Source of the DNA: an uncultured Bacilli bacterium
GTDB taxonomy: Bacteria > Bacillota_I > Bacilli_A > RF39 > UBA660
Length of the DNA: 64,000 nt
Direction of reading: 5' to 3'
NCBI GenBank assembly: GCA_944371325.1
Contig: CALVXO010000001.1
Location: 1 to 64,000, forward strand
Shown here: positions 1-64,000 of the stretch, piece after piece
Numbering within the stretch: position 1 is the first letter of the stretch
Layout of the letters: every line of letters begins with the position of its first letter
The notes under the pieces: generated by a model
Seen by the model: only the letters and a program-made list of their open reading frames with translations
Database searches by the model: none
Told to the model about the DNA's origin: nothing
Position numbers and translations under genes: made by a program

Positions 1-109
1 CTCTATCTAAATTATAATACAAAAATTCATCAAGTTCAATAGTGTTAAGTGTTTTATCATTATAAATTGTAATAACATTATTTAAATTTATATCAAATAT
101 ATTTATTTC

Positions 110-250
110 CTAAAAAAACGGATACTTATTGTCAATATATTGCTTTATCTTTTCATCTCTTATATCATTATTGAATTCTTTACCATTAATTAAAAACGAA
201 AGAATTTCGGTTATCTCTTTTGTTGGAGCAAAATTAACTGAAGAAAAAGT
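110..250 (-). pseudogene. Fragment of a minus-strand gene with an in-frame stop
   Basis: Read on the minus strand, the DNA from about 210 down to 113 encodes a natural-looking peptide (ILSFLINGKEFNNDIRDEKI and onward to about NKYPFF) followed by TAG at 110-112. The same frame then continues as coding-like sequence to position 1. This suggests one gene interrupted by a nonsense codon or a damaged junction. No start codon or family could be identified. The plus-strand reading of the same stretch is poor in charged residues and looks like a shadow. Confidence 0.35.
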
Positions 251-554
251 TCAAGCTAATGCAGAATATTCTGATGCTTATATAAATGCATTAAATAAAT
301 ACTTAAAAAATGGTTATGTTCCACTTCAAAGAATATTATATTTTCATTTGGAAGATAATAGTTTAACTATAGATACTTTATATGCAATGAATCAAAATGT
401 TGAATCTAAATCACCTAAAGAAATTAATGTGGTTTGCGAAGATCAAAGAGTTAAAAATCATGTTGCTTGTTCAGAAAGTAATTTAAAAGATAATGAAAAA
501 TATTTGATAGTTAGTTCAGGACATTTTAATTTTCCTCTAGCAAAGTACTTATAG
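129..554 (+). pseudogene. Unrecognised gene fragment, possibly truncated at the 5' end
   Basis: The open frame is 141 codons. From about residue 32 onward the composition is normal for this genome (VGAKLTEEKVQANAEYS and following) and includes three cysteines in the second half. The first 30 residues are hydrophobic and Ser/Cys-rich and overlap a better-looking minus-strand reading, so the true N-terminus is probably missing and a breakpoint lies near 215-240. There is no clear ribosome binding site before the ATG at 129. The 3' end runs 29 bp into the convergent XRE gene. I do not recognise the family, and no function is assigned. Confidence 0.35.
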
Positions 555-720
555 GTGTATCAAAAACTTCTGATATTGAAATTAACATCTCTGCATCTGG
601 TACTGATAATCCCTGTTCCCATTTAGAAATCGTTTGTCTAACTACATTTAATTTTATCGCAAGTTCTTCTTGAGAAAGCCCTTTTGCTTTTCTTGCTAAT
701 TTTAAATTATCTTTTAACAT
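526..720 (-). CDS. Small XRE-family helix-turn-helix regulator
   Basis: A 64-residue protein that is almost entirely one Cro/C1-type helix-turn-helix. The recognition segment VVRQTISKWEQGLSVPDAEM sits near residues 27-46, as in many Firmicutes XRE proteins that continue 'TPISTLLGEN' into a membrane domain. Here the protein stops right after STLLEEN, so it may be a naturally short repressor or a truncation. The start at 720 is chosen over upstream codons because AAGGAGAAG lies at the right distance. A good promoter precedes it. Targets are unknown; it could regulate the neighbouring metal genes or itself. Confidence 0.75.
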   Translation of the reverse strand: MLKDNLKLARKAKGLSQEELAIKLNVVRQTISKWEQGLSVPDAEMLISISEVFDTPISTLLEEN

Positions 721-738
721 TTTACAACTTCTCCTTTC

Positions 739-767
739 TTTATAAATATTATATAAAGAATAGTTCG
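739..767 (-). promoter_or_regulatory. Promoter of the small XRE gene
   Basis: On the minus strand TTGTAG (-35) is followed after 17 bases by TATAAT (-10), about 20 bases upstream of the AAGGAG ribosome binding site of the gene starting at 720. Confidence 0.6.
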
Positions 768-860
768 TTGCTACAAGCAATGCATATTAACATTAAATTT
801 AATAACTATTAAATAACCTTTTCATACTTGAAATAATTACTAAAAATTAAATATTAACAA

Positions 861-3074
861 TCATTTTCTTTTTATTGTATTTCTTAATCTTAAAGTATTT
901 AATATTACTGTAATACTACTTAATACCATAGCTAAACTTGCAATCATCGGATTTATAAAAATTCCAAATGGTTTTAATAATCCCATTGCAATTGGAATCA
1001 TTAAAAAGTTGTAAAAAAATGCCCAAAACAAATTTTGCTTTATATTTTTTATAGTTTTTTTACTTATATTAATTAAACTTATAATATTAAACAAATTATT
1101 ATTTGTAAGTATTACATTAGAAGAATTCATCGCAATATCTGTTCCGCTATTCACACTTACTCCAATATCAGAAATTGCTAAAGCAGGGCTATCATTTATT
1201 CCATCTCCACACATCATTACAAATTTATTTTCTTTTTGTAATTGTTTAACTACACTTGATTTTTCTTTTGGTAATACACCTGCTATTATTTGAGTTATCC
1301 CTAACTCTTTTGCTATTACTCTGGCAGTATCTTCATTATCTCCTGTCACCATTATTGGTTGAATTCTCATATCCAATAAATTTCTTAATACCTTTTTAGC
1401 TTCTATTCTTATAACATCATTTACCCCTATTAAAGATATGATTTTGTCATTTTGTACTACATATACAATACTATTTCCTTTACTTGCAAGGTCTTTTTCT
1501 TCTTTTATATATTTATTTTCAATATTATAATTATCTAAAATTTTTGAATTTCCAATAATTAATTTTTGATTGTTTATCTTTCCTATGATACCATAACCTG
1601 TTATGTTTTCAAATTCTTTAACTTCTAATTTTTCTATTTTATTTTCTTCTAGGTAGTCTACAAAGGCTTTACCTATAGGATGTGTAGTTTTACTTTCTAA
1701 ACTTCCCACTATTTGTAAAAGTTTTTCTTCTTTCATAGTGCTAAAGTTTCTAATTTCTGATATTTTTAATTTACCATATGTGAGAGTTCCTGTTTTATCA
1801 AAAATAATTACATCTGTTTTTTTAGCATTTTCTAATATCTCACTTTTCTTTATTAAGATTCCGTTGCTTGCACATACCCCTTCACTTACTATAATGGCAA
1901 GAGGAGTTGCTAGGCCTAAACTGCAAGGACAAGCAACAACTAAAATTGTTACAAATGTTGTTATTGCTGTTTCAAAACTCTGACCTATAATTAAATATAT
2001 TATAAATGTTAATATTGCTATAATTATAACAGTCGGAACAAAAAATCCCGATACTTTATCTGCAACTTTTGCTATAGGAGCTTTTGTGTTAGTTGCTTCT
2101 ACAACCAGTTTTACTATTTCAGATACAGTTGAATCTTTTCCAATTTTTTCTGCTCTATATTCAATATAGCCATCGCAATTTAAACTTCCTGCAATTACAT
2201 TATTTCCAATCTCTTTTGCTTGTGGTTTACTTTCTCCTGTTATAAATGACTCATCAAAATGAGCTTTACCTTCTATTATCTCTCCATCTACAGCTACTTT
2301 TTCTCCTGATGTACAAACTAATATATCCCCTTTTTTAATCTCATCTAATGTTACTTTTTTTAATTTTCCATTTACCTTTATCATAGCTGTATTAGGCGTT
2401 ATTTTTACTAGTTTTTGTATAGCTTCTTTTGTTTTATCTTTGCTTAAACCATCTATGAATCTTCCAAGTTTTACAAAATAAATGACTATGCTTGAAGATT
2501 CAAAATATAAATTCATAACTAATTGATAATTTCCCTCTAATACTAAATACATATTATACAGACTATATAAAAAACTTGTAATAACACCAATTCCTACTAA
2601 AGTGTCCATATTAGGTGTTTTATGAATAAAATTTTTGTATCCATTTCTTATAATATCAAATCCGTATATAATAAAACATAATGTAATTCCTAATAGTACA
2701 AACATGTAGTTTATTGTATAAACATGTGGATCTAAAAAAGATAAAACCGGCAATTTTATCATGTACCCCATAGAAATATACATTAAAATTATGGCAAGTA
2801 CAGTAAATATAATGAATTTTACTTTTTCTGTTTGATTTTTTTTATTAATATTTATTTCTTTAAATTCACCTAAACTTTTAAAACCTGCTTTTTTAACAAA
2901 TTCTTCAATTTTGGTTTTATTTAATTTTGATTTATCATATTCTATACTAGCGTTTGCCATTACTAAATTTACTGAAGCATTTATAATTCCATCTTGTTTA
3001 TTTAAGTATTTTTCTAATCCATTTGAACAAGCAGAACAAGTCATTCCATCAATAGATAAAATTATTTTTTTCAT
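861..3074 (-). CDS. copA: Copper-translocating P1B-type ATPase
   Basis: This membrane pump exports Cu(I) at the cost of ATP. It has 737 residues. An N-terminal HMA domain carries GMTCSAC (Cys13 and Cys16). Further along come membrane helices from about residue 87, the actuator TGES (279-282), the CPC ion motif (382-384), phosphorylation motif DKTGT (426-430), the HP motif (465-466) and GDGIND (623-628). The last helices keep the YN and MxxS residues typical of Cu(I) pumps. The start overlaps the copZ stop by one base (TAATG), so the two are translationally coupled. It is the last gene of csoR-copZ-copA. The sequence looks intact. Confidence 0.96.
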   Translation of the reverse strand: MKKIILSIDGMTCSACSNGLEKYLNKQDGIINASVNLVMANASIEYDKSKLNKTKIEEFVKKAGFKSLGEFKEININKKNQTEKVKFIIFTVLAIILMYISMGYMIKLPVLSFLDPHVYTINYMFVLLGITLCFIIYGFDIIRNGYKNFIHKTPNMDTLVGIGVITSFLYSLYNMYLVLEGNYQLVMNLYFESSSIVIYFVKLGRFIDGLSKDKTKEAIQKLVKITPNTAMIKVNGKLKKVTLDEIKKGDILVCTSGEKVAVDGEIIEGKAHFDESFITGESKPQAKEIGNNVIAGSLNCDGYIEYRAEKIGKDSTVSEIVKLVVEATNTKAPIAKVADKVSGFFVPTVIIIAILTFIIYLIIGQSFETAITTFVTILVVACPCSLGLATPLAIIVSEGVCASNGILIKKSEILENAKKTDVIIFDKTGTLTYGKLKISEIRNFSTMKEEKLLQIVGSLESKTTHPIGKAFVDYLEENKIEKLEVKEFENITGYGIIGKINNQKLIIGNSKILDNYNIENKYIKEEKDLASKGNSIVYVVQNDKIISLIGVNDVIRIEAKKVLRNLLDMRIQPIMVTGDNEDTARVIAKELGITQIIAGVLPKEKSSVVKQLQKENKFVMMCGDGINDSPALAISDIGVSVNSGTDIAMNSSNVILTNNNLFNIISLINISKKTIKNIKQNLFWAFFYNFLMIPIAMGLLKPFGIFINPMIASLAMVLSSITVILNTLRLRNTIKRK

Positions 3075-3286
3075 TATTGTTCTCCTACAACTTCATATCC
3101 AATATCTTCAAGTGTTTTTTTTATATTTCCACTGGGTAAATTATCTTTTGCCATTATAGTAACTTCTCCTGTAATATGATTAGCAAATACATTTTCAATT
3201 TCATCAATGTTTTTTAAAACATTTTTTACTCTATTTTCACAATTTACACACATCATACCATTTACTTTTAAAATTATTTTTTTCAT
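3074..3286 (-). CDS. copZ: Copper chaperone, HMA domain
   Basis: A 70-residue single HMA-domain protein of usual CopZ length. The Cu(I)-binding motif GMMCVNC lies near residues 10-16, with the conserved late Gly-Tyr at GYEVVGEQ. CopZ carries Cu(I) in the cytoplasm to CopA and, when loaded, also feeds the CsoR sensor. The gene sits 25 bp downstream of csoR and overlaps copA by one base, so all three are probably made from the csoR promoter. The pairing with a copper ATPase and a CsoR makes copper much more likely than other metals. Confidence 0.92.
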   Translation of the reverse strand: MKKIILKVNGMMCVNCENRVKNVLKNIDEIENVFANHITGEVTIMAKDNLPSGNIKKTLEDIGYEVVGEQ

Positions 3287-3311
3287 TTAAAATCAATTCC
3301 TTCCTATAATT

Positions 3312-3611
3312 TTATTTATTAAATCTTTTGAATAAACTTATTATTTCATCAATCGTGTCAAACTTTCCATTTTCCATATCACGAGCAATACAAGTATATA
3401 AGTGATTTTCTAGCATTTGATTCGACAAACTTTTTACAGAATTTTCTATCGCTGATAATTGAATTAGAATATCATTACAATAAGCATCATCACTTATCAT
3501 TTTTCTTACACCTCTTATTTGACCTTCAATTCTATTTAACCTATTATTTAACAGCTTTTTTTCTTCTTCGTTTCTAATTGTTCTCTTTTTACAACATTTA
3601 TTATTATCCAT
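3312..3611 (-). CDS. csoR: CsoR-type copper-sensing repressor
   Basis: A 99-residue all-helical repressor of the CsoR/RcnR/FrmR family. The Cu(I)-ligand set of CsoR is present and correctly spaced: Cys45, then 24 residues to His70, then 3 residues to Cys74. The core RLNRIEGQIRGVRKMI (about residues 24-39) is the family DNA-binding helix. In this family Cu(I) binding releases the protein from its operator. Its own promoter contains a TATACCCC/GGGGTATA inverted repeat, which fits autorepression of csoR-copZ-copA. An extra CC pair at residues 6-7 lies outside the known site. Confidence 0.94.
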   Translation of the reverse strand: MDNNKCCKKRTIRNEEEKKLLNNRLNRIEGQIRGVRKMISDDAYCNDILIQLSAIENSVKSLSNQMLENHLYTCIARDMENGKFDTIDEIISLFKRFNK

Positions 3612-3630
3612 ATAAAATCACCCATAGCTA

Positions 3631-3674
3631 ATTATATACCCCTTTGAGTATATTGTAAATATAGGGGTATATAA
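3631..3674 (-). promoter_or_regulatory. csoR promoter with CsoR-type operator
   Basis: On the minus strand TTTACA (3654-3659) and TATAAT (3631-3636) are separated by exactly 17 bases. A perfect inverted repeat, TTATATACCCC (3632-3642) and GGGGTATATAA (3664-3674), overlaps the -10 and lies upstream of the -35. Known CsoR operators are GC-centred TATACCCC-like sites, so repression by CsoR is likely. The same 66-bp gap must also end transcription of the upstream radical SAM gene. Confidence 0.75.
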
Positions 3675-3677
3675 TAA

Positions 3678-4571
3678 TTATCTATCTTTGGAAGACTGTC
3701 GTATTTTTTCATGATAAAAATAATTTATTATAATTGGTTTACCAGTTGGATTTTTAAGAAAAGGTTCCTCATCTATCACATACATAAATCCAAATTTATT
3801 TGCATATTCTTCTACCTGTTTATCTAAATCTTCCCAATATGTCATATCTTTTTTTGTATATATCTTATTATATAATTCTTTTAATTCAGGACGCTTTTCA
3901 TTTATGTAATCTATGATTTTATGTTTGAATGTTCCTCTTAAATTAAGATTTTCAAGCCATATATAATCACAAAAATCTTTTATCTCTTCCATAATTTCAA
4001 ATACATTTGTTATTTCAGGAAATATAGGCGAAATAAAACAAGCAGTTCTTATTCCTGATTCGTGTACTTTTTTGATAGCTTCTATTCTTAGTTTTATAGA
4101 TGGTGCATCATCCATATCATTTTTAAAATCTTCATCTAATGTATTTATAGACCAAGCTACTAAAGGATTAGGATAACTCTTTATTAAATCTATGTCTCTT
4201 GTTACTAGATTGGATTTTGTTGTAATAATCAAATTAATTTCACTACCTTGCATTTCCTCTAAAAACGCTCTTGTTCTTTTATATTTTCCTTCAAAATAAT
4301 TATATCCGTCAGTAACTGATCCAACTATCATTGTTTGTCCTTTGTACTTTTCAGGAGTCTTTATTTTATCCCACATTTTAACATCTAAAAATCTACCCCA
4401 ATCTTCTTTATGATTAGTAAATCTTTTCATAAATGTTGCATAACAATACTTACATCCAAAAGGACAACCAATATAAGGATTTATAGAATAACCTGCGATT
4501 GGTAAATTAGATTTTGTTAAAATAGTATCTACTTTTTTTTCTTTTATAATTACGTTTTTTAAATCTATCAT
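3678..4571 (-). CDS. Radical SAM mobile pair protein B (SPL-like)
   Basis: A 297-residue radical SAM enzyme. CPFGCKYCYA (near residues 37-46) is the CxxxCxxC motif that binds the 4Fe-4S cluster and SAM, in a fold like spore photoproduct lyase relatives. It is the second of two adjacent radical SAM genes (ATG overlaps the stop of the first by 4 bases) that together match the family pair named in databases for its presence on mobile elements. The reaction is unknown. The context, an HxlR regulator in the same operon, suggests inducible expression. Confidence 0.8.
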   Translation of the reverse strand: MIDLKNVIIKEKKVDTILTKSNLPIAGYSINPYIGCPFGCKYCYATFMKRFTNHKEDWGRFLDVKMWDKIKTPEKYKGQTMIVGSVTDGYNYFEGKYKRTRAFLEEMQGSEINLIITTKSNLVTRDIDLIKSYPNPLVAWSINTLDEDFKNDMDDAPSIKLRIEAIKKVHESGIRTACFISPIFPEITNVFEIMEEIKDFCDYIWLENLNLRGTFKHKIIDYINEKRPELKELYNKIYTKKDMTYWEDLDKQVEEYANKFGFMYVIDEEPFLKNPTGKPIIINYFYHEKIRQSSKDR

Positions 4572-5230
4572 TTCCTACCTCCAAAATCTTTGGGAAACTC
4601 TTGTATCATTTCTTCCTCAGATAATATTCCAAATAAGTCCTCTTTCATAAATACAGGAATATTTTTTTCTTTGGCTTGGTTGTAAATATTTTCTACCCAT
4701 TCCCTTTTAGTAATTCCTTTATTTTTTCTATTTCCTGTTTCAGTACCTATAACTATCCAAGAAATATCAGTTAAATCAAGATTTCCTACATCATCAAACA
4801 TTGGCTCAAATGTAAGATGATAGTGTTTTGCTTTTATATTATTTCTAAGTTCATTTATCCTATATTTCTCTTTAGATGAAGTAATAGTTACACCAAACCA
4901 ACCATTATCAGGTGTATTATCTATTTTAATTTTTTCAGGTCTTTTCGTTAAGAAAATGTATTGTGTTTCTTTATTTTTTTTCATTCTTTCAAAGACTTTT
5001 CTTAACCAATCTTTATCCCAACCTGATAGATCGCTTTGCCCTGTTAATAGATATGCACCATATTTTTTATTATCTAACATTTTTAATTTATTCTCAAAAA
5101 ACACAGGTTTATTAAAATCATCTATAGTATGAAATCTATTATTATTCATTCTTGCATAACAATAAGGACAACCTATATTACACCCAATGACTATATTTAT
5201 GTTTTTAATATTATCTTTTATACACTGCAT
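4568..5230 (-). CDS. Radical SAM mobile pair protein A (DUF5131-like)
   Basis: A 220-residue radical SAM protein. The cluster motif is CNIGCPYCYARM near residues 18-29. Further blocks YIFLTKRPEKI, WFGVTITSSKEKYRINEL and WIVIGTETGNRKNKG are the signature of the phage Gp37/Gp68-like (DUF5131) group. It lies 18 bp after the HxlR gene and overlaps protein B by 4 bases, so the three form one operon. The substrate is not known. The start at 5230 has a strong GGGAGG ribosome binding site. Confidence 0.8.
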   Translation of the reverse strand: MQCIKDNIKNINIVIGCNIGCPYCYARMNNNRFHTIDDFNKPVFFENKLKMLDNKKYGAYLLTGQSDLSGWDKDWLRKVFERMKKNKETQYIFLTKRPEKIKIDNTPDNGWFGVTITSSKEKYRINELRNNIKAKHYHLTFEPMFDDVGNLDLTDISWIVIGTETGNRKNKGITKREWVENIYNQAKEKNIPVFMKEDLFGILSEEEMIQEFPKDFGGRK

Positions 5231-5248
5231 TACTAATTCCTCCCTTTA

Positions 5249-5572
5249 CTATATCTGTGTTTTATAAAAATCTCCAAATGTTGCCATTAAATCAAGCAAA
5301 TCAATTAACTTTAATCCTAAATCAGTCATTCCGTATTCGACCTTTGGCGGATTCGTATGATAATCTTTACGATAAATAATACCATCACTTTCTAACTGTC
5401 TTAAATTGTCAGTTAAAACTTTTTGAGAAATTCCCTCTAAAGATTTTAATAATTCATTAAATCTCCATGGTCTTTTCATTAAATTTCTTATTATTAACAG
5501 TTTCCATTTATTGCCAACTAAAGATATTGTAGTAGCTACAGGACATTCTGGAAGTTCATTTATTTTTCTCAT
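5249..5572 (-). CDS. HxlR-family winged-helix regulator
   Basis: A 107-residue MarR/HxlR-type winged helix. CPVATTISLVGNKWKLLIIR followed by LRQLESDGIIYRKDYHTNPP and VEYGMTDLG are typical HxlR blocks. One cysteine (in LPECPV) sits at the position that senses thiol stress or aldehydes in some relatives. The ATG at 5572 is preferred over the TTG at 5581 because AAAGGAG lies ten bases ahead of it and touches the TTG. The gene heads the radical SAM pair operon and is divergent from the cupin gene, so it probably controls both. Confidence 0.85.
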   Translation of the reverse strand: MRKINELPECPVATTISLVGNKWKLLIIRNLMKRPWRFNELLKSLEGISQKVLTDNLRQLESDGIIYRKDYHTNPPKVEYGMTDLGLKLIDLLDLMATFGDFYKTQI

Positions 5573-5600
5573 AACAATCAAACTCCTTTAATTTATTAAT

Positions 5601-5654
5601 ATTATACCATTATAGTACTAACACAACAAGCAGTTACTTTAAAGTGCGTACTAT
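5601..5654. promoter_or_regulatory. Divergent HxlR/cupin control region
   Basis: The minus strand has TATAAT at 5601-5606 with TTGTTG 17 bases upstream. An inverted repeat ATAGTAC (5612-5618) and GTACTAT (5648-5654) lies over and beyond this promoter and is a candidate HxlR operator. On the plus strand TATAAT at 5678-5683 could serve the cupin gene, with a weak -35. Operator assignment is inference. Confidence 0.45.
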
Positions 5655-5709
5655 TATTTGAATGTGTTATTTGATAATATAATATTGTAATTTAAAGGAG
5701 GAATATGAA

Positions 5710-6063
5710 ATGACAAATTACAAAAAAGTAAGTGCAGAAAATACGCCTAGAGTAGAATTGCACGAAAAGTTAAATTTAACAGGAGCAGAAATTAGTGTTA
5801 ATACGCTTACAGCTGGTGAAGGTGTTCCTTTTGTACACTCTCACAAACAAAATGAAGAAATTTATTACATTATATCCGGATCTGGTAAGGCAGTAATCGA
5901 CAATGAAGAAGTAACTTTAACAACTGGAGATTGGATAAGAATTTCTCCTAAAGGAGAACGCCAATTTTTTGCTTCTAATGATGAATCTATCTCTTACATA
6001 TGCATCCAAGTAAAAGAAAATTCACTTAAAAATTTCACTGCAACTGATGCAATTATAAAGTAA
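5710..6063 (+). CDS. Small cupin-domain protein
   Basis: A 117-residue single-domain cupin. Motif 1 is present as VHSHKQNEEIYYIISGSG with metal ligands His43, His45 and Glu49. In motif 2 (GDWIRISPKGERQFF) the usual last histidine is replaced by Gln, so metal binding may be weaker or altered. Such cupins act as small isomerases, dioxygenases or binding proteins; no substrate can be named. It is divergent from the HxlR gene, with a strong AAAGGAGG ribosome binding site, and is likely a target of that regulator. Confidence 0.82.
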   Translation: MTNYKKVSAENTPRVELHEKLNLTGAEISVNTLTAGEGVPFVHSHKQNEEIYYIISGSGKAVIDNEEVTLTTGDWIRISPKGERQFFASNDESISYICIQVKENSLKNFTATDAIIK

Positions 6064-6065
6064 TT

Positions 6066-6094
6066 AAAACTAAAATTATTTTTAGTTTTTTTAT
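6066..6094 (+). terminator. Rho-independent terminator after the cupin gene
   Basis: AAAACTAAAA and TTTTTAGTTTT form an AT-rich stem directly after the cupin stop and run into a T tract. Confidence 0.5.
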
Positions 6095-6126
6095 TTACCA
6101 TTTTTTATCAATTTAAAAGAACAAAA

Positions 6127-6290
6127 GTCAAATAAATTTGACTGCATCTAATCTCACGATTAGATATTTCTCCTTCTTCGGTGGCTTTTGCTTTTTCCTC
6201 CAGAGACTAATTTCCGATAGTCGCTACCGTACTTGTTTTTATTTCATTTTTTTGCAGTGAAATTTTTTTGATGTTTGTTCATGTGAACAA
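6127..6290 (-). ncRNA. Predicted omega RNA (right-end guide RNA) of tnpB
   Basis: In known TnpB elements the guide scaffold is transcribed from the 3' end of tnpB through the right end. Here the minus strand just past the tnpB stop has a compact GC-richer block (GTAGCGACTATCGG, then GTCTCTGGAGG, then GCCACCGAAGAAGG) that is not coding and ends in two stem-loops. The guide would be the flanking bases after 6127, beginning TTTTGTTCTTTTAAATTGAT. The 5' limit is approximate and may extend into tnpB. Confidence 0.55.
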
Positions 6291-7424
6291 CTTAGTATTA
6301 TTTATTAACCCTTCCCACATTATATTTATTGCTGCATTGATATCTCGATCATTTTCATTGTTGCATTTTGAACATGTCCATTTTCTTTTGCTCAAGTCTT
6401 TCATTTCTTTATTTTTGGCATTGCAATGACTACATATTTGGCTACTTGAATAATATGTATTTATTTGATAAAAATGTTTATTTTGCCACTTGCTTTTATA
6501 TTCTAATTGTCTTATTATTTCACTTAAACTTGCATCAGCAATATATTTAGACATTTTCTTTTTTTCTATTAATTTTTTTGTTTGTAGGTTTTCGGTTATT
6601 ATTAAGTCGTTAGCACTTACTATTTCTTTTGTTATTTTATGGATTGTATAATTTCTAGCATTTTTTAATTTTTTATATGTTTCTTTTATTTTATTTTTTA
6701 CTTTATAATAATTTTTACTTCCTTTTTCTTTTTTACTTAACCATTTTTGTAAGTTTTTTATCTTTTTTTCATATTTGTTGATATATTTTTTGTTTTCATA
6801 TTTTTCACCAAAACTTGTTATTACTAAATCTTTTACTCCTAAATCTATTCCAACTATTGTTTTTGGTATTATATTTTTTTCTTCTAAATCTTCCTCATAT
6901 AACACTGATACATAATATCTATTTATTTCTTTACTTATTGTAGCATTTATTTTTCTTCCTTTTATTTCTTTTGTTTTTCTATAGCCTCTTATCTTTATAT
7001 CTTTTAATTTTGGTAATGTTATTCTTTTATTTATTAAATCTAATTTAATATTTTCATATATCTTATTTTTATAATTATTTTTTATATAGTTTGTACGATA
7101 ACTATTTTTACTGTATTTATCTTTATATTTTGGATAATGTTTGGTTCTATAAAAATTTTTAAAAGCTGTTTCTAAATCAAATATAGTTGTTCTTAATGCC
7201 ATGATATCTACTTCCATTAACCATGGATATGTTTGTTTTAGAAATGGTAATTCTTTTATACATTCTTTTTTCGATTTAGTTATTTTATTTTCTTTATATA
7301 GTTTTTCTTTTTCATATAACATTGTGTTATAAACAAATCTAGTACACCCTAAAGTTTTGTTTATTAATTCTTGTTGTTCTTTATTTGGATATAATCTAAA
7401 TTTATATGCTTTATATATTTTCAT
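6279..7424 (-). CDS. tnpB: RNA-guided TnpB nuclease (OrfB)
   Basis: A 381-residue TnpB. The RuvC catalytic residues are all present: Asp194 in GIDLGVKDL, Glu278 in DLIITENLQ and Asp361 in NDRDINAAINI. The inserted zinc finger is Cys331-Cys334-Cys351-Cys354 (CSHC and CSKC). The N-terminal OrfB helix-turn-helix part begins YKAYKFRLYPNKEQQ. TnpB cuts DNA next to a short motif under omega RNA guidance and helps keep the element in place. The start at 7424 (GGTGGTG ribosome binding site) is preferred over the in-frame upstream codon at 7454. The gene looks fully active. Confidence 0.93.
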   Translation of the reverse strand: MKIYKAYKFRLYPNKEQQELINKTLGCTRFVYNTMLYEKEKLYKENKITKSKKECIKELPFLKQTYPWLMEVDIMALRTTIFDLETAFKNFYRTKHYPKYKDKYSKNSYRTNYIKNNYKNKIYENIKLDLINKRITLPKLKDIKIRGYRKTKEIKGRKINATISKEINRYYVSVLYEEDLEEKNIIPKTIVGIDLGVKDLVITSFGEKYENKKYINKYEKKIKNLQKWLSKKEKGSKNYYKVKNKIKETYKKLKNARNYTIHKITKEIVSANDLIITENLQTKKLIEKKKMSKYIADASLSEIIRQLEYKSKWQNKHFYQINTYYSSSQICSHCNAKNKEMKDLSKRKWTCSKCNNENDRDINAAINIMWEGLINNTKLFT

Positions 7425-7557
7425 TTTATCACCACCATGATTAAATCTTATCACACATACATATGTTCGTCAATATACTTATTTAAATTTTGCAAACAAT
7501 TTTTAATTATATTAAATATAACAAAAATGTGTTTAAGATCTATTATACTGTTAGAAG

Positions 7558-7797
7558 TTGATTTTATATTTTATTATATTAAGTCGAATTACAGTTCATT
7601 ACATCTGCCCAAAATGTAAAAACAAATTTAAGGATCCTATTGAAGCCGTCTTAGAATTTGAACAAGAAGATGAATGGAATGGTTTACCTATTTCTACACC
7701 ACCTTACATTATTTGTTCAAAATGTAATTTTAACAAATGTGTACCTATTGATTATGTATCTAAACGCGGTTATCATCATAAATATATTGAAAAATAA
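7558..7797 (+). CDS. Small zinc-ribbon protein, possibly 5'-truncated
   Basis: From about residue 15 the frame encodes YICPKCKNKFKDPIEAVLEF and ends in a second IICSKCNFNKC, giving a two-CxxC zinc-ribbon layout in about 66 residues. There is no ATG; the only upstream start is TTG at 7558 without a good ribosome binding site. The gene may use an atypical start or have lost its 5' end when DNA was inserted beside it. A terminator follows at once, which suggests it is or was expressed. Function is unknown. Confidence 0.5.
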   Translation: MILYFIILSRITVHYICPKCKNKFKDPIEAVLEFEQEDEWNGLPISTPPYIICSKCNFNKCVPIDYVSKRGYHHKYIEK

Positions 7798-7821
7798 AAG
7801 TTAATAAATTGTTAATTACAA

Positions 7822-7843
7822 GCAAGATTTTATCTTGCCTTTT
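7822..7843 (+). terminator. Rho-independent terminator
   Basis: GCAAGAT, loop TTT, ATCTTGC, followed by CTTTTTG, placed just after the zinc-ribbon gene. Confidence 0.75.
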
Positions 7844-7899
7844 TGCGTATAGCAAACTACCACGTGTTTTGACTTTTGCTCTATAACTTTCCTATTATA

Positions 7900-7939
7900 C
7901 AAAAAAACAGATAATTTAAATATTATATAAATTATCTGT
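7900..7939 (-). terminator. Rho-independent terminator of the cad operon
   Basis: On the minus strand ACAGATAATTTA and TAAATTATCTGT (12-bp perfect arms, 9-base loop) are followed by seven T residues. The cadA stop codon lies in the first arm. Confidence 0.8.
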
Positions 7940-9800
7940 TATTATAATTATTTTTAATTCTTAAAACTCTTAAAGCATTTACAATGGCTAGCACAGAAAC
8001 ACCAACATCAGCAAATACTGCTTCCCACATAGTTGATACTCCGAATGCACTAAAAATTAAAACTCCAATTTTTACTGCAATAGCAAATACTATATTTTGT
8101 TTTACAATTCTCATTGTTTTTTTAGAAATCTGAACAGAACTTGCAATTTTAGATGGCTCATCTGTCATAATAACCACATCAGCTGCTTCAATAGCTGCAT
8201 CACTTCCAAGGCCACCCATTGCTACTCCTATATCAGATAGTGCTAGAACTGGAGCATCATTGATTCCATCTCCAACAAAGATAAGTTTTCCTCCAGATGA
8301 TTTTTGAGTCATTAATTTTTCTACCCAAGAAACTTTATCTTGTGGTAATAATTCTGCATGATACTCGTCTAAATTAAGTTCATTAGCTACAGACTCACTA
8401 ATATTATCACGATCTCCTGTTAACATAACAACTTTTTTAACATTATTGTTTTTAAATAATTTTACTGCTTTATAAGAATCTTCTTTAATTTTATCAGCAA
8501 TTAATATTGTTCCTGCAAATTCATCATTTATTGCAACATATACTATTGTTCCTGTTTCTTCACTCTTTTGAAATTTAATATTATATTCTTTCATTATTTT
8601 TTCGTTTCCAACTAAAACCATCTTTCCATCTACTTTTGCTAAAACACCTTTACCTGAAATTTCTTGTGTTTCAGTAACAAGTTTTTCATTAATTTCTTTA
8701 TTGTATGCTTGTTTCAATGAAATAGAGATTGGATGATTAGAAAAACCTTCTGCATAAGCTGCATATCTTAATAACTCATCATCAGAGTATCCAATAGATT
8801 TAATTTTTTGAACCTTAAATACTCCCTCTGTTAATGTTCCTGTCTTATCACACACTACAATTTCAGCACTTGCAAGAGCTTCTAGGTAATTACTTCCCTT
8901 TATTAAAACCCCTATTTTAGAAGCTGCTCCTATTCCCCCAAAGAATGATAAAGGAATAGAAATAACCAAAGCACATGGACAAGAAACAACTAAAAATGAC
9001 AATGCTCGATATAACCAATCACTAAATAAGGCTTCTTTAATAACAAGAGGAGGAATTACTGCTAATGCAACTGATACTATAACTACAATAGGAGTATAGT
9101 ATTTTGCAAATTTGCTAATAAAGTTTTCAGACTTCGATTTTCTACTACTAGCATTTTCTACTAAATCTAATATCTTACTAACAGTTGATTCTTCAAATTC
9201 TTTACTTACTTTAATTTTTAAAATTCCATCATTGTTTATACAACCACTTAATACTTCATCATTTACAGTTACTTTTCTTGGTACTGATTCTCCTGTTAAT
9301 GCTTGTGTATTAAGCATTGATTCGCCATCTACTACAATTCCATCTAAAGGAATTTTTTCTCCCGGTTTTACTAATATAATTTCTCCAATATTTACTTCAT
9401 CTGGATCTACTCGTTCAATTTCATCCTCTCGATATACGTTAGCATAGTCTGGCCTTATATCCATAAGACTTGCAACAGACTTCCTTGACCTATCTACTGC
9501 ATAGCTTTGAAATAATTCTCCTATTTGATAGAAAAGCATTACTGCAACCGCTTCTGGGAATTCTCCAATGCAAAATGCTCCAATTGTTGCAACAGTCATT
9601 AAAAAGTTTTCATCAAAAACTTTACCTTTAAAAATATTTCTTACTGCCTTCAATACAATGTCATAACCCACAATTATATAAGCAATTACATACAAAATAT
9701 TACTATATAATTCGGTATCAAATTTAAGCAATAAGGAAATAACAACCAATAAAAGAGAAATAATTATCTTAATTAATTGCTTACTCATTTTTCGGCTCAT
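7932..9800 (-). CDS. cadA: Cd/Zn/Pb-translocating P1B-type ATPase
   Basis: A 622-residue heavy-metal exporter. It has TGES (169-172), the CPC ion motif (274-276, SCPCALVIS), DKTGT (318-322), an HP motif in SNHPISISL and GDGINDAPVL near residue 505. The late GVAMGGLGSDAAIEAADV block is typical of ZntA/CadA pumps. It lacks the N-terminal metal-binding domain, which is encoded instead by the small gene just upstream (9806-10030), five bases from the cadA start. Together with cadC this is a Cd/Zn resistance operon; the exact metal range is inferred. Confidence 0.93.
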   Translation of the reverse strand: MSRKMSKQLIKIIISLLLVVISLLLKFDTELYSNILYVIAYIIVGYDIVLKAVRNIFKGKVFDENFLMTVATIGAFCIGEFPEAVAVMLFYQIGELFQSYAVDRSRKSVASLMDIRPDYANVYREDEIERVDPDEVNIGEIILVKPGEKIPLDGIVVDGESMLNTQALTGESVPRKVTVNDEVLSGCINNDGILKIKVSKEFEESTVSKILDLVENASSRKSKSENFISKFAKYYTPIVVIVSVALAVIPPLVIKEALFSDWLYRALSFLVVSCPCALVISIPLSFFGGIGAASKIGVLIKGSNYLEALASAEIVVCDKTGTLTEGVFKVQKIKSIGYSDDELLRYAAYAEGFSNHPISISLKQAYNKEINEKLVTETQEISGKGVLAKVDGKMVLVGNEKIMKEYNIKFQKSEETGTIVYVAINDEFAGTILIADKIKEDSYKAVKLFKNNNVKKVVMLTGDRDNISESVANELNLDEYHAELLPQDKVSWVEKLMTQKSSGGKLIFVGDGINDAPVLALSDIGVAMGGLGSDAAIEAADVVIMTDEPSKIASSVQISKKTMRIVKQNIVFAIAVKIGVLIFSAFGVSTMWEAVFADVGVSVLAIVNALRVLRIKNNYNNR

Positions 9801-9805
9801 GATAA

Positions 9806-10030
9806 CTATACCTCCTCAATGGTTACATCTGGTTCTTCTTTCTTTATGATTTTTCTAATTTTCTCTAATGCTTGTTCCTTATTTTCTTCAGTACATTCAA
9901 AGTTTAATTTTTGTGTCATAAAACTGATACTAACATTCTCAATAATATCAATTTTTCGTAATGCTCCTTCTAATTCATTTGCACAATTTGCACAATCTAA
10001 GTTTTTAATTTTAAATTTGTATTTGTTCAT
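9806..10030 (-). CDS. Stand-alone HMA metal-binding protein
   Basis: A 74-residue HMA (ferredoxin-like) domain with the metal motif LDCANCANELEGAL (Cys13 and Cys16). It sits between cadC and cadA and probably acts as the detached N-terminal metal-binding domain or metallochaperone of CadA. A Glu-rich tail (EEPDVTIEEV) could add metal ligands. It has its own AAGAAGG ribosome binding site and ends five bases before the cadA start. Confidence 0.85.
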   Translation of the reverse strand: MNKYKFKIKNLDCANCANELEGALRKIDIIENVSISFMTQKLNFECTEENKEQALEKIRKIIKKEEPDVTIEEV

Positions 10031-10054
10031 TTTAATCCTTCTTTCTTTATATTT

Positions 10055-10417
10055 TTAACCTTTATGGTTAATGTGCACTAAACCAATTTCAAACAATTTA
10101 ACAATATGTTCATCATCCAAAGTATAAAATACTTCTTTTCCACTTTTTCTGCACTTAACAACTCCACTTCTTCTAAGAACTGCAAGTTGGTGTGAGATAG
10201 ATGATTTAGTCATATTTAGTACATTTGCTAAATCACAAACACACATTTCGCTTTGATCTAATGCAAATAAAATTCTACATCTTGTTGTATCTCCTATCAG
10301 TTTGAATAAATCTGCTAAATGGTTAAATGTGTCTTCATTTGGCATTTTTTGTAATACCTCATCTACAGCTTCTTGATGAATAACATTACAATCACAAGAA
10401 AATTCACTTCTAGACAT
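10055..10417 (-). CDS. cadC: CadC/SmtB-type ArsR-family metal repressor
   Basis: A 120-residue winged-helix repressor that dissociates from DNA on Cd(II), Pb(II) or Zn(II) binding. Both metal sites known in the family are visible: the alpha3N site (Cys8 and Cys10 with Cys59 and Cys61 in MCVCDL) and the alpha5 site (Asp102, His104, His115 and His118, spaced DxHx10Hx2H). The recognition helix is in NMTKSSISHQLAVLRRSGVV. It heads the operon cadC-HMA-cadA, and palindromes lie in its promoter. Confidence 0.94.
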   Translation of the reverse strand: MSRSEFSCDCNVIHQEAVDEVLQKMPNEDTFNHLADLFKLIGDTTRCRILFALDQSEMCVCDLANVLNMTKSSISHQLAVLRRSGVVKCRKSGKEVFYTLDDEHIVKLFEIGLVHINHKG

Positions 10418-10447
10418 AAATTCCCTCCAATAATATTATATGTTTTT

Positions 10448-10504
10448 AGTTGAATGTTTGCTCAACTGATTATATTATATATGAATAATTATTCAACTGT
10501 CAAT
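10448..10504 (-). promoter_or_regulatory. cad promoter with CadC/SmtB-type palindromes
   Basis: The minus strand has TTGACA (10499-10504) and TATAAT after 18 bases. A perfect palindrome TGAATAATTATTCA (10482-10495) fills the spacer. A second imperfect repeat, AGTTGA/TCAACT (10448-10467), lies downstream over the start region. Both resemble ArsR/SmtB operators, so repression by CadC is likely. Confidence 0.75.
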
Positions 10505-10568
10505 AGTTTATAAAATCTTTTTAAATAATTTTAAATGAAGTAATTTTTTTGATATGTTTCCTAATAAA

Positions 10569-10846
10569 ATGAAATTAGAAAAAGTAAAGAAGAAAATAAT
10601 GTATTTCCAATTGGTAATGTATATAATTAAAAGGAATATAGAAAATACATTATATCGTTTATATTCCCGAGGATTACAATTTAAAACAAAGTTATCCTAT
10701 TTGTATAACACTACCAAGCTATGAGGAATTATATTTCCAATTAGTTAGCGTAAATTTAAAATGCAAAGTTTTTGCTAGTGAAACTAAAAAAATTAATATT
10801 CAAATGATTATTTAAGATTCGCACCTTAATAATTTGCGAGAATCTT
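10569..10846 (+). pseudogene. Degraded coding remnants in the 10505-10960 gap
   Basis: Two overlapping short frames are present. An ATG frame at 10569-10724 gives 51 residues (MKLEKVKKKIMYFQLVMYII and on). A second frame, open from 10642 to the TAA at 10813-10815, has natural composition (YNLKQSYPICITLPSYEELY and on) but no start codon. Both contain YFQLV, because ATTTCCAATT is repeated in the DNA. An imperfect hairpin (10814-10823 with 10835-10846) follows the stop. I read this as a decayed gene. The rest of the gap shows no clear gene. Confidence 0.3.
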
Positions 10847-10943
10847 CAGCAATTTAAACTATATCATTAATAGAATATTTTATCTCTCAATATTATCATC
10901 GTAATCATATTCCTTATATAAATCATCATCTAAATTAAATCTA

Positions 10944-10969
10944 TATATACTATATATACTTTATATACT
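10944..10969 (+). repeat. Three 9-bp direct repeats TATATACTW
   Basis: TATATACT recurs at 10944, 10953 and 10962, exactly 9 bp apart, across the stop codon of the replication-initiator-like gene. They could be iteron-like or simple low-complexity sequence. Confidence 0.4.
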
Positions 10970-11656
10970 TTGATTAATTGCATTCTTAAAATAACCAAAT
11001 TTATTTTTAATCTCTTTCCCATCTTCGTCTTTAAATTTATTTGATATAACTCTTGGAACAATATAATGTATCATTGTCATAAGATCTCGATAGGAATTAT
11101 CTTCTAATAATTTTTCAAATAAACTATCATAATAAAATATTTGACTATCTTCTTCATTTATATAATTTGTTTCTATTAATTCCAAAGTCAATCTATTATG
11201 TTCTTCAGCAACAAAAAAAGATGATATCGTTTTATCATCTTTATCTATTTGTTTATTAGTATTTATTATATTAGTATTTATTTGTGGGTGTTCTTCCACA
11301 TCTGGAATATCCAGGTGTGGAATTTCCATATCTGGACTACTTTTTTTGTTATCAATATCAATATAATTTGGTTTTTCATAAATTAAATAATTATATTCAA
11401 AATAACCTTTATCTCCTCTAACTTTTTCAATTTCTAAATAATGATTTTGTTGTAGTTCTTTTAAAGTTGATCTTATAGCATCTCTATTTTCTTTACTAAT
11501 TGAACATAAACCTTTTAAAGAATAATCCCAATCTTCTGGCAATGATAACATGAATGACAATAAACCTTTTGCTTTATAGCTTAAATTTTTATCTCTTAAA
11601 TGATAATTACTCATAACTGTAAAATCTTTCGTTTTTTCTATTTTGAACACTGACAT
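10961..11656 (-). CDS. Replication-initiator-like helix-turn-helix protein (DUF6017-like)
   Basis: A 231-residue protein. Residues 1-100 match the N-terminal winged helix of plasmid/ICE replication-initiator-like proteins: TVMSNYHLRDKNLSYKAKGL, then SLPEDWDYSLKGL, then a recognition region with ENRDAIRSTLKELQ. The middle is a low-complexity linker. The C-terminal block (YRDLMTMIHYIVPRV, then IKNKFGYFKNAI) resembles DUF6017. The ATG at 11656 is chosen because AAAGGAG lies just ahead; the longer frame runs back into the tRNA gene. Such genes are usually found on plasmids, phages and ICEs, which supports the island reading. Confidence 0.75.
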   Translation of the reverse strand: MSVFKIEKTKDFTVMSNYHLRDKNLSYKAKGLLSFMLSLPEDWDYSLKGLCSISKENRDAIRSTLKELQQNHYLEIEKVRGDKGYFEYNYLIYEKPNYIDIDNKKSSPDMEIPHLDIPDVEEHPQINTNIINTNKQIDKDDKTISSFFVAEEHNRLTLELIETNYINEEDSQIFYYDSLFEKLLEDNSYRDLMTMIHYIVPRVISNKFKDEDGKEIKNKFGYFKNAINQSI

Positions 11657-11724
11657 AATTATTCTCCTTTCAAATTTATAAAAAAAAAGATCTAACAATA
11701 AAGTTAAATCTATAAATTCAAAAC

Positions 11725-11801
11725 TGGCGTCCCCGAGGTGATTCGAACACCCAATCTTTCGCTTAGGAGGCGAAGGCATTTTCCTATTATGCTACGAGGA
11801 C
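11725..11801 (-). tRNA. tRNA-Arg (anticodon CCT)
   Basis: A 77-nt cloverleaf with encoded CCA. Acceptor GTCCTCG pairs with CGGGGAC, D-stem GCAT/ATGC, anticodon stem TTCGC/GCGAA around loop CTCCTAA, and T-arm GGGTG-TTCGAAT-CACCT. It reads AGG codons. It is an intact gene just inside the putative island and shares GCCTCCTAAG with the broken copy at 11978. Confidence 0.95.
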
Positions 11802-11883
11802 ATACACCCTAATTTTAACATTTTTTTAAAATTAAGGATAATTTTTTAAAATTTAATTGTTTTTTTTAAGATAAAGATAGTTT

Positions 11884-11901
11884 TTCGCGACAAATCGCGA
11901 A
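11884..11901. repeat. Perfect inverted repeat TTCGCGA/TCGCGAA
   Basis: Seven-base arms with a CAAA loop sit between the intact and broken tRNA-Arg genes. The GC-rich arms stand out in AT-rich DNA. It could be a recombinase or processing site; no function is assigned. Confidence 0.5.
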
Positions 11902-11977
11902 TATATTTTAACTTAAAATCCTGTCCTGGCTTATAAAATAAAGGTTTAAAAATACTAACTTTTATTTTAACCAAGCC

Positions 11978-12017
11978 CTTAGGAGGCTATCGCTCTATCC
12001 TACTGAGCTACGAGAAC
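11978..12017 (-). pseudogene. 5' half of a second tRNA-Arg(CCT), cut in the anticodon loop
   Basis: The minus strand gives a canonical 5' half: acceptor GTTCTCG, D-arm GCTC-AGTAGGATA-GAGC, then ATAGC and loop CTCCTAA. Downstream the sequence no longer pairs and no T-arm follows. Instead there is an imperfect hairpin (GGCTT...AAAATAAA with TTTATTTT...AAGCC). The identity with the intact tRNA spans GCCTCCTAAG at the break. This is what site-specific integration into the anticodon loop would leave. Confidence 0.7.
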
Positions 12018-12061
12018 ATATTTATATTATAATATATTTTTTTATTTAATACAATTAAAAA

Positions 12062-12077
12062 AGATAGAAAACTATCT
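12062..12077 (-). terminator. Terminator of the HD-domain gene
   Basis: AGATAG-AAAA-CTATCT; on the minus strand it is followed by TTTTTT, overlapping the stop codon of the gene. Confidence 0.65.
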
Positions 12078-12567
12078 ATTTTATAAAATTAAATAACAAT
12101 AATATAGTTAAATTAGAAGCATATCTCAATTTATAACCTAATTTATAACTAAATTCTAATAGAGCAACTTTTTTATCATATAAACTTACTAACCAACTTT
12201 CTTTATATTTAGGCACAACTAAATTTAAAGGAAACATATGACTTCTAATTATATCAGCTTCTTTTTTATTAACATTAAATTTTTCTAATGCATTTGTTTC
12301 AGCTTTCAATGGATGATTAAATGTCGAAATAAACTTTTCTTTTAAACTAACATTTTCATCATTAAAAAAGTCATGTAATAATCCACCAATAGCAACTGAT
12401 TTATAATCTAAATTATGTTTTCTAGCAAATTTATATGCTTGATAAGAAACTTTTAAAGAATGATCGAATCTTGTTATACCATGATGTTCACAATTCTTTA
12501 ATTTTAAAAATTCTTCATTATTTAATATATGCTTAACTAAATTTAAGTAATCTTCATCTAGTATCAT
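12076..12567 (-). CDS. HD-domain phosphohydrolase
   Basis: A 163-residue HD-fold protein. The metal ligands are visible: His in RFDHSLKVSYQAY, the HD pair in GGLLHDFFNDE, and a later His in NHPLKAE with IIRSHMFPLN and SLYDKKVAL closing the site. Relatives hydrolyse phosphate esters of nucleotides or similar small molecules; this one has no further diagnostic domain. It starts 90 bp inside the chromosomal side of the tRNA-Arg break, with a GGGGTGA ribosome binding site. Confidence 0.8.
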   Translation of the reverse strand: MILDEDYLNLVKHILNNEEFLKLKNCEHHGITRFDHSLKVSYQAYKFARKHNLDYKSVAIGGLLHDFFNDENVSLKEKFISTFNHPLKAETNALEKFNVNKKEADIIRSHMFPLNLVVPKYKESWLVSLYDKKVALLEFSYKLGYKLRYASNLTILLLFNFIK

Positions 12568-12605
12568 TTTTTCACCCCGAACTATAACATTATATCATAG
12601 TAAGT

Positions 12606-12641
12606 AAAAAAAAAGAATAACTTTCGTCTAAAAATTATTCG
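12606..12641 (-). terminator. Terminator of the YerB-like gene
   Basis: On the minus strand CGAATAA and TTATTC flank a loop and are followed by nine T residues. Confidence 0.6.
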
Positions 12642-13675
12642 ATTTCTAAAGTTTTACCTTTTGGTTGAATTTGAATATAAGTTATTCCATCATTAACGGT
12701 TATTTCTTTACCGTCTAAATATTTATAAACAGTTTGACTAGATGGACTCTCTTTCTCCCATGTGATAGGAACAGCATAACCATTTGAAATAAAATATCCT
12801 TCACCTTTACCAATATTGTCTATTTCTTGTCTACCATAACTATCCATACTATAATTATTTACTTGGTAAGTAATAATATTTTTTGCTTTAAATGCTTCAC
12901 CAGTAACATAATCTTTTCTTAAATCATCAACACTATATTTATTATACACTTTATTAACGGAATCATATTTAAATGTATTTTCTTGATAACCAGAATATTC
13001 AATAAATACATTATCTGCTTTAATAGCACCTTCCATAGTAGATAAATCTATTTCATCAACACTATAATTTAATAATGTATCTTTAGTAGATTTAGTTTCA
13101 TATCCTCTTTTGTCAGCAACTTTTAAAATATTTTCTATATTTGTATATGCAGTATGTTCTGAAGGAACACCATTAGCTTTTAGTTCTTGATCACGCCAAA
13201 ATCCACTATCAACCATTCCGTTTACATTGTCAATATCTAAATTATTAATATCTTCTTCAGCTTGTGGACTCCAGCCAAAATGTGTATATATTGCATCATT
13301 TTCTTGTGCATAATCTAAAAAATAATGTCTAGAACTTCTTACTGTACCAATTGTTGCAGTATCTTTATCTTTAAAAACAGCCATCATTCTAGTAATTCCA
13401 CCTTCTACAACTATCTCATAAACTAAATAAGCATCATTTAAACCTGTTTGATAAGGTTGCGCAGTTTTATGATTATTTATCATAACTGCAATTGGTCTAG
13501 TATCAGATTCTAAATCTAATATTTGTAATTTTTTTTCAACTACTGGTTCTTGATTTTTAGTTTCATCTAATTGTACTTCCTCTTTTTTATTAAAAAATAT
13601 AAAATAAACTCCTACTCCAATTAATAATACAAAAACTAAAAATACTGCTATAATTCTATCCCATCTTAACTTCAT
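12635..13675 (-). CDS. YerB-like DUF3048 cell-surface protein
   Basis: A 346-residue exported protein. A membrane anchor occupies about residues 7-28 (AVFLVFVLLIGVGVYFIFF). It is followed by DUF3048 blocks RPIAVMINNHKTAQPYQTGL, YEIVVEGGITRMMAVFKD and GTVRSSRHYFLDYAQENDA, with a C-terminal half ending in TWEKESPSSQTVYKYLDGKE. Like B. subtilis YerB it faces the outside of the cell; the molecular role is unknown. There is no lipobox cysteine, so it is an anchored protein here rather than a lipoprotein. The ATG at 13675 fits the AAGGAG site better than the one at 13681. Confidence 0.85.
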   Translation of the reverse strand: MKLRWDRIIAVFLVFVLLIGVGVYFIFFNKKEEVQLDETKNQEPVVEKKLQILDLESDTRPIAVMINNHKTAQPYQTGLNDAYLVYEIVVEGGITRMMAVFKDKDTATIGTVRSSRHYFLDYAQENDAIYTHFGWSPQAEEDINNLDIDNVNGMVDSGFWRDQELKANGVPSEHTAYTNIENILKVADKRGYETKSTKDTLLNYSVDEIDLSTMEGAIKADNVFIEYSGYQENTFKYDSVNKVYNKYSVDDLRKDYVTGEAFKAKNIITYQVNNYSMDSYGRQEIDNIGKGEGYFISNGYAVPITWEKESPSSQTVYKYLDGKEITVNDGITYIQIQPKGKTLEIE

Positions 13676-13695
13676 AATCATACTCCTTAATTAAA

Positions 13696-13771
13696 TGGTG
13701 CTGGAAATAGGATTCGAACCTACGACCTACGCGTTACGAATGCGTTGCTCTACCAACTAAGCTATTCCAGC
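13696..13771 (-). tRNA. tRNA-Thr (anticodon CGT)
   Basis: A 76-nt tRNA with encoded CCA: acceptor GCTGGAA/TTCCAGC, D-stem GCTT/GAGC, anticodon loop TTCGTAA, T-arm GTAGG-TTCGAAT-CCTAT. It reads ACG. Confidence 0.95.
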
Positions 13772-13820
13772 AGCTATTATAATTATATCATAAAAAAAGG
13801 CATAAATTTCATATGTCTTT

Positions 13821-15128
13821 CTATTTAATATGAATATCGTCAATAGTATGTCTATTTCCATATATTTTAAAATATAGTTCGTTTGCATTATTATAATTAA
13901 CTATTTTATTGTCTTTTAAATTATTTATACAATCATTATACCAGTTAGAAAATCCTTTACCATTTGCATCAATTACTATTTTATTTTGTGAATGTTGTTC
14001 ATTTATTGTAACAAAATCATCGTTATAATATACTTCAATTATTAATTTATTATCTTCCATATTTTCATCATGTACTATATCATAATCACCATTTAAATAT
14101 AAATTTGTTTTTCGATCAATAGTATAATAATATTTTAAAGTGTCATTATTTTCATATCTAACATATTGTACATCTTTAAATGTATTAAACGATAAAATAA
14201 TTCCAATACCTAATAATATAATAAATATTAAAAATGGATATAATTTAAATTGAATCTTTTTACTAAACAAATTAGATAATTGATTAGAAATATATCCAAA
14301 AAATATTAATAAGCCAACTAAAATAAATAATATTCCTAATAAATCTATACCAATTATTAGATAATAAATAGTAAAACATATTGCTACTACAATACCTAAA
14401 TTAACAAATATCAAAGGTAATATAATAAATATAAAAATAAATATTTTAGCGATTTCTTTTAATATGTTTATTACTTCATCTTTTTTTACTTTATCTTCTT
14501 TTGTTATTTTTTCTTTTTTTATTTCTTCATTACTTTTTACTTTTTTGTTTTTTTTTACTATTTTTTTAGTTTGCTTTATATTATCTTTAAACATTCTAAT
14601 GCTTATTAAAACACAAACAACAAAATATAAAATCCATATTAACATTCCCCATAAAACATTTAAAATAATATTTAAAGGAAAGAAAGCAATTTCAAATATT
14701 GCATAACCCAATCTACATACAATTAAAAATGGCAATCCAATAATTGCGAAAATAACTAATAAAATAGCAGCTTTAATTAAAATTTCAAAAACAAATTCTA
14801 AAGTAATATCATCTTGCTTCTTTATATCTTCAAATACACCTTTAGTAAAATTAGATAATTTATTAGCTGTGTCTTTAATAAAATTATGAACATCAATTTT
14901 AGATTCTTCATTATTAGCATAGTTAGGATTTATTTTATAAGCTTTTAAAATTTCTTTACTTAATTCATTTACATCACCAAAATCCTTAATAGCTTCTTCT
15001 TCTGTTTTACCATTTTTTATCTTTTCATCAATTATTTCACTATATTCATCAATAATATCTTTAACTTCATTTTCATCTAATATTTTTAAATTTTTCTTTA
15101 ATTTACTAATAAAACTACTTTTGTTCAT
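13821..15128 (-). CDS. HAAS-domain membrane protein (PadR partner)
   Basis: A 435-residue protein. Residues 1-60 form the HAAS/DUF1700 signalling domain (FISKLKKNLKILDENEVKDI, then DEKIKNGKTEEEAIKDFGD). Several membrane segments follow at about 115-185 and 215-305, separated by a Lys-rich stretch. The C-terminal 110 residues are extracytoplasmic and may form a DUF4097-like sheet. The gene overlaps the PadR gene by 14 bp, the classic arrangement in which the HAAS protein and PadR work as a sensor and repressor pair. Its ligand is unknown. Confidence 0.82.
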   Translation of the reverse strand: MNKSSFISKLKKNLKILDENEVKDIIDEYSEIIDEKIKNGKTEEEAIKDFGDVNELSKEILKAYKINPNYANNEESKIDVHNFIKDTANKLSNFTKGVFEDIKKQDDITLEFVFEILIKAAILLVIFAIIGLPFLIVCRLGYAIFEIAFFPLNIILNVLWGMLIWILYFVVCVLISIRMFKDNIKQTKKIVKKNKKVKSNEEIKKEKITKEDKVKKDEVINILKEIAKIFIFIFIILPLIFVNLGIVVAICFTIYYLIIGIDLLGILFILVGLLIFFGYISNQLSNLFSKKIQFKLYPFLIFIILLGIGIILSFNTFKDVQYVRYENNDTLKYYYTIDRKTNLYLNGDYDIVHDENMEDNKLIIEVYYNDDFVTINEQHSQNKIVIDANGKGFSNWYNDCINNLKDNKIVNYNNANELYFKIYGNRHTIDDIHIK

Positions 15129-15444
15129 TTTTCATACTCTCCTTTATAAACTTATTAACACTATTAGCGAATACTTTCCAATTATCTCTTAACTCTTCTA
15201 CTCTTTCTTTACCTAAAACAGTTATTTTATAATACTTTCTTGTCGGTCCTTCAGTAGAATCAACTAAATATGTTTCAAAATATCTTTCATTAGTTAATCT
15301 TTTTAATAATGGATAAATTGTTCCATCATTAACATCTACAACTTTTGATACTTCCATAACTAATTCATAACCATACATATCTTTTTTATTAACCGCTAAT
15401 AAAACTATTAGCTCTAAAACGCCTTTTTTAAATTGTGTGTTCAT
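15115..15444 (-). CDS. PadR-family transcriptional regulator
   Basis: A 109-residue PadR winged helix. Family features are MYGYELVMEVSK, VDVNDGTIYPLLKRL (about residues 34-48) and GPTRKYYKITVLGKERVEEL. PadR proteins of this size repress their own operon and release it on a ligand or via the partner HAAS protein. It overlaps the downstream HAAS gene by 14 bp and starts from a consensus promoter. Confidence 0.9.
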   Translation of the reverse strand: MNTQFKKGVLELIVLLAVNKKDMYGYELVMEVSKVVDVNDGTIYPLLKRLTNERYFETYLVDSTEGPTRKYYKITVLGKERVEELRDNWKVFANSVNKFIKESMKNEQK

Positions 15445-15461
15445 ATCTCACCTCATACATA

Positions 15462-15530
15462 ATTATATATTAACTACCTTGCATTGTCAAGTACTATATA
15501 TTTAAAAATAGTATATTTACATACTATTTT
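15462..15530 (-). promoter_or_regulatory. padR promoter and adjacent 26-bp inverted repeat
   Basis: The minus strand has TTGACA (15485-15490), 17 bases, TATAAT (15462-15467). Just upstream is a perfect inverted repeat AAAATAGTAT (15505-15514) and ATACTATTTT (15521-15530). It ends at the yoeB stop and is followed by T residues on the minus strand, so it could be the yoeB terminator, a PadR operator, or both. Confidence 0.65.
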
Positions 15531-15801
15531 ATAATTTATCATAGTGAGTCCACATTCTTAATATAAATATTTCTTTTTTATTTTCGTCTATTTCATATAC
15601 TAATCTATGTTGATAACTTATTCTTCTAGAGCAACAACCGGTCAAATTACCTTTTAATTTTTCATAAGTTGGAGGAGTTTGATATGGATTTGCAGAAATT
15701 AAATCGAGCAACTCTTTTGCTTTATATTCTAGTCCTGCTTGTTTTAATAATTTTTTATCTTTATCAGCATATTTAGAAAAAATTATTTTATATTCTACCA
15801 T
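15529..15801 (-). CDS. yoeB: Toxin of the YoeB/Txe family
   Basis: A 90-residue ribosome-dependent mRNA endonuclease. It has the YoeB blocks YEKLKGNLTGCCSRRISYQH and the C-terminal MWTHYDKL; the catalytic set Glu (in YEKL), Arg (in the RRISYQHR block), His86 and Tyr87 is intact. It overlaps the antitoxin gene by 7 bp and is the second gene of the pair. The protein blocks translation by cutting mRNA in the ribosomal A site unless bound by its antitoxin. Confidence 0.93.
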   Translation of the reverse strand: MVEYKIIFSKYADKDKKLLKQAGLEYKAKELLDLISANPYQTPPTYEKLKGNLTGCCSRRISYQHRLVYEIDENKKEIFILRMWTHYDKL

Positions 15802-16058
15802 TCTTCACCTTTATTATAGACACTACATTTAGATTTATCTTCTTTACGAGCATCTTCTATTGTATCAACAAAACCAGGAATAGAATTTAAATAAATTGTT
15901 TCTTCTATATCTCGCCAATCGCTTTCAGATAATAAAACAGCATTTTCTCCCTTATTATTAATAATATTAATAGGATTGAACCCTTTATTTACATCAGATA
16001 CTAATTGAAACAAATTTTGTCTTGCATTTGTAATATTAATTGTATTCACATTAATCAC
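15795..16058 (-). CDS. yefM: Antitoxin of the YefM/Phd family
   Basis: An 87-residue Phd/YefM antitoxin. The N-terminal half is the DNA-binding dimer (NITNARQNLFQLVSDVNKG, then NNKGENAVLLSESDWRDIEE); the C-terminal tail binds and neutralises YoeB. It is placed before yoeB with a 7-bp overlap. Repeats in the promoter are the expected sites for autoregulation by the antitoxin and the complex. Confidence 0.9.
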   Translation of the reverse strand: MINVNTINITNARQNLFQLVSDVNKGFNPINIINNKGENAVLLSESDWRDIEETIYLNSIPGFVDTIEDARKEDKSKCSVYNKGEEW

Positions 16059-16067
16059 CTCACATAC

Positions 16068-16096
16068 ATTATAACGTACTTTTTAACGTACGTCAA
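16068..16096 (-). promoter_or_regulatory. yefM-yoeB promoter with AACGTAC repeats
   Basis: TTGACG (16091-16096) and TATAAT (16068-16073) on the minus strand are 17 bases apart. AACGTAC occurs twice (16073-16079 and 16085-16091), 12 bp apart, with ACGTACGT at 16086-16093. The repeats fill the spacer, where binding of the antitoxin would block RNA polymerase. Confidence 0.7.
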
Positions 16097-16245
16097 GTTC
16101 TTATATTATTTTATGCAATTAATAATTAAAAAATACATAATTATTATAAAAAATAATTCATATATAAACAATGATTTAATTATTTTTTATTGTGAAATTT
16201 TTTAATAAGATATGATATAATTAATATAAGAAGGAGTAAAAGGTT

Positions 16246-16815
16246 ATGAAAAAATGTAAATATTGTAAATCTGATATTGATAAAAATGCCAAAATTTGTC
16301 CAAATTGCCGAAAAAAGCAAAATAATATAAGTAAATGGATTATTATTGCAGTTTTAATTATTATTTTTGTTCCAATTATTGTTTCTATGACTAATGAAGA
16401 GAATGAAGAAAAAAGCAGAAAAAAAGATTTTAATCAAAATGAAATTGCTACATACAAAGATGTTGAATATTCAATAACAAAAGTTGAAAAAACTCAAGGA
16501 AATAACGAATTTGTAAAACCTAAAGAAGGTTATGAGTATGTCAAAATAACTATAAAAATTGAAAATAAGTCTAATGAAAAAATTTCATATAATGCACTAG
16601 ATTGGAAATTAGTTGATGAAAATGGTGTTGAAGATAATTGGGGAACTTATTCTGGTGATGATGACATTAAATTATCATCTGGAAACTTAGATCCTAATGG
16701 CAAAGTTGAAGGTGTATTAGTTTGGGAACAAAAAATTGGTGATAATAATTTGAAATTAAGATTTTATGATAACATTTTTGATGAAAATTATACTTTACAA
16801 TTTAAAATAAATTAA
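16246..16815 (+). CDS. Zinc-ribbon membrane protein with DUF4352 domain
   Basis: A 189-residue protein in three parts: an N-terminal zinc ribbon (CKYCKSDIDKNAKICPNC, Cys4, 7, 18 and 21), one membrane helix at about residues 31-48, and an extracytoplasmic DUF4352 immunoglobulin-like domain (YVKITIKIENKSNEKISYNA, then LDPNGKVEGVLVWE). Such proteins are common cell-surface proteins in Firmicutes with no known biochemical role. It is transcribed alone, with an AAGGAG site and a strong terminator. Confidence 0.82.
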   Translation: MKKCKYCKSDIDKNAKICPNCRKKQNNISKWIIIAVLIIIFVPIIVSMTNEENEEKSRKKDFNQNEIATYKDVEYSITKVEKTQGNNEFVKPKEGYEYVKITIKIENKSNEKISYNALDWKLVDENGVEDNWGTYSGDDDIKLSSGNLDPNGKVEGVLVWEQKIGDNNLKLRFYDNIFDENYTLQFKIN

Positions 16816-16823
16816 ACTTAATA

Positions 16824-16849
16824 AAAGCGAAGAAAATCTTCGCTTTTTT
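16824..16849 (+). terminator. Rho-independent terminator
   Basis: AAAGCGAAGA and TCTTCGCTT form a strong stem followed by T residues, directly after the DUF4352 gene. Confidence 0.9.
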
Positions 16850-16856
16850 AATATTT

Positions 16857-16941
16857 TGGTGCACAGAAAGGGACTCGAACCCTCACGAATTACTTCACAA
16901 GCACCTCAAGCCTACGTGTCTACCTATTCCACCATCTGTGC
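16857..16941 (-). tRNA. tRNA-Leu (anticodon GAG)
   Basis: An 85-nt class II tRNA with encoded CCA: acceptor GCACAGA/TCTGTGC, D-arm with GGTAGACAC, anticodon stem TAGGC/GCTTG around TTGAGGT, long variable arm, and T-arm GAGGG-TTCGAGT-CCCTT. It reads CTC/CTT. Confidence 0.93.
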
Positions 16942-16945
16942 AAAT

Positions 16946-16968
16946 AAAACTAGAATTAATCTAGTTTT
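16946..16968 (-). terminator. Terminator of the ABC exporter operon
   Basis: AAAACTAGA and TCTAGTTTT form a 9-bp stem over the stop codon of the permease gene; the T tract lies in the arm on the minus strand. Confidence 0.65.
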
Positions 16969-18277
16969 TAAGTGCTTTAAACATTTTACGCCATAATTTA
17001 TCAGAAGAATAATTTAATATTCCAACTTTATATATTTTTAAGCCATATTTAATTAATAAGAATATAACTACTATCATTAATCCAATAGAAATTAATACAT
17101 CAATTACAGTAAATTCACCCATAACTAATAAAGATGGACTTAAGATAGCTGATATAAATGGAACATAACCTAATATATTAATTATAATAGATCCTTTAAA
17201 TGCTCCTGCCATAATAGCTAAATAATAACCTAATAAACTAACTAACATAATAGGTGTTTGTAATTGTTGAAAGTCTTCTGTATTAGTAGTCATACTAGCT
17301 AATATACCAGCAAGTAATGAATAACCAATAAATGTTAAAAACATAAGTATTAATACTAAAGGTATTATATATCTTAATGATTCTAAGAAAGTTGGAGTAA
17401 ATAAATTATTCATTATACCAGTTACTTGATTAAATACATCATTAATACCTGATACATCACCAAAGAAACTTCTTGAAATAAAGCCTAATACACCAAATAA
17501 CAACAATAAACCTGCTTGAATTAAAATAAACAAATTACCAGCGATACATTTACTAAAAAAATGAATTTGTGGTGATACATTACCAATTATTATTTCCATA
17601 CCACGAGTAGTTTTTTCATCATTAACTTCAGCACCTATCATTTGAACTAAAAATATTACTAACATAAAAAATGGTAATATAATAATTGGAAATACTGTAC
17701 TCATAATCATATCCATATTTTCTTCGGCTGAATCTTTTTCTTCATCTAAAACCGTTCTATCGATAGTAACAGGAGTATTTAATGCTAACAACTCTTCTTG
17801 ACTTATTTCAAATTTTTCAACTGCTAAATAAGTTTTAACAGAATTAACAGAATTATTAATTAAAGTCATATTTAAAGTATCAACAAAACCATTAGTAATC
17901 ATTTCTACTTTTATAATATTTTCTTCATCATAATCAAAAACTAAGGCAATAGAATCTTTTTCATCTTCATTTGTTTTAATAGTTTCAGTTATTTCTTCTT
18001 TAGATTTATCATATTTAATAATTTCATATTTACTATCTTCAGTCAATTTGAATCCAGCATCAATACTTGCTTTAAATACATCATAAGTATTAGTATTATC
18101 TATTACATATATTTTAGTTTCTTTATCAAAATCACCACCAAAGAAAGTAATAATATGATCTATATTAGCAACACCGATTATTAAAATTGCTAAAAAGATA
18201 TTAGCTAAAACAAACCATTTAGTTTTAATTTTTCTTTTTAAACTTACACCAACTAAAAACTTTAATTTATTTTTCAT
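16961..18277 (-). CDS. ABC-2 type permease (NatB-like)
   Basis: A 438-residue ABC-2 permease. A first helix at about residues 23-42 is followed by a large extracytoplasmic domain (about 45-185), then five or six helices from about 195 to the end (PIIILPFFMLVIFLVQMIGA and on). This is the NatB layout, in which the pump exports Na+ or small compounds. The ATG at 18277 follows AGGTG and overlaps the ATPase gene by 11 bp. The substrate cannot be deduced. Confidence 0.85.
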   Translation of the reverse strand: MKNKLKFLVGVSLKRKIKTKWFVLANIFLAILIIGVANIDHIITFFGGDFDKETKIYVIDNTNTYDVFKASIDAGFKLTEDSKYEIIKYDKSKEEITETIKTNEDEKDSIALVFDYDEENIIKVEMITNGFVDTLNMTLINNSVNSVKTYLAVEKFEISQEELLALNTPVTIDRTVLDEEKDSAEENMDMIMSTVFPIIILPFFMLVIFLVQMIGAEVNDEKTTRGMEIIIGNVSPQIHFFSKCIAGNLFILIQAGLLLLFGVLGFISRSFFGDVSGINDVFNQVTGIMNNLFTPTFLESLRYIIPLVLILMFLTFIGYSLLAGILASMTTNTEDFQQLQTPIMLVSLLGYYLAIMAGAFKGSIIINILGYVPFISAILSPSLLVMGEFTVIDVLISIGLMIVVIFLLIKYGLKIYKVGILNYSSDKLWRKMFKALKN

Positions 18278-19166
18278 AAGATTCACCTACTTTAGCTACA
18301 AATATTTCATTTAAAGATGGCTCTTCAACAGAAAATTTAGTTACATTATCACATTTACTAACATATTTAAATACATCTTTAACTATATCTTGATTTTCAA
18401 TTTTAACTTCATATTCATCTACTTTTTTAATAACTGATACAACACCTTTTATCTTTCCTATTTCTTTAGTATCAATATCACCTTTAATTAAAATATTTTT
18501 CTTACGATATTGTTGTTTTATTTTTTTAAGTTCTCCTGATAAAACTGATTTACCTTGCATTAAAACAACTAATTTTTTACAAAACAATTCAACATGTTCC
18601 ATTCTATGAGAAGAAAATATAATCATACTTCCTTTTTTAGACATTTCAACTATTTCTTTTTTAAACATTTCAACATTAAATGGATCTAATCCACTAAAAG
18701 GTTCATCTAATATTAATAATTCTGGTTCATTTAATATTGCTGTTATAAATTGTACTTTTTGTTGATTACCTTTAGATAGTTCTTTTATTTTTTTATCTAA
18801 ATATTGTGGTATTTCAAATTTTTCTAATAATTCTTTAGTTCTTTTTAATATATCTTCTTCTTTCATACCTTTTAAAACACCATAGAAAATACATTGTTCT
18901 TTAACTGTTAATTTAGTTAATAAACTTCTTTCTTCAGTTAAAAAACCAATTTTATCTGTAACATCATAATCTATTTTTTTACCATTTAAAGTAATGTTAC
19001 CACTTGTTGGTTCAAGTAATCCCATAATCATTCTAAAGGTTGTTGTTTTACCGGCACCATTAACACCCAATAATCCAAATATTTCTCCTGGTTTTACTTC
19101 AAAAGATAAATTATCTACTGCTTTAAAATCTCCATAATATTTTGTTACTCCATCTACTTTTAACAT
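18267..19166 (-). CDS. ABC transporter ATPase (NatA-like)
   Basis: A 299-residue ABC ATPase. Walker A is GVNGAGKTT, the signature LSKGNQQKVQ, Walker B LLILDEPFSGLDP, and the H-loop SSHRME. The C-terminal extension (about 210-299) is typical of the DRA/NatA group of exporters. It powers the permease that follows with an 11-bp overlap. The start at 19166 uses a TAATG overlap with the upstream 105-residue gene, so its translation is coupled. Confidence 0.9.
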   Translation of the reverse strand: MLKVDGVTKYYGDFKAVDNLSFEVKPGEIFGLLGVNGAGKTTTFRMIMGLLEPTSGNITLNGKKIDYDVTDKIGFLTEERSLLTKLTVKEQCIFYGVLKGMKEEDILKRTKELLEKFEIPQYLDKKIKELSKGNQQKVQFITAILNEPELLILDEPFSGLDPFNVEMFKKEIVEMSKKGSMIIFSSHRMEHVELFCKKLVVLMQGKSVLSGELKKIKQQYRKKNILIKGDIDTKEIGKIKGVVSVIKKVDEYEVKIENQDIVKDVFKYVSKCDNVTKFSVEEPSLNEIFVAKVGESYEK

Positions 19167-19483
19167 TATAACCACCTCGAATTTTTGACTTTTTTTAATT
19201 TATCATTTTCATATTCATTATAAACTTTAATTAGTTTTCTAATTACTTTATCATAATTATCATATATATCATCTTGTAATTTTATTTGAACATATTTATA
19301 AAAATCTTCTTTATCAGTGTATAAATTCATAATATTATCAACTTTTATTTTACTTTTTTCACTTTTAACATTAAAAACATATTCTTGATAATAATCTATC
19401 AATAACTTAGACATAATATCGTTTTCTAAATATAAAAAATTTACTATTTTATCGTAATGTTTACAACAACTAATTGTTATCAT
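19166..19483 (-). CDS. Unrecognised 105-residue protein coupled to rseP
   Basis: A 105-residue, mostly helical, Tyr- and Lys-rich soluble protein with two cysteines at SCCKHYD near the N-terminus. The start overlaps the rseP stop (ATGA) and the stop overlaps the ATPase start (TAATG), so it is tightly packed between rseP and the ABC exporter. No family is recognised. The position suggests it is cotranslated with RseP. Confidence 0.6.
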   Translation of the reverse strand: MITISCCKHYDKIVNFLYLENDIMSKLLIDYYQEYVFNVKSEKSKIKVDNIMNLYTDKEDFYKYVQIKLQDDIYDNYDKVIRKLIKVYNEYENDKLKKVKNSRWL

Positions 19484-20508
19484 TTAATTATAAACCTTAC
19501 AATATCATTATAAGTTATTGCGACCATCAAAATCATAAGAAGCGCAAGTCCTACAGCATGAATAGTATTTTCAACTTTAATATCAATTGGTTTTCTTCTT
19601 AATTTTTCAATTATTAAAAATAATATTCTTCCTCCATCAAATGCTGGTATTGGAAGTAAATTAATGAACCCAACATTGATACATAAATAACCAGTTAAAT
19701 AAACTAAATTGATTAATCCTGCTTTAGCAGACTCCCCTACAATATTATAAATTCCTACTGGACCAGATAAATTAGTTAAACTAAGTTTTCCAGTAACTAA
19801 ATAAGTAATAACTAAAAACATCTGTTCAATTAAACTAAAGAACTTACTAAATCCATATTTAATTCCTTCAAAAAATCCATATCTAATAGTTGAATCTAAT
19901 GAAAATCCATATGAATATACTCCATCTTTTTCGGTTGGTACAATGTTAATTTTTTCTAGTTTACCATCTCTTAAAACTTCTAATTCTAAAGTCTTACCAT
20001 ACTCCATTTGGTATTCAATCATTAATCTATCGATTGTATTTATTTTAGTACCATTTAATGTTTTAATTACATCACCTGATTGTAATCCAGCATTATAACT
20101 TGGACTATCAACCGGTACTTGAGATACAATTGGTTTATTATTTGGATTACCATTTATAAAACCTATAATAATTAAAATAATTAAAGCAAAGATAAAATTA
20201 AACATAACACCAGCAACAATTGTTAAAAATCTTTGCATCCATGTTTTATTTTGTAATTTTTTATCATTTGGAACATCTTCATCGTCTTCTACGCCTTCAC
20301 CAGCCATCGCACAAAAACCACCGATTGGAAGTAATCTAATTCCATATTCAGTTTCATCATTTTTTCTTTTAAACATAAATATTCTAGGTCCCATTCCTAT
20401 ACAAAATTCATAAACATAAATACCTGCTTTCTTAGCAAATATAAAGTGACCTAATTCATGAACAAAAATTGTAACACTTAATACTAATATAAAATATATT
20501 AAAGTCAT
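19480..20508 (-). CDS. rseP: Site-2 intramembrane zinc protease RseP
   Basis: A 342-residue S2P/M50 protease that cuts membrane anchors and leftover signal peptides. The zinc site HELGH is at 17-21 in the first helix. A PDZ domain covers about 115-200 (YNAGLQSGDVIKTLNGTKIN), and the last zinc ligand lies in NLLPIPAFDGGRI near residue 290. There are four membrane helices. It follows cdsA, the order found in Firmicutes and proteobacteria. Confidence 0.95.
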   Translation of the reverse strand: MTLIYFILVLSVTIFVHELGHFIFAKKAGIYVYEFCIGMGPRIFMFKRKNDETEYGIRLLPIGGFCAMAGEGVEDDEDVPNDKKLQNKTWMQRFLTIVAGVMFNFIFALIILIIIGFINGNPNNKPIVSQVPVDSPSYNAGLQSGDVIKTLNGTKINTIDRLMIEYQMEYGKTLELEVLRDGKLEKINIVPTEKDGVYSYGFSLDSTIRYGFFEGIKYGFSKFFSLIEQMFLVITYLVTGKLSLTNLSGPVGIYNIVGESAKAGLINLVYLTGYLCINVGFINLLPIPAFDGGRILFLIIEKLRRKPIDIKVENTIHAVGLALLMILMVAITYNDIVRFIIK

Positions 20509-20518
20509 AACTCATCTC

Positions 20519-21304
20519 CTATAAAAAATTAATAAAATATATAATAGCTAAAGCTACAAATATAATACTATCAAATCTATCTAACATGCCACCATGTCCT
20601 GGCATAATATTTGAAAAATCTTTAATTTTATAACTTCTTTTAATTTGTGAGAAAAATAAATCTCCTAATTGACCGATTATTGATAAAAATAAAGTAATAA
20701 AAATTAATAAAAATAAATCAATATCTGAATTAATAATTATTAAATAAAATAATACACTTATCAATACTCCAAAAAAAGCGCCACCTAAACATCCTTCCCA
20801 AGATTTATTAGGCGAGATTTCATTTATCTTATGTTTACCAAATAAAGTGCCAACTGAATGAGCAAAAGTATCGGTCATAGTAGTAATTAAAAATATATAA
20901 ATAAAATAATACAAACTCATATTTCTTATTATTATTAAAGTAGCAAAAGCTGTACCTAAAAATAAAGTAACTCCAATTAAATAAAAGCACTTTTCAACAT
21001 TAAATTTTTTATTTTTATGATTAAATAACATTAATAATCCATATATTAATAAAACAATTCCTAAAACTTTAAAATCTAAAATAGAACTTAAATTCTTTTG
21101 AATAATACTATTTCCAATTAAAAATAAAAAATTTATATAACTAACTAATCTTATCCAATAGTCATTCGTAATAAGATCCAATATTTCTTTAAACGCTAAT
21201 AAAGATATAATAATAGCTAAAAAATAAAATGGAACACCACCAATATAAACTAAAGGAAGACTTATTAATAAAGCTACTACTGCACTGATAACTCTTTTTT
21301 TCAT
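20519..21304 (-). CDS. cdsA: Phosphatidate cytidylyltransferase
   Basis: A 261-residue multi-pass membrane enzyme that makes CDP-diacylglycerol from phosphatidate and CTP. The family signature SxxxKR-like region is seen as SPNKSWEGCLGG and then GQLGDLFFSQIKRSYKIKD and PGHGGMLDRFDSI. Seven or eight helices cover the N-terminal part. The ATG at 21304 after GGAGG is chosen; the upstream in-frame codon is TTG inside the ribosome binding site. It is 10 bp upstream of rseP. Confidence 0.94.
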   Translation of the reverse strand: MKKRVISAVVALLISLPLVYIGGVPFYFLAIIISLLAFKEILDLITNDYWIRLVSYINFLFLIGNSIIQKNLSSILDFKVLGIVLLIYGLLMLFNHKNKKFNVEKCFYLIGVTLFLGTAFATLIIIRNMSLYYFIYIFLITTMTDTFAHSVGTLFGKHKINEISPNKSWEGCLGGAFFGVLISVLFYLIIINSDIDLFLLIFITLFLSIIGQLGDLFFSQIKRSYKIKDFSNIMPGHGGMLDRFDSIIFVALAIIYFINFL

Positions 21305-21361
21305 ATATGCCTCCAAATCGTTCCTATTTAATATTATATTATAAATTTATATTTAATACAA

Positions 21362-21387
21362 GAAAAAAGAAGATAAATCTTCTTAAA
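21362..21387 (-). terminator. Terminator after khpA
   Basis: AGAAGA-TAAA-TCTTCT; on the minus strand it is followed by TTTTTTC, ending the rpsP-khpA unit before cdsA. Confidence 0.7.
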
Positions 21388-21628
21388 ATGAATCAATATT
21401 AATTTTTACTTTTTTTAATCCATTAGCATAAGATGAAGCTTGCACAATAGTTCTAATAGCATTAGCAATAGTACCTTGTTTACCGATTACTGAACCTATT
21501 ACACTGTTATCTACTAATACTTGAATTGTAATATAATCTTCATCATCTTCAAATTGTTTAACTGAAACCATATCAGGATCAGTTACAACACTTTTTACTA
21601 AAAATTCCGTTAATCCAACTAAATTCAT
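21383..21628 (-). CDS. khpA: KH-domain RNA-binding protein KhpA
   Basis: An 81-residue single KH domain. The RNA-binding loop is SVIGKQGTIANAIR (GxxG as IGKQG). KhpA pairs with KhpB/EloR and binds many transcripts; in Gram-positive bacteria it affects cell elongation and sporulation. It lies 2 bp after rpsP, as in most Firmicutes. Confidence 0.92.
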   Translation of the reverse strand: MNLVGLTEFLVKSVVTDPDMVSVKQFEDDEDYITIQVLVDNSVIGSVIGKQGTIANAIRTIVQASSYANGLKKVKINIDSF

Positions 21629-21630
21629 AA

Positions 21631-21909
21631 TTATTCTCCTTTAGTCATTTTAGATTCATGGAATTTTTTCATAATACCTTGTTTTTTAAATATGTTTCTA
21701 ACAGTATCAGTTGGAATAGCTCCATTACTTAACCATTTTTGAGCTAAATCAGCATCAATTTTAACTTCAGCAGGTTCTACAATTGGATTATAATAACCGA
21801 TTTCTTCGATTACTTTTCCATCTCTTTTATTTCTAGAATCTGCAGCTACGATACGATAAAATGGTCTTTTTTTAGCTCCCATTCTTTTTAATCTTAATTT
21901 AACAGCCAT
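21631..21909 (-). CDS. rpsP: Ribosomal protein S16
   Basis: A 92-residue S16 of normal length ([20 protein letters not shown], then [20 protein letters not shown]). Two ATG codons are adjacent at 21912 and 21909; MAVK is the family start, so 21909 is preferred. It is followed at once by khpA. Its promoter is embedded in the terminator of cotE. Confidence 0.95.
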
Positions 21910-21934
21910 CATTAATCACTCCTTTTCTTGAATC

Positions 21935-21963
21935 ATTGTAACATAAAATCTAAAAAGTGTCAA
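21935..21963 (-). promoter_or_regulatory. rpsP promoter
   Basis: TTGACA (21958-21963), 17 bases, TACAAT (21935-21940) on the minus strand. The -35 is part of the downstream arm of the cotE terminator stem. Confidence 0.75.
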
Positions 21964-21981
21964 CTATTTTTGGTTGACACT
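21952..21981 (-). terminator. Terminator of cotE
   Basis: AGTGTCAAC (21956-21964) and GTTGACACT (21973-21981) are perfect 9-bp arms; on the minus strand TTTTT follows. It overlaps the cotE stop and supplies the rpsP -35. Confidence 0.8.
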
Positions 21982-22501
21982 ATATATAATTTTCATTTAT
22001 TTCATCTATTTCTTTATCGATATCATCATCTACTATATCTTCCCAAGGTTCTTCATCTTCTTCAATAGCTATTTTTACTTTTGTTTCCCCTACTATTTCA
22101 ACACCTAATTCTTTTTCAATATCAAAAGAAATTTGATTATTTTCTAATATATTAACACCTAAACAAGTTGGTTGACTTAAAGTTCTTACAATTATATCTG
22201 TTTCACTACTTAAATCAGCATTTTCTTTTAATTTTACATTGAATAAATCATTGTATTCAATTTTTTGATTAACAACAGTTGTTTTAGAATCATTTTCATA
22301 AGAATACCAAATGTTTACATCAAAAGATCCGTCGACACCTATTTTATCTCCTGTTTTATATCCTTTAAACTTATGATTAATTACCCAACATCCTAAAATT
22401 GTAGTTGGTTGATCACTAGTAGTTATTTTATAATTATTTTTAAAATATTTTTTTCCTTTACCAATAACTGCCTTAGTGACTATTTCTTTATATAAAGACA
22501 C
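21980..22501 (-). CDS. cotE: Outer spore coat morphogenetic protein CotE
   Basis: A 173-residue CotE homologue. Matching blocks include YKEIVTKAVIGKGKKYFK at the N-terminus, TTILGCWVINHKF, VNIWYSYENDSKT, QPTCLGV, VEIVGETKVKI and an acidic tail (WEDIVDDDIDKEIDEINE). CotE sits at the inner/outer coat boundary of the endospore and is needed to assemble the outer coat. GTG at 22501 is chosen because it gives the CotE-like N-terminus (SLYKEI) and GAGGTG lies five bases upstream. It is strong evidence that the organism forms spores. Confidence 0.92.
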   Translation of the reverse strand: MSLYKEIVTKAVIGKGKKYFKNNYKITTSDQPTTILGCWVINHKFKGYKTGDKIGVDGSFDVNIWYSYENDSKTTVVNQKIEYNDLFNVKLKENADLSSETDIIVRTLSQPTCLGVNILENNQISFDIEKELGVEIVGETKVKIAIEEDEEPWEDIVDDDIDKEIDEINENYI

Positions 22502-22631
22502 AATATCACCTCTCATTTTAATATATGCAATAGGTAGTCATTTGTACATAATTATTTTATATAATCTAAATTTATTGTAAAAAAAAGAACAAATAAATTA
22601 TTTGTTCAAATCAATTAATAACATTTATGTT

Positions 22632-22964
22632 TTAATATAACAAATTATACACTAAATATTGTATTCCTAGTAATAAGCAGCTAACTAAATTTGCTATAAT
22701 TATCAAAAATAATATATGTTTTGATTTTACCTTTTCTTCTGGATTTTTTACTAACTTGCAAGAAATATTTTTAGCAATAATATTTCTTTTTTTAGCCGGA
22801 CCATAAACACAGAAAAAAATTATAGTACAAATGAAAATTGATAAAATTAATAAATTATCATTTGTTTTGAAAATCACACCATCAAGTATCAATATTATTA
22901 ATGAAATCAATATAATCATCATATCAAAATGAATGATGTGTTCAACAAATTTCCTTAAGTTCAT
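22632..22964 (-). CDS. Small membrane protein, paralogue A
   Basis: A 110-residue protein with helices at about 13-32, 36-52 and 83-103. It shares RKFVEHI near the start and AKNISCKLVKNPEEK near residues 64-78 with the protein at 23898-24221, so the two are paralogues from a duplication. No known family is recognised and the role is unknown. Confidence 0.65.
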   Translation of the reverse strand: MNLRKFVEHIIHFDMMIILISLIILILDGVIFKTNDNLLILSIFICTIIFFCVYGPAKKRNIIAKNISCKLVKNPEEKVKSKHILFLIIIANLVSCLLLGIQYLVYNLLY

Positions 22965-23042
22965 TTCTTTTCAACCTCTTTCAAACACAATATAATTTAA
23001 TTAATTATTTAAATATTTTATAAATTTAAATTTTTATAAAAT

Positions 23043-23534
23043 TTAGAATTCATTATTTATATAATTTAAAAAATAATCTGTAGAAGATTTTACTGCTTGC
23101 TCTTCTATTAATAATTTTTTCCATTCTTTTATAGTTGCCCATTTTGCTGCTTGTACTTCATTATCATTAAATTTTAAATCGTTTATATTTATATTTTGTC
23201 TTAATAACCATACATCAACATAATCTTTTTTTCTTTTATAAGATGCAATTAATTCTAAATCATCTATATTTGGAATAACGTTTAATTCCTCTTTTAATTC
23301 TCTAAAAACTGTTTCAATACTAGTTTCACCAGCAATACATGCCCCACCTGTATTAGTCCACATATTAGGAAACATTTTTCTACTTGCACTTCTTTGTTGA
23401 ATCAATATTTCATTTTTGTCATTAACAATCCAAATATGAATTGATAATCTATATTTCCCCTCTGGCACAGCATTTCTTTCACATGTTTCACCTGTTAATT
23501 ATTTTCTATTGTTTAATAAATCTACTAATTCCAT
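23043..23534 (-). pseudogene. Nudix hydrolase gene with in-frame stop at codon 12
   Basis: The frame from the ATG at 23534 reads MELVDLLNNRK, then TAA (23499-23501), then LTGETCERNAVPEGKYRLSI and an otherwise intact Nudix domain. The Nudix box is GGACIAGETSIETVFRELKEELNV. This is the N-terminus expected for the IDI-like Nudix group, so one nonsense codon interrupts it. A shorter protein of 141 residues from GTG at 23468 would keep the catalytic box, but that GTG has no good ribosome binding site. Either a pseudogene or a shortened protein. Confidence 0.7.
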
Positions 23535-23549
23535 TTTATCATTTTCTTC

Positions 23550-23855
23550 TTAATCATTACACTCTAATGGTTTAGATTCATCTTTTTTAACTATTTTTAA
23601 TTCTTCATAATTTTTTATATCATCAAAATCTAATAATCCTTTATTCAACGCATCAATTATAGACATTTCAATATTATTTTTTTTATATTTAATATTTGTA
23701 TAATCAGTATAAATTCTTGTTCCATCTTCAAATTCATATACAAAATTAATACAATTTACAATTGAATTTTTATCAAAAATCAATTCATATTCTTCTTCTT
23801 TTTTACAACCGGTTAATAATATTATTAAAATTATACACAAAAATATTTTTTTCAT
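23550..23855 (-). CDS. Small lipoprotein of unknown function
   Basis: A 101-residue lipoprotein. The signal peptide MKKIFLCIILIILLTGC has a textbook lipobox with the modified Cys at residue 17. The mature part is short, acidic and Lys/Tyr-rich, with two further cysteines (Cys34 and Cys99) that could form a disulphide. It is expected on the outer face of the membrane. No family is recognised. It lies between the Nudix gene and paralogue B. Confidence 0.75.
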   Translation of the reverse strand: MKKIFLCIILIILLTGCKKEEEYELIFDKNSIVNCINFVYEFEDGTRIYTDYTNIKYKKNNIEMSIIDALNKGLLDFDDIKNYEELKIVKKDESKPLECND

Positions 23856-23897
23856 TTATTTCTCCCAACTTATTATTCAAAATCAATTTTTATATAT

Positions 23898-24221
23898 TTA
23901 AAAGAAATTACTTAAAATTCCAATAAATAAAGGAATAAAATTAAACACGATTACCATAATTATTATATCTTTTATTGTTAATTTTTTATCTGGATTTTTA
24001 ACTAATTTACTTGCAATATATTTAGCTACTTTATTTTTTTCATATATTTGTAAATAAAATGCTAGTATAAACATTGTAATAACAAATATAAATGATATTA
24101 CTATAGTTTTATTTGATTCAAAATCAAAAAATATATTAAATATTCCTCCTATAACTGATGAAACTAAACATATCATAATAAAATTAACTATATGTTCAAC
24201 TAATTTTCTTGCATTAGGCAT
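23898..24221 (-). CDS. Small membrane protein, paralogue B
   Basis: A 107-residue protein with three predicted helices (about 13-30, 40-57 and 85-105). It shares RKLVEHI and AKYIASKLVKNPDKK with paralogue A at 22632-22964, in the same positions and the same topology. Its role is unknown. Confidence 0.65.
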   Translation of the reverse strand: MPNARKLVEHIVNFIMICLVSSVIGGIFNIFFDFESNKTIVISFIFVITMFILAFYLQIYEKNKVAKYIASKLVKNPDKKLTIKDIIIMVIVFNFIPLFIGILSNFF

Positions 24222-24302
24222 ATAAAATCACCTCTTAAATATACTACATAATAATTATATCATAGTTTAGTTATTTATTGTTATTATTAAAAAACAAATA
24301 AA

Positions 24303-25382
24303 TTACTTTATTTGTTCCCATGGTAAATTATCATAACCAAAATGACCATAACTTGCTATATCATAATAAATTGGTCTTAATAAATTTAATTCTTTTATAA
24401 TGTTATCAACTGAAAAATCAAAACTATTTTTAACATAGCTATTTATTTCTTCCATGCTTACTTTATTAGTATTAAATGTTTCAATATTAACACTAATAGG
24501 TTGTTCTAATCCAATAGCATAAGATACTTCTACTTCACATCTATCACATAAATTATGATAAACAATATTTTTAGCTACATATCTTGCATAATAAGCAGCA
24601 CTTCTATCTACTTTAGATGGATCTTTACTACTAAAGCAACCACCACCTACTTTACCAACGCCACCATATGTATCTACCACTATTTTTCTTCCAGTTGTAC
24701 CACTATCACCAAATGGTCCACCAATTACAAAAGAACCACTTGTATTAATTAAAATTTTAGTATCTATCATTAATTCTTTAGGTATAACTTCATCGATTAC
24801 ATTTTCTTTTATATATTTTTTTAATTCTTCTTGAGTAACATCTTTTTTATGTTGAGATGAAACAATTATTGTATCAATTCTTTTAGGAATATTATCTACA
24901 TATTCTACTGTAACTTGAGCTTTACCATCTGGCATTAAAATAGAATTTTTATCTTTTTTTCTAACTAAAGCAAGTTGTTTTGTTATTTTATTAGCAAGTA
25001 AAATAGGTAAAGGCATAAATTCTTTTGTTTCATTAGTTGCATAACCAAACATTATTCCTTGATCTCCGGCACATATTTTCTTTTTAGAAACAGCATTATT
25101 TATTTCTTGTGATTGGCCACTTACTTTAACTAACACTTCAAAATCATCATCATAACCAATATCTTTAAGGACATCTTTAGCTAACTCTTCATAATCTAAT
25201 TTTGCTTTTGTATTAGCTTCTCCATATATTAAAATAAAATTATCTTTAATTGTTGCTTCTACAGCCATATGACTATTAATATCTTCCATTAAAGCCATAT
25301 CTAAAATTTTATCACTTATTTTGTCACATATCTTATCTGGGTGACCTTCTGTTACTGATTCACTTGTTATCAATTTTTTCAT
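24303..25382 (-). CDS. metK: S-adenosylmethionine synthetase
   Basis: A 359-residue enzyme that makes SAM from methionine and ATP. Family motifs are SESVTEGHPDKICD at the N-terminus, CAGDQGIMFGYA (methionine and ATP binding), GGGCFSSKDPSKVDRS and the C-terminal ASYGHFGYDNLPWE. It is slightly short compared with typical MetK (about 385-400). The ATG at 25382 follows GGAGG and replaces a much longer upstream frame that runs through the riboswitch. It is controlled by a SAM-I riboswitch. Confidence 0.96.
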   Translation of the reverse strand: MKKLITSESVTEGHPDKICDKISDKILDMALMEDINSHMAVEATIKDNFILIYGEANTKAKLDYEELAKDVLKDIGYDDDFEVLVKVSGQSQEINNAVSKKKICAGDQGIMFGYATNETKEFMPLPILLANKITKQLALVRKKDKNSILMPDGKAQVTVEYVDNIPKRIDTIIVSSQHKKDVTQEELKKYIKENVIDEVIPKELMIDTKILINTSGSFVIGGPFGDSGTTGRKIVVDTYGGVGKVGGGCFSSKDPSKVDRSAAYYARYVAKNIVYHNLCDRCEVEVSYAIGLEQPISVNIETFNTNKVSMEEINSYVKNSFDFSVDNIIKELNLLRPIYYDIASYGHFGYDNLPWEQIK

Positions 25383-25408
25383 TTTAATTACCTCCATTAC
25401 ATTATATG

Positions 25409-25435
25409 AAAAAAGACTCCGTGAAAGAGCCTTTT
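25409..25435 (-). terminator. Attenuator of the metK riboswitch
   Basis: AAGGCTC and GGAGTCTT form a stem and are followed by TTTTTT on the minus strand. SAM binding to the aptamer would leave this stem free to stop transcription before metK. Confidence 0.8.
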
Positions 25436-25525
25436 CTTTCATCGATATTAGCTTTACCACCTAACTTAATAGGTTGGTATGAGTTCACTGAGCTAATTCT
25501 CTCCCTCATTCTTGATAAAATTATA
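25436..25525 (-). promoter_or_regulatory. SAM-I riboswitch (S-box) before metK
   Basis: On the minus strand TTATCAAGA, GAGGGAGAGA, TGAA, CCAACC, GGTGGTAAAGC and GATGAAAG occur in the order and spacing of the S-box aptamer. The closing helix is TTTATC with GATGAA (one wobble). A terminator follows. The 5' end overlaps the last codons of miaB, so a promoter must lie within or ahead of miaB. Confidence 0.85.
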
Positions 25526-26927
25526 TTATTTCGCCATCCATACTCCATGTTTTAACTGAAGTAATTTTAACATTTACTATTTTACCTAAATAATTGCTAT
25601 CTGCTTTAACGTTTACTAATTTCATAGTATCAGTATATCCTTTTAAATAACTACTATTTTTACTACTATAATCTTCTAATAAAACAGGTACTATTTTATT
25701 TAAATATTTATCATTGTTTTCTTTAGAATATTTATTTACTAAATTATTTAATGTTTGTAATCTTTCTTCTTTTTCTTCTAAAGTTATATCATCCTTCATA
25801 CGACATGCTGGTGTTCCAATTCGAGGAGAAAAGATAAAAGTAAATGCGCCATCATATTTACAAATATTTACTACATCTAATGTATCTTGAAAATCTTCTT
25901 TAGTTTCATTTGGAAAACCTACTATAATATCGGTCGTAATTGAACAATTAGGTATTTTAGATTTTAATTTATTATATAAAGTTAGATATTCTTCTTTTGT
26001 ATATCTTCTACCCATTAATTTTAATATTTTGTCAGACCCTGATTGTAAAGGTAAATGAATATAAGGCATAATATTTTTATATTTACTTATTACATCGATC
26101 ATATCATCATTAAAATCCCATGGGTGACTAGTTACAAATCTAACTCTTTCAATATTAGTTTTAGCTACATCTTCTAATAAATTAGCCATATTATAATCGA
26201 TATCTAAATCTTTACCATAAGCATTAACATTTTGACCTAATAATGTTATTTCTTTATAACCATCTTTAATTAATTGTTTTACTTCATCAATTATATATTT
26301 AGGTAATCTACTTCTTTGTTTTCCTCTAGTATAAGGTACTATACAATAAGTACAAAATTTATCACAACCATACATAATATTAACCCAAGCTTTATATTTG
26401 CTATCCCTTTTAACAGGAATATTTTCAATAACATCACCTTCAATAGAAAATACATCTATTTCTTGTTTGTTTTTTGATTTTTCTATTATATTAGGTAAAT
26501 CATAAATATTGTGAGTACCAAAAACAAAATCGATCCATTTATATTTATTTAGTATTTCATCTACAATTACTTCTTCTTGAGCCATACAGCCACCAAAACC
26601 AACCATAACTTCTTTAGATTGTTTCATATGTTTAATTCTACCTAATAAGCCAAATACTTTATTATGAGCATTTTCTCTTATTGCACATGTATTTAAAATA
26701 ATTAAATTAGCATCTTCCATATTATCGGTAGCAGTATATCCCATATCTTCTAATATTGCTTTAATATTTTCTGAATCATGTTCATTCATTTGACAACCAT
26801 AAGTCTTAACAAAATATTTTTTGTTTAACCCTAATGTTTTTTGTTCTTCTGTTATTTTATAATTATCTAGAATTTCAACTTTTTCTTTTGTTCTTCTTCT
26901 TGCATCATTTAAATTTGGTAGATTCAT
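25521..26927 (-). CDS. miaB: tRNA 2-methylthio-N6-isopentenyladenosine synthase
   Basis: A 468-residue methylthiotransferase that adds a methylthio group to i6A37 of tRNA. The N-terminal UPF0004 cluster domain begins YFVKTYGCQMNEHDSE, the radical SAM motif is YGCDKFCTYCIVPYTRG, and a TRAM domain ends the protein (about 405-468). All six cluster cysteines appear present. The ATG at 26927 fits the AGGAAG site; a GTG at 26936 is too close to it. Confidence 0.95.
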   Translation of the reverse strand: MNLPNLNDARRRTKEKVEILDNYKITEEQKTLGLNKKYFVKTYGCQMNEHDSENIKAILEDMGYTATDNMEDANLIILNTCAIRENAHNKVFGLLGRIKHMKQSKEVMVGFGGCMAQEEVIVDEILNKYKWIDFVFGTHNIYDLPNIIEKSKNKQEIDVFSIEGDVIENIPVKRDSKYKAWVNIMYGCDKFCTYCIVPYTRGKQRSRLPKYIIDEVKQLIKDGYKEITLLGQNVNAYGKDLDIDYNMANLLEDVAKTNIERVRFVTSHPWDFNDDMIDVISKYKNIMPYIHLPLQSGSDKILKLMGRRYTKEEYLTLYNKLKSKIPNCSITTDIIVGFPNETKEDFQDTLDVVNICKYDGAFTFIFSPRIGTPACRMKDDITLEEKEERLQTLNNLVNKYSKENNDKYLNKIVPVLLEDYSSKNSSYLKGYTDTMKLVNVKADSNYLGKIVNVKITSVKTWSMDGEII

Positions 26928-27003
26928 TAAAACCACTTCCTAGGTATAAATAATATCATATTTAGTAAATTATTTCAAGAAAAAAATTGTAACTAAGTAC
27001 AAT

Positions 27004-28638
27004 TTAAATTTCTTGAATCATAATTAAAATTATTGGTTTTGATTCTGTTTGTTGATAAAAATAATTACCTACTTTATCTCTTATTTCATTTTTAGTTTTA
27101 CCATAATCAATATAAGATACTTTAGTATTATTTTTAATTATTTCTAAAGACATATTACTAGCTTCTTTAATTAAATCAATATTTTCTTTAACATAAACAA
27201 AACCTTTAGTTACAATTTGTGGACCTGATAAAATTTGTTTAGTAGCTTTATCAATTATGGCTAAAATTAAAACAATACCATTTTCCCCTAACATTTCACG
27301 ATCTTTGATAACTAAATCACCAACATCGCCTAATGTTTTACCATCAATTAAAATATCATCTACTTTAATAAATTCTTTATCATCAGTTAGTTTACCATTA
27401 ACAAAAGTAGCAACTTCACCATTTAATTTAAGTATAATATTTTCGTCTTTCATTCCCATTTGTTTAGCAACTTCACTATTAGCAACTTGATGTCTATATT
27501 CCCCATTAACTGGAAAATAATATTTAGGTTGTAACAAATTTAACATCAACATTAAATCTTCACTTGATGCATGTAATGAATTAAATTGTTTACTTGACAT
27601 TGTAATTAAATTACATCCTTTTTTAGCTATATCATCGAATACCATAGTAGCACTTTTTTCCATGCCATCATAAACAGGTGAAGCAAAAATAATTGTATCA
27701 TCTTCATTTAAAGTTATAAATTTATCATATCCTTTAACAATTCTTTTAATGTTAGAAAAAGGTTTTTCTCTTTCATCAGATACAATAATAATTGAATCTT
27801 TTTCTAAATGATGAATATTACCAATTCTTGATTTATCAAAATTGATATAACCATTATTAATTGAATTGATTAAAGTATTTTCTAATCTTTTACCTAAAAT
27901 AATAACTTTTTTATTAGCTTCAGTTATAACATTTAATAATTCTTGAATTCTAAATATTTGTCCTTGTAATATATTAACTAAGATTCTGTTTTTAGAACTA
28001 TTAATAATTTCTCTTAAGTAATTATAACTTCTATGTTTTGGAGAAGTATAACCTATTTTATCAGCATATAATGATTCACTTAATAAACATAATACACCTT
28101 GTTTTCCAACATAAGCAAGTTTACCAATATCTGTTTTATAGTTTCCTTGCATAGCAGAATCAAAAACAAAGTTACCAGTATAAAATATTGCTCCATCTTT
28201 CGTATATAATACATATCCTACAGCATCTGGTACTGAATGCGATAAACTAATAGGAAAAATATAATTCTTACCTACTTTTATTTTTTTATGTGGTTTAATT
28301 TCAACTAAATCAGCTTTTAACTTTTCTTGCTTTAATTCTTCTTTTAGTAAATCTAAAGTAAATTTAGTTCCATATATTTTGATATTAGGTAAATCATATA
28401 ATATATCAGGAATAGCTCCTATTTGTTCATCATGACCATGGGATAAAAATATACCTTGAATTTTATTTTTATTTTTAATTAAATAATCATAATTAGGAAT
28501 TATATAATCGACACCTAACATTTTATCATCAGCATATTTTAATCCAGCTTCAAATACATATAGTTCATCATCAACATTAATGACATACATATTTTTACCT
28601 ATTTCATTTAAACCACCTAATGCAAAAATTTTGATCAT
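27004..28638 (-). CDS. Degenerate RNase J-family protein (RNase J2-like)
   Basis: A 544-residue metallo-beta-lactamase/beta-CASP ribonuclease family member with the RNase J C-terminal domain. The metal-binding motif HxHxDH is changed to HGHDEQ (67-72), the next ligand region reads YTGNFVFD rather than HTGDFKFD, and PVHGEYR is PVNGEYR. RNase J2 of Bacilli shows similar loss. It is therefore probably a weak or inactive partner of an RNase J1 encoded elsewhere. The ATG at 28638 follows AAAGGAGG. The family call is firm; loss of activity is inferred. Confidence 0.88.
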   Translation of the reverse strand: MIKIFALGGLNEIGKNMYVINVDDELYVFEAGLKYADDKMLGVDYIIPNYDYLIKNKNKIQGIFLSHGHDEQIGAIPDILYDLPNIKIYGTKFTLDLLKEELKQEKLKADLVEIKPHKKIKVGKNYIFPISLSHSVPDAVGYVLYTKDGAIFYTGNFVFDSAMQGNYKTDIGKLAYVGKQGVLCLLSESLYADKIGYTSPKHRSYNYLREIINSSKNRILVNILQGQIFRIQELLNVITEANKKVIILGKRLENTLINSINNGYINFDKSRIGNIHHLEKDSIIIVSDEREKPFSNIKRIVKGYDKFITLNEDDTIIFASPVYDGMEKSATMVFDDIAKKGCNLITMSSKQFNSLHASSEDLMLMLNLLQPKYYFPVNGEYRHQVANSEVAKQMGMKDENIILKLNGEVATFVNGKLTDDKEFIKVDDILIDGKTLGDVGDLVIKDREMLGENGIVLILAIIDKATKQILSGPQIVTKGFVYVKENIDLIKEASNMSLEIIKNNTKVSYIDYGKTKNEIRDKVGNYFYQQTESKPIILIMIQEI

Positions 28639-28693
28639 TTTATTACCTCCTTTCATTTAAAAAGACTAATTAATTATATCAAAAAATAACGAA

Positions 28694-29113
28694 TTAGTCC
28701 AGTTTTAGTGATTTTACTTTTACATCTTCTTTTCTATTTATATCATTTATTGCTTTTTTGGCCAACCTTAATGACATAAAAGGTTTAATATATTTAGAAG
28801 AATAATTGGATAATTGTTCAAAATTAATATAACCATCATTAGTAGTCATATCTATGATTGGATTATCAGTTATAACTTGATAATCTTCTAAAGAGGATTT
28901 AATAGGATGATATATTTTATTATCAAATAAATTCATATAACCTATAACATTATTAAATTGATCAGTTACAATCATAAATATACTTTTATCTTTTTTTACA
29001 TCAAAGTGATGAATTACACAAGTAGATTTATATATACCTCCATACACATATTCTAATGTTTCATCCACATAATTTGCTACGTATAATTTATTTAAAGGTA
29101 TCTTTTCAAACAT
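28694..29113 (-). CDS. Unrecognised 139-residue soluble protein
   Basis: No family is recognised. The protein is soluble, with an aromatic-rich N-terminal part (KLYVANYVDETLEYVYGGIY) and a central beta-rich part (FMIVTDQFNNVIGYMNLFDN). It has a clear AAGGAAAG ribosome binding site, and a promoter with TTGACT-N18-TATACT on the minus strand starts about 50 bp upstream. Natural composition supports a real gene between the RNase J and ylmC genes. Confidence 0.6.
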   Translation of the reverse strand: MFEKIPLNKLYVANYVDETLEYVYGGIYKSTCVIHHFDVKKDKSIFMIVTDQFNNVIGYMNLFDNKIYHPIKSSLEDYQVITDNPIIDMTTNDGYINFEQLSNYSSKYIKPFMSLRLAKKAINDINRKEDVKVKSLKLD

Positions 29114-29200
29114 AAAACTTTCCTTTCCATTTTTTAGCGGGACCTCCAGTATATCACATAAAAAAAATAAGAGTCAATAAAATTGGTATAATTTACCATT

Positions 29201-29422
29201 TCATTGACAACTTACAATTATAACATCATCACCAATTGTTTTTATTTGACTCCACTTAATTTCTATTTCATCTTTTGAGGTAAACATCGATATTAAAAAT
29301 TTACTTTTTTCAACAACTAAATATTTTATTATTCCATCTTCAATTATTACATCAATAATATTACCAATTAATTTACCATCGGTTGTTATTATGTTTTTAG
29401 ATTGTAGTTCACTTAACCGCAT
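29201..29422 (-). CDS. ylmC: PRC-barrel protein, YlmC/YmxH family
   Basis: A 73-residue PRC-barrel domain (MRLSELQSKNIITTDGKLIG, then IIKYLVVEK, then IEIKWSQIKTIGDDVIIV). YlmC/YmxH proteins are conserved in spore formers and lie near sigE-sigG in B. subtilis, as here right after sigG. Their molecular role is not known. Confidence 0.88.
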   Translation of the reverse strand: MRLSELQSKNIITTDGKLIGNIIDVIIEDGIIKYLVVEKSKFLISMFTSKDEIEIKWSQIKTIGDDVIIVSCQ

Positions 29423-29447
29423 ATTACCACCTAATAAAATTTATGAC

Positions 29448-30221
29448 TTATTTTAATAATTTTTTCATATTATCTAAACAATTTTTTTCTATTCTAGATA
29501 TTTGAGCTTGAGATATTCCAATTTCTTCAGATAATTCCATTTGCGTAATTCCTTCAAAATATCTTTTATAAATAATATATTTTTCTTTTTCTTTTAAATT
29601 ATTAATAGCTTCTCTTAACATAATATTCATATCTAATCCAACTTTATCTTTTTTATCAGCTATTTGTTCTTCTAAATAAATAGTATCTCCCCCATCACTA
29701 TAAATAGGTTCTTGGATACTAACAGCATCCTTAACAGCTTCAAATGCTTGCATAACATCTAATTCTTCTAATTCTAATGCTTCGGCAATCTCTTTAATAG
29801 TTGGTTCCCTATTTAATTTATTAGTTAATTCTTCTTTTGCTTTTAATCCCTTATAAGCAATATCCTTTAAGTTTCTAGTAACCCTTAAAGAACTATTATC
29901 CCTTAAATATCTTTTAATTTCTCCTAATATCATTGGAACGGCATAAGTCGAAAATCTTACTTCATGCGATAAATCAAAATTATCAATAGCTTTAATTAAT
30001 CCAACACATCCAACCTGAAATAAATCATCTAAATTATCAGTTCTATTATTATACTTTCTTAAAATAGATAAAACTAATTTTAAATTACCATTAATTAAAT
30101 CATCTTTTGCTAACATATCACCACTTTGATATTTTTTAAATAAATCTACCATCTCTTCATTACTTAAAACTTTAATATTCGCAGTATTCACGCCACATAT
30201 TTCTACTCTATGACGTGCCAT
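29448..30221 (-). CDS. sigG: RNA polymerase sigma-G, forespore specific
   Basis: A 257-residue sigma-70 family factor. The N-terminus (ARHRVEICGVNT) is the sigma-G signature that escapes SpoIIAB regulation differently from sigma-F. Region 2 has DLFQVGCVGLIKAIDNFDL and RFSTYAVPMILGEIKRY. Region 4 has GITQMELSEEIGISQAQISR. Sigma-G directs late forespore transcription. The ATG at 30221 follows AAAGGAG. The gene is not next to sigE or spoIIGA, which lie elsewhere. Confidence 0.94.
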   Translation of the reverse strand: MARHRVEICGVNTANIKVLSNEEMVDLFKKYQSGDMLAKDDLINGNLKLVLSILRKYNNRTDNLDDLFQVGCVGLIKAIDNFDLSHEVRFSTYAVPMILGEIKRYLRDNSSLRVTRNLKDIAYKGLKAKEELTNKLNREPTIKEIAEALELEELDVMQAFEAVKDAVSIQEPIYSDGGDTIYLEEQIADKKDKVGLDMNIMLREAINNLKEKEKYIIYKRYFEGITQMELSEEIGISQAQISRIEKNCLDNMKKLLK

Positions 30222-30274
30222 AAAAAAATCTCCTTTCATATCAATTATGATATAAAAAGAGATATTTAATACAA

Positions 30275-31435
30275 TTACTTTATAAAATTACCATCTTTCA
30301 TAATTATTTCTCCATCAGCAATAACTTCTAAATCTTTAGTACCTATCATAAAGTCAACATGCGTATTACTTTTATTAACTATATCAAAATTAGATTCTTT
30401 TATACATTCTAAATAACTAGAGCCTAACGCTAAATGACAAGCCGCATTCTCATCATACAAAGTTTCATAAAAGATTAAATTAGATTTAGAAATTGGAGAA
30501 TCATAATCAACTAAAGCAACTTCTCCTAAATATTTAGAATTTTCATCAGTTTCAATTATTTGTCTTAATGTGTCTTTGCCTACTTTAGCATCAAAATTAA
30601 TAACCGCACCATCTTTAAATTCTAAGTAAAAATCTTCAATTAAACTACCATTATACACTAATGGTTTTGAACTATAAACAATACCATTAACACCGAACTT
30701 ATAAGGTGATGTAAATATTTCTTCCGTTGGCATATTAGCAATTGTTTCTATTCCGTTTATTACTGTATTACCACCAGCCCATATATGATCTTTTGGTAAT
30801 TCTATTGTTAAATCAGTACCTAAACTATTTTTAAAAGTTAATTTTTTATATTGCTTATTATTCATAAATTCTGATTTTTTACTATTTAATTTAATCTTAT
30901 TATCCCATTCTTTAATTGGATCATCCTTATCAATTAAACACATTTTATAAATAATATTCCATAACTTATTTACATTATCTTCTTCATTTGGAAATAACTT
31001 ATCAGCCCATGTTTTAGTTACAACCGAAGCAATACACCAAACAATTTCATTTTTTAATTGTCTTTCTTTATAAATAGGTTTAGTTTCTCTTACTAATTTA
31101 GAACTTAATTCTAATTTTTTATTATCTATTCCACTAAAATCCTCATAAGCATATAACATTAAAAAACAAGCATCTTTTTTCGCATATTCATCAAATATTT
31201 TTTTATTAAAGAAACTACTATTTTTTAATTCATCTTCACTTAAATTATTTAATTGTAATTTTTTTAATTCTTCATCTTCAAAATCAATATATATATCCTT
31301 AACACCTATTTCATAAGCCTTTTTAATTAATATCCTTACAAAATCATAAACTTCAATTGGACATGATATTAATAAAGGTTGATTAGATATATTTAAACAT
31401 CTTTTTAATAACAATTCCGCATACTTTTCTTGCAT
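30275..31435 (-). CDS. M29-family aminopeptidase
   Basis: A 386-residue metallopeptidase of the M29 (AmpS/AmpT) family. The late catalytic block ENAACHLALGSSYLE and the preceding EVALVDYDSPISKSNLIF are typical, and the metal ligands Glu and His are spread over the C-terminal half. It removes N-terminal residues from peptides in the cytoplasm. It is transcribed away from the ferritin-like gene. Confidence 0.9.
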   Translation of the reverse strand: MQEKYAELLLKRCLNISNQPLLISCPIEVYDFVRILIKKAYEIGVKDIYIDFEDEELKKLQLNNLSEDELKNSSFFNKKIFDEYAKKDACFLMLYAYEDFSGIDNKKLELSSKLVRETKPIYKERQLKNEIVWCIASVVTKTWADKLFPNEEDNVNKLWNIIYKMCLIDKDDPIKEWDNKIKLNSKKSEFMNNKQYKKLTFKNSLGTDLTIELPKDHIWAGGNTVINGIETIANMPTEEIFTSPYKFGVNGIVYSSKPLVYNGSLIEDFYLEFKDGAVINFDAKVGKDTLRQIIETDENSKYLGEVALVDYDSPISKSNLIFYETLYDENAACHLALGSSYLECIKESNFDIVNKSNTHVDFMIGTKDLEVIADGEIIMKDGNFIK

Positions 31436-31518
31436 TTTATCACTCTCCTATAACTATTATATCCCAAAAAGATACATTTTAATTATTTTTTTTAATATAA
31501 TTAATTAGGTGATTAATT

Positions 31519-31995
31519 ATGTATTATAAGTCAACTTTACCTTATCCTGAAATTAAGGTTGAAAAAGAAAATATTGAATATGCGAAATTATTAATGTATC
31601 CATACGCTAGTATGGTAAGTGAAGATACTGCAACTCATTTATATATGTATCAATCATTTATTTTAAATGATGAAATAGGTAAAATATTAGAAAATATTGC
31701 TATAGTTGAAATGAAACATTTAGAATTACTAGCAAAAACAATTAATATGTTAGGTTTAAAACCAAAATATAAATCTAATGATATTCCATGGAATAGTAAT
31801 TATGTTAACTATAATACCAACTTAAAAGATATATTAAAAATAAATATTGATGCTGAAACATTAGCCATTAAAAATTATCAAAATTTAATTAAAGTAATAG
31901 ATGATAAATATATTAAAGAATTATTAAAAAGAATAATAATTGATGAAGAAATACATTTAAAAATATTTAATGAATTATTAAATAAAAACAAATAA
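31519..31995 (+). CDS. Ferritin-like (rubrerythrin/Mn-catalase type) protein
   Basis: A 158-residue four-helix bundle. Two ExxH pairs are visible, VEMKHLELL and IDEEIHLKIF, with acidic ligands in SEDTATHLYMYQ and DAETLAIKNYQ, so a di-metal site is likely. There is no rubredoxin domain. It might handle peroxide or metal; similar short proteins occur in spore coats (CotJC-like). It has its own terminator. Confidence 0.78.
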   Translation: MYYKSTLPYPEIKVEKENIEYAKLLMYPYASMVSEDTATHLYMYQSFILNDEIGKILENIAIVEMKHLELLAKTINMLGLKPKYKSNDIPWNSNYVNYNTNLKDILKINIDAETLAIKNYQNLIKVIDDKYIKELLKRIIIDEEIHLKIFNELLNKNK

Positions 31996-32029
31996 AAAAG
32001 TCGTAACAATTAAGTTATAACTTTTTTTA
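31994..32029 (+). terminator. Rho-independent terminator
   Basis: AAAAAGTCGTAAC pairs with GTTATAACTTTTT and runs into T residues after the ferritin-like gene. Confidence 0.6.
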
Positions 32030-32039
32030 TTTTATATAA

Positions 32040-33842
32040 TTATTCTGAAGGTGTAGATACATCTGGTATACCATCACCGTTCAAATCTAATTTAACAACA
32101 ATAGTTCTATTCTTAGTTACTGTATTATTATCACTATCAGTAACAGTATAAGTAATTATATTAGTTCCTTCTAATAATACACTAGTATCTGTAAATGGTA
32201 GTCCATTAAATGTTATAGTTGGTGTTAATATTCCGTCTTCTTTATCTGTAACAGTTACATCACTTAATAAATCAACAACTTGATTTTTAATTATGATAAG
32301 TGGTGTTTCATCAAATGAAATAACTGGTAATTCACCTATTGTAGTTGGTTCTTCTGGTTTAGGATCAGGTTTTGGAGCAACATAAACTGGATCATTAATA
32401 TCAGTTACTTCTTTGTCATAACTACTTTCTAACATTTCCCCCGCAATAACTTTATCAATTAAACTTTGAGCTTCTGTAACTGTTTCTTCATTAGGAATCA
32501 TTACATATAATTTTTGATTTTGATATGAATATGTATATTCACTACCATCAGATCCATCTAAACTATAACTTGTAATGTTCCAACTTGCCATATCATTTAA
32601 TTGCATTTTTATTAATTTTTGGATATCATTATCACTCATATTAGTTTGGAAAGTACCATTTAAAGATTTTAATATTTTACTATATCCTGTTATAATAGCA
32701 GGACTAGTTACTTTTCTTATAATACCATCAATAACTGCTTGTTGGTTAATACCACGGGCTCTATCACCACCTGGTAATCTTTTTCTTTCACGAGAAAATG
32801 ACAATGCCTGTTTACCATTCATATGGTTATATCCTTGTGTAAAATAATATGTTCCTCCTGTTGCTTGTGAACTAGTGAAACTATATTTAGAATAAACATC
32901 GACACCATCTAATGCATCAACTATATTTTCTAAAGATGAGAAATTAACGCGATAATAATAGTTAATATCAGTAGCTAGTAAATCTTCTAATGTTCCAACA
33001 GATGTCTCAACACCATATAATCCAGCATGTGTTAATTTATCTTTGTAACCAGTTGTTCCTCTTAATTGAACATAATAATCTCTTGGAACAGAAATTAATA
33101 ATACTTGTTTTGTTTTTGGATTAACTGTTACAACTATATTAACATCACTTCTTGAAACAGTAGCAATACTACCATATGAATCAATTCCACTTACATAAAT
33201 TGTAAATGGTTGATTAGTAACATCAGTTTCTTTAGTAATTTCAATTTCAGTTTTAATATTTATAGTATAAATTGTTCTAAACATTCCATTATATTCTTCA
33301 TTTTGTTCATATATTAATGACAAAGATGATTCTTCTATTAAAACAGAATCTATTTTTTTATCTATTAAATCTTTAAACATATCATCATTTTGATCATATT
33401 TTATGTTTTCAATTGTAACTTCTTCATTTAATTTATTTAAAGCTTCATTAATATTTGATAATTCGTTAGTAGTATAACCAATATTACTTAGTTCTGATAT
33501 ATTATTAAAACTACTATCATTTAAAACTAATACTAAATAGTTTTCTTCTTTATATTTATTACTTCCAAAACCGTTAAAAAATCCTAATGTAACATTTATA
33601 TAATAAAATAATATACCAATTACAATAACTAAAATACCACTTAAAACATAGCCTATTATATTTTTTATTTTATGTTTTTTAAATAACAAGAAAAATAATC
33701 CAACATCAAATAAAATAAATATTACAAATAATAATATTAAAAATTTCAATGGTACCATATTAGTAAAGGTAACAAAGATTAAAAATAAGATAGATAAAAA
33801 AGTAATAATTGCATATACAATTCGATTAATACTAAATTTCAT
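32040..33842 (-). CDS. LytR-CpsA-Psr cell-wall ligase with Ig-like C-terminus
   Basis: A 600-residue protein. Three or four N-terminal helices cover about residues 8-95. The LCP domain spans about 200-390 (RSDVNIVVTVNPKTKQVLLI, PRDYYVQL, KLTHAGLYG, NYYYRVNFSSL, RERKRLPGGDRARG) with the phosphate-binding arginines in place. LCP enzymes join teichoic acids or capsule to peptidoglycan. The C-terminus adds a Pro-rich linker and an Ig-like domain (DUF5011 type) ending LDLNGDGIPDVSTPSE. Confidence 0.9.
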   Translation of the reverse strand: MKFSINRIVYAIITFLSILFLIFVTFTNMVPLKFLILLFVIFILFDVGLFFLLFKKHKIKNIIGYVLSGILVIVIGILFYYINVTLGFFNGFGSNKYKEENYLVLVLNDSSFNNISELSNIGYTTNELSNINEALNKLNEEVTIENIKYDQNDDMFKDLIDKKIDSVLIEESSLSLIYEQNEEYNGMFRTIYTINIKTEIEITKETDVTNQPFTIYVSGIDSYGSIATVSRSDVNIVVTVNPKTKQVLLISVPRDYYVQLRGTTGYKDKLTHAGLYGVETSVGTLEDLLATDINYYYRVNFSSLENIVDALDGVDVYSKYSFTSSQATGGTYYFTQGYNHMNGKQALSFSRERKRLPGGDRARGINQQAVIDGIIRKVTSPAIITGYSKILKSLNGTFQTNMSDNDIQKLIKMQLNDMASWNITSYSLDGSDGSEYTYSYQNQKLYVMIPNEETVTEAQSLIDKVIAGEMLESSYDKEVTDINDPVYVAPKPDPKPEEPTTIGELPVISFDETPLIIIKNQVVDLLSDVTVTDKEDGILTPTITFNGLPFTDTSVLLEGTNIITYTVTDSDNNTVTKNRTIVVKLDLNGDGIPDVSTPSE

Positions 33843-33960
33843 TTATATCACCACTTAAATCATTATATCATATTTTTACTATATTTTTTTATCATATTAT
33901 ATAATTGACAAAAATTGGACAAATTAAAAATTAGATAAATTTGATCATCTAACTTTCATA

Positions 33961-35229
33961 TTAATTTTTAAGACATCCAATTGGTACAATTAATATTCCA
34001 TCATCAGTAGTATAAGCCATATCAGTTCCTGTAATTACCATCATAAATTCTGGTTGGCCTAATTTTGGTTCGTTTTCTAAAATTAAATTTTTTAAATTAA
34101 TTAAATGTTCTTCTGCTTCTTTTATTTTGCTTCCGCCTAATTTTGTTTCAATTAAAGCATATTTACCATTATCAAAATGAATAACGTTATCACATTCTAA
34201 ACCATAACGATCACGATAATGTTTCAAACTACCGCCAATCGAATCAACATAAACACTTAAATCCCTATTAACTAAGTTTTCAAACAATAATCCGAATGTA
34301 TTAATATCCATCATAATTTCTTTAGGCGAACACCCTAAAGCGGCTACTGCTAAAGATGGATCAATCATGCTTTTTTTAGAAGCTGTCCTTATTGCTGTTT
34401 TACTACGAATATTAGGATTCCAAGCTTCAATTTCTTCTATTATATATAACTTTTTTAAAGTATTTAGATAATCTAAAATTGTCTTTTCACTTACATCTGC
34501 ATAATTAGCTTTAACATCATTATATAAAGATTGATTTGAATCAATTGTTGAAACTTGACGAGCATACGATTTTAAAATTGCCCTAGCTAAAGATGGATCT
34601 CTTCTTACACCATCAACCCTTGAAATATCAGAATCACATAAAACATCTATATAATTTTTAGGTATTGCTAAAGCCTGATTTTCATTTAATTTTAAAGAAT
34701 TTGGCCATCCACCACGACATAAAACATAAGCTATTTTTTCATAAACTAAATCAGTTTTTATACCATCAATATCTCTTTTACCATTTAATATATCCAACAA
34801 AGAAATTTTTCCATTAGATTCACCACTTTCATACAGTGTCATTGGTTTCATTGTTACAAATCCAAATCTTCCAACACCACTATGAAGTGAATAATCTTCA
34901 TTCGGAGTTGCAGATCCAGTAAGAATATATTGATTAGGTAAGCCTGTATTATCAACAGAATATCTAACTGCATTCCATAATTTAGGAGCAAGTTGCCATT
35001 CATCTATTAATCTTGGTTTATCACCTTCTAATAATAAAGATGGTCTAGTGTTAGCAAGTTCTAAATAATTATCTTGTAAATCAGGATTTTGTATTTCCAA
35101 AACACTTTTAGCAATTTGTTTAGCACTAGTTGTTTTTCCACACCACTTTGGACCTTTTATAAGTATCGCTCCAGTTATTTGTAATTTATTTTTTATTTCT
35201 TCATCGACAATTCTTTTAATATATTCCAT
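33961..35229 (-). CDS. AAA ATPase with DUF4143 domain
   Basis: A 422-residue protein. The N-terminal AAA domain has Walker A GPKWCGKTT (about 26-34) and the later block LIDEWQLAPKLWNAVRYSVD. A winged-helix-like middle part (about 180-260) precedes the C-terminal DUF4143 domain, with ECDNVIHFDNGKYALIETKL as a PDDEXK-like core. The biological role of these common single-gene ATPases is unknown. Unusual 23-bp tandem repeats lie just upstream of its promoter. Confidence 0.88.
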   Translation of the reverse strand: MEYIKRIVDEEIKNKLQITGAILIKGPKWCGKTTSAKQIAKSVLEIQNPDLQDNYLELANTRPSLLLEGDKPRLIDEWQLAPKLWNAVRYSVDNTGLPNQYILTGSATPNEDYSLHSGVGRFGFVTMKPMTLYESGESNGKISLLDILNGKRDIDGIKTDLVYEKIAYVLCRGGWPNSLKLNENQALAIPKNYIDVLCDSDISRVDGVRRDPSLARAILKSYARQVSTIDSNQSLYNDVKANYADVSEKTILDYLNTLKKLYIIEEIEAWNPNIRSKTAIRTASKKSMIDPSLAVAALGCSPKEIMMDINTFGLLFENLVNRDLSVYVDSIGGSLKHYRDRYGLECDNVIHFDNGKYALIETKLGGSKIKEAEEHLINLKNLILENEPKLGQPEFMMVITGTDMAYTTDDGILIVPIGCLKN

Positions 35230-35250
35230 AATTTAATCATCTCCGATAAT

Positions 35251-35279
35251 ATTATATCAATTTTTTTTAATTAAAGCAA
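35251..35279 (-). promoter_or_regulatory. Promoter of the DUF4143 ATPase gene
   Basis: TTGCTT (35274-35279), 17 bases, TATAAT (35251-35256) on the minus strand. Tandem repeats begin five bases upstream of the -35. Confidence 0.65.
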
Positions 35280-35283
35280 TTCT

Positions 35284-35375
35284 ATTTCCGAAAATTGTGG
35301 TGTTTTACTTCCAAAACTTGTGGCATTTTATTTCCAAAAATTGTGGTATTTTATTTCTATATTTTGTGACTTAAT
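35284..35375. repeat. 23-bp tandem repeats upstream of the DUF4143 gene
   Basis: Units start at 35284, 35307 and 35330, with a degenerate fourth at 35353. The consensus is ATTTCCAAAAATTGTGGTAT followed by TTT. Units differ by one to five substitutions and not in length. The array ends at the stop codon of the next gene. The period of 23 bp (about two helix turns) would place identical sites on one DNA face. Confidence 0.85.
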
Positions 35376-36316
35376 TAATTTTTGATATACTTATCACATC
35401 TGTTGCCCCATATATCAATCAATTTATTATCTTTATAAATTCTTAATATTTCGCAGTTATTACTACACCCACCGCAATCTATAGCCTTAGTATCAAACGA
35501 AACATCTTGAATATTTAAATCATATATTTTATTAGAACTATTTTTCTTAGAAAGAATAGCTATTCCTAAAGCGCCCATTAAATGACTATTGGGATCAACT
35601 ATAACATCGGTATTCAATATTTCTTTAAAATATTTTAAAACACCTAAATTTTTGGATACACCACCTTGAAATATAACTGGTGATTTTATTTTTTTACCTT
35701 TACCAACATTATTTAAATAATTTAAAACGATACTTTTACATAAACCTGCTACAATATCTTCTTTTTTATATCCCACTTGAGCTTTATGAATTAAATCTGA
35801 TTCAGCAAATACAGTACAACGTGCTGCTATTTTAACAGGATTATTGCTTTTTAAAGCTAGTGGCCCAAAATCTTCTATATTAATATTTAATCTTTTTGCT
35901 TGACTAGATAAAAATGAACCTGTTCCTGCCGCACATAAAGTATTCATTGCGTAATCAGTTATTATTCCATTATTAAGTAAAATTATTTTAGAATCTTGAC
36001 CACCTATTTCTAATATTGTTTTAACATCTGGATATATTGATAATGTTCCTATAGCATGAGCCATTATCTCATTTTTAACTACATTAGCATCTAATAATAA
36101 TCCAATTAATTTACGGGCACTTCCCGTAGTTCCTATTCCTTTTACAACATATCTTTTATCTAAATTATTTTTTAATATATTAATTAATTTTTTTACAGAA
36201 TTAACAGGATTACCTTCCGTCCATATATATGAAGAAGTAATAATTTTATTATTATCATCAATTATTACTCCTTTAGTAGAAATACTACCTATATCAATAC
36301 CTAAATAACAATTCAT
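35375..36316 (-). CDS. Acyl-CoA dehydratase activase (BadF/HgdC family ATPase)
   Basis: A 313-residue ASKHA-fold ATPase. Motifs are GIDIGSISTKGVIIDD, ILEIGGQDSKIILL and TLCAAGTGSFLSSQAKRL with Cys ligands for a 4Fe-4S cluster between subunits. A Cys-rich tail (DCGGCSNNCE) is present. Activases of this family drive electrons into 2-hydroxyacyl-CoA dehydratases by ATP hydrolysis. It is the last of three overlapping genes; no obvious dehydratase lies in this window. Confidence 0.88.
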   Translation of the reverse strand: MNCYLGIDIGSISTKGVIIDDNNKIITSSYIWTEGNPVNSVKKLINILKNNLDKRYVVKGIGTTGSARKLIGLLLDANVVKNEIMAHAIGTLSIYPDVKTILEIGGQDSKIILLNNGIITDYAMNTLCAAGTGSFLSSQAKRLNINIEDFGPLALKSNNPVKIAARCTVFAESDLIHKAQVGYKKEDIVAGLCKSIVLNYLNNVGKGKKIKSPVIFQGGVSKNLGVLKYFKEILNTDVIVDPNSHLMGALGIAILSKKNSSNKIYDLNIQDVSFDTKAIDCGGCSNNCEILRIYKDNKLIDIWGNRCDKYIKN

Positions 36317-37377
36317 TGTCTCCTCATTTCTATCATATCATAAAAAGCTTCTAATCTAGTTTTTATTCCTACTTCACTCGTATTCGCATCAAAACTAAAA
36401 TATATTATAGGTACATTATAACTGCTTGCTACCTTATCGATTATTGGCATTGAACCAATTTCAGGAGTACAAAAACTAGATTTGATGTGAATAATACCAT
36501 CATATTTTTTATCGCATAAATATTTAGTCCAATATATATTACTAGAAGCATCCGCACACATTTTATATTTCATATATTTTTTCGATTTTCTTAAAGCTTT
36601 TTTTATTGTTTTTTTATTTTTAAATAACAAATAATTTACATTAGTAAACCTTTTAATTTCAATATTAAATGACGCTAGTTCTTTTTCTAAATAATAATTA
36701 CTAAAAGGTTCCATTAAAGTGTATAATTCACCTATTACCCCAACTTTTAAACAGTTTTTAGGTTTATTTATTTTTATTTTTTTAAACTTTTTAAAATATT
36801 TTTTATATAAAATATATAAACTGATTGGATTGTTAACTTTACTAAATTTATTTAACATTTCTTTATTTAAATTATTAAAACTATTTTTATTTACTTCAAA
36901 TCCAATATTTTTTCTTATGTAATCATCTATTTTATCCATATATTTAACCATATTTTTAGTTATATATAAATAATATAAACCTTTAATAATATTAAACTTT
37001 TTATCAATTCTTTTAATCATTTTATATATTCTTTTAACATTTGCTTTACCATTAGTAACTAAATTAAGAAGTTCAAACCTATATCCCAAATCTTTTAATA
37101 TTTGTTCTTGTAATTCACTATAATAACCATACCTACATCCACCACCAAATTGAATTAATATAGAAGCACCTTGTTCTAAAGATTCAATCATTGTTCCTAA
37201 AGTATATTTAAAAGGAGTACATACAAAATCCGGACTATATTTACTACCTAGCTCGATTGTCTTAGCAGTTATAAAAGGAGGTATAATTATTTCAACATCT
37301 ACTATATGACTTAATAAATATTTAGCAGGAATATAATAATTTCCCATATGTGGGAAAGATACTTTAATCTTGTTCAA
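36313..37377 (-). CDS. Acyl-CoA dehydratase activase-associated protein (D-component-like)
   Basis: A 354-residue protein related to the 2-hydroxyglutaryl-CoA dehydratase D-component/DUF2229 group. Conserved blocks are SPDFVCTPFKYTLGTMIESL, LIQFGGGCRYGYYSELQEQI and IKSSFCTPEIGSMPIIDKVA, each with a Cys that could bind an FeS cluster. The middle contains a Lys-rich insert. It overlaps the activase gene by 4 bp and the third gene by 14 bp. Confidence 0.8.
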   Translation of the reverse strand: MNKIKVSFPHMGNYYIPAKYLLSHIVDVEIIIPPFITAKTIELGSKYSPDFVCTPFKYTLGTMIESLEQGASILIQFGGGCRYGYYSELQEQILKDLGYRFELLNLVTNGKANVKRIYKMIKRIDKKFNIIKGLYYLYITKNMVKYMDKIDDYIRKNIGFEVNKNSFNNLNKEMLNKFSKVNNPISLYILYKKYFKKFKKIKINKPKNCLKVGVIGELYTLMEPFSNYYLEKELASFNIEIKRFTNVNYLLFKNKKTIKKALRKSKKYMKYKMCADASSNIYWTKYLCDKKYDGIIHIKSSFCTPEIGSMPIIDKVASSYNVPIIYFSFDANTSEVGIKTRLEAFYDMIEMRRQ

Positions 37378-38215
37378 TTATATCAACAAAGCTTTCTATT
37401 CTTGTTTCCATTCCTGCTAAAGAATCTAAGTCATCAATGACCAAATTTAAATAAGGTTTATCAATTTTTCTCATCACTAACTCATTTACTAAACTATCTA
37501 ATCCACATGGAAAAGCTGTTAAAAACACAATTCCATCAACTTTTTCCTTACAATAAATAACACTAGACACATTTTTTTTACTATACTTCCAATATAAGTC
37601 TTTCGACAAATAAAAATAATAATCATCATCAAATAAATCACTATAAACTATTTCAACATCATATTTTTTTATTATATCAATTATTTCATTTAAATACTTA
37701 TCCCTAATATTATAAGAGTGACCTACTAACAATATTTTTTTATTTGAGCTATTTAATTTGTTAATATTATCAATTTTTAACTTTTTTAATTCTTTATTAT
37801 ATTTAATTGAAGCTATCTTATAAGCTTTCTTTATTTGTTTTTTCTTAAATCCTAATTCTTTACCAACTTTAATAAAATTTTTTATTTCTTTAATATTATT
37901 AAATGTTAATATTTTAATATCTAATAAATTGTTACATAAATCATATAAACAATCAAAGTTCGAACACATTTGATTTTTAATGCCATAATTTAATTTAGGT
38001 ATTAAAATATAATCACATTTATCTTTTAAATAAGCAACATGACCTAAAAATATTTTTAAAGATAAACACATCTCACTAGTAGCTATATTATTACCTAATT
38101 CTAATATTTCTTTATTTGTATCAAAACTAATTACTTCGATACCTAATTCTTTAAAAAAATAAATCCATTTCGTACAATAATAATAATATAATCCCTTAGG
38201 TAGTCCAATTTTCAT
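37364..38215 (-). CDS. Acyl-CoA dehydratase activase-associated protein (DUF2229-like)
   Basis: A 283-residue DUF2229-like protein: MKIGLPKGLYYYYCTKWIYF at the start, a Cys in ATSEMCLSLKIFLGHV, YILIPKLNYGIKNQMCSNFD and VFLTAFPCGLDSLVNELVMR. In many Firmicutes this part, the D-component part and the activase are joined in one protein of about 1,400 residues; here they are separate overlapping genes. The ATG at 38215 follows AGGTG. Confidence 0.8.
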   Translation of the reverse strand: MKIGLPKGLYYYYCTKWIYFFKELGIEVISFDTNKEILELGNNIATSEMCLSLKIFLGHVAYLKDKCDYILIPKLNYGIKNQMCSNFDCLYDLCNNLLDIKILTFNNIKEIKNFIKVGKELGFKKKQIKKAYKIASIKYNKELKKLKIDNINKLNSSNKKILLVGHSYNIRDKYLNEIIDIIKKYDVEIVYSDLFDDDYYFYLSKDLYWKYSKKNVSSVIYCKEKVDGIVFLTAFPCGLDSLVNELVMRKIDKPYLNLVIDDLDSLAGMETRIESFVDIIEQD

Positions 38216-38303
38216 TCTAATCACCTACACAAATTATATTTACTAAACACAATTTATATGACTTTTAATAAACAATATGATATAATTTTAATAGGTGAAA
38301 TTT

Positions 38304-39566
38304 ATGGAATTTAGAGAATTAACTAATCAAGAATTTATCAATTTTATTACAAATTGTCCTTTAAAATCAATATATCAAACACCAGAATATGGATTTGTTA
38401 TGCATAATCAAAAATATGAATCAGTTCTAGTAGGATTATTAGAAGATCACATTGTTAAGGCAGCTTCTTTAGTAATAATTGCTAAAGAAGAAGGATTTAA
38501 ATATGCTTATGTACCAAGAGGATATATTTTAGATTATGAAAATTTAGATCTATTTAAAACTTTTTCTATTAAAATAAAAGAATATTTAGAAAAAAAAGGT
38601 GTAATGGGAATAAAAATTAATCCTTTAATTATTAAATCAATTTATGATTTTGATAAACAAATTGTTGATAAAAATCCTAAATATGATTTGATATTTAATA
38701 ACTTAAAAAAATGTAATTATACCCATTTAGGATACAATAATTTCTTTGAAGCACTAAAACCTAGATTTGAAGCAATAATAGATTTAAATAAATCAATTAA
38801 TGAATTGTTTAAAAATGTCAAAAAAGAATATAGAACTAAAATTAGAAGTGCTATTAGAAATGGTGTAAAGGTATATAAAGGTGATTTTAATCAATTAAAT
38901 TATTTATACGAATTTACTAAAGATAGATATGAAAGACCACTTACTTATTTTCAAGATTGTTATGGCTTTTATTCTAAAAGAAATATGGTAGATTTATATT
39001 ATACAAAATTAGATACAAAAACATATTTACAAATTATACAAAAAAAACTTAATTATTATGACCAACAAAGTAATTATTTAAATAGTATCATTATAAAAAA
39101 ACAACTTAATAAAAATAGTAAAATCATTAGAAAAAAAATAAGTATTGATAAATATTTAAACCAATATAAAATAGAATTAGTAAATGCCACACAATTATTA
39201 AGGCAATACCCTGAAGGCGTTGTTACTTCTTGTTTAATCTTAATTAAACAAGATAAAGAAATAACTATTCTAATTGATGGTTATGATAAAAGATTTAAAA
39301 AATTTAACTCTAAACATTTATTAATATGGCAAATAATTGATATCTATAAAAAATTAGGATATGTTAAATTTAATCTAGGTGGCATGTCAAATTATTCTAT
39401 CGATGACAAAAAATATTTTGGATTAGATGAATTCAAATTAAACTTTGGAGCTAAAATGTATGAATACGCTGGTGATTTTGAATTAGTTACTCATAAAAGA
39501 AATTATAATTTATATAGAAATTATGTCCCTTTAAAAAATCTAATAAAAAGCAAGTTAGTTAAATAA
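38304..39566 (+). CDS. FemABX-family aminoacyltransferase
   Basis: A 420-residue GNAT-fold enzyme. Blocks YQTPEYGFVMHNQKYESVL, YVPRGYILDY and NVKKEYRTKIRSAIRNGVKV match FemABX/MurM enzymes, which use aminoacyl-tRNA to add amino acids to the lipid II peptide. A coiled-coil insert (about 245-290) is typical of FemX/FemA. The C-terminal block FNLGGMSNYSIDDKKYFGLD completes the second GNAT domain. The ATG at 38304 follows AGGTG. Confidence 0.88.
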   Translation: MEFRELTNQEFINFITNCPLKSIYQTPEYGFVMHNQKYESVLVGLLEDHIVKAASLVIIAKEEGFKYAYVPRGYILDYENLDLFKTFSIKIKEYLEKKGVMGIKINPLIIKSIYDFDKQIVDKNPKYDLIFNNLKKCNYTHLGYNNFFEALKPRFEAIIDLNKSINELFKNVKKEYRTKIRSAIRNGVKVYKGDFNQLNYLYEFTKDRYERPLTYFQDCYGFYSKRNMVDLYYTKLDTKTYLQIIQKKLNYYDQQSNYLNSIIIKKQLNKNSKIIRKKISIDKYLNQYKIELVNATQLLRQYPEGVVTSCLILIKQDKEITILIDGYDKRFKKFNSKHLLIWQIIDIYKKLGYVKFNLGGMSNYSIDDKKYFGLDEFKLNFGAKMYEYAGDFELVTHKRNYNLYRNYVPLKNLIKSKLVK

Positions 39567-39577
39567 CTTGTTTTTTT
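39551..39577 (+). terminator. Terminator of the FemX-like gene
   Basis: CAAGTTA, loop GTTAAA, TAACTTG, then seven T residues. Confidence 0.85.
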
Positions 39578-39580
39578 AAT

Positions 39581-39606
39581 AAAAAAAGTTAGGATTTTTT
39601 CCTAAC
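39581..39606 (-). terminator. Terminator of tuf
   Basis: On the minus strand GTTAGGA and TCCTAAC flank a loop and are followed by TTTTTTT, two bases after the tuf stop codon. Confidence 0.85.
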
Positions 39607-39607
39607 C

Positions 39608-40792
39608 TTATTTAATAATTTCTGTAACGTTACCAGCACCAACTGTATGTCCACCTTCGCGGATAGAGAATTTAGTTCCGTTTTCGATAGCAATTGGAGC
39701 GATTAATTCAACAGTAAGTTCAACGTTATCACCAGGCATAACCATTTCAGTTCCTTGTGGTAATTCAATAACACCTGTTACATCTGTAGTTCTAAAATAG
39801 AATTGTGGACGATAGTTAGTAAAGAATGGTTTATGACGTCCTCCTTCTTCTTTAGTTAAGATATATACTTTAGCTTTGAATTTAGTATGTGGAGTAACTG
39901 TACCAGGTTTAGCTAATACTTGTCCTCTTTCAACTTCGTCACGAGAAATACCACGTAATAATACACCAGCATTATCTCCTGCTTCAGCATAGTCTAATTG
40001 TTTACGGAACATTTCAATTCCAGTAACAACTGTTTTCTTAGTATCTTTTAAACCAACGATTTCAACTTCGTCATTTAATTTTAACATACCTCTTTCAACA
40101 CGTCCTGTAACAACTGTTCCACGACCTGTGATTGTAAATACGTCTTCAATTGGCATTAAGAATGGTTTATCAGTATCACGTACTGGAGTTTCGATCCAAG
40201 TATCTACAGCATCCATTAATTCTTTAATCTTTTCAACGTATGCTGGATCACCTTCTAATGCTTTTAAAGCAGATCCTCTAATAATTGGAGTATTATCTCC
40301 ATCATATCCATATTCACTTAATAATTCACGAATTTCCATTTCAACTAAGTCTAATAATTCTTCATCATCAACCATATCACATTTGTTCATGAATACTACC
40401 ATACGTGGTACTCCAACTTGACGTGATAATAAGATGTGTTCACGAGTTTGAGCCATAGGACCATCTGTAGCAGCAATAACTAAGATTGCTCCATCCATTT
40501 GAGCTGCACCTGTAATCATATTTTTTACATAATCAGCATGTCCTGGGCAGTCTACGTGAGCGTAGTGTCTGTTATCTGTTTGATATTCAACGTGTGAAGT
40601 ATTAATTGTAATACCTCTTTCTCTTTCTTCTGGTGCTTTATCGATATTTGCATAATCAACAAAGTCAGCTTGTCCTTTACTAGCTAGATATTTTGTAATA
40701 GCAGCTGTTAAAGTAGTTTTACCATGATCTACGTGTCCAATTGTACCAATGTTAACATGTGGTTTTGAACGATCAAATTTTTGATTTGCCAT
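39608..40792 (-). CDS. tuf: Elongation factor Tu
   Basis: A 394-residue EF-Tu. G1 is GHVDHGKTT (19-27), switch [15 protein letters not shown]4 NKCDMVD, and domains 2 and 3 are complete ([13 protein letters not shown] and the C-terminal [15 protein letters not shown]). It carries aminoacyl-tRNA to the ribosome. It closes the str operon, 72 bp after fusA, with its own terminator. Confidence 0.98.
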
Positions 40793-40864
40793 ATTATTTT
40801 TCCTCCTTATTTAACTTCATATTTAATTTTATACTAATTAACATAAAAATTCAAGACTTTTATA

Positions 40865-42937
40865 TTAATTTGTACCATTTTTTTTGATAATTTCTTCAGC
40901 AATATTTCTTGGAACTTCTTCATAATGATCGAATACCATTGTAAAGTTTCCTCTTCCTTGAGTATTACTTCTTAAACTTGTAGCATACCCAAACATTTCA
41001 GCTAAAGGTACCATTGCATCAATTGCTAATGCATTTCCTCTTGATTCTTGACCAAGTGGACGTCCTCTTCTTGATGTAAGTTCACCCATAACAGCACCTA
41101 AATATTCATCAGGAACTACTACTTGAACTTTCATAATTGGTTCTAGTAAAACTGGTTTACATTTGTTTTTAGCTTCTTTTAAAGCCATTGAAGCAGCTAT
41201 CTTATAAGCCATTTCAGATGAGTCAACATCATGATATGATCCATCAAATAATGTTGCTTTAACATCGATCATTGGATAACCAGCTAAAACACCAGTTTTC
41301 ATAGCATCTTGTAATCCTTTATCAGTAACAGGAATGTATTCTCTTGGAACTACACCACCTACTACTGCATCAACGAATTCATAACCTTTATCAGGATTTG
41401 GTTCGAATTTAATCCATACGTGACCATATTGTCCACGACCACCAGATTGTTTAATATACTTACCTTCACATTCACCAGCTTGTGTTAATGTTTCACGATA
41501 AGATACTTGTGGTTTACCAATATTAGCTTCAACACCAAATTCTCTTCTCATTCTATCAACGATGATATCTAAGTGTAATTCACCCATACCAGCAATGATA
41601 GTTTGTCCTGTTTCATGATTTGTACTAGCTCTAAAAGTTGGATCTTCTTCAGCTAATTTTTGTAATGCAACAGCCATTTTATCTTGATCAGCTTTTGATT
41701 TAGGTTCAACAGCTAATTCCATAACTGGATCTGGGAATTCCATTGATTCTAGGATACAAGGTTTCTTTTCATCACATAATGTATCACCGGTAGTTGTATC
41801 TTTTAATCCAACTGCTGCCGCAATATCTCCTGCAAATACTTCAGATATTTCAGTACGATGATTAGCATGCATTTGTAGGATACGACCAACTCTTTCTCTT
41901 TTATCTTTAGTAGCATTTAATACATAAGATCCACTATTTAAGTGTCCTGAGTAAACCCTAAAGAATGTTAATTTACCAACAAATGGGTCTGTCATAACTT
42001 TAAATGCTAAAGCTGCAAATGGTTCAGAATCAGATGGGTGTCTTTCGATTTCGTTACCATCTAAATCTACACCTTTTATAGCTTCAATATCAACTGGACT
42101 TGGTAAATAATCAATTACTGCATCTAGTAATAATTTAACACCTTTATTACCTAAAGCAGTACCACATAATACTGGGAAGAATTCAACTGCTAAAGTTCCT
42201 TTTCTAATTGCTTTTTTAATTAAATCAACAGAAATTTCTTCTCCTTCTAAGTATTTAGTCATTAATTCATCATCAAATTCAGCTACTGCTTCGATTAATT
42301 CATTACGTTTTTCTTCAACTAAATCAACCATATCAGCAGGGATATCAATTATTTTAGCATTTTCATGTTGTTCACCATCATATTGATAAGCTGTTCTTGT
42401 AACTAAATCAATAATACCATTAAATTCGTTTTCTGCTCCGATTGGCCATTCAATAGGTTTAGCATTTACGCCCAATCTTGAATCAATAGTTGATAAACTA
42501 TATTCAAAATTAGCACCCATTTTATCCATTTTGTTACAGAAAATCATTCTTGGTACTTTAAATTCTGTAGCTTGACGCCATACTGTTTCAGTTTGTGGTT
42601 CTACACCTGCTTGAGCATCCAATAATGCTACCGCACCATCTAATACTCTTAAAGAACGAGAAACTTCAACTGTAAAGTCTACGTGCCCTGGAGTATCAAT
42701 AATATTTAATCTATGATTTTTCCAGAATGCTGTAGTAGCGGCTGAAGTAATTGTAATACCTCTTTCTTGTTCTTGAGCCATCCAGTCCATTTGAGATTCA
42801 CCATCGTGAGTTTCTCCAATTTTGTGGATTTTACCTGTATGGAACAATACACGTTCTGTACAAGTTGTTTTACCAGCATCAATATGGGCCATGATACCAA
42901 AATTACGTGTTTTCTCTAAACTATATTCACGAGCCAT
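40865..42937 (-). CDS. fusA: Elongation factor G
   Basis: A 690-residue EF-G, usual length. G1 is AHIDAGKTT (17-25), switch [12 protein letters not shown]4 NKMDKMG, and domains II to V are complete ([30 protein letters not shown]). It drives ribosome translocation. It lies 15 bp after rpsG and 72 bp before tuf. Confidence 0.98.
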
Positions 42938-42952
42938 ATATTATTTCCTTTC

Positions 42953-43420
42953 TTACCATCTATAATGAGCAAATGCTTTATTAGCTTCTGCCATTCTATG
43001 TGTGTCTTCACGTTTTTTAACTGCTGCACCAACACCATTTGATGCATCAATTATTTCATTTGCTAAATTTTCAGCCATTGAATGTCCGCCTCTTAATCTA
43101 GCGTATTGAACTAACCATCTTAATCCTAAAGCTTGACTTCTATCTGGTCTAACTTCAATTGGAACTTGATAGTTTGCTCCACCAACACGACGTGATTTAA
43201 CTTCTAAAGCTGGTTTAATGTTTTCTAAAGCTTTATTTAAAACGTCCATTGGATCTTGATTTGTTTTTTCTTTTACTATTTCAAAAGAGTCATATAAAAT
43301 TGTTTGAGCAATTCCTTTTTTACCATCAACCATTAATCTATTAATTAATTTAGTAACTAATTTAGAATTATATAATGGATCTGGTAATACGTCTCTTTTA
43401 ACTGCACGTCTTTTACGCAT
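42953..43420 (-). CDS. rpsG: Ribosomal protein S7
   Basis: A 155-residue S7 ([20 protein letters not shown], then [20 protein letters not shown], then [16 protein letters not shown]). It binds 16S rRNA and nucleates the 30S head. It lies between rpsL and fusA in the classical order. Confidence 0.98.
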
Positions 43421-43435
43421 AACTATCTCCTTTCA

Positions 43436-43852
43436 TTATTTATTTTTTGGTTTTTTACTACCATATTTACTACGTCCTTGACGACGTTTTTCAATTCCAG
43501 CAGTATCCATAGTACCACGAATAATGTGATATCTAACACCGATTAAGTCTTTAACACGTCCACCACGAATTAAAACTACTGAGTGTTCTTGTAAATTGTG
43601 TCCTTCACCAGGTATATAAGCTGTAACTTCCATACCATTAGATAATCTAACACGAGCATATTTACGTAACGCTGAGTTTGGTTTTTTAGGTGCCATTGTT
43701 CCTACACGAGTACAAACACCACGTTTTTGAGGTGAATTTTGATTAGTTCTTAATTTATCTTTGCTGTTATATCCAATATTCAAAACTGGTGATTTACTTT
43801 TTCTAGTTTTGTTCTTACGGTTTTTTCTAACTAATTGGTTAATTGTAGGCAT
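43436..43852 (-). CDS. rpsL: Ribosomal protein S12
   Basis: A 138-residue S12 ([20 protein letters not shown], then [20 protein letters not shown], then [20 protein letters not shown]). It lies at the decoding centre. At the streptomycin-response positions it keeps wild-type lysines (PKKPNS and GGRVKD). It is the first gene of the str operon. Confidence 0.98.
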
Positions 43853-43939
43853 TGTTACCCTCCTTTCATTTACACACTTCCAGGTGTCTCATTTTACTTG
43901 TTAATTTAAGACTTGCCTAAGCAAATCTAAAACAAAGTA

Positions 43940-43968
43940 ATTTTATCATTTTATTATATGTTTGTCAA
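43940..43968 (-). promoter_or_regulatory. Promoter of the str operon
   Basis: TTGACA (43963-43968), 17 bases, TAAAAT (43940-43945) on the minus strand, about 90 bp upstream of rpsL. The leader holds an imperfect GCTTAGGCAAG hairpin that might have a regulatory role. Confidence 0.75.
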
Positions 43969-43974
43969 GCCTTT

Positions 43975-44427
43975 TTATTCATAATTTTGATATCCGACTG
44001 TTTGATAATTACTTCCACATTTTATATAGGCTCTATAAACAATATCATCTTGTTTTTCAAATGTTGCATAACCCAAACAATTAATATTGGGATCTTTAAT
44101 ATCAGCAATATTATCTATTAATCCGTTTTCTTGTAATTTTTTTATACTAACAGTTATTGCATCACCTTTAGGTATATCATTATAATACCTTTTTTGATAA
44201 ACCTTAGCAGCTTCTAAAACTTTATCTTCTAAGTCACTATATTTTAATTTTGTATCTGTTTCAGTATCTTGATTTACGCTTTCATAGTTATTTTCATCAT
44301 TGATTGAAGGCATTATATTATCAAATGTTTTGTTTACTAATACAGCAATTATAACTAATGCTATCATTAATACTAAAACACCAGCTAACATTGCCTGTAA
44401 TCCCCAGCCACGATTATTTAATTTCAT
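43975..44427 (-). CDS. Pilin-like single-pass membrane protein
   Basis: A 150-residue protein. A short positively charged leader (MKLNNRGWGL) precedes a hydrophobic helix (about residues 11-32), the layout of prepilin-type proteins, although the usual GFTLIE cleavage motif is replaced by GWGLQA. The outer part has two cysteines (in NINCLGYATF and YIKCGSNY) that could form a disulphide. It is placed two bases after the NrtR-like gene. The role is unknown; a pseudopilin of a competence or secretion apparatus is possible. Confidence 0.55.
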   Translation of the reverse strand: MKLNNRGWGLQAMLAGVLVLMIALVIIAVLVNKTFDNIMPSINDENNYESVNQDTETDTKLKYSDLEDKVLEAAKVYQKRYYNDIPKGDAITVSIKKLQENGLIDNIADIKDPNINCLGYATFEKQDDIVYRAYIKCGSNYQTVGYQNYE

Positions 44428-44428
44428 A

Positions 44429-45100
44429 TTAAAATATATTCCTTTCTTCTATTTCGTCATTAAATCTATATAATTTAGCTGGTCTTCCCATACATCCTTC
44501 AGTAACGTCACCAGTGTCAACTACATAACCTAAATTAACTAATTTTTTTCTAAAGTTTCTTCGATCTATTTCTATATTTAATATTTGTTCATAAACCTTT
44601 TGTAATTCTGGCAATGTAAAATCGCTTGGAAATAATATTTTTAAAATATTGCTATTAATGATTCTTTTTTTCAAATAATCAATTAATTTTATTATTATTT
44701 TATCATGATCATAACCCATTTTAGGAATAGAATTTATATCAAACCACTCTAATTCTATTTCTTCTCTTTCTTGTCTTTTTAACACTAATGTAATATTGTC
44801 TATTAACCCAATAAATGATGTTGCGATTACTCTATCATCAGGATTTCTATTTAGATTACTATATGTATAACATTGTTCAATATATAACGTTGGCAAACCT
44901 AACGTATCACAAACTACATCTGTTATATTATCTTCTAATGTCTGTTTACTACTTAAAAGTTCTCCTGGTAATACCCAATATCCCTTATAAGGTTCTGTTT
45001 TTTTATGCATCAATAATATTTTAATTTTTCCTTTATCGACAGTAAAAATACCAATTAATGTCTCTAATAATTGATTATAATCTTTTTTTGTACTACTCAT
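44429..45100 (-). CDS. NrtR-like Nudix-fold transcriptional regulator
   Basis: A 223-residue protein. The N-terminal Nudix fold (about 12-145) keeps the fold block GYWVLPGELL, but the Nudix box is broken: the REUxEExG segment reads DVVCDTLG, so hydrolysis is unlikely. The C-terminal part (about 155-215) is a winged helix (FTLPELQKVYEQILNIEIDR, NFRKKLVNLGYVVDTG). NrtR proteins sense ADP-ribose or related metabolites and control NAD genes. No NAD gene is adjacent. A 15-bp palindrome in its promoter suggests autoregulation. Confidence 0.85.
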   Translation of the reverse strand: MSSTKKDYNQLLETLIGIFTVDKGKIKILLMHKKTEPYKGYWVLPGELLSSKQTLEDNITDVVCDTLGLPTLYIEQCYTYSNLNRNPDDRVIATSFIGLIDNITLVLKRQEREEIELEWFDINSIPKMGYDHDKIIIKLIDYLKKRIINSNILKILFPSDFTLPELQKVYEQILNIEIDRRNFRKKLVNLGYVVDTGDVTEGCMGRPAKLYRFNDEIEERNIF

Positions 45101-45116
45101 ATAAATTTACTCCTTT

Positions 45117-45162
45117 GTGTTCGACGTACACTCATTTTACATTAAAATAAATATTTTGTCAA
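45117..45162 (-). promoter_or_regulatory. NrtR-like gene promoter and 15-bp palindrome
   Basis: TTGACA (45157-45162), 17 bases, TAAAAT (45134-45139) on the minus strand. Immediately downstream GTGTTCGACGTACAC (45117-45131) is a palindrome with one mismatch, a probable operator for the regulator. Confidence 0.65.
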
Positions 45163-45188
45163 ATTAAAAATTGTATTTGCATACAATT

Positions 45189-46265
45189 TTAATTATCTAA
45201 ATAATCTCTTAATTTACGTGAACGAGAAGGATGTCTTAATTTTCTTAAGGCTTTAGCTTCAATTTGTCTTATACGTTCACGAGTAACACCAAATAATTGA
45301 CCTACTTCTTCTAATGTTCTTGCTTTTCCATCTTCTAGACCAAATCTTAATCTAATTACCTTTTCTTCTCTTTCAGTTAAAGTTAATAAGATATCACTTA
45401 TCTCATCTTTTAACATTTCATTTGTTGCATATTCTTCTGGGCTCATATTATGCTCATCTTTAATAAAATCACCTAGGTGAGAATCGTCTTCTTCGCCAAT
45501 AGGAGTTTCTAAACTTACTGGTTCTTGACTTATTTTATAAATTTCTCTTATTTTATCAACCGTTGTATTCATTTTTTTAGCAAGTTCTTCTTCAGATGGT
45601 TCTCTATTTAATTCCAAAGTTAATTGTCTTTGAATACGCGCTAATTTATTAATTGTTTCAACCATATGAACAGGAACACGAATTGTTCTTGCTTGATCAG
45701 CTATAGCACGAGTAATAGCTTGTCTAATCCACCAAGTTGCATAAGTTGAAAATTTATATCCTTTTGATACATCAAACTTTTCAACTGCTTTCATTAAACC
45801 AATATTTCCTTCTTGAATTAAATCCAAAAACAACATACCACGACCGACATATCTTTTAGCAATACTTACAACTAATCTTAAGTTAGCTTCAGCTAATATA
45901 GTTTTGGCTTGTTCATCCCCTGCTAATATTCTATCGGCTAAATCTAATTCTTCTTCATTTGTTAACAACTTAATTTGTCCAATTTCCTTTAAATACATTC
46001 TAACTGGATCATTAATATTTAAATCTTTTGTTAATGTATTATCATCTAATAATATTTTTTCTGATCCACCATCTGATTCTTCTTCAGATACAACAGGTAT
46101 ATTATTTTCATTAAGTACATTATATAAATCATCTAATGAATCCGCATCTAAATCTAGTCCTTTTAAAGCATTGGCTAAATTCTCATATGTTAGATATCCT
46201 TGTTGTTTTCCTAATTTTACTAATTCTTCTTTTCTTTCTGCAAACGATTTAATTTCATTAAACAT
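45189..46265 (-). CDS. rpoD: Primary sigma factor RpoD (sigma-A)
   Basis: A 358-residue primary sigma factor. A short region 1.1 precedes region 2 ([40 protein letters not shown]), region 3 ([13 protein letters not shown]) and region 4 ([20 protein letters not shown], near the end). It recruits RNA polymerase to housekeeping promoters of the TTGACA/TATAAT kind seen throughout the window. It overlaps dnaG by 8 bp. Confidence 0.97.
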
Positions 46266-47985
46266 TTTTCTCTCTCCTTACCACTAATTCTAATATTCTT
46301 TGGCCTAATTTAGCTTTTTTTTCTAAATCGGTTTCTTCATTCATCAATTTAGTTAATCTATCACATTCATCGTTAATGTTTTTTTCTTCAATAGCATCAA
46401 AATAATCAATTATTAAATTATTACTATAATTTTCATTTAAATTTAAGGATTCAATCTTACCAACTACAGGTACTAATTCACTATCCAAATCAGATAAGAA
46501 ATCCGCTTCATTTATATAATTATTATTTTTATAAAAATAACTTATTTCATGCGCTAACATTCGATATTCTTTAGTTGGAAAATAGATTGTCCTATTATCA
46601 AACATCTTAATTACATCAGCACTTCTTAACATATAAAATAATAGTCCTAGTTGTGCCATATCGTATTTATTAGTTTGTACTATTTTAGGTTTATTTATTT
46701 TAACAACTTCTTTTTTTGTTAATTTATCTTTTAAAAATTCAACATCCAAATCAGTTTCTTTACTTAATTTTTTTAATGTTATTTCTCTTAATATATCATC
46801 ATCAATTGAATTAAGTTGATCTATTACTTCTTTAGCATATTTTGCTTTATCAACTGTTTGAGTTAAATCTTTATTTTTTTTAAGATAATTTAATTTAAAA
46901 TCCATAACGCTTATTGGATTATTTATTTTATCTAAAAATCTATCTTTACCATATTTTAAAATATATTCGTCCGGATCTAAATCTTCTTCTAGTCTTACAA
47001 TTTTAGGTATGATATTATATTGCAATAATATGTCACTACAAGCCATAGTCGCTTTAGATCCTGCTTTATCACCATCAAAGCAAATAATTATATTACTTGC
47101 TAATCTTCTTATTATGTTAGCATGTTCTTTTGTAAAAGCGGTACCTAATGTAGCTACTACATTTTTAACACCAACACTATGAGCTCTTATAACATCCATA
47201 AATCCTTCCATGATGATAACAGTGTTTTTCATTCGGCACTCGTTTTTTGCTTGAGCATAGTTATAAACAAACTCACCTTTTTTAAACAACACATGTTCCT
47301 TACTATTAATATATTTAGGAGCATCAATATTAGTGTATATTCTTCCACTATATCCAATTACCTTATTATTTATATCATGTAAGGGAAACATAATTCGATC
47401 ATAAAAGAAATCATGAAATCCTCTTTCATCTTTAACAATTAAACCACTATCAATTAAATCTTTTTCTTTAAATCCCTTTTTTTCTAATAGATTAGATAAG
47501 GCTTTACTGTTTTTAATAGCTAGTCCAATTTCAAATTCTTTAATTAAATCATCATCTATTTTTCTTTTATATAAATATTCTTTAGCTTCTTTACCATATG
47601 AAGTATTAATATTATTTAAATAAAACTTTTGCCCAATCTCATAAATTTTATATATATCATTATTTTTAATTGCTTTAGTATTTTTAGTATCAATAGCAAT
47701 ATTAATACCAGCCATATCCGCTACCATCTTAACAGCTTCAATGAATGATACATGTTCATATTCTTTAATAAAATTAAAAACATTACCAGCAGTATGACAA
47801 GAAAAACAAGAAAATATTTGCTTGTCAGGAGAAACACTTAGAGATGGATCACTATCTTCGTGAAACGGACATACTCCAAAATAATTCTTCCCTTTTTTAG
47901 TAAGTGGGATATATTTTGATACAACATCAACTATATCAACACTATTTCTTATTTCATTAATTTGTTCCTGTGATAATGTTTTCAT
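46258..47985 (-). CDS. dnaG: DNA primase
   Basis: A 575-residue primase. The zinc site is Cys39, His42, Cys60 and Cys63 (CPFH and CFSC). The TOPRIM catalytic core has [18 protein letters not shown] and [10 protein letters not shown]. The C-terminal helicase-binding part is shorter than in E. coli. It makes RNA primers for replication. It overlaps rpoD and a TTTTTGTCGTATAT motif lies just upstream. Confidence 0.96.
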
Positions 47986-48008
47986 ATTTATCTTCCCCTA
48001 CTTATTAA

Positions 48009-48026
48009 TATACGACAAAAAATAAC
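48009..48026 (-). promoter_or_regulatory. Spo0A-box-like motif before dnaG
   Basis: TTTTGTCGTATAT lies about 30 bases before the dnaG start on the minus strand. It differs by one base from the Spo0A box core (TTTTGTCGAAT), and the same motif precedes comEA. It may instead be a promoter -10 region (TATATT). Function is not established. Confidence 0.35.
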
Positions 48027-48090
48027 AATTTCCTTTTTTTTACATATTTTTTTTAAATTTTTTCATATTATTTAGTAAGGAGTGACCAAA

Positions 48091-48627
48091 ATGAACTTAA
48101 AAACAATTAAAATAATTGGATTTTTTGTTATATTTTTATTATGTTTTCCTCTTCATTTTTTATATGATTGGTTACCAAATTCATTATTTAGTATATTTTT
48201 TCCAGTAAATGAAAGCATTTGGGAACACATGAAATTAATTTATACATCTTTTGTATTTTATGGCATATTTGATTATTTATTACTTAAAAAAAATAAAATT
48301 AACTTTAATAATTTTTTAATTCAATTATTTTTAATACCAATTATGACAATCGTTATATATTTAATTATATTTATTCCTATTTACAATAATATTGGTGAGA
48401 ATATGATTGTAAGTATTAGCCTATTAGCAGTTGTAATTATGATTGAACAAATATTAAGTTATTTTATATTACAATATAAAGAAATAAAATATCAAAATAT
48501 TGTAGGAATAATTGGTATTATTTTAATTTATATTATATTTGGTTATTTAACTTATAAACCAATTGAAAATTATATATTTTATGACAGTGTTAAAGATAAA
48601 TATGGAATTAATATATATGTAAAATAA
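48091..48627 (+). CDS. DUF6512-like membrane protein
   Basis: A 178-residue, five-helix membrane protein. The conserved block FFPVNESIWEHMKLIYTSFV (about 38-57) identifies the DUF6512 group. No function is known. It is divergent from dnaG. The ATG at 48091 follows AAGGAG; an in-frame GTG at 48082 lies inside the ribosome binding site. A strong terminator follows. Confidence 0.75.
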   Translation: MNLKTIKIIGFFVIFLLCFPLHFLYDWLPNSLFSIFFPVNESIWEHMKLIYTSFVFYGIFDYLLLKKNKINFNNFLIQLFLIPIMTIVIYLIIFIPIYNNIGENMIVSISLLAVVIMIEQILSYFILQYKEIKYQNIVGIIGIILIYIIFGYLTYKPIENYIFYDSVKDKYGINIYVK

Positions 48628-48649
48628 AAAGGGATTTAAGTCCCTTTTT
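48626..48649 (+). terminator. Rho-independent terminator
   Basis: AAAAAGGGA, loop TTTAAG, TCCCTTTTT, overlapping the end of the DUF6512-like gene. Confidence 0.85.
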
Positions 48650-48671
48650 ATTCGGAATAAATTCCATCTAT

Positions 48672-48774
48672 ATTAAACGCTAACAGCCATTAGCGTACAC
48701 ATTAGAACAAGTATAAAATTATCTTATAGAAATTTATACTTGCCTGATAGGTGTTAACGTAATTAGTATTTAAT
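48672..48774. repeat. 103-bp imperfect palindrome
   Basis: The stretch folds back on itself: ATTAAAnnCTAA and ACACnTnnnnCAAGTATAAA on the left match the reverse complement of the right side, with perfect inner arms CAAGTATAAA (48708-48717) and TTTATACTTG (48733-48742). It lies in an intergenic gap with no gene. It could be a structured RNA or a small non-autonomous element. The rest of the gap to 48900 shows nothing else. Confidence 0.7.
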
Positions 48775-48900
48775 ATCTTACTTTTAATATATCCATCTTA
48801 GATAAATTATATGCATGTATAATGTAACTTTTACTAATTTTGTTCACCCATTAATAATATATTCCTGTTATTTATAATTGTGTAGACAATTAAATTATTT

Positions 48901-49452
48901 TTACATTTTATTATATCGATTTAATATAAGTTGTTTTGCTTTAGGTTGACCATTTTTAATAGCTTCAATAAAAAATGTTTTTCTAACTTCATCATAGCCA
49001 TTTTTGTTTTTATTAGTACTATATGGATTTAAAACTATGTTTTCTTGTTCGAAATCTTTTGTTAAAACAACAGATTCTCCCATTTCATTTGCATTTAAAT
49101 ATGCATGTTTAACAACACCACTTTCAATATCTCTATATGATCTATAAAGAGCTAATTCACTAAATAAATCTACAGCACGAGTATAATAGGTCGTTTCTTG
49201 ATAACATATATTACAATCTTCATAAAACGCACCTGTACAAACATATATACCATTTGTTTCAATTATTTTATAATCTTCTAATATCTTTTTTATTATTTCC
49301 CATTCATCAATAGTGAGTAATTGTTCATCAATTCCCTTTAATTTTAAAAATTCAATAACATTTTCATTTTGTAGTAATTCATTTATTCTTAATATTCTTT
49401 CTTTCTCATATTTCAATGTTTTTTTTAAATAAACTAATTCATTTCGTTTCAT
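48901..49452 (-). CDS. Unrecognised partner of the HTH-CYTH protein
   Basis: A 183-residue soluble protein. The N-terminal third is helical and Lys/Glu-rich. The middle has a cluster of three cysteines (YVCTGAFYEDCNICYQE, about residues 70-86), followed by an alpha/beta-looking part (VVLTKDFEQENIVLNPYSTN). No family is recognised. It overlaps the HTH-CYTH gene by 14 bp, so the two are coexpressed and probably act together. Confidence 0.6.
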   Translation of the reverse strand: MKRNELVYLKKTLKYEKERILRINELLQNENVIEFLKLKGIDEQLLTIDEWEIIKKILEDYKIIETNGIYVCTGAFYEDCNICYQETTYYTRAVDLFSELALYRSYRDIESGVVKHAYLNANEMGESVVLTKDFEQENIVLNPYSTNKNKNGYDEVRKTFFIEAIKNGQPKAKQLILNRYNKM

Positions 49453-50188
49453 TTTTGTTACTCCTTACTAAATAATCAAAATATCTTTTATTATCTATTA
49501 AATTTAAATCTATTTTAAGTTCGTTTAAAAAATTTATTAAATCATTATATTCTTTTTCATAATCTGAAACTTTACTTTTTACTTCTATCTCTACAAATAA
49601 ACCAATATCTTTTACATTATCAAATGAAAATTCATATTTTTCATTATATAAATATTTTTCTCTTTCTTTATCAATAACACCTATTTTTTTAAAATTCAAA
49701 CAAAATAGAATATTCTCTAATTTTTTTTCATTATCGATTATTGTCTCATATTCATCACAATAATTTTTATCAACTAATTTTTTATAATTTAATATGTACT
49801 TACCATTTTCATTTCTTATTCTTAGCCATTCATTTTTAAAGTCTTTAAATTGTGGAGAAAAATATGTATCAAGTTGTCTATTTTTTTCTATGTAAGAAGC
49901 TCTTTTCTTTACAAAGTTTAAAATTTTTTTCCAATCGTTTAAATCAACTTTTATTTTTACTTCTAATTCAGTATTATTTAAATTACAATACTCACCATTT
50001 GTTAATGAATAAAAGCTTGTATGAAAAATATCACATAATTTAAATATAAAATTAATATCTGGTATAGTTCTGTTATTTTCCCAACTAGATATAGTTTTAT
50101 TAGAAACATGCAAAATATTTGCTACTTCAAGTTGACTCATTTCATTTTTAATTCTTAAGTTTTTAAGTTTTTCACCTAAATCATCCAT
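49439..50188 (-). CDS. XRE helix-turn-helix fused to a CYTH domain
   Basis: A 249-residue fusion. Residues 6-61 are a Cro/C1-type helix-turn-helix (MSQLEVANILHVSNKTISSW). Residues about 72-235 are a CYTH (triphosphate tunnel) domain: ELEVKIKV (74-81) gives the ExExK motif, then YFSP, WLRIRNENGK, NYKK, YETI, DKEREKY (KxR), FSFDNV and FVEIEV. The ExExK and the basic residues of the tunnel are retained, so triphosphate binding and possibly catalysis (adenylate cyclase or thiamine triphosphatase type) are plausible. The fusion would tie DNA binding to a triphosphate ligand. It precedes the 183-residue gene. Confidence 0.82.
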   Translation of the reverse strand: MDDLGEKLKNLRIKNEMSQLEVANILHVSNKTISSWENNRTIPDINFIFKLCDIFHTSFYSLTNGEYCNLNNTELEVKIKVDLNDWKKILNFVKKRASYIEKNRQLDTYFSPQFKDFKNEWLRIRNENGKYILNYKKLVDKNYCDEYETIIDNEKKLENILFCLNFKKIGVIDKEREKYLYNEKYEFSFDNVKDIGLFVEIEVKSKVSDYEKEYNDLINFLNELKIDLNLIDNKRYFDYLVRSNKNETK

Positions 50189-50290
50189 AACAAACCTCCT
50201 ACAACTTAATTATAGCATAATCGACTATAATAGTTTGTCTATGATTTGTAGAATATATAATTTTCAAGATAAACAATTTTTACATAAAAT

Positions 50291-51175
50291 TTAAATCAAC
50301 TCATATTCTTTGGCTATTATTCTTTTATCACTACAATACTCTATAATAAATTTATTATTTTTTTTACATATAATTATTCCAATAGTCTTATCCTGATTTA
50401 TTTTCTTTAAATTTTTATCTATATAATTCATATATACTTCTATTTGACCTATATATTCTTTTTTTAACTCTGTTACTTTCAATTCAACTACTACATAACA
50501 ATTAAATTCAATGTTATATAATAATAAGTCTAAATAATTATATGTATCACCTAATTTAATTTTATATTCGTGACCTATATAAGAAAAATTATCACCAAGT
50601 TCCATCAAAAAATTATCGACATCTTCCAATATTAATCTTTGTAATACTTTTTCTGTTACTATTTCATTATTACTACTATTTTTAATTAATATTGGATTTT
50701 TAATCATATCTATTACTTCATATTTTTGTGAATTTTTTAATTTTAATTTAGTTTTCTCATCTAATCTTTCGTATTCTTTATTTTTTATTTTTTCTCTTAA
50801 TTGTCTAATTGATAAATTTTGTTCTTCTATTATTTTAATATAATATTTAACCTTATTAATATCTTCATATGGTAATAATTCAACATAATGACTATAAGAT
50901 AAATTTGGTGACACTGTCGCCATTTTTTCTATTAAGTAATAAAACTTCTTCATTTTATTTAAAGACGACACATCATATTGTTTCTTTAATTCTTTAGTTA
51001 ATTTTATAGAATATTCTTTTATTATTCCTTCACCATAGTGTTTCCCTGCTAAAGATAATAGCCTACCAACATTATAATATGTAGTTAAATCACTTTTATT
51101 TTTACTATAATCTTTTACTCTTTTTGTTATTTCATTATTTATTATCTGTTCTTTTATCTCATTATAATAATTCAT
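50291..51175 (-). CDS. YhcG/DUF1016-family PDDEXK nuclease, intact copy
   Basis: A 294-residue protein. The N-terminal DUF1016 part (about 1-125) is helical (YNVGRLLSLAGKHYGEGIIK). The C-terminal nuclease domain has the PDDEXK core NYLDLLLYNIEFNCYVVVEL with the K in ELKV, then GQIEVYMNYID. YhcG proteins are widely linked to restriction and mobile DNA; the target is unknown. The ATG at 51175 follows AAAGGAG. It is the downstream of two tandem copies. Confidence 0.88.
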   Translation of the reverse strand: MNYYNEIKEQIINNEITKRVKDYSKNKSDLTTYYNVGRLLSLAGKHYGEGIIKEYSIKLTKELKKQYDVSSLNKMKKFYYLIEKMATVSPNLSYSHYVELLPYEDINKVKYYIKIIEEQNLSIRQLREKIKNKEYERLDEKTKLKLKNSQKYEVIDMIKNPILIKNSSNNEIVTEKVLQRLILEDVDNFLMELGDNFSYIGHEYKIKLGDTYNYLDLLLYNIEFNCYVVVELKVTELKKEYIGQIEVYMNYIDKNLKKINQDKTIGIIICKKNNKFIIEYCSDKRIIAKEYELI

Positions 51176-51189
51176 AATCACTCCTTTTA

Positions 51190-52072
51190 TCAAATTAACT
51201 CATATTCTTTAGCTATTATTCTTTTATCACTGCAATACTCTATAATAAATTTATTATCTTTTTTACATATAATTATTCCAATAGTCATATCCTGATTTAT
51301 TTTTCTTAAATTTTTATCTATATAATTCATATATACTTCTATTTGACCTATATATTCTTTTTTTAACTCTGTTACTTTCAATTCAACTACTACATAACAA
51401 TTAAATTCAATGTTATATAATAATAAGTCTAAATAATTATATGTATCACCTAATTTAATTTTATATTCACTTGCAATAAAACAAAATGAATTACCAAGTT
51501 CTTTCAAAAAAATTTCTATATCCTCTAATATTAATCTGTGTAGTATTTTTTCAGTTATCATTTTGTTATTACTACTATTTTTAATTAATATTGGATTCTT
51601 AATCATATCTTTTACTTCATATTTTTGTGATTTTTTTAATTTTAATTTAGTTTTCTCATCTAATCTTTCGTATTCTTTATTTTTTATTTTTTCTTGAAGT
51701 TGTCTAACACTATATAAATTTTCACTTGAAATCTTAGCATAATAATTAAATTCATTTATTGAACTTAAAGTTATCAAAATTCTATAATGACTCCATGATA
51801 ATTGGTGCCACACTGTGGCACCTTTTTCTACCATAATATAAAATTTACGCATTCTTTTTAAGGTTGTTGTGTCGTAATTTCTTCCAAATTCTTTAGTTAA
51901 TTTTATAGAATATTCTTTTATTATTCCTTCTCCATAGTGTTTCCCTGCTAAAGATAATAATTTACCAACATTATAATATGTCGTTAAATCACTTTTTTTT
52001 ACTATAATCTTTTACTCTTTTTGTTATTTCATTATTTATTATCTGTTCTTTTATTTCATTATAATAATTCAT
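51190..52072 (-). pseudogene. YhcG/DUF1016 second copy, frameshifted in an A8 tract
   Basis: The start at 52072 reads MNYYNEIKEQIINNEITKRV as in the intact copy and then meets TGA after DYSKKK. The frame resumes as SDLTTYYNVGKLLSLAGKHY in another phase and is open to 51190. The shift falls in a run of eight A (T on the plus strand, 51993-52000), where the intact copy has AAAAATAAAA. The C-terminal 140 residues are nearly identical to the intact copy, but residues about 80-120 differ strongly (KGATVWHQLSWSHYRILITL against KMATVSPNLSYSHYVELLPY). Confidence 0.85.
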
Positions 52073-52084
52073 AATTAATCCTTT

Positions 52085-54067
52085 CTACGGCGTACACGTT
52101 TTTATTTCTAAATTATTTTTAATTTTAAATTTAATACTCCCATTTATATCAGTTCTATAAATAGTACTATTTTTTAAGATTTCTAAAACTTCTTCGTTGG
52201 GATGACCATACCAATTGTTTTTACCAACTGATATAACAGAATATATTGGATTAACTTTATTAATAAATTGTTTGCTACTACTTGTATTTGATCCATGATG
52301 ACCAACTTTTAATATATTAATATTACTTAAATTATATTTACTTAATATTTCTTCTTCAACATTTACACCGGCATCCCCCATTAATAAAATTTTAATTCCA
52401 TTTATTTTGGTATAAATAACACTTGAATTATCATTTTCATTATCATACAATTGTTTATTTAAAAAATATAATATACTATTATTTATATTTATTTGTTTTA
52501 ATCCTTTATAATATTTTATATTTTTATCATCTAATACTTTAATTAAATCTAGTTCTAAATCATTATAACTATTATGATTAAATATAACATTATCTACTTT
52601 AAAATCATTAATTAAATTTATACTTTCTCCCATATGGTCATAATCACCATGAGTTAAAATTAAATAATCTATTTTTTTAATACCTAAAGATTTAAAATAA
52701 GGTATTAATTTATTTTGAGCTATATTATAATCATTAAACATATTCCCACCAGTATCAATTAAAATACTTTTATCTTTAATTTCTAATAAAATAGAATCAC
52801 CCTGGCCAACATCAAGAATTGTTAAATAATAATTTTTATTAAAATATTTTATATTATTATGAATAACTAATATAATTATTAAAATATAAAAATATTTTGG
52901 TTTAATAAATATTAATGTAATAATCAAATAGTAAATCATAAATATATAAATATTCATTTTAGCCATTATCAAGTCAATATTAAAATTATTACAAAATAAG
53001 GTTAATGCCTCCATAATATTTAATAAAAATAACAATATATTATCCAATATTGGAAATATTAAAGTTAATAACGATAAAGGAAAAATAATTAATGAAATAA
53101 ATGGTACGAATATAACATTAATTAAAGGACTGGTTATATTTATATAATAAAAATTATTAATCATAATAGGAATACTTGCTATAAAACAAATGGTTGAAGT
53201 AATAAACAATTTAACAAAATAATTATTAAATTTATTAGTTAAATTACCAAAATAAATTAAATAAAAGCTTATTACAAAACTAAATAAAAAACCAACATTA
53301 TAAATATAATATGGATTATAAAATAGCATAAAACTGGCAATTAATAAAATTAAATTTTTTTTATCTATTTTTTTAAATATATAAAGAAAAACGGCTCTTA
53401 AAACAGATGGCGTGAAGCTAGTTAAAAAAGCATAAAAAAGTAAAAATAAACTTATTATAAAATAATTATATTTAAACTTTTTTAACAATTTAGTTAAAAT
53501 AACAACCAATAAAGAAATATGCATACCGGATATAGCAAGTAAATGACTTACGCCATTTTTTTGATAACTATTTAATATTTCATCACTTAAATCTTGTTTA
53601 TCACCTAATACAAATGTTTTTATATAATCTTTACATTTTAATTTATCTATTCTTTCATATATAATATTTTTTATTTTATATAAAATGTTTGTATTATCCT
53701 TTATTTTGACAATATTGTTAGCCTTTAAAACATAATATATTTTATTACTTAATAAATATTTATTATAATTAAACAAATTAAATATAGTATTGTTATAAGG
53801 TTTAGTTAAAACACCACTAACTTTAATATAATCACCTAATTTATAATCTATATTGCCATAAAAAGTTACTTTTATTTTTTCTTTTGATTTAAGTATTAAA
53901 TCAACTTTATCTTCACCATAAGTTATATTAATTATTTTACCAATTAATGTTATAGCCCCTTCTTCATAATTAGTGTAATATATTAAATTTTTTGTAATAT
54001 AAAAAGTATATAAACTAGCTACAATTAAAATTATTTTACAAAGTAAGTTGATCTTTAATTTTTTCAT
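52085..54067 (-). CDS. comEC: DNA uptake channel protein ComEC
   Basis: A 660-residue competence protein. A short OB-like N-terminus (about 30-110) precedes the multi-helix ComEC channel domain (about 155-400; YQKNGVSHLLAISGMHISLL). The C-terminal metallo-beta-lactamase domain has LDVGQGDSILLEI, LIDTGG, LTHGDYDHMGES and VGHHGSNTSSS. It passes single-stranded DNA across the membrane. It overlaps comEA by 32 bp. Confidence 0.94.
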   Translation of the reverse strand: MKKLKINLLCKIILIVASLYTFYITKNLIYYTNYEEGAITLIGKIINITYGEDKVDLILKSKEKIKVTFYGNIDYKLGDYIKVSGVLTKPYNNTIFNLFNYNKYLLSNKIYYVLKANNIVKIKDNTNILYKIKNIIYERIDKLKCKDYIKTFVLGDKQDLSDEILNSYQKNGVSHLLAISGMHISLLVVILTKLLKKFKYNYFIISLFLLFYAFLTSFTPSVLRAVFLYIFKKIDKKNLILLIASFMLFYNPYYIYNVGFLFSFVISFYLIYFGNLTNKFNNYFVKLFITSTICFIASIPIMINNFYYINITSPLINVIFVPFISLIIFPLSLLTLIFPILDNILLFLLNIMEALTLFCNNFNIDLIMAKMNIYIFMIYYLIITLIFIKPKYFYILIIILVIHNNIKYFNKNYYLTILDVGQGDSILLEIKDKSILIDTGGNMFNDYNIAQNKLIPYFKSLGIKKIDYLILTHGDYDHMGESINLINDFKVDNVIFNHNSYNDLELDLIKVLDDKNIKYYKGLKQININNSILYFLNKQLYDNENDNSSVIYTKINGIKILLMGDAGVNVEEEILSKYNLSNINILKVGHHGSNTSSSKQFINKVNPIYSVISVGKNNWYGHPNEEVLEILKNSTIYRTDINGSIKFKIKNNLEIKTCTP

Positions 54068-54713
54068 AAGTTGTACTACCTATTCCATCTACTTCTAATA
54101 TTTCATCAATTGATTTAAATCCATTATTTTCATCACGATAATCGATAATTGCTTGTGCTTTTTTCTCACCTATTCCATCTAATGTCATTAGTTCATCTAA
54201 AGTAGCAGTATTTAAAGATACTTTACCATTTGATTCATTTTTATCATTAGAACTATTTTCATTATTGGGAACATTATCAATTTTATCTTCAATACAAGCA
54301 TCATTTTCTAACTTAGGACAAATACATTCTTTTTCAATATATTTTATACTGGTATTTCCTTTTTTCATTTCATTAATTTCATCTTTTGTATATATGATAA
54401 TAACCATTTCATCAACTACATTTTTACTTAAATTAATAACACTAGTATCAGCTTCACTAGTTAAACCACCACTTATATTTATTACATCACTAACTCTACT
54501 ATTTTCTTCTACTTCGTATACACCTGGATTTTTAACTGCACCTTTTATATCAACTTTTATTTTAGGATTAATATTTTCAGTAACTACTTCTTCTTTTATT
54601 TCTAAATTTTCATCTTCTAATACTATTTCTTCTTCTTTTTTATTTTTAAAAACAAATAAAACTACTAAAAAAATAATTAATATAATCCAAAAATACTTTT
54701 TTAAATAATGCAT
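54036..54713 (-). CDS. comEA: DNA receptor ComEA
   Basis: A 225-residue protein. One N-terminal membrane helix (about 6-22), an SLBB domain (KVDIKGAVKNPGVYEV, then NISGGL), and a C-terminal helix-hairpin-helix DNA-binding domain (SLNTATLDELMTLDGIGEKK, then LEVDGIG). It holds incoming double-stranded DNA outside the membrane. A TTTTGTCGTATAT motif lies just upstream of its start. Confidence 0.94.
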   Translation of the reverse strand: MHYLKKYFWIILIIFLVVLFVFKNKKEEEIVLEDENLEIKEEVVTENINPKIKVDIKGAVKNPGVYEVEENSRVSDVINISGGLTSEADTSVINLSKNVVDEMVIIIYTKDEINEMKKGNTSIKYIEKECICPKLENDACIEDKIDNVPNNENSSNDKNESNGKVSLNTATLDELMTLDGIGEKKAQAIIDYRDENNGFKSIDEILEVDGIGSTTYEKIKDQLTL

Positions 54714-54732
54714 AAAATCATCTCCTACTAGT

Positions 54733-54746
54733 TATATACGACAAAA
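54733..54746 (-). promoter_or_regulatory. Spo0A-box-like motif before comEA
   Basis: TTTTGTCGTATAT about 30 bases before the ATG on the minus strand, matching the motif before dnaG in sequence and in distance to the ribosome binding site. Confidence 0.35.
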
Positions 54747-54765
54747 GTAGGATAAAATCCTACTC
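54747..54765 (-). terminator. Hairpin between comEA and ftsZ
   Basis: GTAGGAT, TTT, ATCCTAC and then TTTTG on the minus strand. It is a second terminator for the ftsZ transcript. Confidence 0.65.
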
Positions 54766-54770
54766 AAAAA

Positions 54771-54797
54771 GAAAAAAAGTTTAATAACTAAACTTTT
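54771..54797 (-). terminator. Terminator of ftsZ
   Basis: On the minus strand AAAAGTTTA and TAAACTTTT (54789-54797 and 54775-54783) surround a 5-base loop and are followed by T residues. Confidence 0.8.
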
Positions 54798-55845
54798 AAA
54801 AACCTCTATTTCTTAAGAATGATGGTACATCAGCATCATCTGAATCATCTTCATCTTTTGTATAAGTTTGTGTGTTGTAAGAATGAAGTGCAGGTTTATC
54901 ATCTTCAAATCCTGTTGCGATTACAGTTACAATTAATTCATCATTTAAATTTTCATTGATAACAGCACCAAAAATTGTATTAATATCAGTATTAGCACTT
55001 TGTCTTATAACTTCTGCTGCTTCTTCTACTTCAAATAATGTTAAATTAGCACCACCAGTTACATTTATTATTGCATCAGTTGCACCACTAATACTTGTTT
55101 CTAATAATGGACTTGATACTGCTTGTAAAGCCGCTTCAGTAGCTCGTCCTTCACCAACACCCATACCAATTCCAATTAAAGCATTTCCTCTTTTTTCCAT
55201 AACTGCTTTAACATCAGCAAAGTCCAAGTTAATTAATCCGGCAACAGCAATTAAATCACTTATTGATTGTACACCTCTTCTTAAAACATTATCTACTTCT
55301 TTAAATGAATCAAGTAAAGGTGTAGTTTTATCAATTATTTCTCTTAATCTATCATTAGGTATTACAATTAAAGTATCTACGTGTTTCTTTAATTCTTCTA
55401 AACCGGTTACAGCTTGTTGCATTCTTTTTCTACCTTCAAAAGTGAATGGTTTAGTAACTATACCGACAGTTAATGCACCTAAACTTTGAGCGATATCAGC
55501 AATTACTGGAGCAGCTCCTGTTCCAGTTCCACCACCCATTCCACAAGTAACAAATACCATATCAGCACCTTTTAATGCTTCTTCTATTTCATTTTTACTT
55601 TCTAAAGCTGCTTCTTTTCCTATTTGAGGATTGGCACCAGCACCTAATCCATTAGTCAAATCTGTTCCAATTTGTATTTTTACAGGAGCTTTAGAATTTT
55701 TTAATACTTGTAAATCGGTATTAGCAACTATAAATTCTACTCCTTTTACACCTGATTCTATCATACGATTAACAGCATTATTACCGCCGCCACCTACTCC
55801 AATAACCTTTATATTAGCTAATTGATCCATTTCTAATCCAAACAT
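54796..55845 (-). CDS. ftsZ: Cell division GTPase FtsZ
   Basis: A 349-residue tubulin homologue. The GTP-binding signature is GGGTGTG (104-110), with [12 protein letters not shown] near the start and the T7 loop [11 protein letters not shown]. The C-terminal conserved peptide is [11 protein letters not shown], which binds FtsA and other partners. It forms the Z ring at mid-cell and lies 12 bp after ftsA. Confidence 0.97.
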
Positions 55846-55857
55846 GTATATCCTCCC

Positions 55858-57084
55858 TTATTCGCCAAAGAAATATCCAAATACCTTACCTAACATAGAA
55901 TCATTTGAGTTCTTTCTAGGTGTTGATAAAATTTCCATTTCATCACTAGTTACCATTGAATAATCTTTTCCTTTTAGTTTGAGTTTATTAACAAAATAAA
56001 TTATGTTACCAATTGCTGAAGAAAACTTATTGTTTCTTAAACCAATTAGATTCACACTTCCTATTATAGCACACTTTCCTAATTTTTCTCTACAAATTTG
56101 TTGAAAATTAGTTAGATTTGTTATTCCACCAGTTATAAAAATAAATGTTGGTTTATGAGAAGTTAAAGAATTTAATTCTTGATTAGCAAGAGTTAATATC
56201 TCATCTAATCTTGAACTAACAATTTCACTTAACTCATATTGATTAATTTTAATAACTTCACCATCTTTATTTTTTGCTTCTTTAATTTCATTTAATGATG
56301 CGCTACTACGATGAGCTAAAGAAAATTTTTCTTTTAATTCTCTAGCTGTTTCTGAATTAACTTTATACATATAAGCAATATCATTGTCAACACTTTTACT
56401 TCCCATATTAACAATACTATGTTTAACAATAATACCTTTATTGTATAAAGATACTTCTGTCTTTTCTGCTCCAATATTTATAACCGCACTAATAGTGTTA
56501 TTAACATTTTCGTCCATAAATGTATATATATCGCCTATAGCACCAAAAGATATATCAATAACATCGATATTAAGACTATTTAATAAATTAACAACTGAAT
56601 AAATATTTTTTCTTGGAGCTGTTGCTAAAATAGCTCGTGTCTTTAATATACTACTAACTTTATCCAAAGGTTCTTTAGTTACCTCATTATCTAAACCAAA
56701 ATCAATTGGAATAATTGTAACCATCTCTTTTGTAGAATCAACATGATTTTTCATAGAAACTTGTAACACTTTAATTATATCTTCACCTGTAATAGTTGGA
56801 TTTTTCACTTCTATTTCCCCTTTAATCATTGAAAATTCGGCAAAATAACTTGGAATAATTGCAATCACTTTTTTTATTTTAAATCCTAACATTGATTCAA
56901 TTTGATCAAACCCTTTTTTTATACAATTCTTTGCTTCTACTATATCAGTGATTAGTCCCTTTTTAATACCTTTTGATTTAACAGTAGATGTTGCTAAAAG
57001 ATTATATCTTCCATGATATAATTCACATACAACGATTTTAATACTATCAGAGCCAATATCTATGCAAGTATATATATGACGCAA
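55858..57084 (-). CDS. ftsA: Cell division protein FtsA
   Basis: A 408-residue actin-fold ATPase that anchors FtsZ to the membrane. Blocks are TCIDIGSDSIKIVVCE at the start, VINIGAEKTEVSLYNKGIIV and FIFITGGITNLTNF. The amphipathic C-terminal helix is SMLGKVFGYFFGE. TTG at 57084 is preferred because AGGTG lies six bases ahead; GTG at 57093 is inside that site. Confidence 0.93.
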   Translation of the reverse strand: MRHIYTCIDIGSDSIKIVVCELYHGRYNLLATSTVKSKGIKKGLITDIVEAKNCIKKGFDQIESMLGFKIKKVIAIIPSYFAEFSMIKGEIEVKNPTITGEDIIKVLQVSMKNHVDSTKEMVTIIPIDFGLDNEVTKEPLDKVSSILKTRAILATAPRKNIYSVVNLLNSLNIDVIDISFGAIGDIYTFMDENVNNTISAVINIGAEKTEVSLYNKGIIVKHSIVNMGSKSVDNDIAYMYKVNSETARELKEKFSLAHRSSASLNEIKEAKNKDGEVIKINQYELSEIVSSRLDEILTLANQELNSLTSHKPTFIFITGGITNLTNFQQICREKLGKCAIIGSVNLIGLRNNKFSSAIGNIIYFVNKLKLKGKDYSMVTSDEMEILSTPRKNSNDSMLGKVFGYFFGE

Positions 57085-57142
57085 TTTAATCACCTACTAT
57101 CTAATAATTATTATACAATATTTTTAAAGAAAAGAAAAGATA

Positions 57143-57820
57143 TTATTCAATAATTTCAAAATTATTTCCGTAATCTAAATATAATATACCATTTTTATTT
57201 GGTAAATTTTCTAATATACTAATATATTTATTTAGTTTATTAAAAGTATCTATATTTACATAGACATAATTTCCATCACTCATTGTAAGAAAAAATCTAT
57301 TGTCATCAACATCATTGGGAGAAAATTGTATTTCTGATATTCTATTTAAAATAGAAATATCCAACTTGCTCATTTGTTCAATAAAAGCATTATAATAAGA
57401 GTCTGTTATATAATTAACTACAGTAGGAACTATAAATGTATCATCTGTTTCTTGTCCATCCAAAAGGATAGTTTTTTTATTATAATCATAGTAAAATAAA
57501 GGCCTATTTTCTTCTACTTCTATATATACACGAGTTAATCCTTTTTTAGTCACTTTGGCATCTTTTATATATATATTATTTTCTAACCTTTTTTCTATTT
57601 GAAAACTCATATTTTGCAATGTAGATGGATAATCGCTTATTTCAGCTATTTCAATTATTTGTTGATCGGTTAGAAAACTATTATTTGATATATATATATT
57701 CGATATCTTTAAATTAATTAAATAAGTAAAACAACTAGTAATTAAAATAATAATTACTAGAAAAAATATAATTCTATCATATCTTATCCTTCGTTTTTGC
57801 TTCTTTGTTTTACTTTTCAT
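57143..57820 (-). CDS. Division protein FtsQ/DivIB
   Basis: A 225-residue bitopic protein. A basic cytoplasmic tail (KSKTKKQKRRIRYD) precedes one membrane helix at about 17-39 and a POTRA domain (about 40-110; ISNIYISNNSFLTDQQII). It holds the divisome together outside the membrane. Its place between murB and ftsA supports the call. Confidence 0.88.
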   Translation of the reverse strand: MKSKTKKQKRRIRYDRIIFFLVIIILITSCFTYLINLKISNIYISNNSFLTDQQIIEIAEISDYPSTLQNMSFQIEKRLENNIYIKDAKVTKKGLTRVYIEVEENRPLFYYDYNKKTILLDGQETDDTFIVPTVVNYITDSYYNAFIEQMSKLDISILNRISEIQFSPNDVDDNRFFLTMSDGNYVYVNIDTFNKLNKYISILENLPNKNGILYLDYGNNFEIIE

Positions 57821-57828
57821 AAATACCT

Positions 57829-58719
57829 CTAATCTACAAATTCTTGTTCTATTTTTAATTCAATATCATATTTTTCTTTTACTTTATCTTTTATTTCATT
57901 AATTAAATTTCTAACATCACTAGCGGTTGCATTATTTTTATTTATTATAAAATTTGCATGTTTTTCTGAAACATACGCTCCACCAATATGTTTTCCTTTA
58001 TATCCTAATTCTTCTATTAACCTTCCAGCAAAATCATTTTCAGGATTTCTAAAAACACTACCAGCAGATGGATATTCTAATGGTTGCGTTAATAATCTTC
58101 TTTGCTTTCTATCAGAAATAATTTCCATTATACTATTTGCATCACCATGCTTTAAAACTAATTTTGCCTCTAAACAAATATAATCAGGATGTTTTTGCAA
58201 AAAACTAGTTCGATAATGAAAATCTAAATCTTTATTATACATAGTTTTAATTTCTAAGTTGGGTGTTAATACTTTTACTTCACTTACAATATATCCCATA
58301 TCAGACTTATAGGCTCCAGCATTCATAAAAACTGCGCCACCAATTGTTCCAGGAATTCCAGATGCAAATTCTAATCCGGCTAATCCCAATTTAGCAACCT
58401 TTAAACTTAACTTAATTAAATTGTATCCAGCACCTACTGTTACAATTGTATCATCAATATCTAATTTATCAAATTCACTAAGTTTTATTAAAACACCTTC
58501 ATATTTATTATCACTAAATATTAAATTTGATCCATTACCTAATATTTTATATTTAACATTGTTGTTTTTTAAATAAGTTAATAATTTGATTAAACTTTTA
58601 ATATCATTAGGATAAACTAATGCAATTGCATTGCCACCAACTTTATATGTTGTATAATTACTCATTTTAGGATCTGCTATAACTTTTCCTACTTTTAATT
58701 TTTTTAAATTCTCAATCAT
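57829..58719 (-). CDS. murB: UDP-N-acetylenolpyruvoylglucosamine reductase
   Basis: A 296-residue FAD enzyme that makes UDP-N-acetylmuramate. Blocks are YTTYKVGGNAIALVYPND, GNGSNLIFSD, LEFASGIPGTIGGAVFMNAG, YRTSFLQKHPD and PSAGSVFRNP with the catalytic Ser, and the late Glu in VSEKHANFIIN. It is the type IIb layout. It lies 4 bp after murG. Confidence 0.96.
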   Translation of the reverse strand: MIENLKKLKVGKVIADPKMSNYTTYKVGGNAIALVYPNDIKSLIKLLTYLKNNNVKYKILGNGSNLIFSDNKYEGVLIKLSEFDKLDIDDTIVTVGAGYNLIKLSLKVAKLGLAGLEFASGIPGTIGGAVFMNAGAYKSDMGYIVSEVKVLTPNLEIKTMYNKDLDFHYRTSFLQKHPDYICLEAKLVLKHGDANSIMEIISDRKQRRLLTQPLEYPSAGSVFRNPENDFAGRLIEELGYKGKHIGGAYVSEKHANFIINKNNATASDVRNLINEIKDKVKEKYDIELKIEQEFVD

Positions 58720-58723
58720 TTTT

Positions 58724-59803
58724 TTACTTCCTATCTATTATCTTTTTAAGATTATCGTATATTATGCTTGCACTATTATTAACTTGTAACTTACTTAAAT
58801 TATTTTTCATACTAATAATTTTATTTTTATCTTTTAATAATTCATCTATAGTGCGAACTAATATATCCCCTTTTAAATTCTTTTCTTCTATCATAATAGC
58901 AGCATTTTGATTAACTAAATCTAATGCATTTTTAAATTGATGATTGTTTGGAACATATGGACTAGGAATTATAATACTTGGTAGTTTTAATGCAATAATT
59001 TCGCTTAATGTACTTGCCCCTGCTCTAGTTACAATTATGTCTGTTTTTTTCATTACTCTAGTTATTTTTTCTACATATGGTACTACTTTAACATTTTTAG
59101 GAAAATTAATTTGCTTTATCTTATCATAATCACTTTTACCTGTTACATATAATATTTCATAATCTTTATTATTAAATAAAGACATAGTTTTAATTAAAAA
59201 ATCATTTACTTTACTTGCTCCTAAAGATCCCATAACAAATAAAATTAATGGTTTATCTGATAAATTAAATTCTTTTTTATCACATTCTTTAACATTTAAA
59301 GCATCCTCACTACAAGGATTACCCGTTAGAACAACTTTATTTTTAGGAAAATAATTTTTACTTGAATTAAATGATACACCAATTAAATCAGCGTAATTAC
59401 TTAAATAGGTATTTGCTTTCCCAGGTACTGAATTTTGTTCATGAATAAATGTTTTATAACCTAGTTTTTTTGCTGTTTTAATAACTGGTACTGTAACATA
59501 ACCACCTACACCAATTACTATATCAGGATTAAATTCTTTTATAATTTTTTTACATTTTTTAGTTGCTTTTATCAAGCAATTAATTGTTTTAAAATTTTTA
59601 AGTAGTTTTTTCCTATTGAAACCATATATTTCTATTTGTTCAAATGGAATATTATATTTTGGAACAATATCTTTTTCCATTCTATCATGTGTTCCAATAT
59701 ATAAAAATTCACTATTTGGTTCTTTCTCTTTTATTTTATTAATAATAGCTAGTGCGGGATATATATGACCACCTGTTCCACCAGCACTTATAATTACTCT
59801 CAT
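58724..59803 (-). CDS. murG: Lipid II synthase (MurG)
   Basis: A 359-residue GT-B transferase that adds GlcNAc to lipid I at the inner membrane face. The donor and acceptor motifs are GGTGGHIYPALAI, HEQNSVPGKANTYLSNYADL, GSLGASKVND and TRAGASTLSEIIALKLPSII. The ATG at 59803 is chosen over 59812 because the latter overlaps the ribosome binding site. It heads murG-murB-ftsQ-ftsA-ftsZ. Confidence 0.96.
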   Translation of the reverse strand: MRVIISAGGTGGHIYPALAIINKIKEKEPNSEFLYIGTHDRMEKDIVPKYNIPFEQIEIYGFNRKKLLKNFKTINCLIKATKKCKKIIKEFNPDIVIGVGGYVTVPVIKTAKKLGYKTFIHEQNSVPGKANTYLSNYADLIGVSFNSSKNYFPKNKVVLTGNPCSEDALNVKECDKKEFNLSDKPLILFVMGSLGASKVNDFLIKTMSLFNNKDYEILYVTGKSDYDKIKQINFPKNVKVVPYVEKITRVMKKTDIIVTRAGASTLSEIIALKLPSIIIPSPYVPNNHQFKNALDLVNQNAAIMIEEKNLKGDILVRTIDELLKDKNKIISMKNNLSKLQVNNSASIIYDNLKKIIDRK

Positions 59804-59884
59804 AATCCACATCCTTATTGTTAATTATACCATAATTATATGATTTTTTAAATAATTAAATGAAACATTATTAGACAAATTAAA

Positions 59885-59903
59885 AAGAATCATGACGATT
59901 CTT
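59885..59903 (-). terminator. Terminator of the FtsX-type permease gene
   Basis: AAGAATC and GATTCTT flank a 5-base loop; on the minus strand TTTTTAA follows. Confidence 0.75.
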
Positions 59904-62166
59904 AATAATATTTTATAACATCTACAATATTATCTTTTTTTATTTTATGAGTAGCTATTAAGAAAGATAAATATACTATTACTATTACACCTATTATACA
60001 AATTAATAAAGGCGTTAAATAAATATTTAAAGGAATTTGTAACAACCCTTCATAAGTAGCATCATTTATCATTGTTATTTTAATAAATATACTAACTATC
60101 AATATAAATAATAGTATACCAAACAATAATGATTTTAAGCTTAACATCAAACTTTCATAGAAAATCATTTTATTAAACTGTTTATTAGATAATCCAATAC
60201 TTTTTAAAATAGCAAATTCTTTTCTTCTTAAATTTAAACTAGCACTTATAGTACCAATAATACTAACAACAGTTATAAATGTTATAAATAATAAAGCTAA
60301 ATATAATATTAGTTTAATACAATTTGTAACTACTCTATTATAATGATTAGTAACATAAGTATTCAAATAATTAATATTTTCATCTATTTCAATTAAATCA
60401 TTTATTTCTTGATCTAATTTTAAATAATCTTTTGCTTGAATTGATATATTAATAGAACTATTTATATTATCATTATATTTACCGATTATAACAGGATTCA
60501 TAGAAGGCGTAAAATAATAACCATAACTTTCATCAAAAATGCCATAATCATCTACTGTATTAACTATTATATTTTGATTTGTTTCTTCACTCATTAATTC
60601 AAGTTCTACAATATCATCTGTAAATATTTTATTACCATTAGATAAAGTATTAATTAAAAAAGGATAATCATTATCAATCTTGTAATATTCTTTTAATTCA
60701 TTATATTTATCTTCATTTATATAAAGATATGAAATAAAATTATTTGTTATATTATCAAAATTATTTTTAGTCTTAAAAGTGTAATATTCATATTTAAAAT
60801 ATACAAAATCATCAACTGATTCTAATTTAGAAATTGTATTTATAATTTTTTCCTTTTCCAAATCATCATAAAGAGTTACACTAATATAATCATTTAATTT
60901 ATCGTCAGATGTTTGATATAAAGAAATTGATAATAAAGTAGTTGATGTTAAAAATAAAATTATGCCTATCACAACTGAAATTGTAGTTATTCGATACTTT
61001 GCCCTATCTCTAGTTACATTATTAGCAGATATTAAACATTCAATCCCTAATAATTTTTTTATTAATTTATTTGATTTTCTATATTTAAACTTTTTATTTT
61101 GTCTTACTTCATCAATAATATTAATCCGACTTGCCATTCTTGCTACTGAAAAAGTTGCAAATAAAGTACTTACTAAAATAAAAATTAAAGATATAAATAT
61201 AAAAGTTGGATACATTTCTAAAGTATAAATATTAGGTGCAATGCCTTCTAACATATTATTTATAATAAATAATATTAACGAAATAAAACCTAAACTTAAT
61301 AAAAATCCTAAAGGTATAGCAACAACTAAAACAATTAATGATTCTAAAAATACTGAACATAAAATTTGTTTAGGTGTTGCTCCTATACTTTTATACATTG
61401 CATATTTTTTCTTTTTTTCATTAACTGATATTGAAAAAGCATTATAAATTATAAAGAAAATAATAAAAGCTAATATTAAACATAAAAACATTGTTAATAA
61501 CATATAAACTTGATTTTGTGTTGATGTATCTGATTTGTCAAAATAACTAATTAATGTTTTATTTTTATATATTGAAGCATTATCAAATTTACTAACTAAT
61601 AAATCCAAATCTAAATTCATGTTATTATAAGAATCTAAATAAATAAAATAAACTGCTTTATTATTATCTTCAGTATCTTTAGTTAATATAATATCATCAA
61701 AAGTAAAGTTTAAAAAATAATTTTTTTTATAAAATCCAACTACTTTGTAACTTTTATTATTTACTTCTAAAGTAGAATCAATATCTAATTTTAATTCATT
61801 AGCTTTATTTGAACTAATTAATATTTCATTACTATTGTTTGGTAATCTACCTTTTATATCTAAATTTAAATCAAAATTATCACTTATGCTATATAAATTG
61901 TCTTCTATTTGATAAATATAATAATATTTATTGACTAACTTATTGTCTAAATTATTCTTTTCATTTGTATTAGCATCATAAATAATAGCATGATAATCAC
62001 CATAATTATCTATAATACTATTAATTTGATTTTGTCTAATAGTAGAAAAAGCAAGACCAACAGTAAAAAGTAATATACAAGATAATAAGACACTTATAAA
62101 ACATAAAGTAAAGTTTTTCTTATTATTCAATATTTCCTTTAATGTTAATCTTGCCATTATTTTCAT
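59902..62166 (-). CDS. FtsX-type ABC transporter permease
   Basis: A 754-residue MacB/FtsX-family permease with two FtsX domains. An N-terminal helix at about 22-43 is followed by a long extracytoplasmic part, three helices at about 225-340, a second long outer part, and three C-terminal helices (from about 635). Each half has the FtsX block (NEKKKKYAMYKSIGATPKQI and LRRKEFAILKSIGLSNKQFN). Such permeases work with a separate ABC ATPase, often to expel peptides. No ATPase gene is adjacent. The ATG at 62166 follows AGGTG. Confidence 0.85.
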   Translation of the reverse strand: MKIMARLTLKEILNNKKNFTLCFISVLLSCILLFTVGLAFSTIRQNQINSIIDNYGDYHAIIYDANTNEKNNLDNKLVNKYYYIYQIEDNLYSISDNFDLNLDIKGRLPNNSNEILISSNKANELKLDIDSTLEVNNKSYKVVGFYKKNYFLNFTFDDIILTKDTEDNNKAVYFIYLDSYNNMNLDLDLLVSKFDNASIYKNKTLISYFDKSDTSTQNQVYMLLTMFLCLILAFIIFFIIYNAFSISVNEKKKKYAMYKSIGATPKQILCSVFLESLIVLVVAIPLGFLLSLGFISLILFIINNMLEGIAPNIYTLEMYPTFIFISLIFILVSTLFATFSVARMASRINIIDEVRQNKKFKYRKSNKLIKKLLGIECLISANNVTRDRAKYRITTISVVIGIILFLTSTTLLSISLYQTSDDKLNDYISVTLYDDLEKEKIINTISKLESVDDFVYFKYEYYTFKTKNNFDNITNNFISYLYINEDKYNELKEYYKIDNDYPFLINTLSNGNKIFTDDIVELELMSEETNQNIIVNTVDDYGIFDESYGYYFTPSMNPVIIGKYNDNINSSINISIQAKDYLKLDQEINDLIEIDENINYLNTYVTNHYNRVVTNCIKLILYLALLFITFITVVSIIGTISASLNLRRKEFAILKSIGLSNKQFNKMIFYESLMLSLKSLLFGILLFILIVSIFIKITMINDATYEGLLQIPLNIYLTPLLICIIGVIVIVYLSFLIATHKIKKDNIVDVIKYY

Positions 62167-62226
62167 ATTATTCACCTAGAATAATTATATAATATTTATT
62201 TTAGTTTGACAATTATTTTTTAAATC

Positions 62227-62255
62227 TTCACAAATAATTTAATTTATAATATAAT
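62227..62255 (+). promoter_or_regulatory. glmS promoter
   Basis: TTCACA (62227-62232), 17 bases, TATAAT (62250-62255), ahead of the ribozyme. A second TTGACA at 62206 has no matching -10. Confidence 0.6.
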
Positions 62256-62289
62256 AATTATATAAAACTTAATAATGAAAGGAGTTATT

Positions 62290-62430
62290 TATTAAGTTAG
62301 CGCCAGAACTAATTAGTTGACGAGGATAACAGTTATCGAAATATTCGGCGGATGCTGTTACGGGATGTGCTCTCGCAAATATATTACAAACCATAAAATC
62401 AAGATTATGACAAAAAATATATTACGCATG
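62290..62430 (+). ncRNA. glmS ribozyme (GlcN6P-sensing self-cleaving RNA)
   Basis: The order AGCGCCAGAACT, AGTTGACGAGGAT, TTATCGA, TTCGGCGGATGC, CGGGATG, TCGCAAATA matches the conserved glmS ribozyme core. Cleavage is expected before the G at 62300 (A/GCGCC). When glucosamine-6-phosphate binds, the RNA cuts itself and the glmS transcript is degraded. The 3' limit is approximate. Confidence 0.92.
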
Positions 62431-62452
62431 TTTTTTTATAATGGAGGTTTTT

Positions 62453-64000
62453 ATGTGCGGTATATATTGTTATGTGGGTAAAAAGAAGTCTATCCCTATT
62501 CTACTAGACGGATTAGCTAGTTTAGAATATAGAGGATACGATTCAGCGGGTATTGCTTATGTAACTGATAAAATAAATATAGTTAAAGAAAAAGGAAGAT
62601 TAGATAATTTAAAAAAAATATTAGATTTAAATACTGATACTTACTTAGGTATTGGTCATACGAGATGGGCAACTCATGGTAAACCCAACAAAAGAAATGC
62701 TCATCCTCATCATCAAGGCAAAGTTACATTAGTTCATAATGGAATAATTGAAAATTATCAAGAATTAAAATCATTATTGAAAGAATATAAATTAAAAAGT
62801 GAAACTGATACAGAAGTATTATGTTGTTTAATTGATAAATTATTAAAAGAAAATAATAATATATTAAAAGTACTATCTAAATTAAATGAATTAGCTAAAG
62901 GTAGTTATGCCTTAGGAATTATATTAAATGATGATTTAAATAATATATATGGTATTAAAAAAAATAGTCCTTTAATTTTGGCTAAATCAGATATTGGTAA
63001 TTTTTTAGCTAGTGATATCCCAGCTATATTAAAATATACTAATGAATATATATTATTAGATGATAATGATATTGTTAAAATGACTAAAGATGAAGTTACA
63101 ATATATGATTCAAAATTAAACATATTAAATAAAAAAATAAATACTTTTGATGGTAATGTTAATAAAATATCAAAAGGAAAATATGAACATTTCATGTTAA
63201 AAGAAATATTTGAACAACCTGATGTTTTATATAAAACTTATTTAGAAAATCAAAATTTACCAGATTTAAAAAAATATAATAAAATTCATATTGTTGGCTG
63301 TGGTAGTGCTTATCATGCTGGATTAGTTGGAAAATATTATATTGAAAAATGTTGTAATATTGAAGTTAATGTTGAAATAGCCAGTGAATATAGATATAAG
63401 AATAATTTTATCGATGAAAAAACTTTAGTTATCTTTATATCACAATCAGGCGAAACTGCTGATACCTTAGCATGTGTTAAAAAAGTAAAAGATAAATGTG
63501 ATACTTTAGGAATTATTAATGTAATTGATTCTTCAATTGCAAGAGAAGTTAAAAATGTAATTTATACTAAAGCAGGATGTGAAATAGCTGTTGCTACTAC
63601 TAAAGCATATAGTTGTCAAGTTTTAATATTAATGATGATGGCTTTAAAAAATGATATTTCTAATTTAATATCTAAAATAAATAATTTGTTTAAAAACAAT
63701 TATGAAGAAATTGCTAAAAAAATATATAAATCAGAACACTTATTTTATATTGGAAGAAATATTGATTATTATTTAGCGTTAGAAGGATCATTAAAATTAA
63801 AAGAAATATCATATATTCACAGTGAAGCTTATGCAGCCGGTGAATTAAAACATGGGACCATTTCTTTAATTGAAAAAAATACTATTGTTATTGCTATTGC
63901 AACTGATAAAGATTTAGTTGAAAAAACTATCAGTAATATTAAAGAAGTTAAAGCAAGAGGTGCTTATGTTATATATATTACAACAACTAGTCTAGATCAA
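62453..64000 (+). CDS. glmS: Glutamine-fructose-6-phosphate aminotransferase, 3' part missing
   Basis: The first 516 codons of GlmS, cut by the window end (a full protein is about 600 residues). The N-terminal glutaminase starts MCGIYCYVGKKKSIPILLDG with the catalytic Cys2 and LASLEYRGYDSAGIAYV and HTRWATHGKPNKRNAHPHH-like residues. The SIS isomerase domains have VGCGSAYHAGL and SQSGETADTLA. It makes glucosamine-6-phosphate, the first step to UDP-GlcNAc and so to the wall synthesis carried out by MurG and MurB. It is controlled by the upstream ribozyme and has an ATGGAGG ribosome binding site. Confidence 0.95.
   Translation, partial: MCGIYCYVGKKKSIPILLDGLASLEYRGYDSAGIAYVTDKINIVKEKGRLDNLKKILDLNTDTYLGIGHTRWATHGKPNKRNAHPHHQGKVTLVHNGIIENYQELKSLLKEYKLKSETDTEVLCCLIDKLLKENNNILKVLSKLNELAKGSYALGIILNDDLNNIYGIKKNSPLILAKSDIGNFLASDIPAILKYTNEYILLDDNDIVKMTKDEVTIYDSKLNILNKKINTFDGNVNKISKGKYEHFMLKEIFEQPDVLYKTYLENQNLPDLKKYNKIHIVGCGSAYHAGLVGKYYIEKCCNIEVNVEIASEYRYKNNFIDEKTLVIFISQSGETADTLACVKKVKDKCDTLGIINVIDSSIAREVKNVIYTKAGCEIAVATTKAYSCQVLILMMMALKNDISNLISKINNLFKNNYEEIAKKIYKSEHLFYIGRNIDYYLALEGSLKLKEISYIHSEAYAAGELKHGTISLIEKNTIVIAIATDKDLVEKTISNIKEVKARGAYVIYITTTSLDQ

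Follow-up and report, generated by a model that had tools for sequence, protein, structure and literature searches.

A tRNA-Arg(CCT) gene broken in its anticodon loop

The window, the whole 64,000-nucleotide stretch of DNA analyzed here (positions 1 to 64,000 of contig CALVXO010000001.1 of an uncultured Bacilli bacterium), very probably contains the left junction of a tyrosine-integrase element that inserted at the anticodon loop of a native tRNA-Arg(CCT) gene through an 8-bp core that is unable to rebuild the tRNA; a tRNA borne on the element would make up for the loss. The 5′ half of the native gene, from the acceptor strand to the anticodon loop plus nucleotide 39, is stranded at 11978..12017 on the minus strand, and this 40-nt half, GTTCTCGTAGCTCAGTAGGATAGAGCGATAGCCTCCTAAG, matches the intact tRNA of relatives at 39 of 40 positions, with one base separating it from nucleotides 1 to 40 of the native tRNA-Arg(CCT) found whole at the same place in loci L072, L073, L075, L076, and L081. 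An earlier note on this DNA had described a half tRNA ending in the anticodon loop at 11978 and predicted an intact tRNA in related genomes without the insert, and both proved real. The half terminates with CTCCTAAG, which comprises the 7-nt anticodon loop and nucleotide 39 and represents the common core and crossover region (11978..11985, minus strand, 8 bp), intact in 9 of 10 left junctions and in three right junctions. The sequence GCCTCCTAAG, which had been reported as shared by the two tRNAs at the break, is correct, and the right-hand junctions narrow the core within it to these 8 bp.

The junction is sharp. Comparison of the window with the empty site of genome G014 indicated an identity of 94% across the 108 bp that end with the core and of 45%, which is the alignment background, over the 60 bp past it. 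The chromosomal flank (12076..13681, minus strand), consisting of an HD-domain gene (12076-12567) and a DUF3048 gene (12635-13681), is syntenic with relatives, and the empty-site relatives of the same genus, which include Candidatus Faecisoma merdavium and are otherwise uncultured Bacilli metagenome-assembled genomes (MAGs), have the native tRNA-Arg(CCT) whole after these same two genes. Inspection of the junction in the window indicated that the sequence adjoining the core is not the 3′ part of a tRNA; the regenerated intact tRNA that marks a classical reconstructing tRNA-site island is thus absent from it. ARAGORN and Rfam called only one tRNA here, the intact tRNA-Arg(CCT), and did not call the half. 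The earlier note had regarded crossover at the anticodon loop as a departure from the usual, but this is common, being found in 2083 of the 3919 islands in Islander (PMC4383910). The unusual feature is that the tRNA is left unrebuilt: the anticodon-centred islands in Islander share with the present case a tyrosine integrase, the anticodon-loop crossover, and a tRNA fragment at one end, whereas they restore an intact tRNA by means of the 3′ part that the island itself carries.

The left end and the substitute tRNA

The element-borne substitute tRNA-Arg(CCT), with an encoded CCA, is located at 11725..11801 on the minus strand and was identified by ARAGORN and Rfam (60.5 bits), with a full cloverleaf fold. 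It is intact and clearly different from the native tRNA, as had been noted, whereas its distance from the native half is 176 bp and not the 175 bp given before. The gap constitutes the left end of the element (11802..11977, minus strand), that is, the attP arm and the leader of the substitute tRNA, and in the alignment of left ends, the mean column identity was 81% across seven left ends from two genera. Within it are paired TCGCGA sites (11885-11890 and 11895-11900), and such a TCGCGA-type (GTCGC-type) pair, 10-11 bp apart and about 85 and 96 bp from the core, is kept in most of the homologous left ends. A similar pair is present in the integrase-bearing right end of G001 and G007. These repeats are candidate arm-type integrase sites. 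The alignment also revealed an imperfect inverted repeat, TAAAATAAAAG..CCTTTATTTTA (11934..11969, minus strand), which adjoins the core. Another inverted repeat was observed just upstream of the substitute tRNA in left ends such as those of L077 and L207 (CCTTAATTTT..AAGATTAAGG and CTTCATTTTA..TAAAATGAAG), where it overlaps the likely −10 region, and both of its arms change in matching fashion between genera.

The substitute tRNA-Arg(CCT) was present in every left end of sufficient length. A tRNA search of the window's assembly yielded the arginine anticodons ACG, CCG, and TCT and a single CCT, which is that of the substitute tRNA, although the family search of the same genome did not list this tRNA and the arginine inventory may accordingly be incomplete. 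In the ORFs of the window, AGG codons numbered 36 compared with 315 AGA codons, accounting for 36 of 432 arginine codons. The substitute tRNA is presumably expressed, charged, and functional. Because tRNA-Arg(TCT) is present and might decode AGG, however, the host may benefit from the substitute without strictly needing it.

Split tRNAs and tRNA introns are interrupted in the anticodon loop, which is where the break falls, and the two halves could in principle be the parts of a split or intron-bearing gene that are joined at the RNA level. This explanation is barely credible, in that 176 bp separate the half from a whole tRNA with the same anticodon, Rfam gave no match to a group I or II intron, the 3′ half in relatives is located behind an integrase on another contig, and the stranded half drifts, with the core itself mutated in G007.

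Recurrence at the same core and stacking

A family-wide search of 386 genomes with the substitute tRNA, with follow-up, identified ten tRNAs broken at the same core in nine genomes, including that of the window, from three genera; the genomes compared were mostly or wholly MAGs, in which most of the element contigs are broken and some junctions lie near contig ends, where misassembly is possible. The broken tRNA is the native one in seven cases (G000, which is the window's genome, and G001, G006, G007, G013, G171, and G276) and a substitute-type tRNA in three (a second break in G001, and those in G081 and G412). The core is intact as CTCCTAAG in nine of the ten left junctions, and the CACCTGAG carried by G007 is as expected from the drift of a stranded half. 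None of the ten left ends has a tRNA 3′ half at the junction.

The element was found on a different chromosomal background in G006, and in G171 and G276, which belong to another genus, the tRNA is located behind a putative beta-CASP-type nuclease gene, named from its sequence alone. In G081, the contig edge leaves 77 bp of the left end, and these match the G001 left end completely, whereas the HD proteins of the two genomes are 36% identical, which points to movement of the element between genera. In G001, the order is the native half, a left end, a broken substitute tRNA, a second left end, and an intact substitute tRNA; the substitute tRNA there is cut at the core by the second left end and, hence, is itself a target.

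The 3′ half and the integrase in relatives

The missing 3′ half, which had been predicted to lie next to an integrase, was found there in relatives. It reads CTGTAGGTCGTTGGTTCGATTCCAATCG[A/G]GGACGCCA, with the same core in front of it, and occurs once in G001 (contig C42, locus L128, 4089-4125) and twice in G007 (contig C28, locus L129), with an inner copy at 4187-4223 and an outer copy at 13126-13162. A 592-aa tyrosine integrase (2042-3820 in G001 and 2140-3918 in G007) stops about 270 bp before the 3′ half of G001 and the inner one of G007. Proteins with PF00589 are encoded at the right end in G001 and G007, and one was also found inside the G013 insert. The outer 3′ half of G007 continues into a chromosomal flank with a ligase-like gene and tRNA-Thr, which in G009 and G014 comes immediately after the intact tRNA, and the identity of this region to the empty site is 93% past the core and at background level ahead of it. 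Two chromosomal tRNA halves therefore bracket an island in G007, although no single contig was found to span both junctions of one element with certainty.

Between the two 3′ halves of G007 is a segment that lacks an integrase (L129, 4224-13085) and has genes of sugar, Nudix, and radical-SAM type. It terminates in a right end that shares 75% identity with the right end of the integrase-bearing element, and it stands in tandem with that element. In addition, a large serine recombinase gene is located shortly after tRNA-Thr(GGT) in L073 (9654-11447), and this neighboring site may host another element.

The segment beyond the inner 3′ half of G007 (L129, 4187) comes after an intact tRNA in L080, and a classical element of the reconstructing kind may therefore have occupied this site in the past. 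Such a neighbor would fit the idea that the window harbors a classical rebuilding tRNA-site island, the own 3′ half of which disappeared later, with a captured tRNA taking its place. We consider this improbable, given that 0 of the 10 left ends have a tRNA 3′ half at the junction and that the left end with its substitute tRNA is conserved across genera, so that any loss of a 3′ half must predate the spread of this type of element.

The contig ends at the left edge of the window, and the far end of the window's copy is accordingly inferred from the relatives. In the window's own assembly, a 92%-complete MAG, no convincing 3′ half was found with either CGAGAAC, the 3′ end that had been expected, or the correct one, CGAGGAC, and a search for the right end likewise gave nothing convincing; the expectation had been misled by a one-base drift of the window's half. 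An integrase for the window's own copy was not found either, the candidate integrases of its genome lying elsewhere. The two closest relatives of the integrase there are on C17 and C45, and the one on C17 was rejected because it adjoins a 3′ half of tRNA-Arg(TCT) and, hence, belongs to another, classical site. That locus (L136, about 1190-1250, G000:C17), with the tRNA-Arg(TCT) 3′ half, the tyrosine integrase, and, further on, a VirD4/TcpA-like gene, is apparently a classical tRNA-site element of conjugative type in the window's genome.

The G013 insert was likewise considered as a complete element and set aside, the tail of L074 aligning with a right end only slightly better than shuffles (98 compared with a shuffle maximum of 87), and no 3′ half was found in its right flank. 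Between its substitute tRNA and its integrase, L074 encodes a 925-aa P-loop protein with a weak AAA match (8047-10824), for which PADLOC gave no match.

That the 3′ half was found neither in the window's own assembly nor at the right flank of G013 would be in line with an ordinary pseudogene, in which a random deletion or rearrangement removed the 3′ half and an unrelated extra tRNA lies nearby by chance. We regard such a coincidence as very improbable, because the ten breaks in three genera fall at the same 8 bp and, except in G013, are each followed by related left-end sequence, the substitute tRNA follows wherever the contig reaches, and the 3′ halves with the same core adjoin an integrase. 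The empty sites of relatives and the integrase-adjoining 3′ halves instead support the reading offered in the earlier note, namely, anticodon-loop integration with a rescue gene.

Cargo of the window's element

Next to the substitute tRNA is a gene for a replication initiator of phage or plasmid type (HTH_36; 10961..11656, minus strand; PF13730, 1e-7; phrog_4707, 1e-20), followed by accessory cargo that runs off the contig (1..10960), as assigned by Pfam, PHROGs, and NCBIfam matches. The metal-related cargo includes a CopA-type ATPase, a metal-sensitive repressor, a cadmium-type ATPase, and an ArsR regulator, and the remainder includes the radical SAM mobile pair A/B, an HxlR-type regulator, and an IS605 TnpB; these genes may not all belong to one element, and the view of the element is partial. 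The radical SAM mobile pair proteins A and B are encoded at 3678-5230, adjoining the HxlR-type regulator, with the TIGR04471 match slightly under and the TIGR04470 match over the cut-off.

Phage structural genes were absent from the scanned ORFs of the window's stretch, in which the element is seen only in part. No carrier was found among the viral contigs scanned for the junction, the substitute tRNA, and the integrase, or among the phage and plasmid records searched. We therefore class the element as a non-phage island that uses the same mechanism as tRNA-dependent lysogeny, and not as a case of lysogeny.

Proposed mechanism and relation to known systems

In the proposed mechanism, the tyrosine integrase, the probable agent of insertion, would recombine the 8-bp core of the element with its identical counterpart in the anticodon loop of the host tRNA-Arg(CCT). 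The native gene would be destroyed because the element has no copy of the tRNA 3′ half at its left end; the 5′ half would stay at the left, and the 3′ half would end up next to the integrase gene at the far end. The complete tRNA-Arg(CCT) of the element, about 170 bp inside, could then take over AGG decoding, and its anticodon arm, which retains the core, would offer a target for the next element, giving rise to stacks.

The same mechanism has been established experimentally for mycobacteriophages, which have a short core in a tRNA gene, do not reconstruct it, and carry a cognate tRNA; this tRNA-dependent lysogeny is known for Fionnbharth, Gaia, and LeBron and for Gordonia phages (Guerrero-Bustamante & Hatfull, 2024, PMC10865867). 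The common features are a tyrosine integrase (here in the copies of relatives), an attB core in a host tRNA gene (8-17 bp there and 8 bp here) without reconstruction, a whole cognate tRNA of the same isotype on the element, and candidate arm sites around the core. The present case differs in that no phage structural genes were seen in the window's stretch, the host is an uncultured gut Bacilli bacterium, the target is tRNA-Arg(CCT), the substitute tRNA is found at the end away from the integrase, roughly 170 bp inside the junction, and stacking occurs on the substitute itself. A non-reconstructed tRNA together with a cognate tRNA in the element is also reported for the Lj965 prophage of Lactobacillus johnsonii and for phage-related sequences of Sinorhizobium meliloti (cited in PMC10865867 and PMC11476347), which are prophages in other hosts.

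Thus, the trick itself is already known in a few phages. New in the present case are the non-phage carrier, the Bacilli host, the target tRNA-Arg(CCT), the stacking on the substitute tRNA, and, likely, the replacement. A mechanism established for few phages would thereby extend to chromosomal metal-resistance islands of uncultured Bacilli, and several junctions show the tRNA of one element being used as the integration site of the next.

Possible long-term replacement of the native tRNA

The empty, single, stacked, decayed, and apparently replaced sites represent a natural series that bears on how a mobile tRNA may displace a core tRNA gene and on how elements make their own loss costly. It is possible, although we propose it only tentatively, that a mobile lineage of tRNA-Arg(CCT), spread by non-phage elements through disruption of the resident gene, now stands permanently in place of the native chromosomal tRNA across several genera of the family, with each substitute becoming the next target, the elements ratcheting onto one another, and the hosts coming to rely on a tRNA borne by an element. 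In some other genera, the substitute-type tRNA is located directly behind the HD gene. The decayed native half in L149, L152, L155, and L156 was no better than shuffles. In L150, the only clear case, a decayed native half lies between the HD gene and the substitute-type tRNA, with 17 of 26 positions matching and none of 300 shuffles doing as well, which suggests permanent replacement of the native tRNA.

Follow-up and report, generated by a model that had tools for sequence, protein, structure and literature searches.

A fused XRE–CYTH protein and its conserved partner as a candidate triphosphate-responsive gene pair in a gut bacterium

Analysis of the window (the whole 64,000-nucleotide stretch of DNA examined here) revealed two genes that overlap by 14 nt and encode a 249-residue protein joining an XRE helix-turn-helix to a CYTH domain, followed by a 183-residue partner termed P2. 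The data suggest that this gene pair from a gut bacterium, which travels together among relatives, is an uncharacterised molecular switch. The reading we prefer, held with confidence and doubt in about equal measure, is that the fusion and P2 form a triphosphate-responsive, autoregulated two-gene cassette in which P2 would be the effector or a co-factor. CYTH enzymes are widespread, and the physiological signal of many is unclear. Here an intact-looking tunnel, a mapped site and a conserved partner make the triphosphate question testable on a system of two small proteins and a single 15-bp site; an answer would also give a function to the P2 family, for which neither an annotation nor a solved structural relative was found. 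No description of an XRE–CYTH fusion was found in the literature searched, with most subscription journals outside its scope. The features of the window discussed below are as follows.

48901–49452, minus strand: partner P2, 183 aa (open reading frame; no curated family; alignment of 21 sequences; AlphaFold2 model)
49439–50188, minus strand: XRE–CYTH fusion regulator, 249 aa, with the helix-turn-helix at residues ~4–66, a low-confidence linker at 65–71 and the CYTH/TTM tunnel at ~73–242 (open reading frame and translation, Pfam, AlphaFold2 model, homologue residues)
50195–50200, minus strand: AGGAGG, ribosome-binding site for the fusion gene (direct reading)
50209–50214, minus strand: candidate −10 box, TATAAT after a TGN, 23 nt downstream of the repeat (direct reading)
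50238–50252, minus strand: TCTAC-AAATC-ATAGA, an operator-like inverted repeat ahead of the operon (site conservation)
50291–51193, minus strand: neighbouring YhcG (DUF1016_N plus YhcG_C nuclease), 300 aa (YhcG_C, 123.9 bits; PADLOC PDC-S02)
51190–51852, minus strand: second neighbouring YhcG, N-terminally short, 220 aa (Pfam YhcG_C, 122.4 bits)

Domains, predicted fold and tunnel residues of the fusion

An earlier note on this DNA had described the 249-residue protein as an XRE domain joined to a CYTH domain, and both domains scored above their Pfam cut-offs. HTH_3 matched residues 8–59 (43.5 bits, cut-off 23), consistent with an XRE-type regulator, and CYTH matched residues 73–224 (64.6 bits, cut-off 23.2). 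An AlphaFold2 model built from 12 sequences had a mean pLDDT of 81.5 with a weak linker at residues 65–71. Comparison of this predicted model with solved structures using VIA-align placed its C-terminal part on SaTTM with bound triphosphate (7nsf; Z 19.1, 169 residues, rmsd 2.5), in agreement with the tunnel fold anticipated for residues 72–235, and its N-terminal part on the ImmR DNA-binding domain (Z 12.8). The nearest solved chain by sequence was the archaeal triphosphatase Saci_0718 (E 1.1e-11). The fusion combines ExExK with a predicted tunnel fold carrying basic and acidic residues, the marks of the CYTH/TTM superfamily, which was reportedly defined in a 2002 paper. Taken together, the domain matches and the predicted model support the identification of this protein as a DNA-binding regulator whose triphosphate tunnel looks intact.

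To describe the tunnel, residue conservation was scored across 32 distinct XRE–CYTH sequences of at least 200 aa each. The ExExK motif of the window protein, E74-x-E76-x-K78, was kept almost throughout (E74 and E76 in 31/32; K78 in 30/32, with Arg in the other two). R123, K136, K174, R176, D190 and E200 were present in all 32 homologues and E202 in 30, with Lys in two. The claim that ExExK and the basic tunnel residues are retained was thus borne out by near-invariance across the family. R125 of the RxR pair was found in 18 of the 32 homologues; the other 14 carry Gly, mostly in proteins without P2, and hydrolysis may be altered in them. W121 was kept in 21/32.

The fusion also matched the NCBIfam cyaB model TIGR00318 (68.6 bits, cut-off 57.95). 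According to section 10 of PMC8233210, class IV adenylyl cyclases are marked by HFxxxxExExK and thiamine triphosphatases by W/YxRxR; triphosphatases have a second Glu in ExE, which is Ala in cyclases. The HF positions before ExExK are C68-N69 in the window protein, and neither H nor F occurred there among the letters listed for the 32 homologue rows. Since HF is missing and the second Glu of ExE is kept, not replaced by Ala, a class IV adenylyl cyclase label was rejected under these published criteria. The published CYTH motifs support a probable triphosphatase or triphosphate-binding sensor, not a cyclase, despite the cyaB match.

The window protein carries the thiamine triphosphatase motif as W121-x-R123-x-R125. 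This motif is not general among its relatives, given the variation at W121 and R125. The thiamine pyrophosphokinase family PF04263 had no match in the draft genome that holds the window (92% complete). Thiamine triphosphate is therefore only a possible ligand, favored by WxRxR and weakened by the missing PF04263. The same genome has three RelA_SpoT matches, that is, (p)ppGpp enzymes are present, and this proves nothing about what the fusion binds. It also encodes a second CYTH protein of 351 aa (L002, 922–1977; contig C1, ~135–136 kb), whose C-terminal half is unassigned.

An operator-like repeat at regulator promoters

Regulation by the fusion is made concrete by a conserved operator-like site, a reading supported by comparison of upstream sequences. 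The consensus TCTAC-N5-RTAGA lies mostly 40–77 nt upstream of the start codon and was defined on the same upstream sequences in which it was counted, with other genes of the same loci as a control. An exact copy was found at 26 of 37 regulators (21/32 of the XRE–CYTH type and 5/5 of an XRE–AAA_28–CYTH type), and a copy with at most one mismatch at 30 of 37. This set omits eight loci that repeat contigs under another identifier and genes shorter than 100 aa or with fewer than 100 nt of upstream sequence, leaves near-identical genomes uncollapsed and counts one shortened gene (L061). Only 5 of 746 control genes had the exact repeat, all five at regulator loci: three at the heads of regulator-containing operons (L048, L051 and L128), one at the gene divergent from the regulator (L161, with the repeat separating the regulator from the P2-containing operon) and one at a second neighbouring unit in L048. 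For the exact sites, the observed score was reached in 0–1 of 100 dinucleotide shuffles of each upstream region.

Seven of the 37 regulators had no site directly upstream, even with one mismatch allowed. The site stood at the operon head in L048, L051 and L128; in L058 it lay inside an over-long open reading frame just before the likely start, and the L163 gene is truncated at the contig edge. L129 and L130 had no site at all. The L048 locus (6655–11567) is a larger unit that encodes two CxH/CxxC small proteins, the XRE–CYTH protein, a third such small protein and genes of 299 and 267 aa; the repeat occurs at the head of this unit (6655) and again before the second unit (11091).

In the genome of the window, the exact pattern occurred at four places, no more than a reversed control, and the only intergenic copy was that at 50238–50252; thus, the regulator appears to act on no operon but its own. 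Within the window, 11 copies with up to one mismatch were counted against 6.9 expected, which is chance level, and the claim for the local site therefore rests on conservation and not on rarity. The scan that gave the candidate −10 box was likewise at chance level as a whole (20 found, 18.7 expected). With the repeat covering the −35 region or lying immediately 5′ of it, repression appears likelier than activation at this promoter. Rfam models searched against the window matched two tRNAs, a SAM riboswitch before a methionine adenosyltransferase-like gene (25436–25521, minus strand) and a glmS riboswitch (ribozyme; 62288–62433, plus strand), and nothing at the fusion–P2 operon.

The partner protein, its distribution and its surroundings

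The earlier note's description of the overlapping 183-residue gene as lacking a known family withstood further searches. P2 had no Pfam match over the cut-off, none at E ≤ 1 in NCBIfam or PADLOC and none below E 0.1 in PHROGs. AlphaFold2 modelling from 21 sequences (pLDDT 89.9, pTM 0.81) predicted an N-terminal helical hairpin, a beta sheet and two C-terminal helices. No Foldseek match to this model was found at E ≤ 0.001 in the PDB or the BFVD viral models; the best VIA-align score was Z 4.6 on the helical part, in a match list filled by helices of which none was trustworthy. The best-kept stretch in the alignment of 21 is LNPYNxxxNxNGYxEV. The cysteine cluster pointed out in the earlier note did not hold up as a functional mark, with C80 present in 5/21, C83 in 10/21 and C72 in 16/21 partner proteins, and a metal site at these unconserved cysteines was rejected. 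With a search space of 1000, the P2 profile matched L157, a distant family member with CxH and CxxC motifs, at E 1.3e-7. A common zinc-ribbon origin is only a lead, because L128, a zinc-ribbon relative, does no better than E 0.4. Divergent P2-family copies also occur in tandem within small-gene arrays at L148 and L160, with no CYTH regulator in the stretches fetched.

To examine conservation of the pair from the side of P2, GTDB contigs were scanned for P2 alone. This analysis revealed 16 loci, all from uncultured bacteria and mostly labelled as Bacilli or Erysipelotrichaceae MAGs, and in all 16 an XRE–CYTH-type gene lay within three genes of P2. The regulator was directly upstream of P2 in 14 of the 16, with spacing from a 4 nt overlap to an 85 nt gap. 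The neighbour conservation in other genomes that had been proposed as a check was thus found at every P2 locus. The 16 loci collapse to 11 at 85% identity, the near-copies being L163/L164/L166 (98–99%), L172–L174 (86–89%) and L175/L176 (94%). Tandem duplicates of P2 occur at L170 and L172–L174.

Two types of regulator accompany P2: 11 of the 16 loci encode XRE–CYTH and five encode XRE–AAA_28–CYTH (445 aa). A copy of one of the latter proteins (L062) matched Pfam AAA_28 (94.2 bits) and HTH_3 (47.7 bits). Its CYTH part had no Pfam match at E ≤ 0.5; the C-terminal part matched chains 3typ (E 6e-6) and 2fbl (E 7.1e-6), which we take to be CYTH-family structures. In the P2 tree the five AAA-type partners grouped with that of L161, an XRE–CYTH locus, with support of 99/99. 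The P2 proteins of L161 and L162 are 70% identical, the regulators are of different types, and both loci also encode a similar-looking 138–143-aa protein and a CxH/CxxC protein, as judged by eye. These comparisons indicate that one regulator type has replaced the other around the same partner. At L134 (2171–4001), which has no P2, an XRE–CYTH gene overlaps a separate downstream AAA_28–CYTH-like protein of 373 aa that clusters with the L062 protein, placing two CYTH types side by side.

Counting from the fusion gave a looser association. Among 193 genomes of its own taxonomic family, the full-length fusion was present in 14; a P2-family protein was present in 37, usually with no CYTH regulator nearby. 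Both genes occurred in five of these genomes and were together in all five, as direct neighbours in four and with two genes between them on diverging strands in one. An order-level scan of 288 genomes identified the full-length fusion in 27; P2 was beside or near it in nine of these and absent in 18, and P2 is therefore not obligatory for the fusion. Fusion matches at E ≤ 1e-20 were patchily distributed, in 34 of the 288 genomes. In 295 genomes sampled from the phylum, no full-length XRE–CYTH protein was found outside its own taxonomic family, and an AAA_28–CYTH protein without a matched helix-turn-helix was found in two, one of them in the same family. An XRE–CYTH gene at L135 (6692–7508) is broken by several stops and split into helix-turn-helix and CYTH pieces.

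The cassette occupies varied chromosomal positions. It lies behind a gene that we take to be comEC in the window, L175 and L176, and presumed comEC fragments adjoin it in L163, L164 and L166; other sites are, by our assignment, prfB/tilS–ftsH, ligA, recG and a TetR gene. The loci are not independent, because hot spots such as the comEC end are shared. In L164 (1–3201) and L166 (2–3199) the cassette and a Bro-N (DinD-like) gene are flanked on both sides by partial comEC 3′ ends, as if an insertion had left the comEC end duplicated; these are short MAG contigs, for which mis-binning is possible. In L163, likewise a short MAG contig with possible mis-binning, a comEC C-terminal fragment lies downstream of P2.

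A phage, plasmid or viral origin of the cassette was considered and rejected, with P2 unmatched and the fusion matched only in part. P2 had no match in phage or plasmid records or viral contigs. Fusion matches in phages and plasmids were partial, none covering 80%; nearly all of those listed start in the helix-turn-helix, and one phage match (27% identity) covers residues 89–234. A single-protein query identified no fusion in viral contigs, and an alignment query gave nine matches at the helix-turn-helix end that reach residue 127 at most.

A defence or stress role had been suggested from the neighbouring YhcG nucleases. The adjacency itself stands: a complete YhcG gene immediately precedes the module in the window, and in L175 one immediately follows P2. 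Fragments of YhcG occur near the cassette in L164 and L169, Bro-N genes in L164 and L166, and RhuM in L165. The evidence for such a role is circumstantial. No anti-phage profile in PADLOC-DB 2.0.0 matched the fusion or P2 beyond the generic helix-turn-helix, the best fusion matches (RmrA, HTH_VI) scoring at most 37.5 bits and mostly covering that domain. YhcG is also common, with ~160 YhcG_C matches in 78 genomes of the same bacterial family, or ~2 per genome. YhcG adjacency is only suggestive of a defence link.

Possible mechanisms and comparison with known systems

In the preferred reading of a triphosphate-responsive cassette, the XRE domain would bind TCTAC-N5-RTAGA at its own promoter, probably as a repressor, and control only its own operon. 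The tunnel of the CYTH domain would bind a triphosphate, nucleotide-like or inorganic, and probably hydrolyse it, and tunnel occupancy would change DNA binding. Arrival of the signal would induce the operon and let P2 accumulate as a response effector or co-factor; hydrolysis by the CYTH domain would then destroy the signal and reset the switch. A bolder version, possible and on balance doubtful, is that the pair is a new triphosphate-triggered genetic switch, perhaps in anti-phage or stress responses, with CYTH as both sensor and off-timer and P2 as an effector of undescribed fold. The signal could then be a metabolite triphosphate, for example thiamine triphosphate or pppGpp, and CYTH proteins of two lineages would have come to share one XRE operator logic and one partner.

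Other explanations were weighed, and the likelihoods that we assign to the cassette, antagonist, metabolic and toxin–antitoxin readings overlap in part. P2 may instead be an antagonist or co-regulator that binds XRE–CYTH directly and modulates its DNA binding, not a downstream effector. The tight coupling, and the retention of one partner by two regulator architectures that share XRE and CYTH parts, are consistent with this idea, and SinR–SinI provides a precedent of an XRE regulator with a small antagonist. The wider P2 family, however, occurs without CYTH regulators, and we think the antagonist model improbable. Metabolic control, by which a housekeeping triphosphatase limits its own synthesis and P2 is an accessory of the same reaction with no defence or stress signalling, would account for the stand-alone XRE–CYTH genes with the same repeat in many genomes and for the loci beside what we take to be housekeeping genes such as comEC, ligA and recG. 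We rate it as unlikely, given a patchy distribution and varied positions that are unlike those of a housekeeping gene.

A type II toxin–antitoxin module, with XRE–CYTH as autoregulating antitoxin and P2 as toxin, would fit the gene order (XRE regulator first, overlap or short gap), the autoregulatory type of inverted repeat and antitoxin-like NCBIfam and PADLOC matches, which fall mostly in the helix-turn-helix and, for NCBIfam, far under the cut-off. We nevertheless regard it as quite unlikely: most fusion-bearing genomes have no P2 beside or near the fusion, catalytic residues are kept where P2 is absent, P2 is duplicated in tandem at four loci and it matches no toxin family. That the two genes are shared cargo of variable islands, without a common function, is very improbable; both families do occur in islands of small lineage-specific genes, but a CYTH regulator stands at every P2 locus, the partner is kept across the regulator swap and the site is kept as well. 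A class IV adenylyl cyclase regulator making cAMP is barely credible despite the TIGR00318 score, with HF absent, Arg where cyclases have a small residue, Ala missing from the second position of ExE (by the PMC8233210 motifs) and a triphosphatase as the closest PDB entry by sequence.

Compared with known systems, the fusion resembles CyaB (TIGR00318) in scoring over the NCBIfam cut-off and differs in lacking HFxxxxExExK and the class IV Ala. CRISPR-linked CARF/SAVED proteins with CYTH, as described in a figure legend of PMC10910872, likewise place CYTH in a signalling or defence context; in contrast, no CARF/SAVED domains or CRISPR arrays came up here in an unsystematic scan of neighbours. Thiamine triphosphatases (WxRxR, according to PMC8233210) share the motif with the window protein, whereas only 21 of 32 fusion relatives have its Trp and PF04263 is unmatched in the genome of the window. 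Kinase–TTM proteins such as plant TTM1 (7z67) join a P-loop domain to CYTH, as XRE–AAA_28–CYTH does, but the latter carries an XRE helix-turn-helix and is encoded with P2. XRE repressors (ImmR, P22 C2, SinR) share the predicted helix-turn-helix fold (Z 12.8 to ImmR), and the fusion likewise has an operator-like inverted repeat at its own promoter; unlike them, the fusion has an apparent enzyme tunnel as its C-terminal domain. SaTTM Saci_0718 (7ns8–7nsf) shares the predicted tunnel fold (Z 19.1), ExExK, RxR, Lys, Asp and ExE, whereas the window protein is fused to an XRE helix-turn-helix, has an operator-like site that is conserved and is accompanied by a co-conserved partner.
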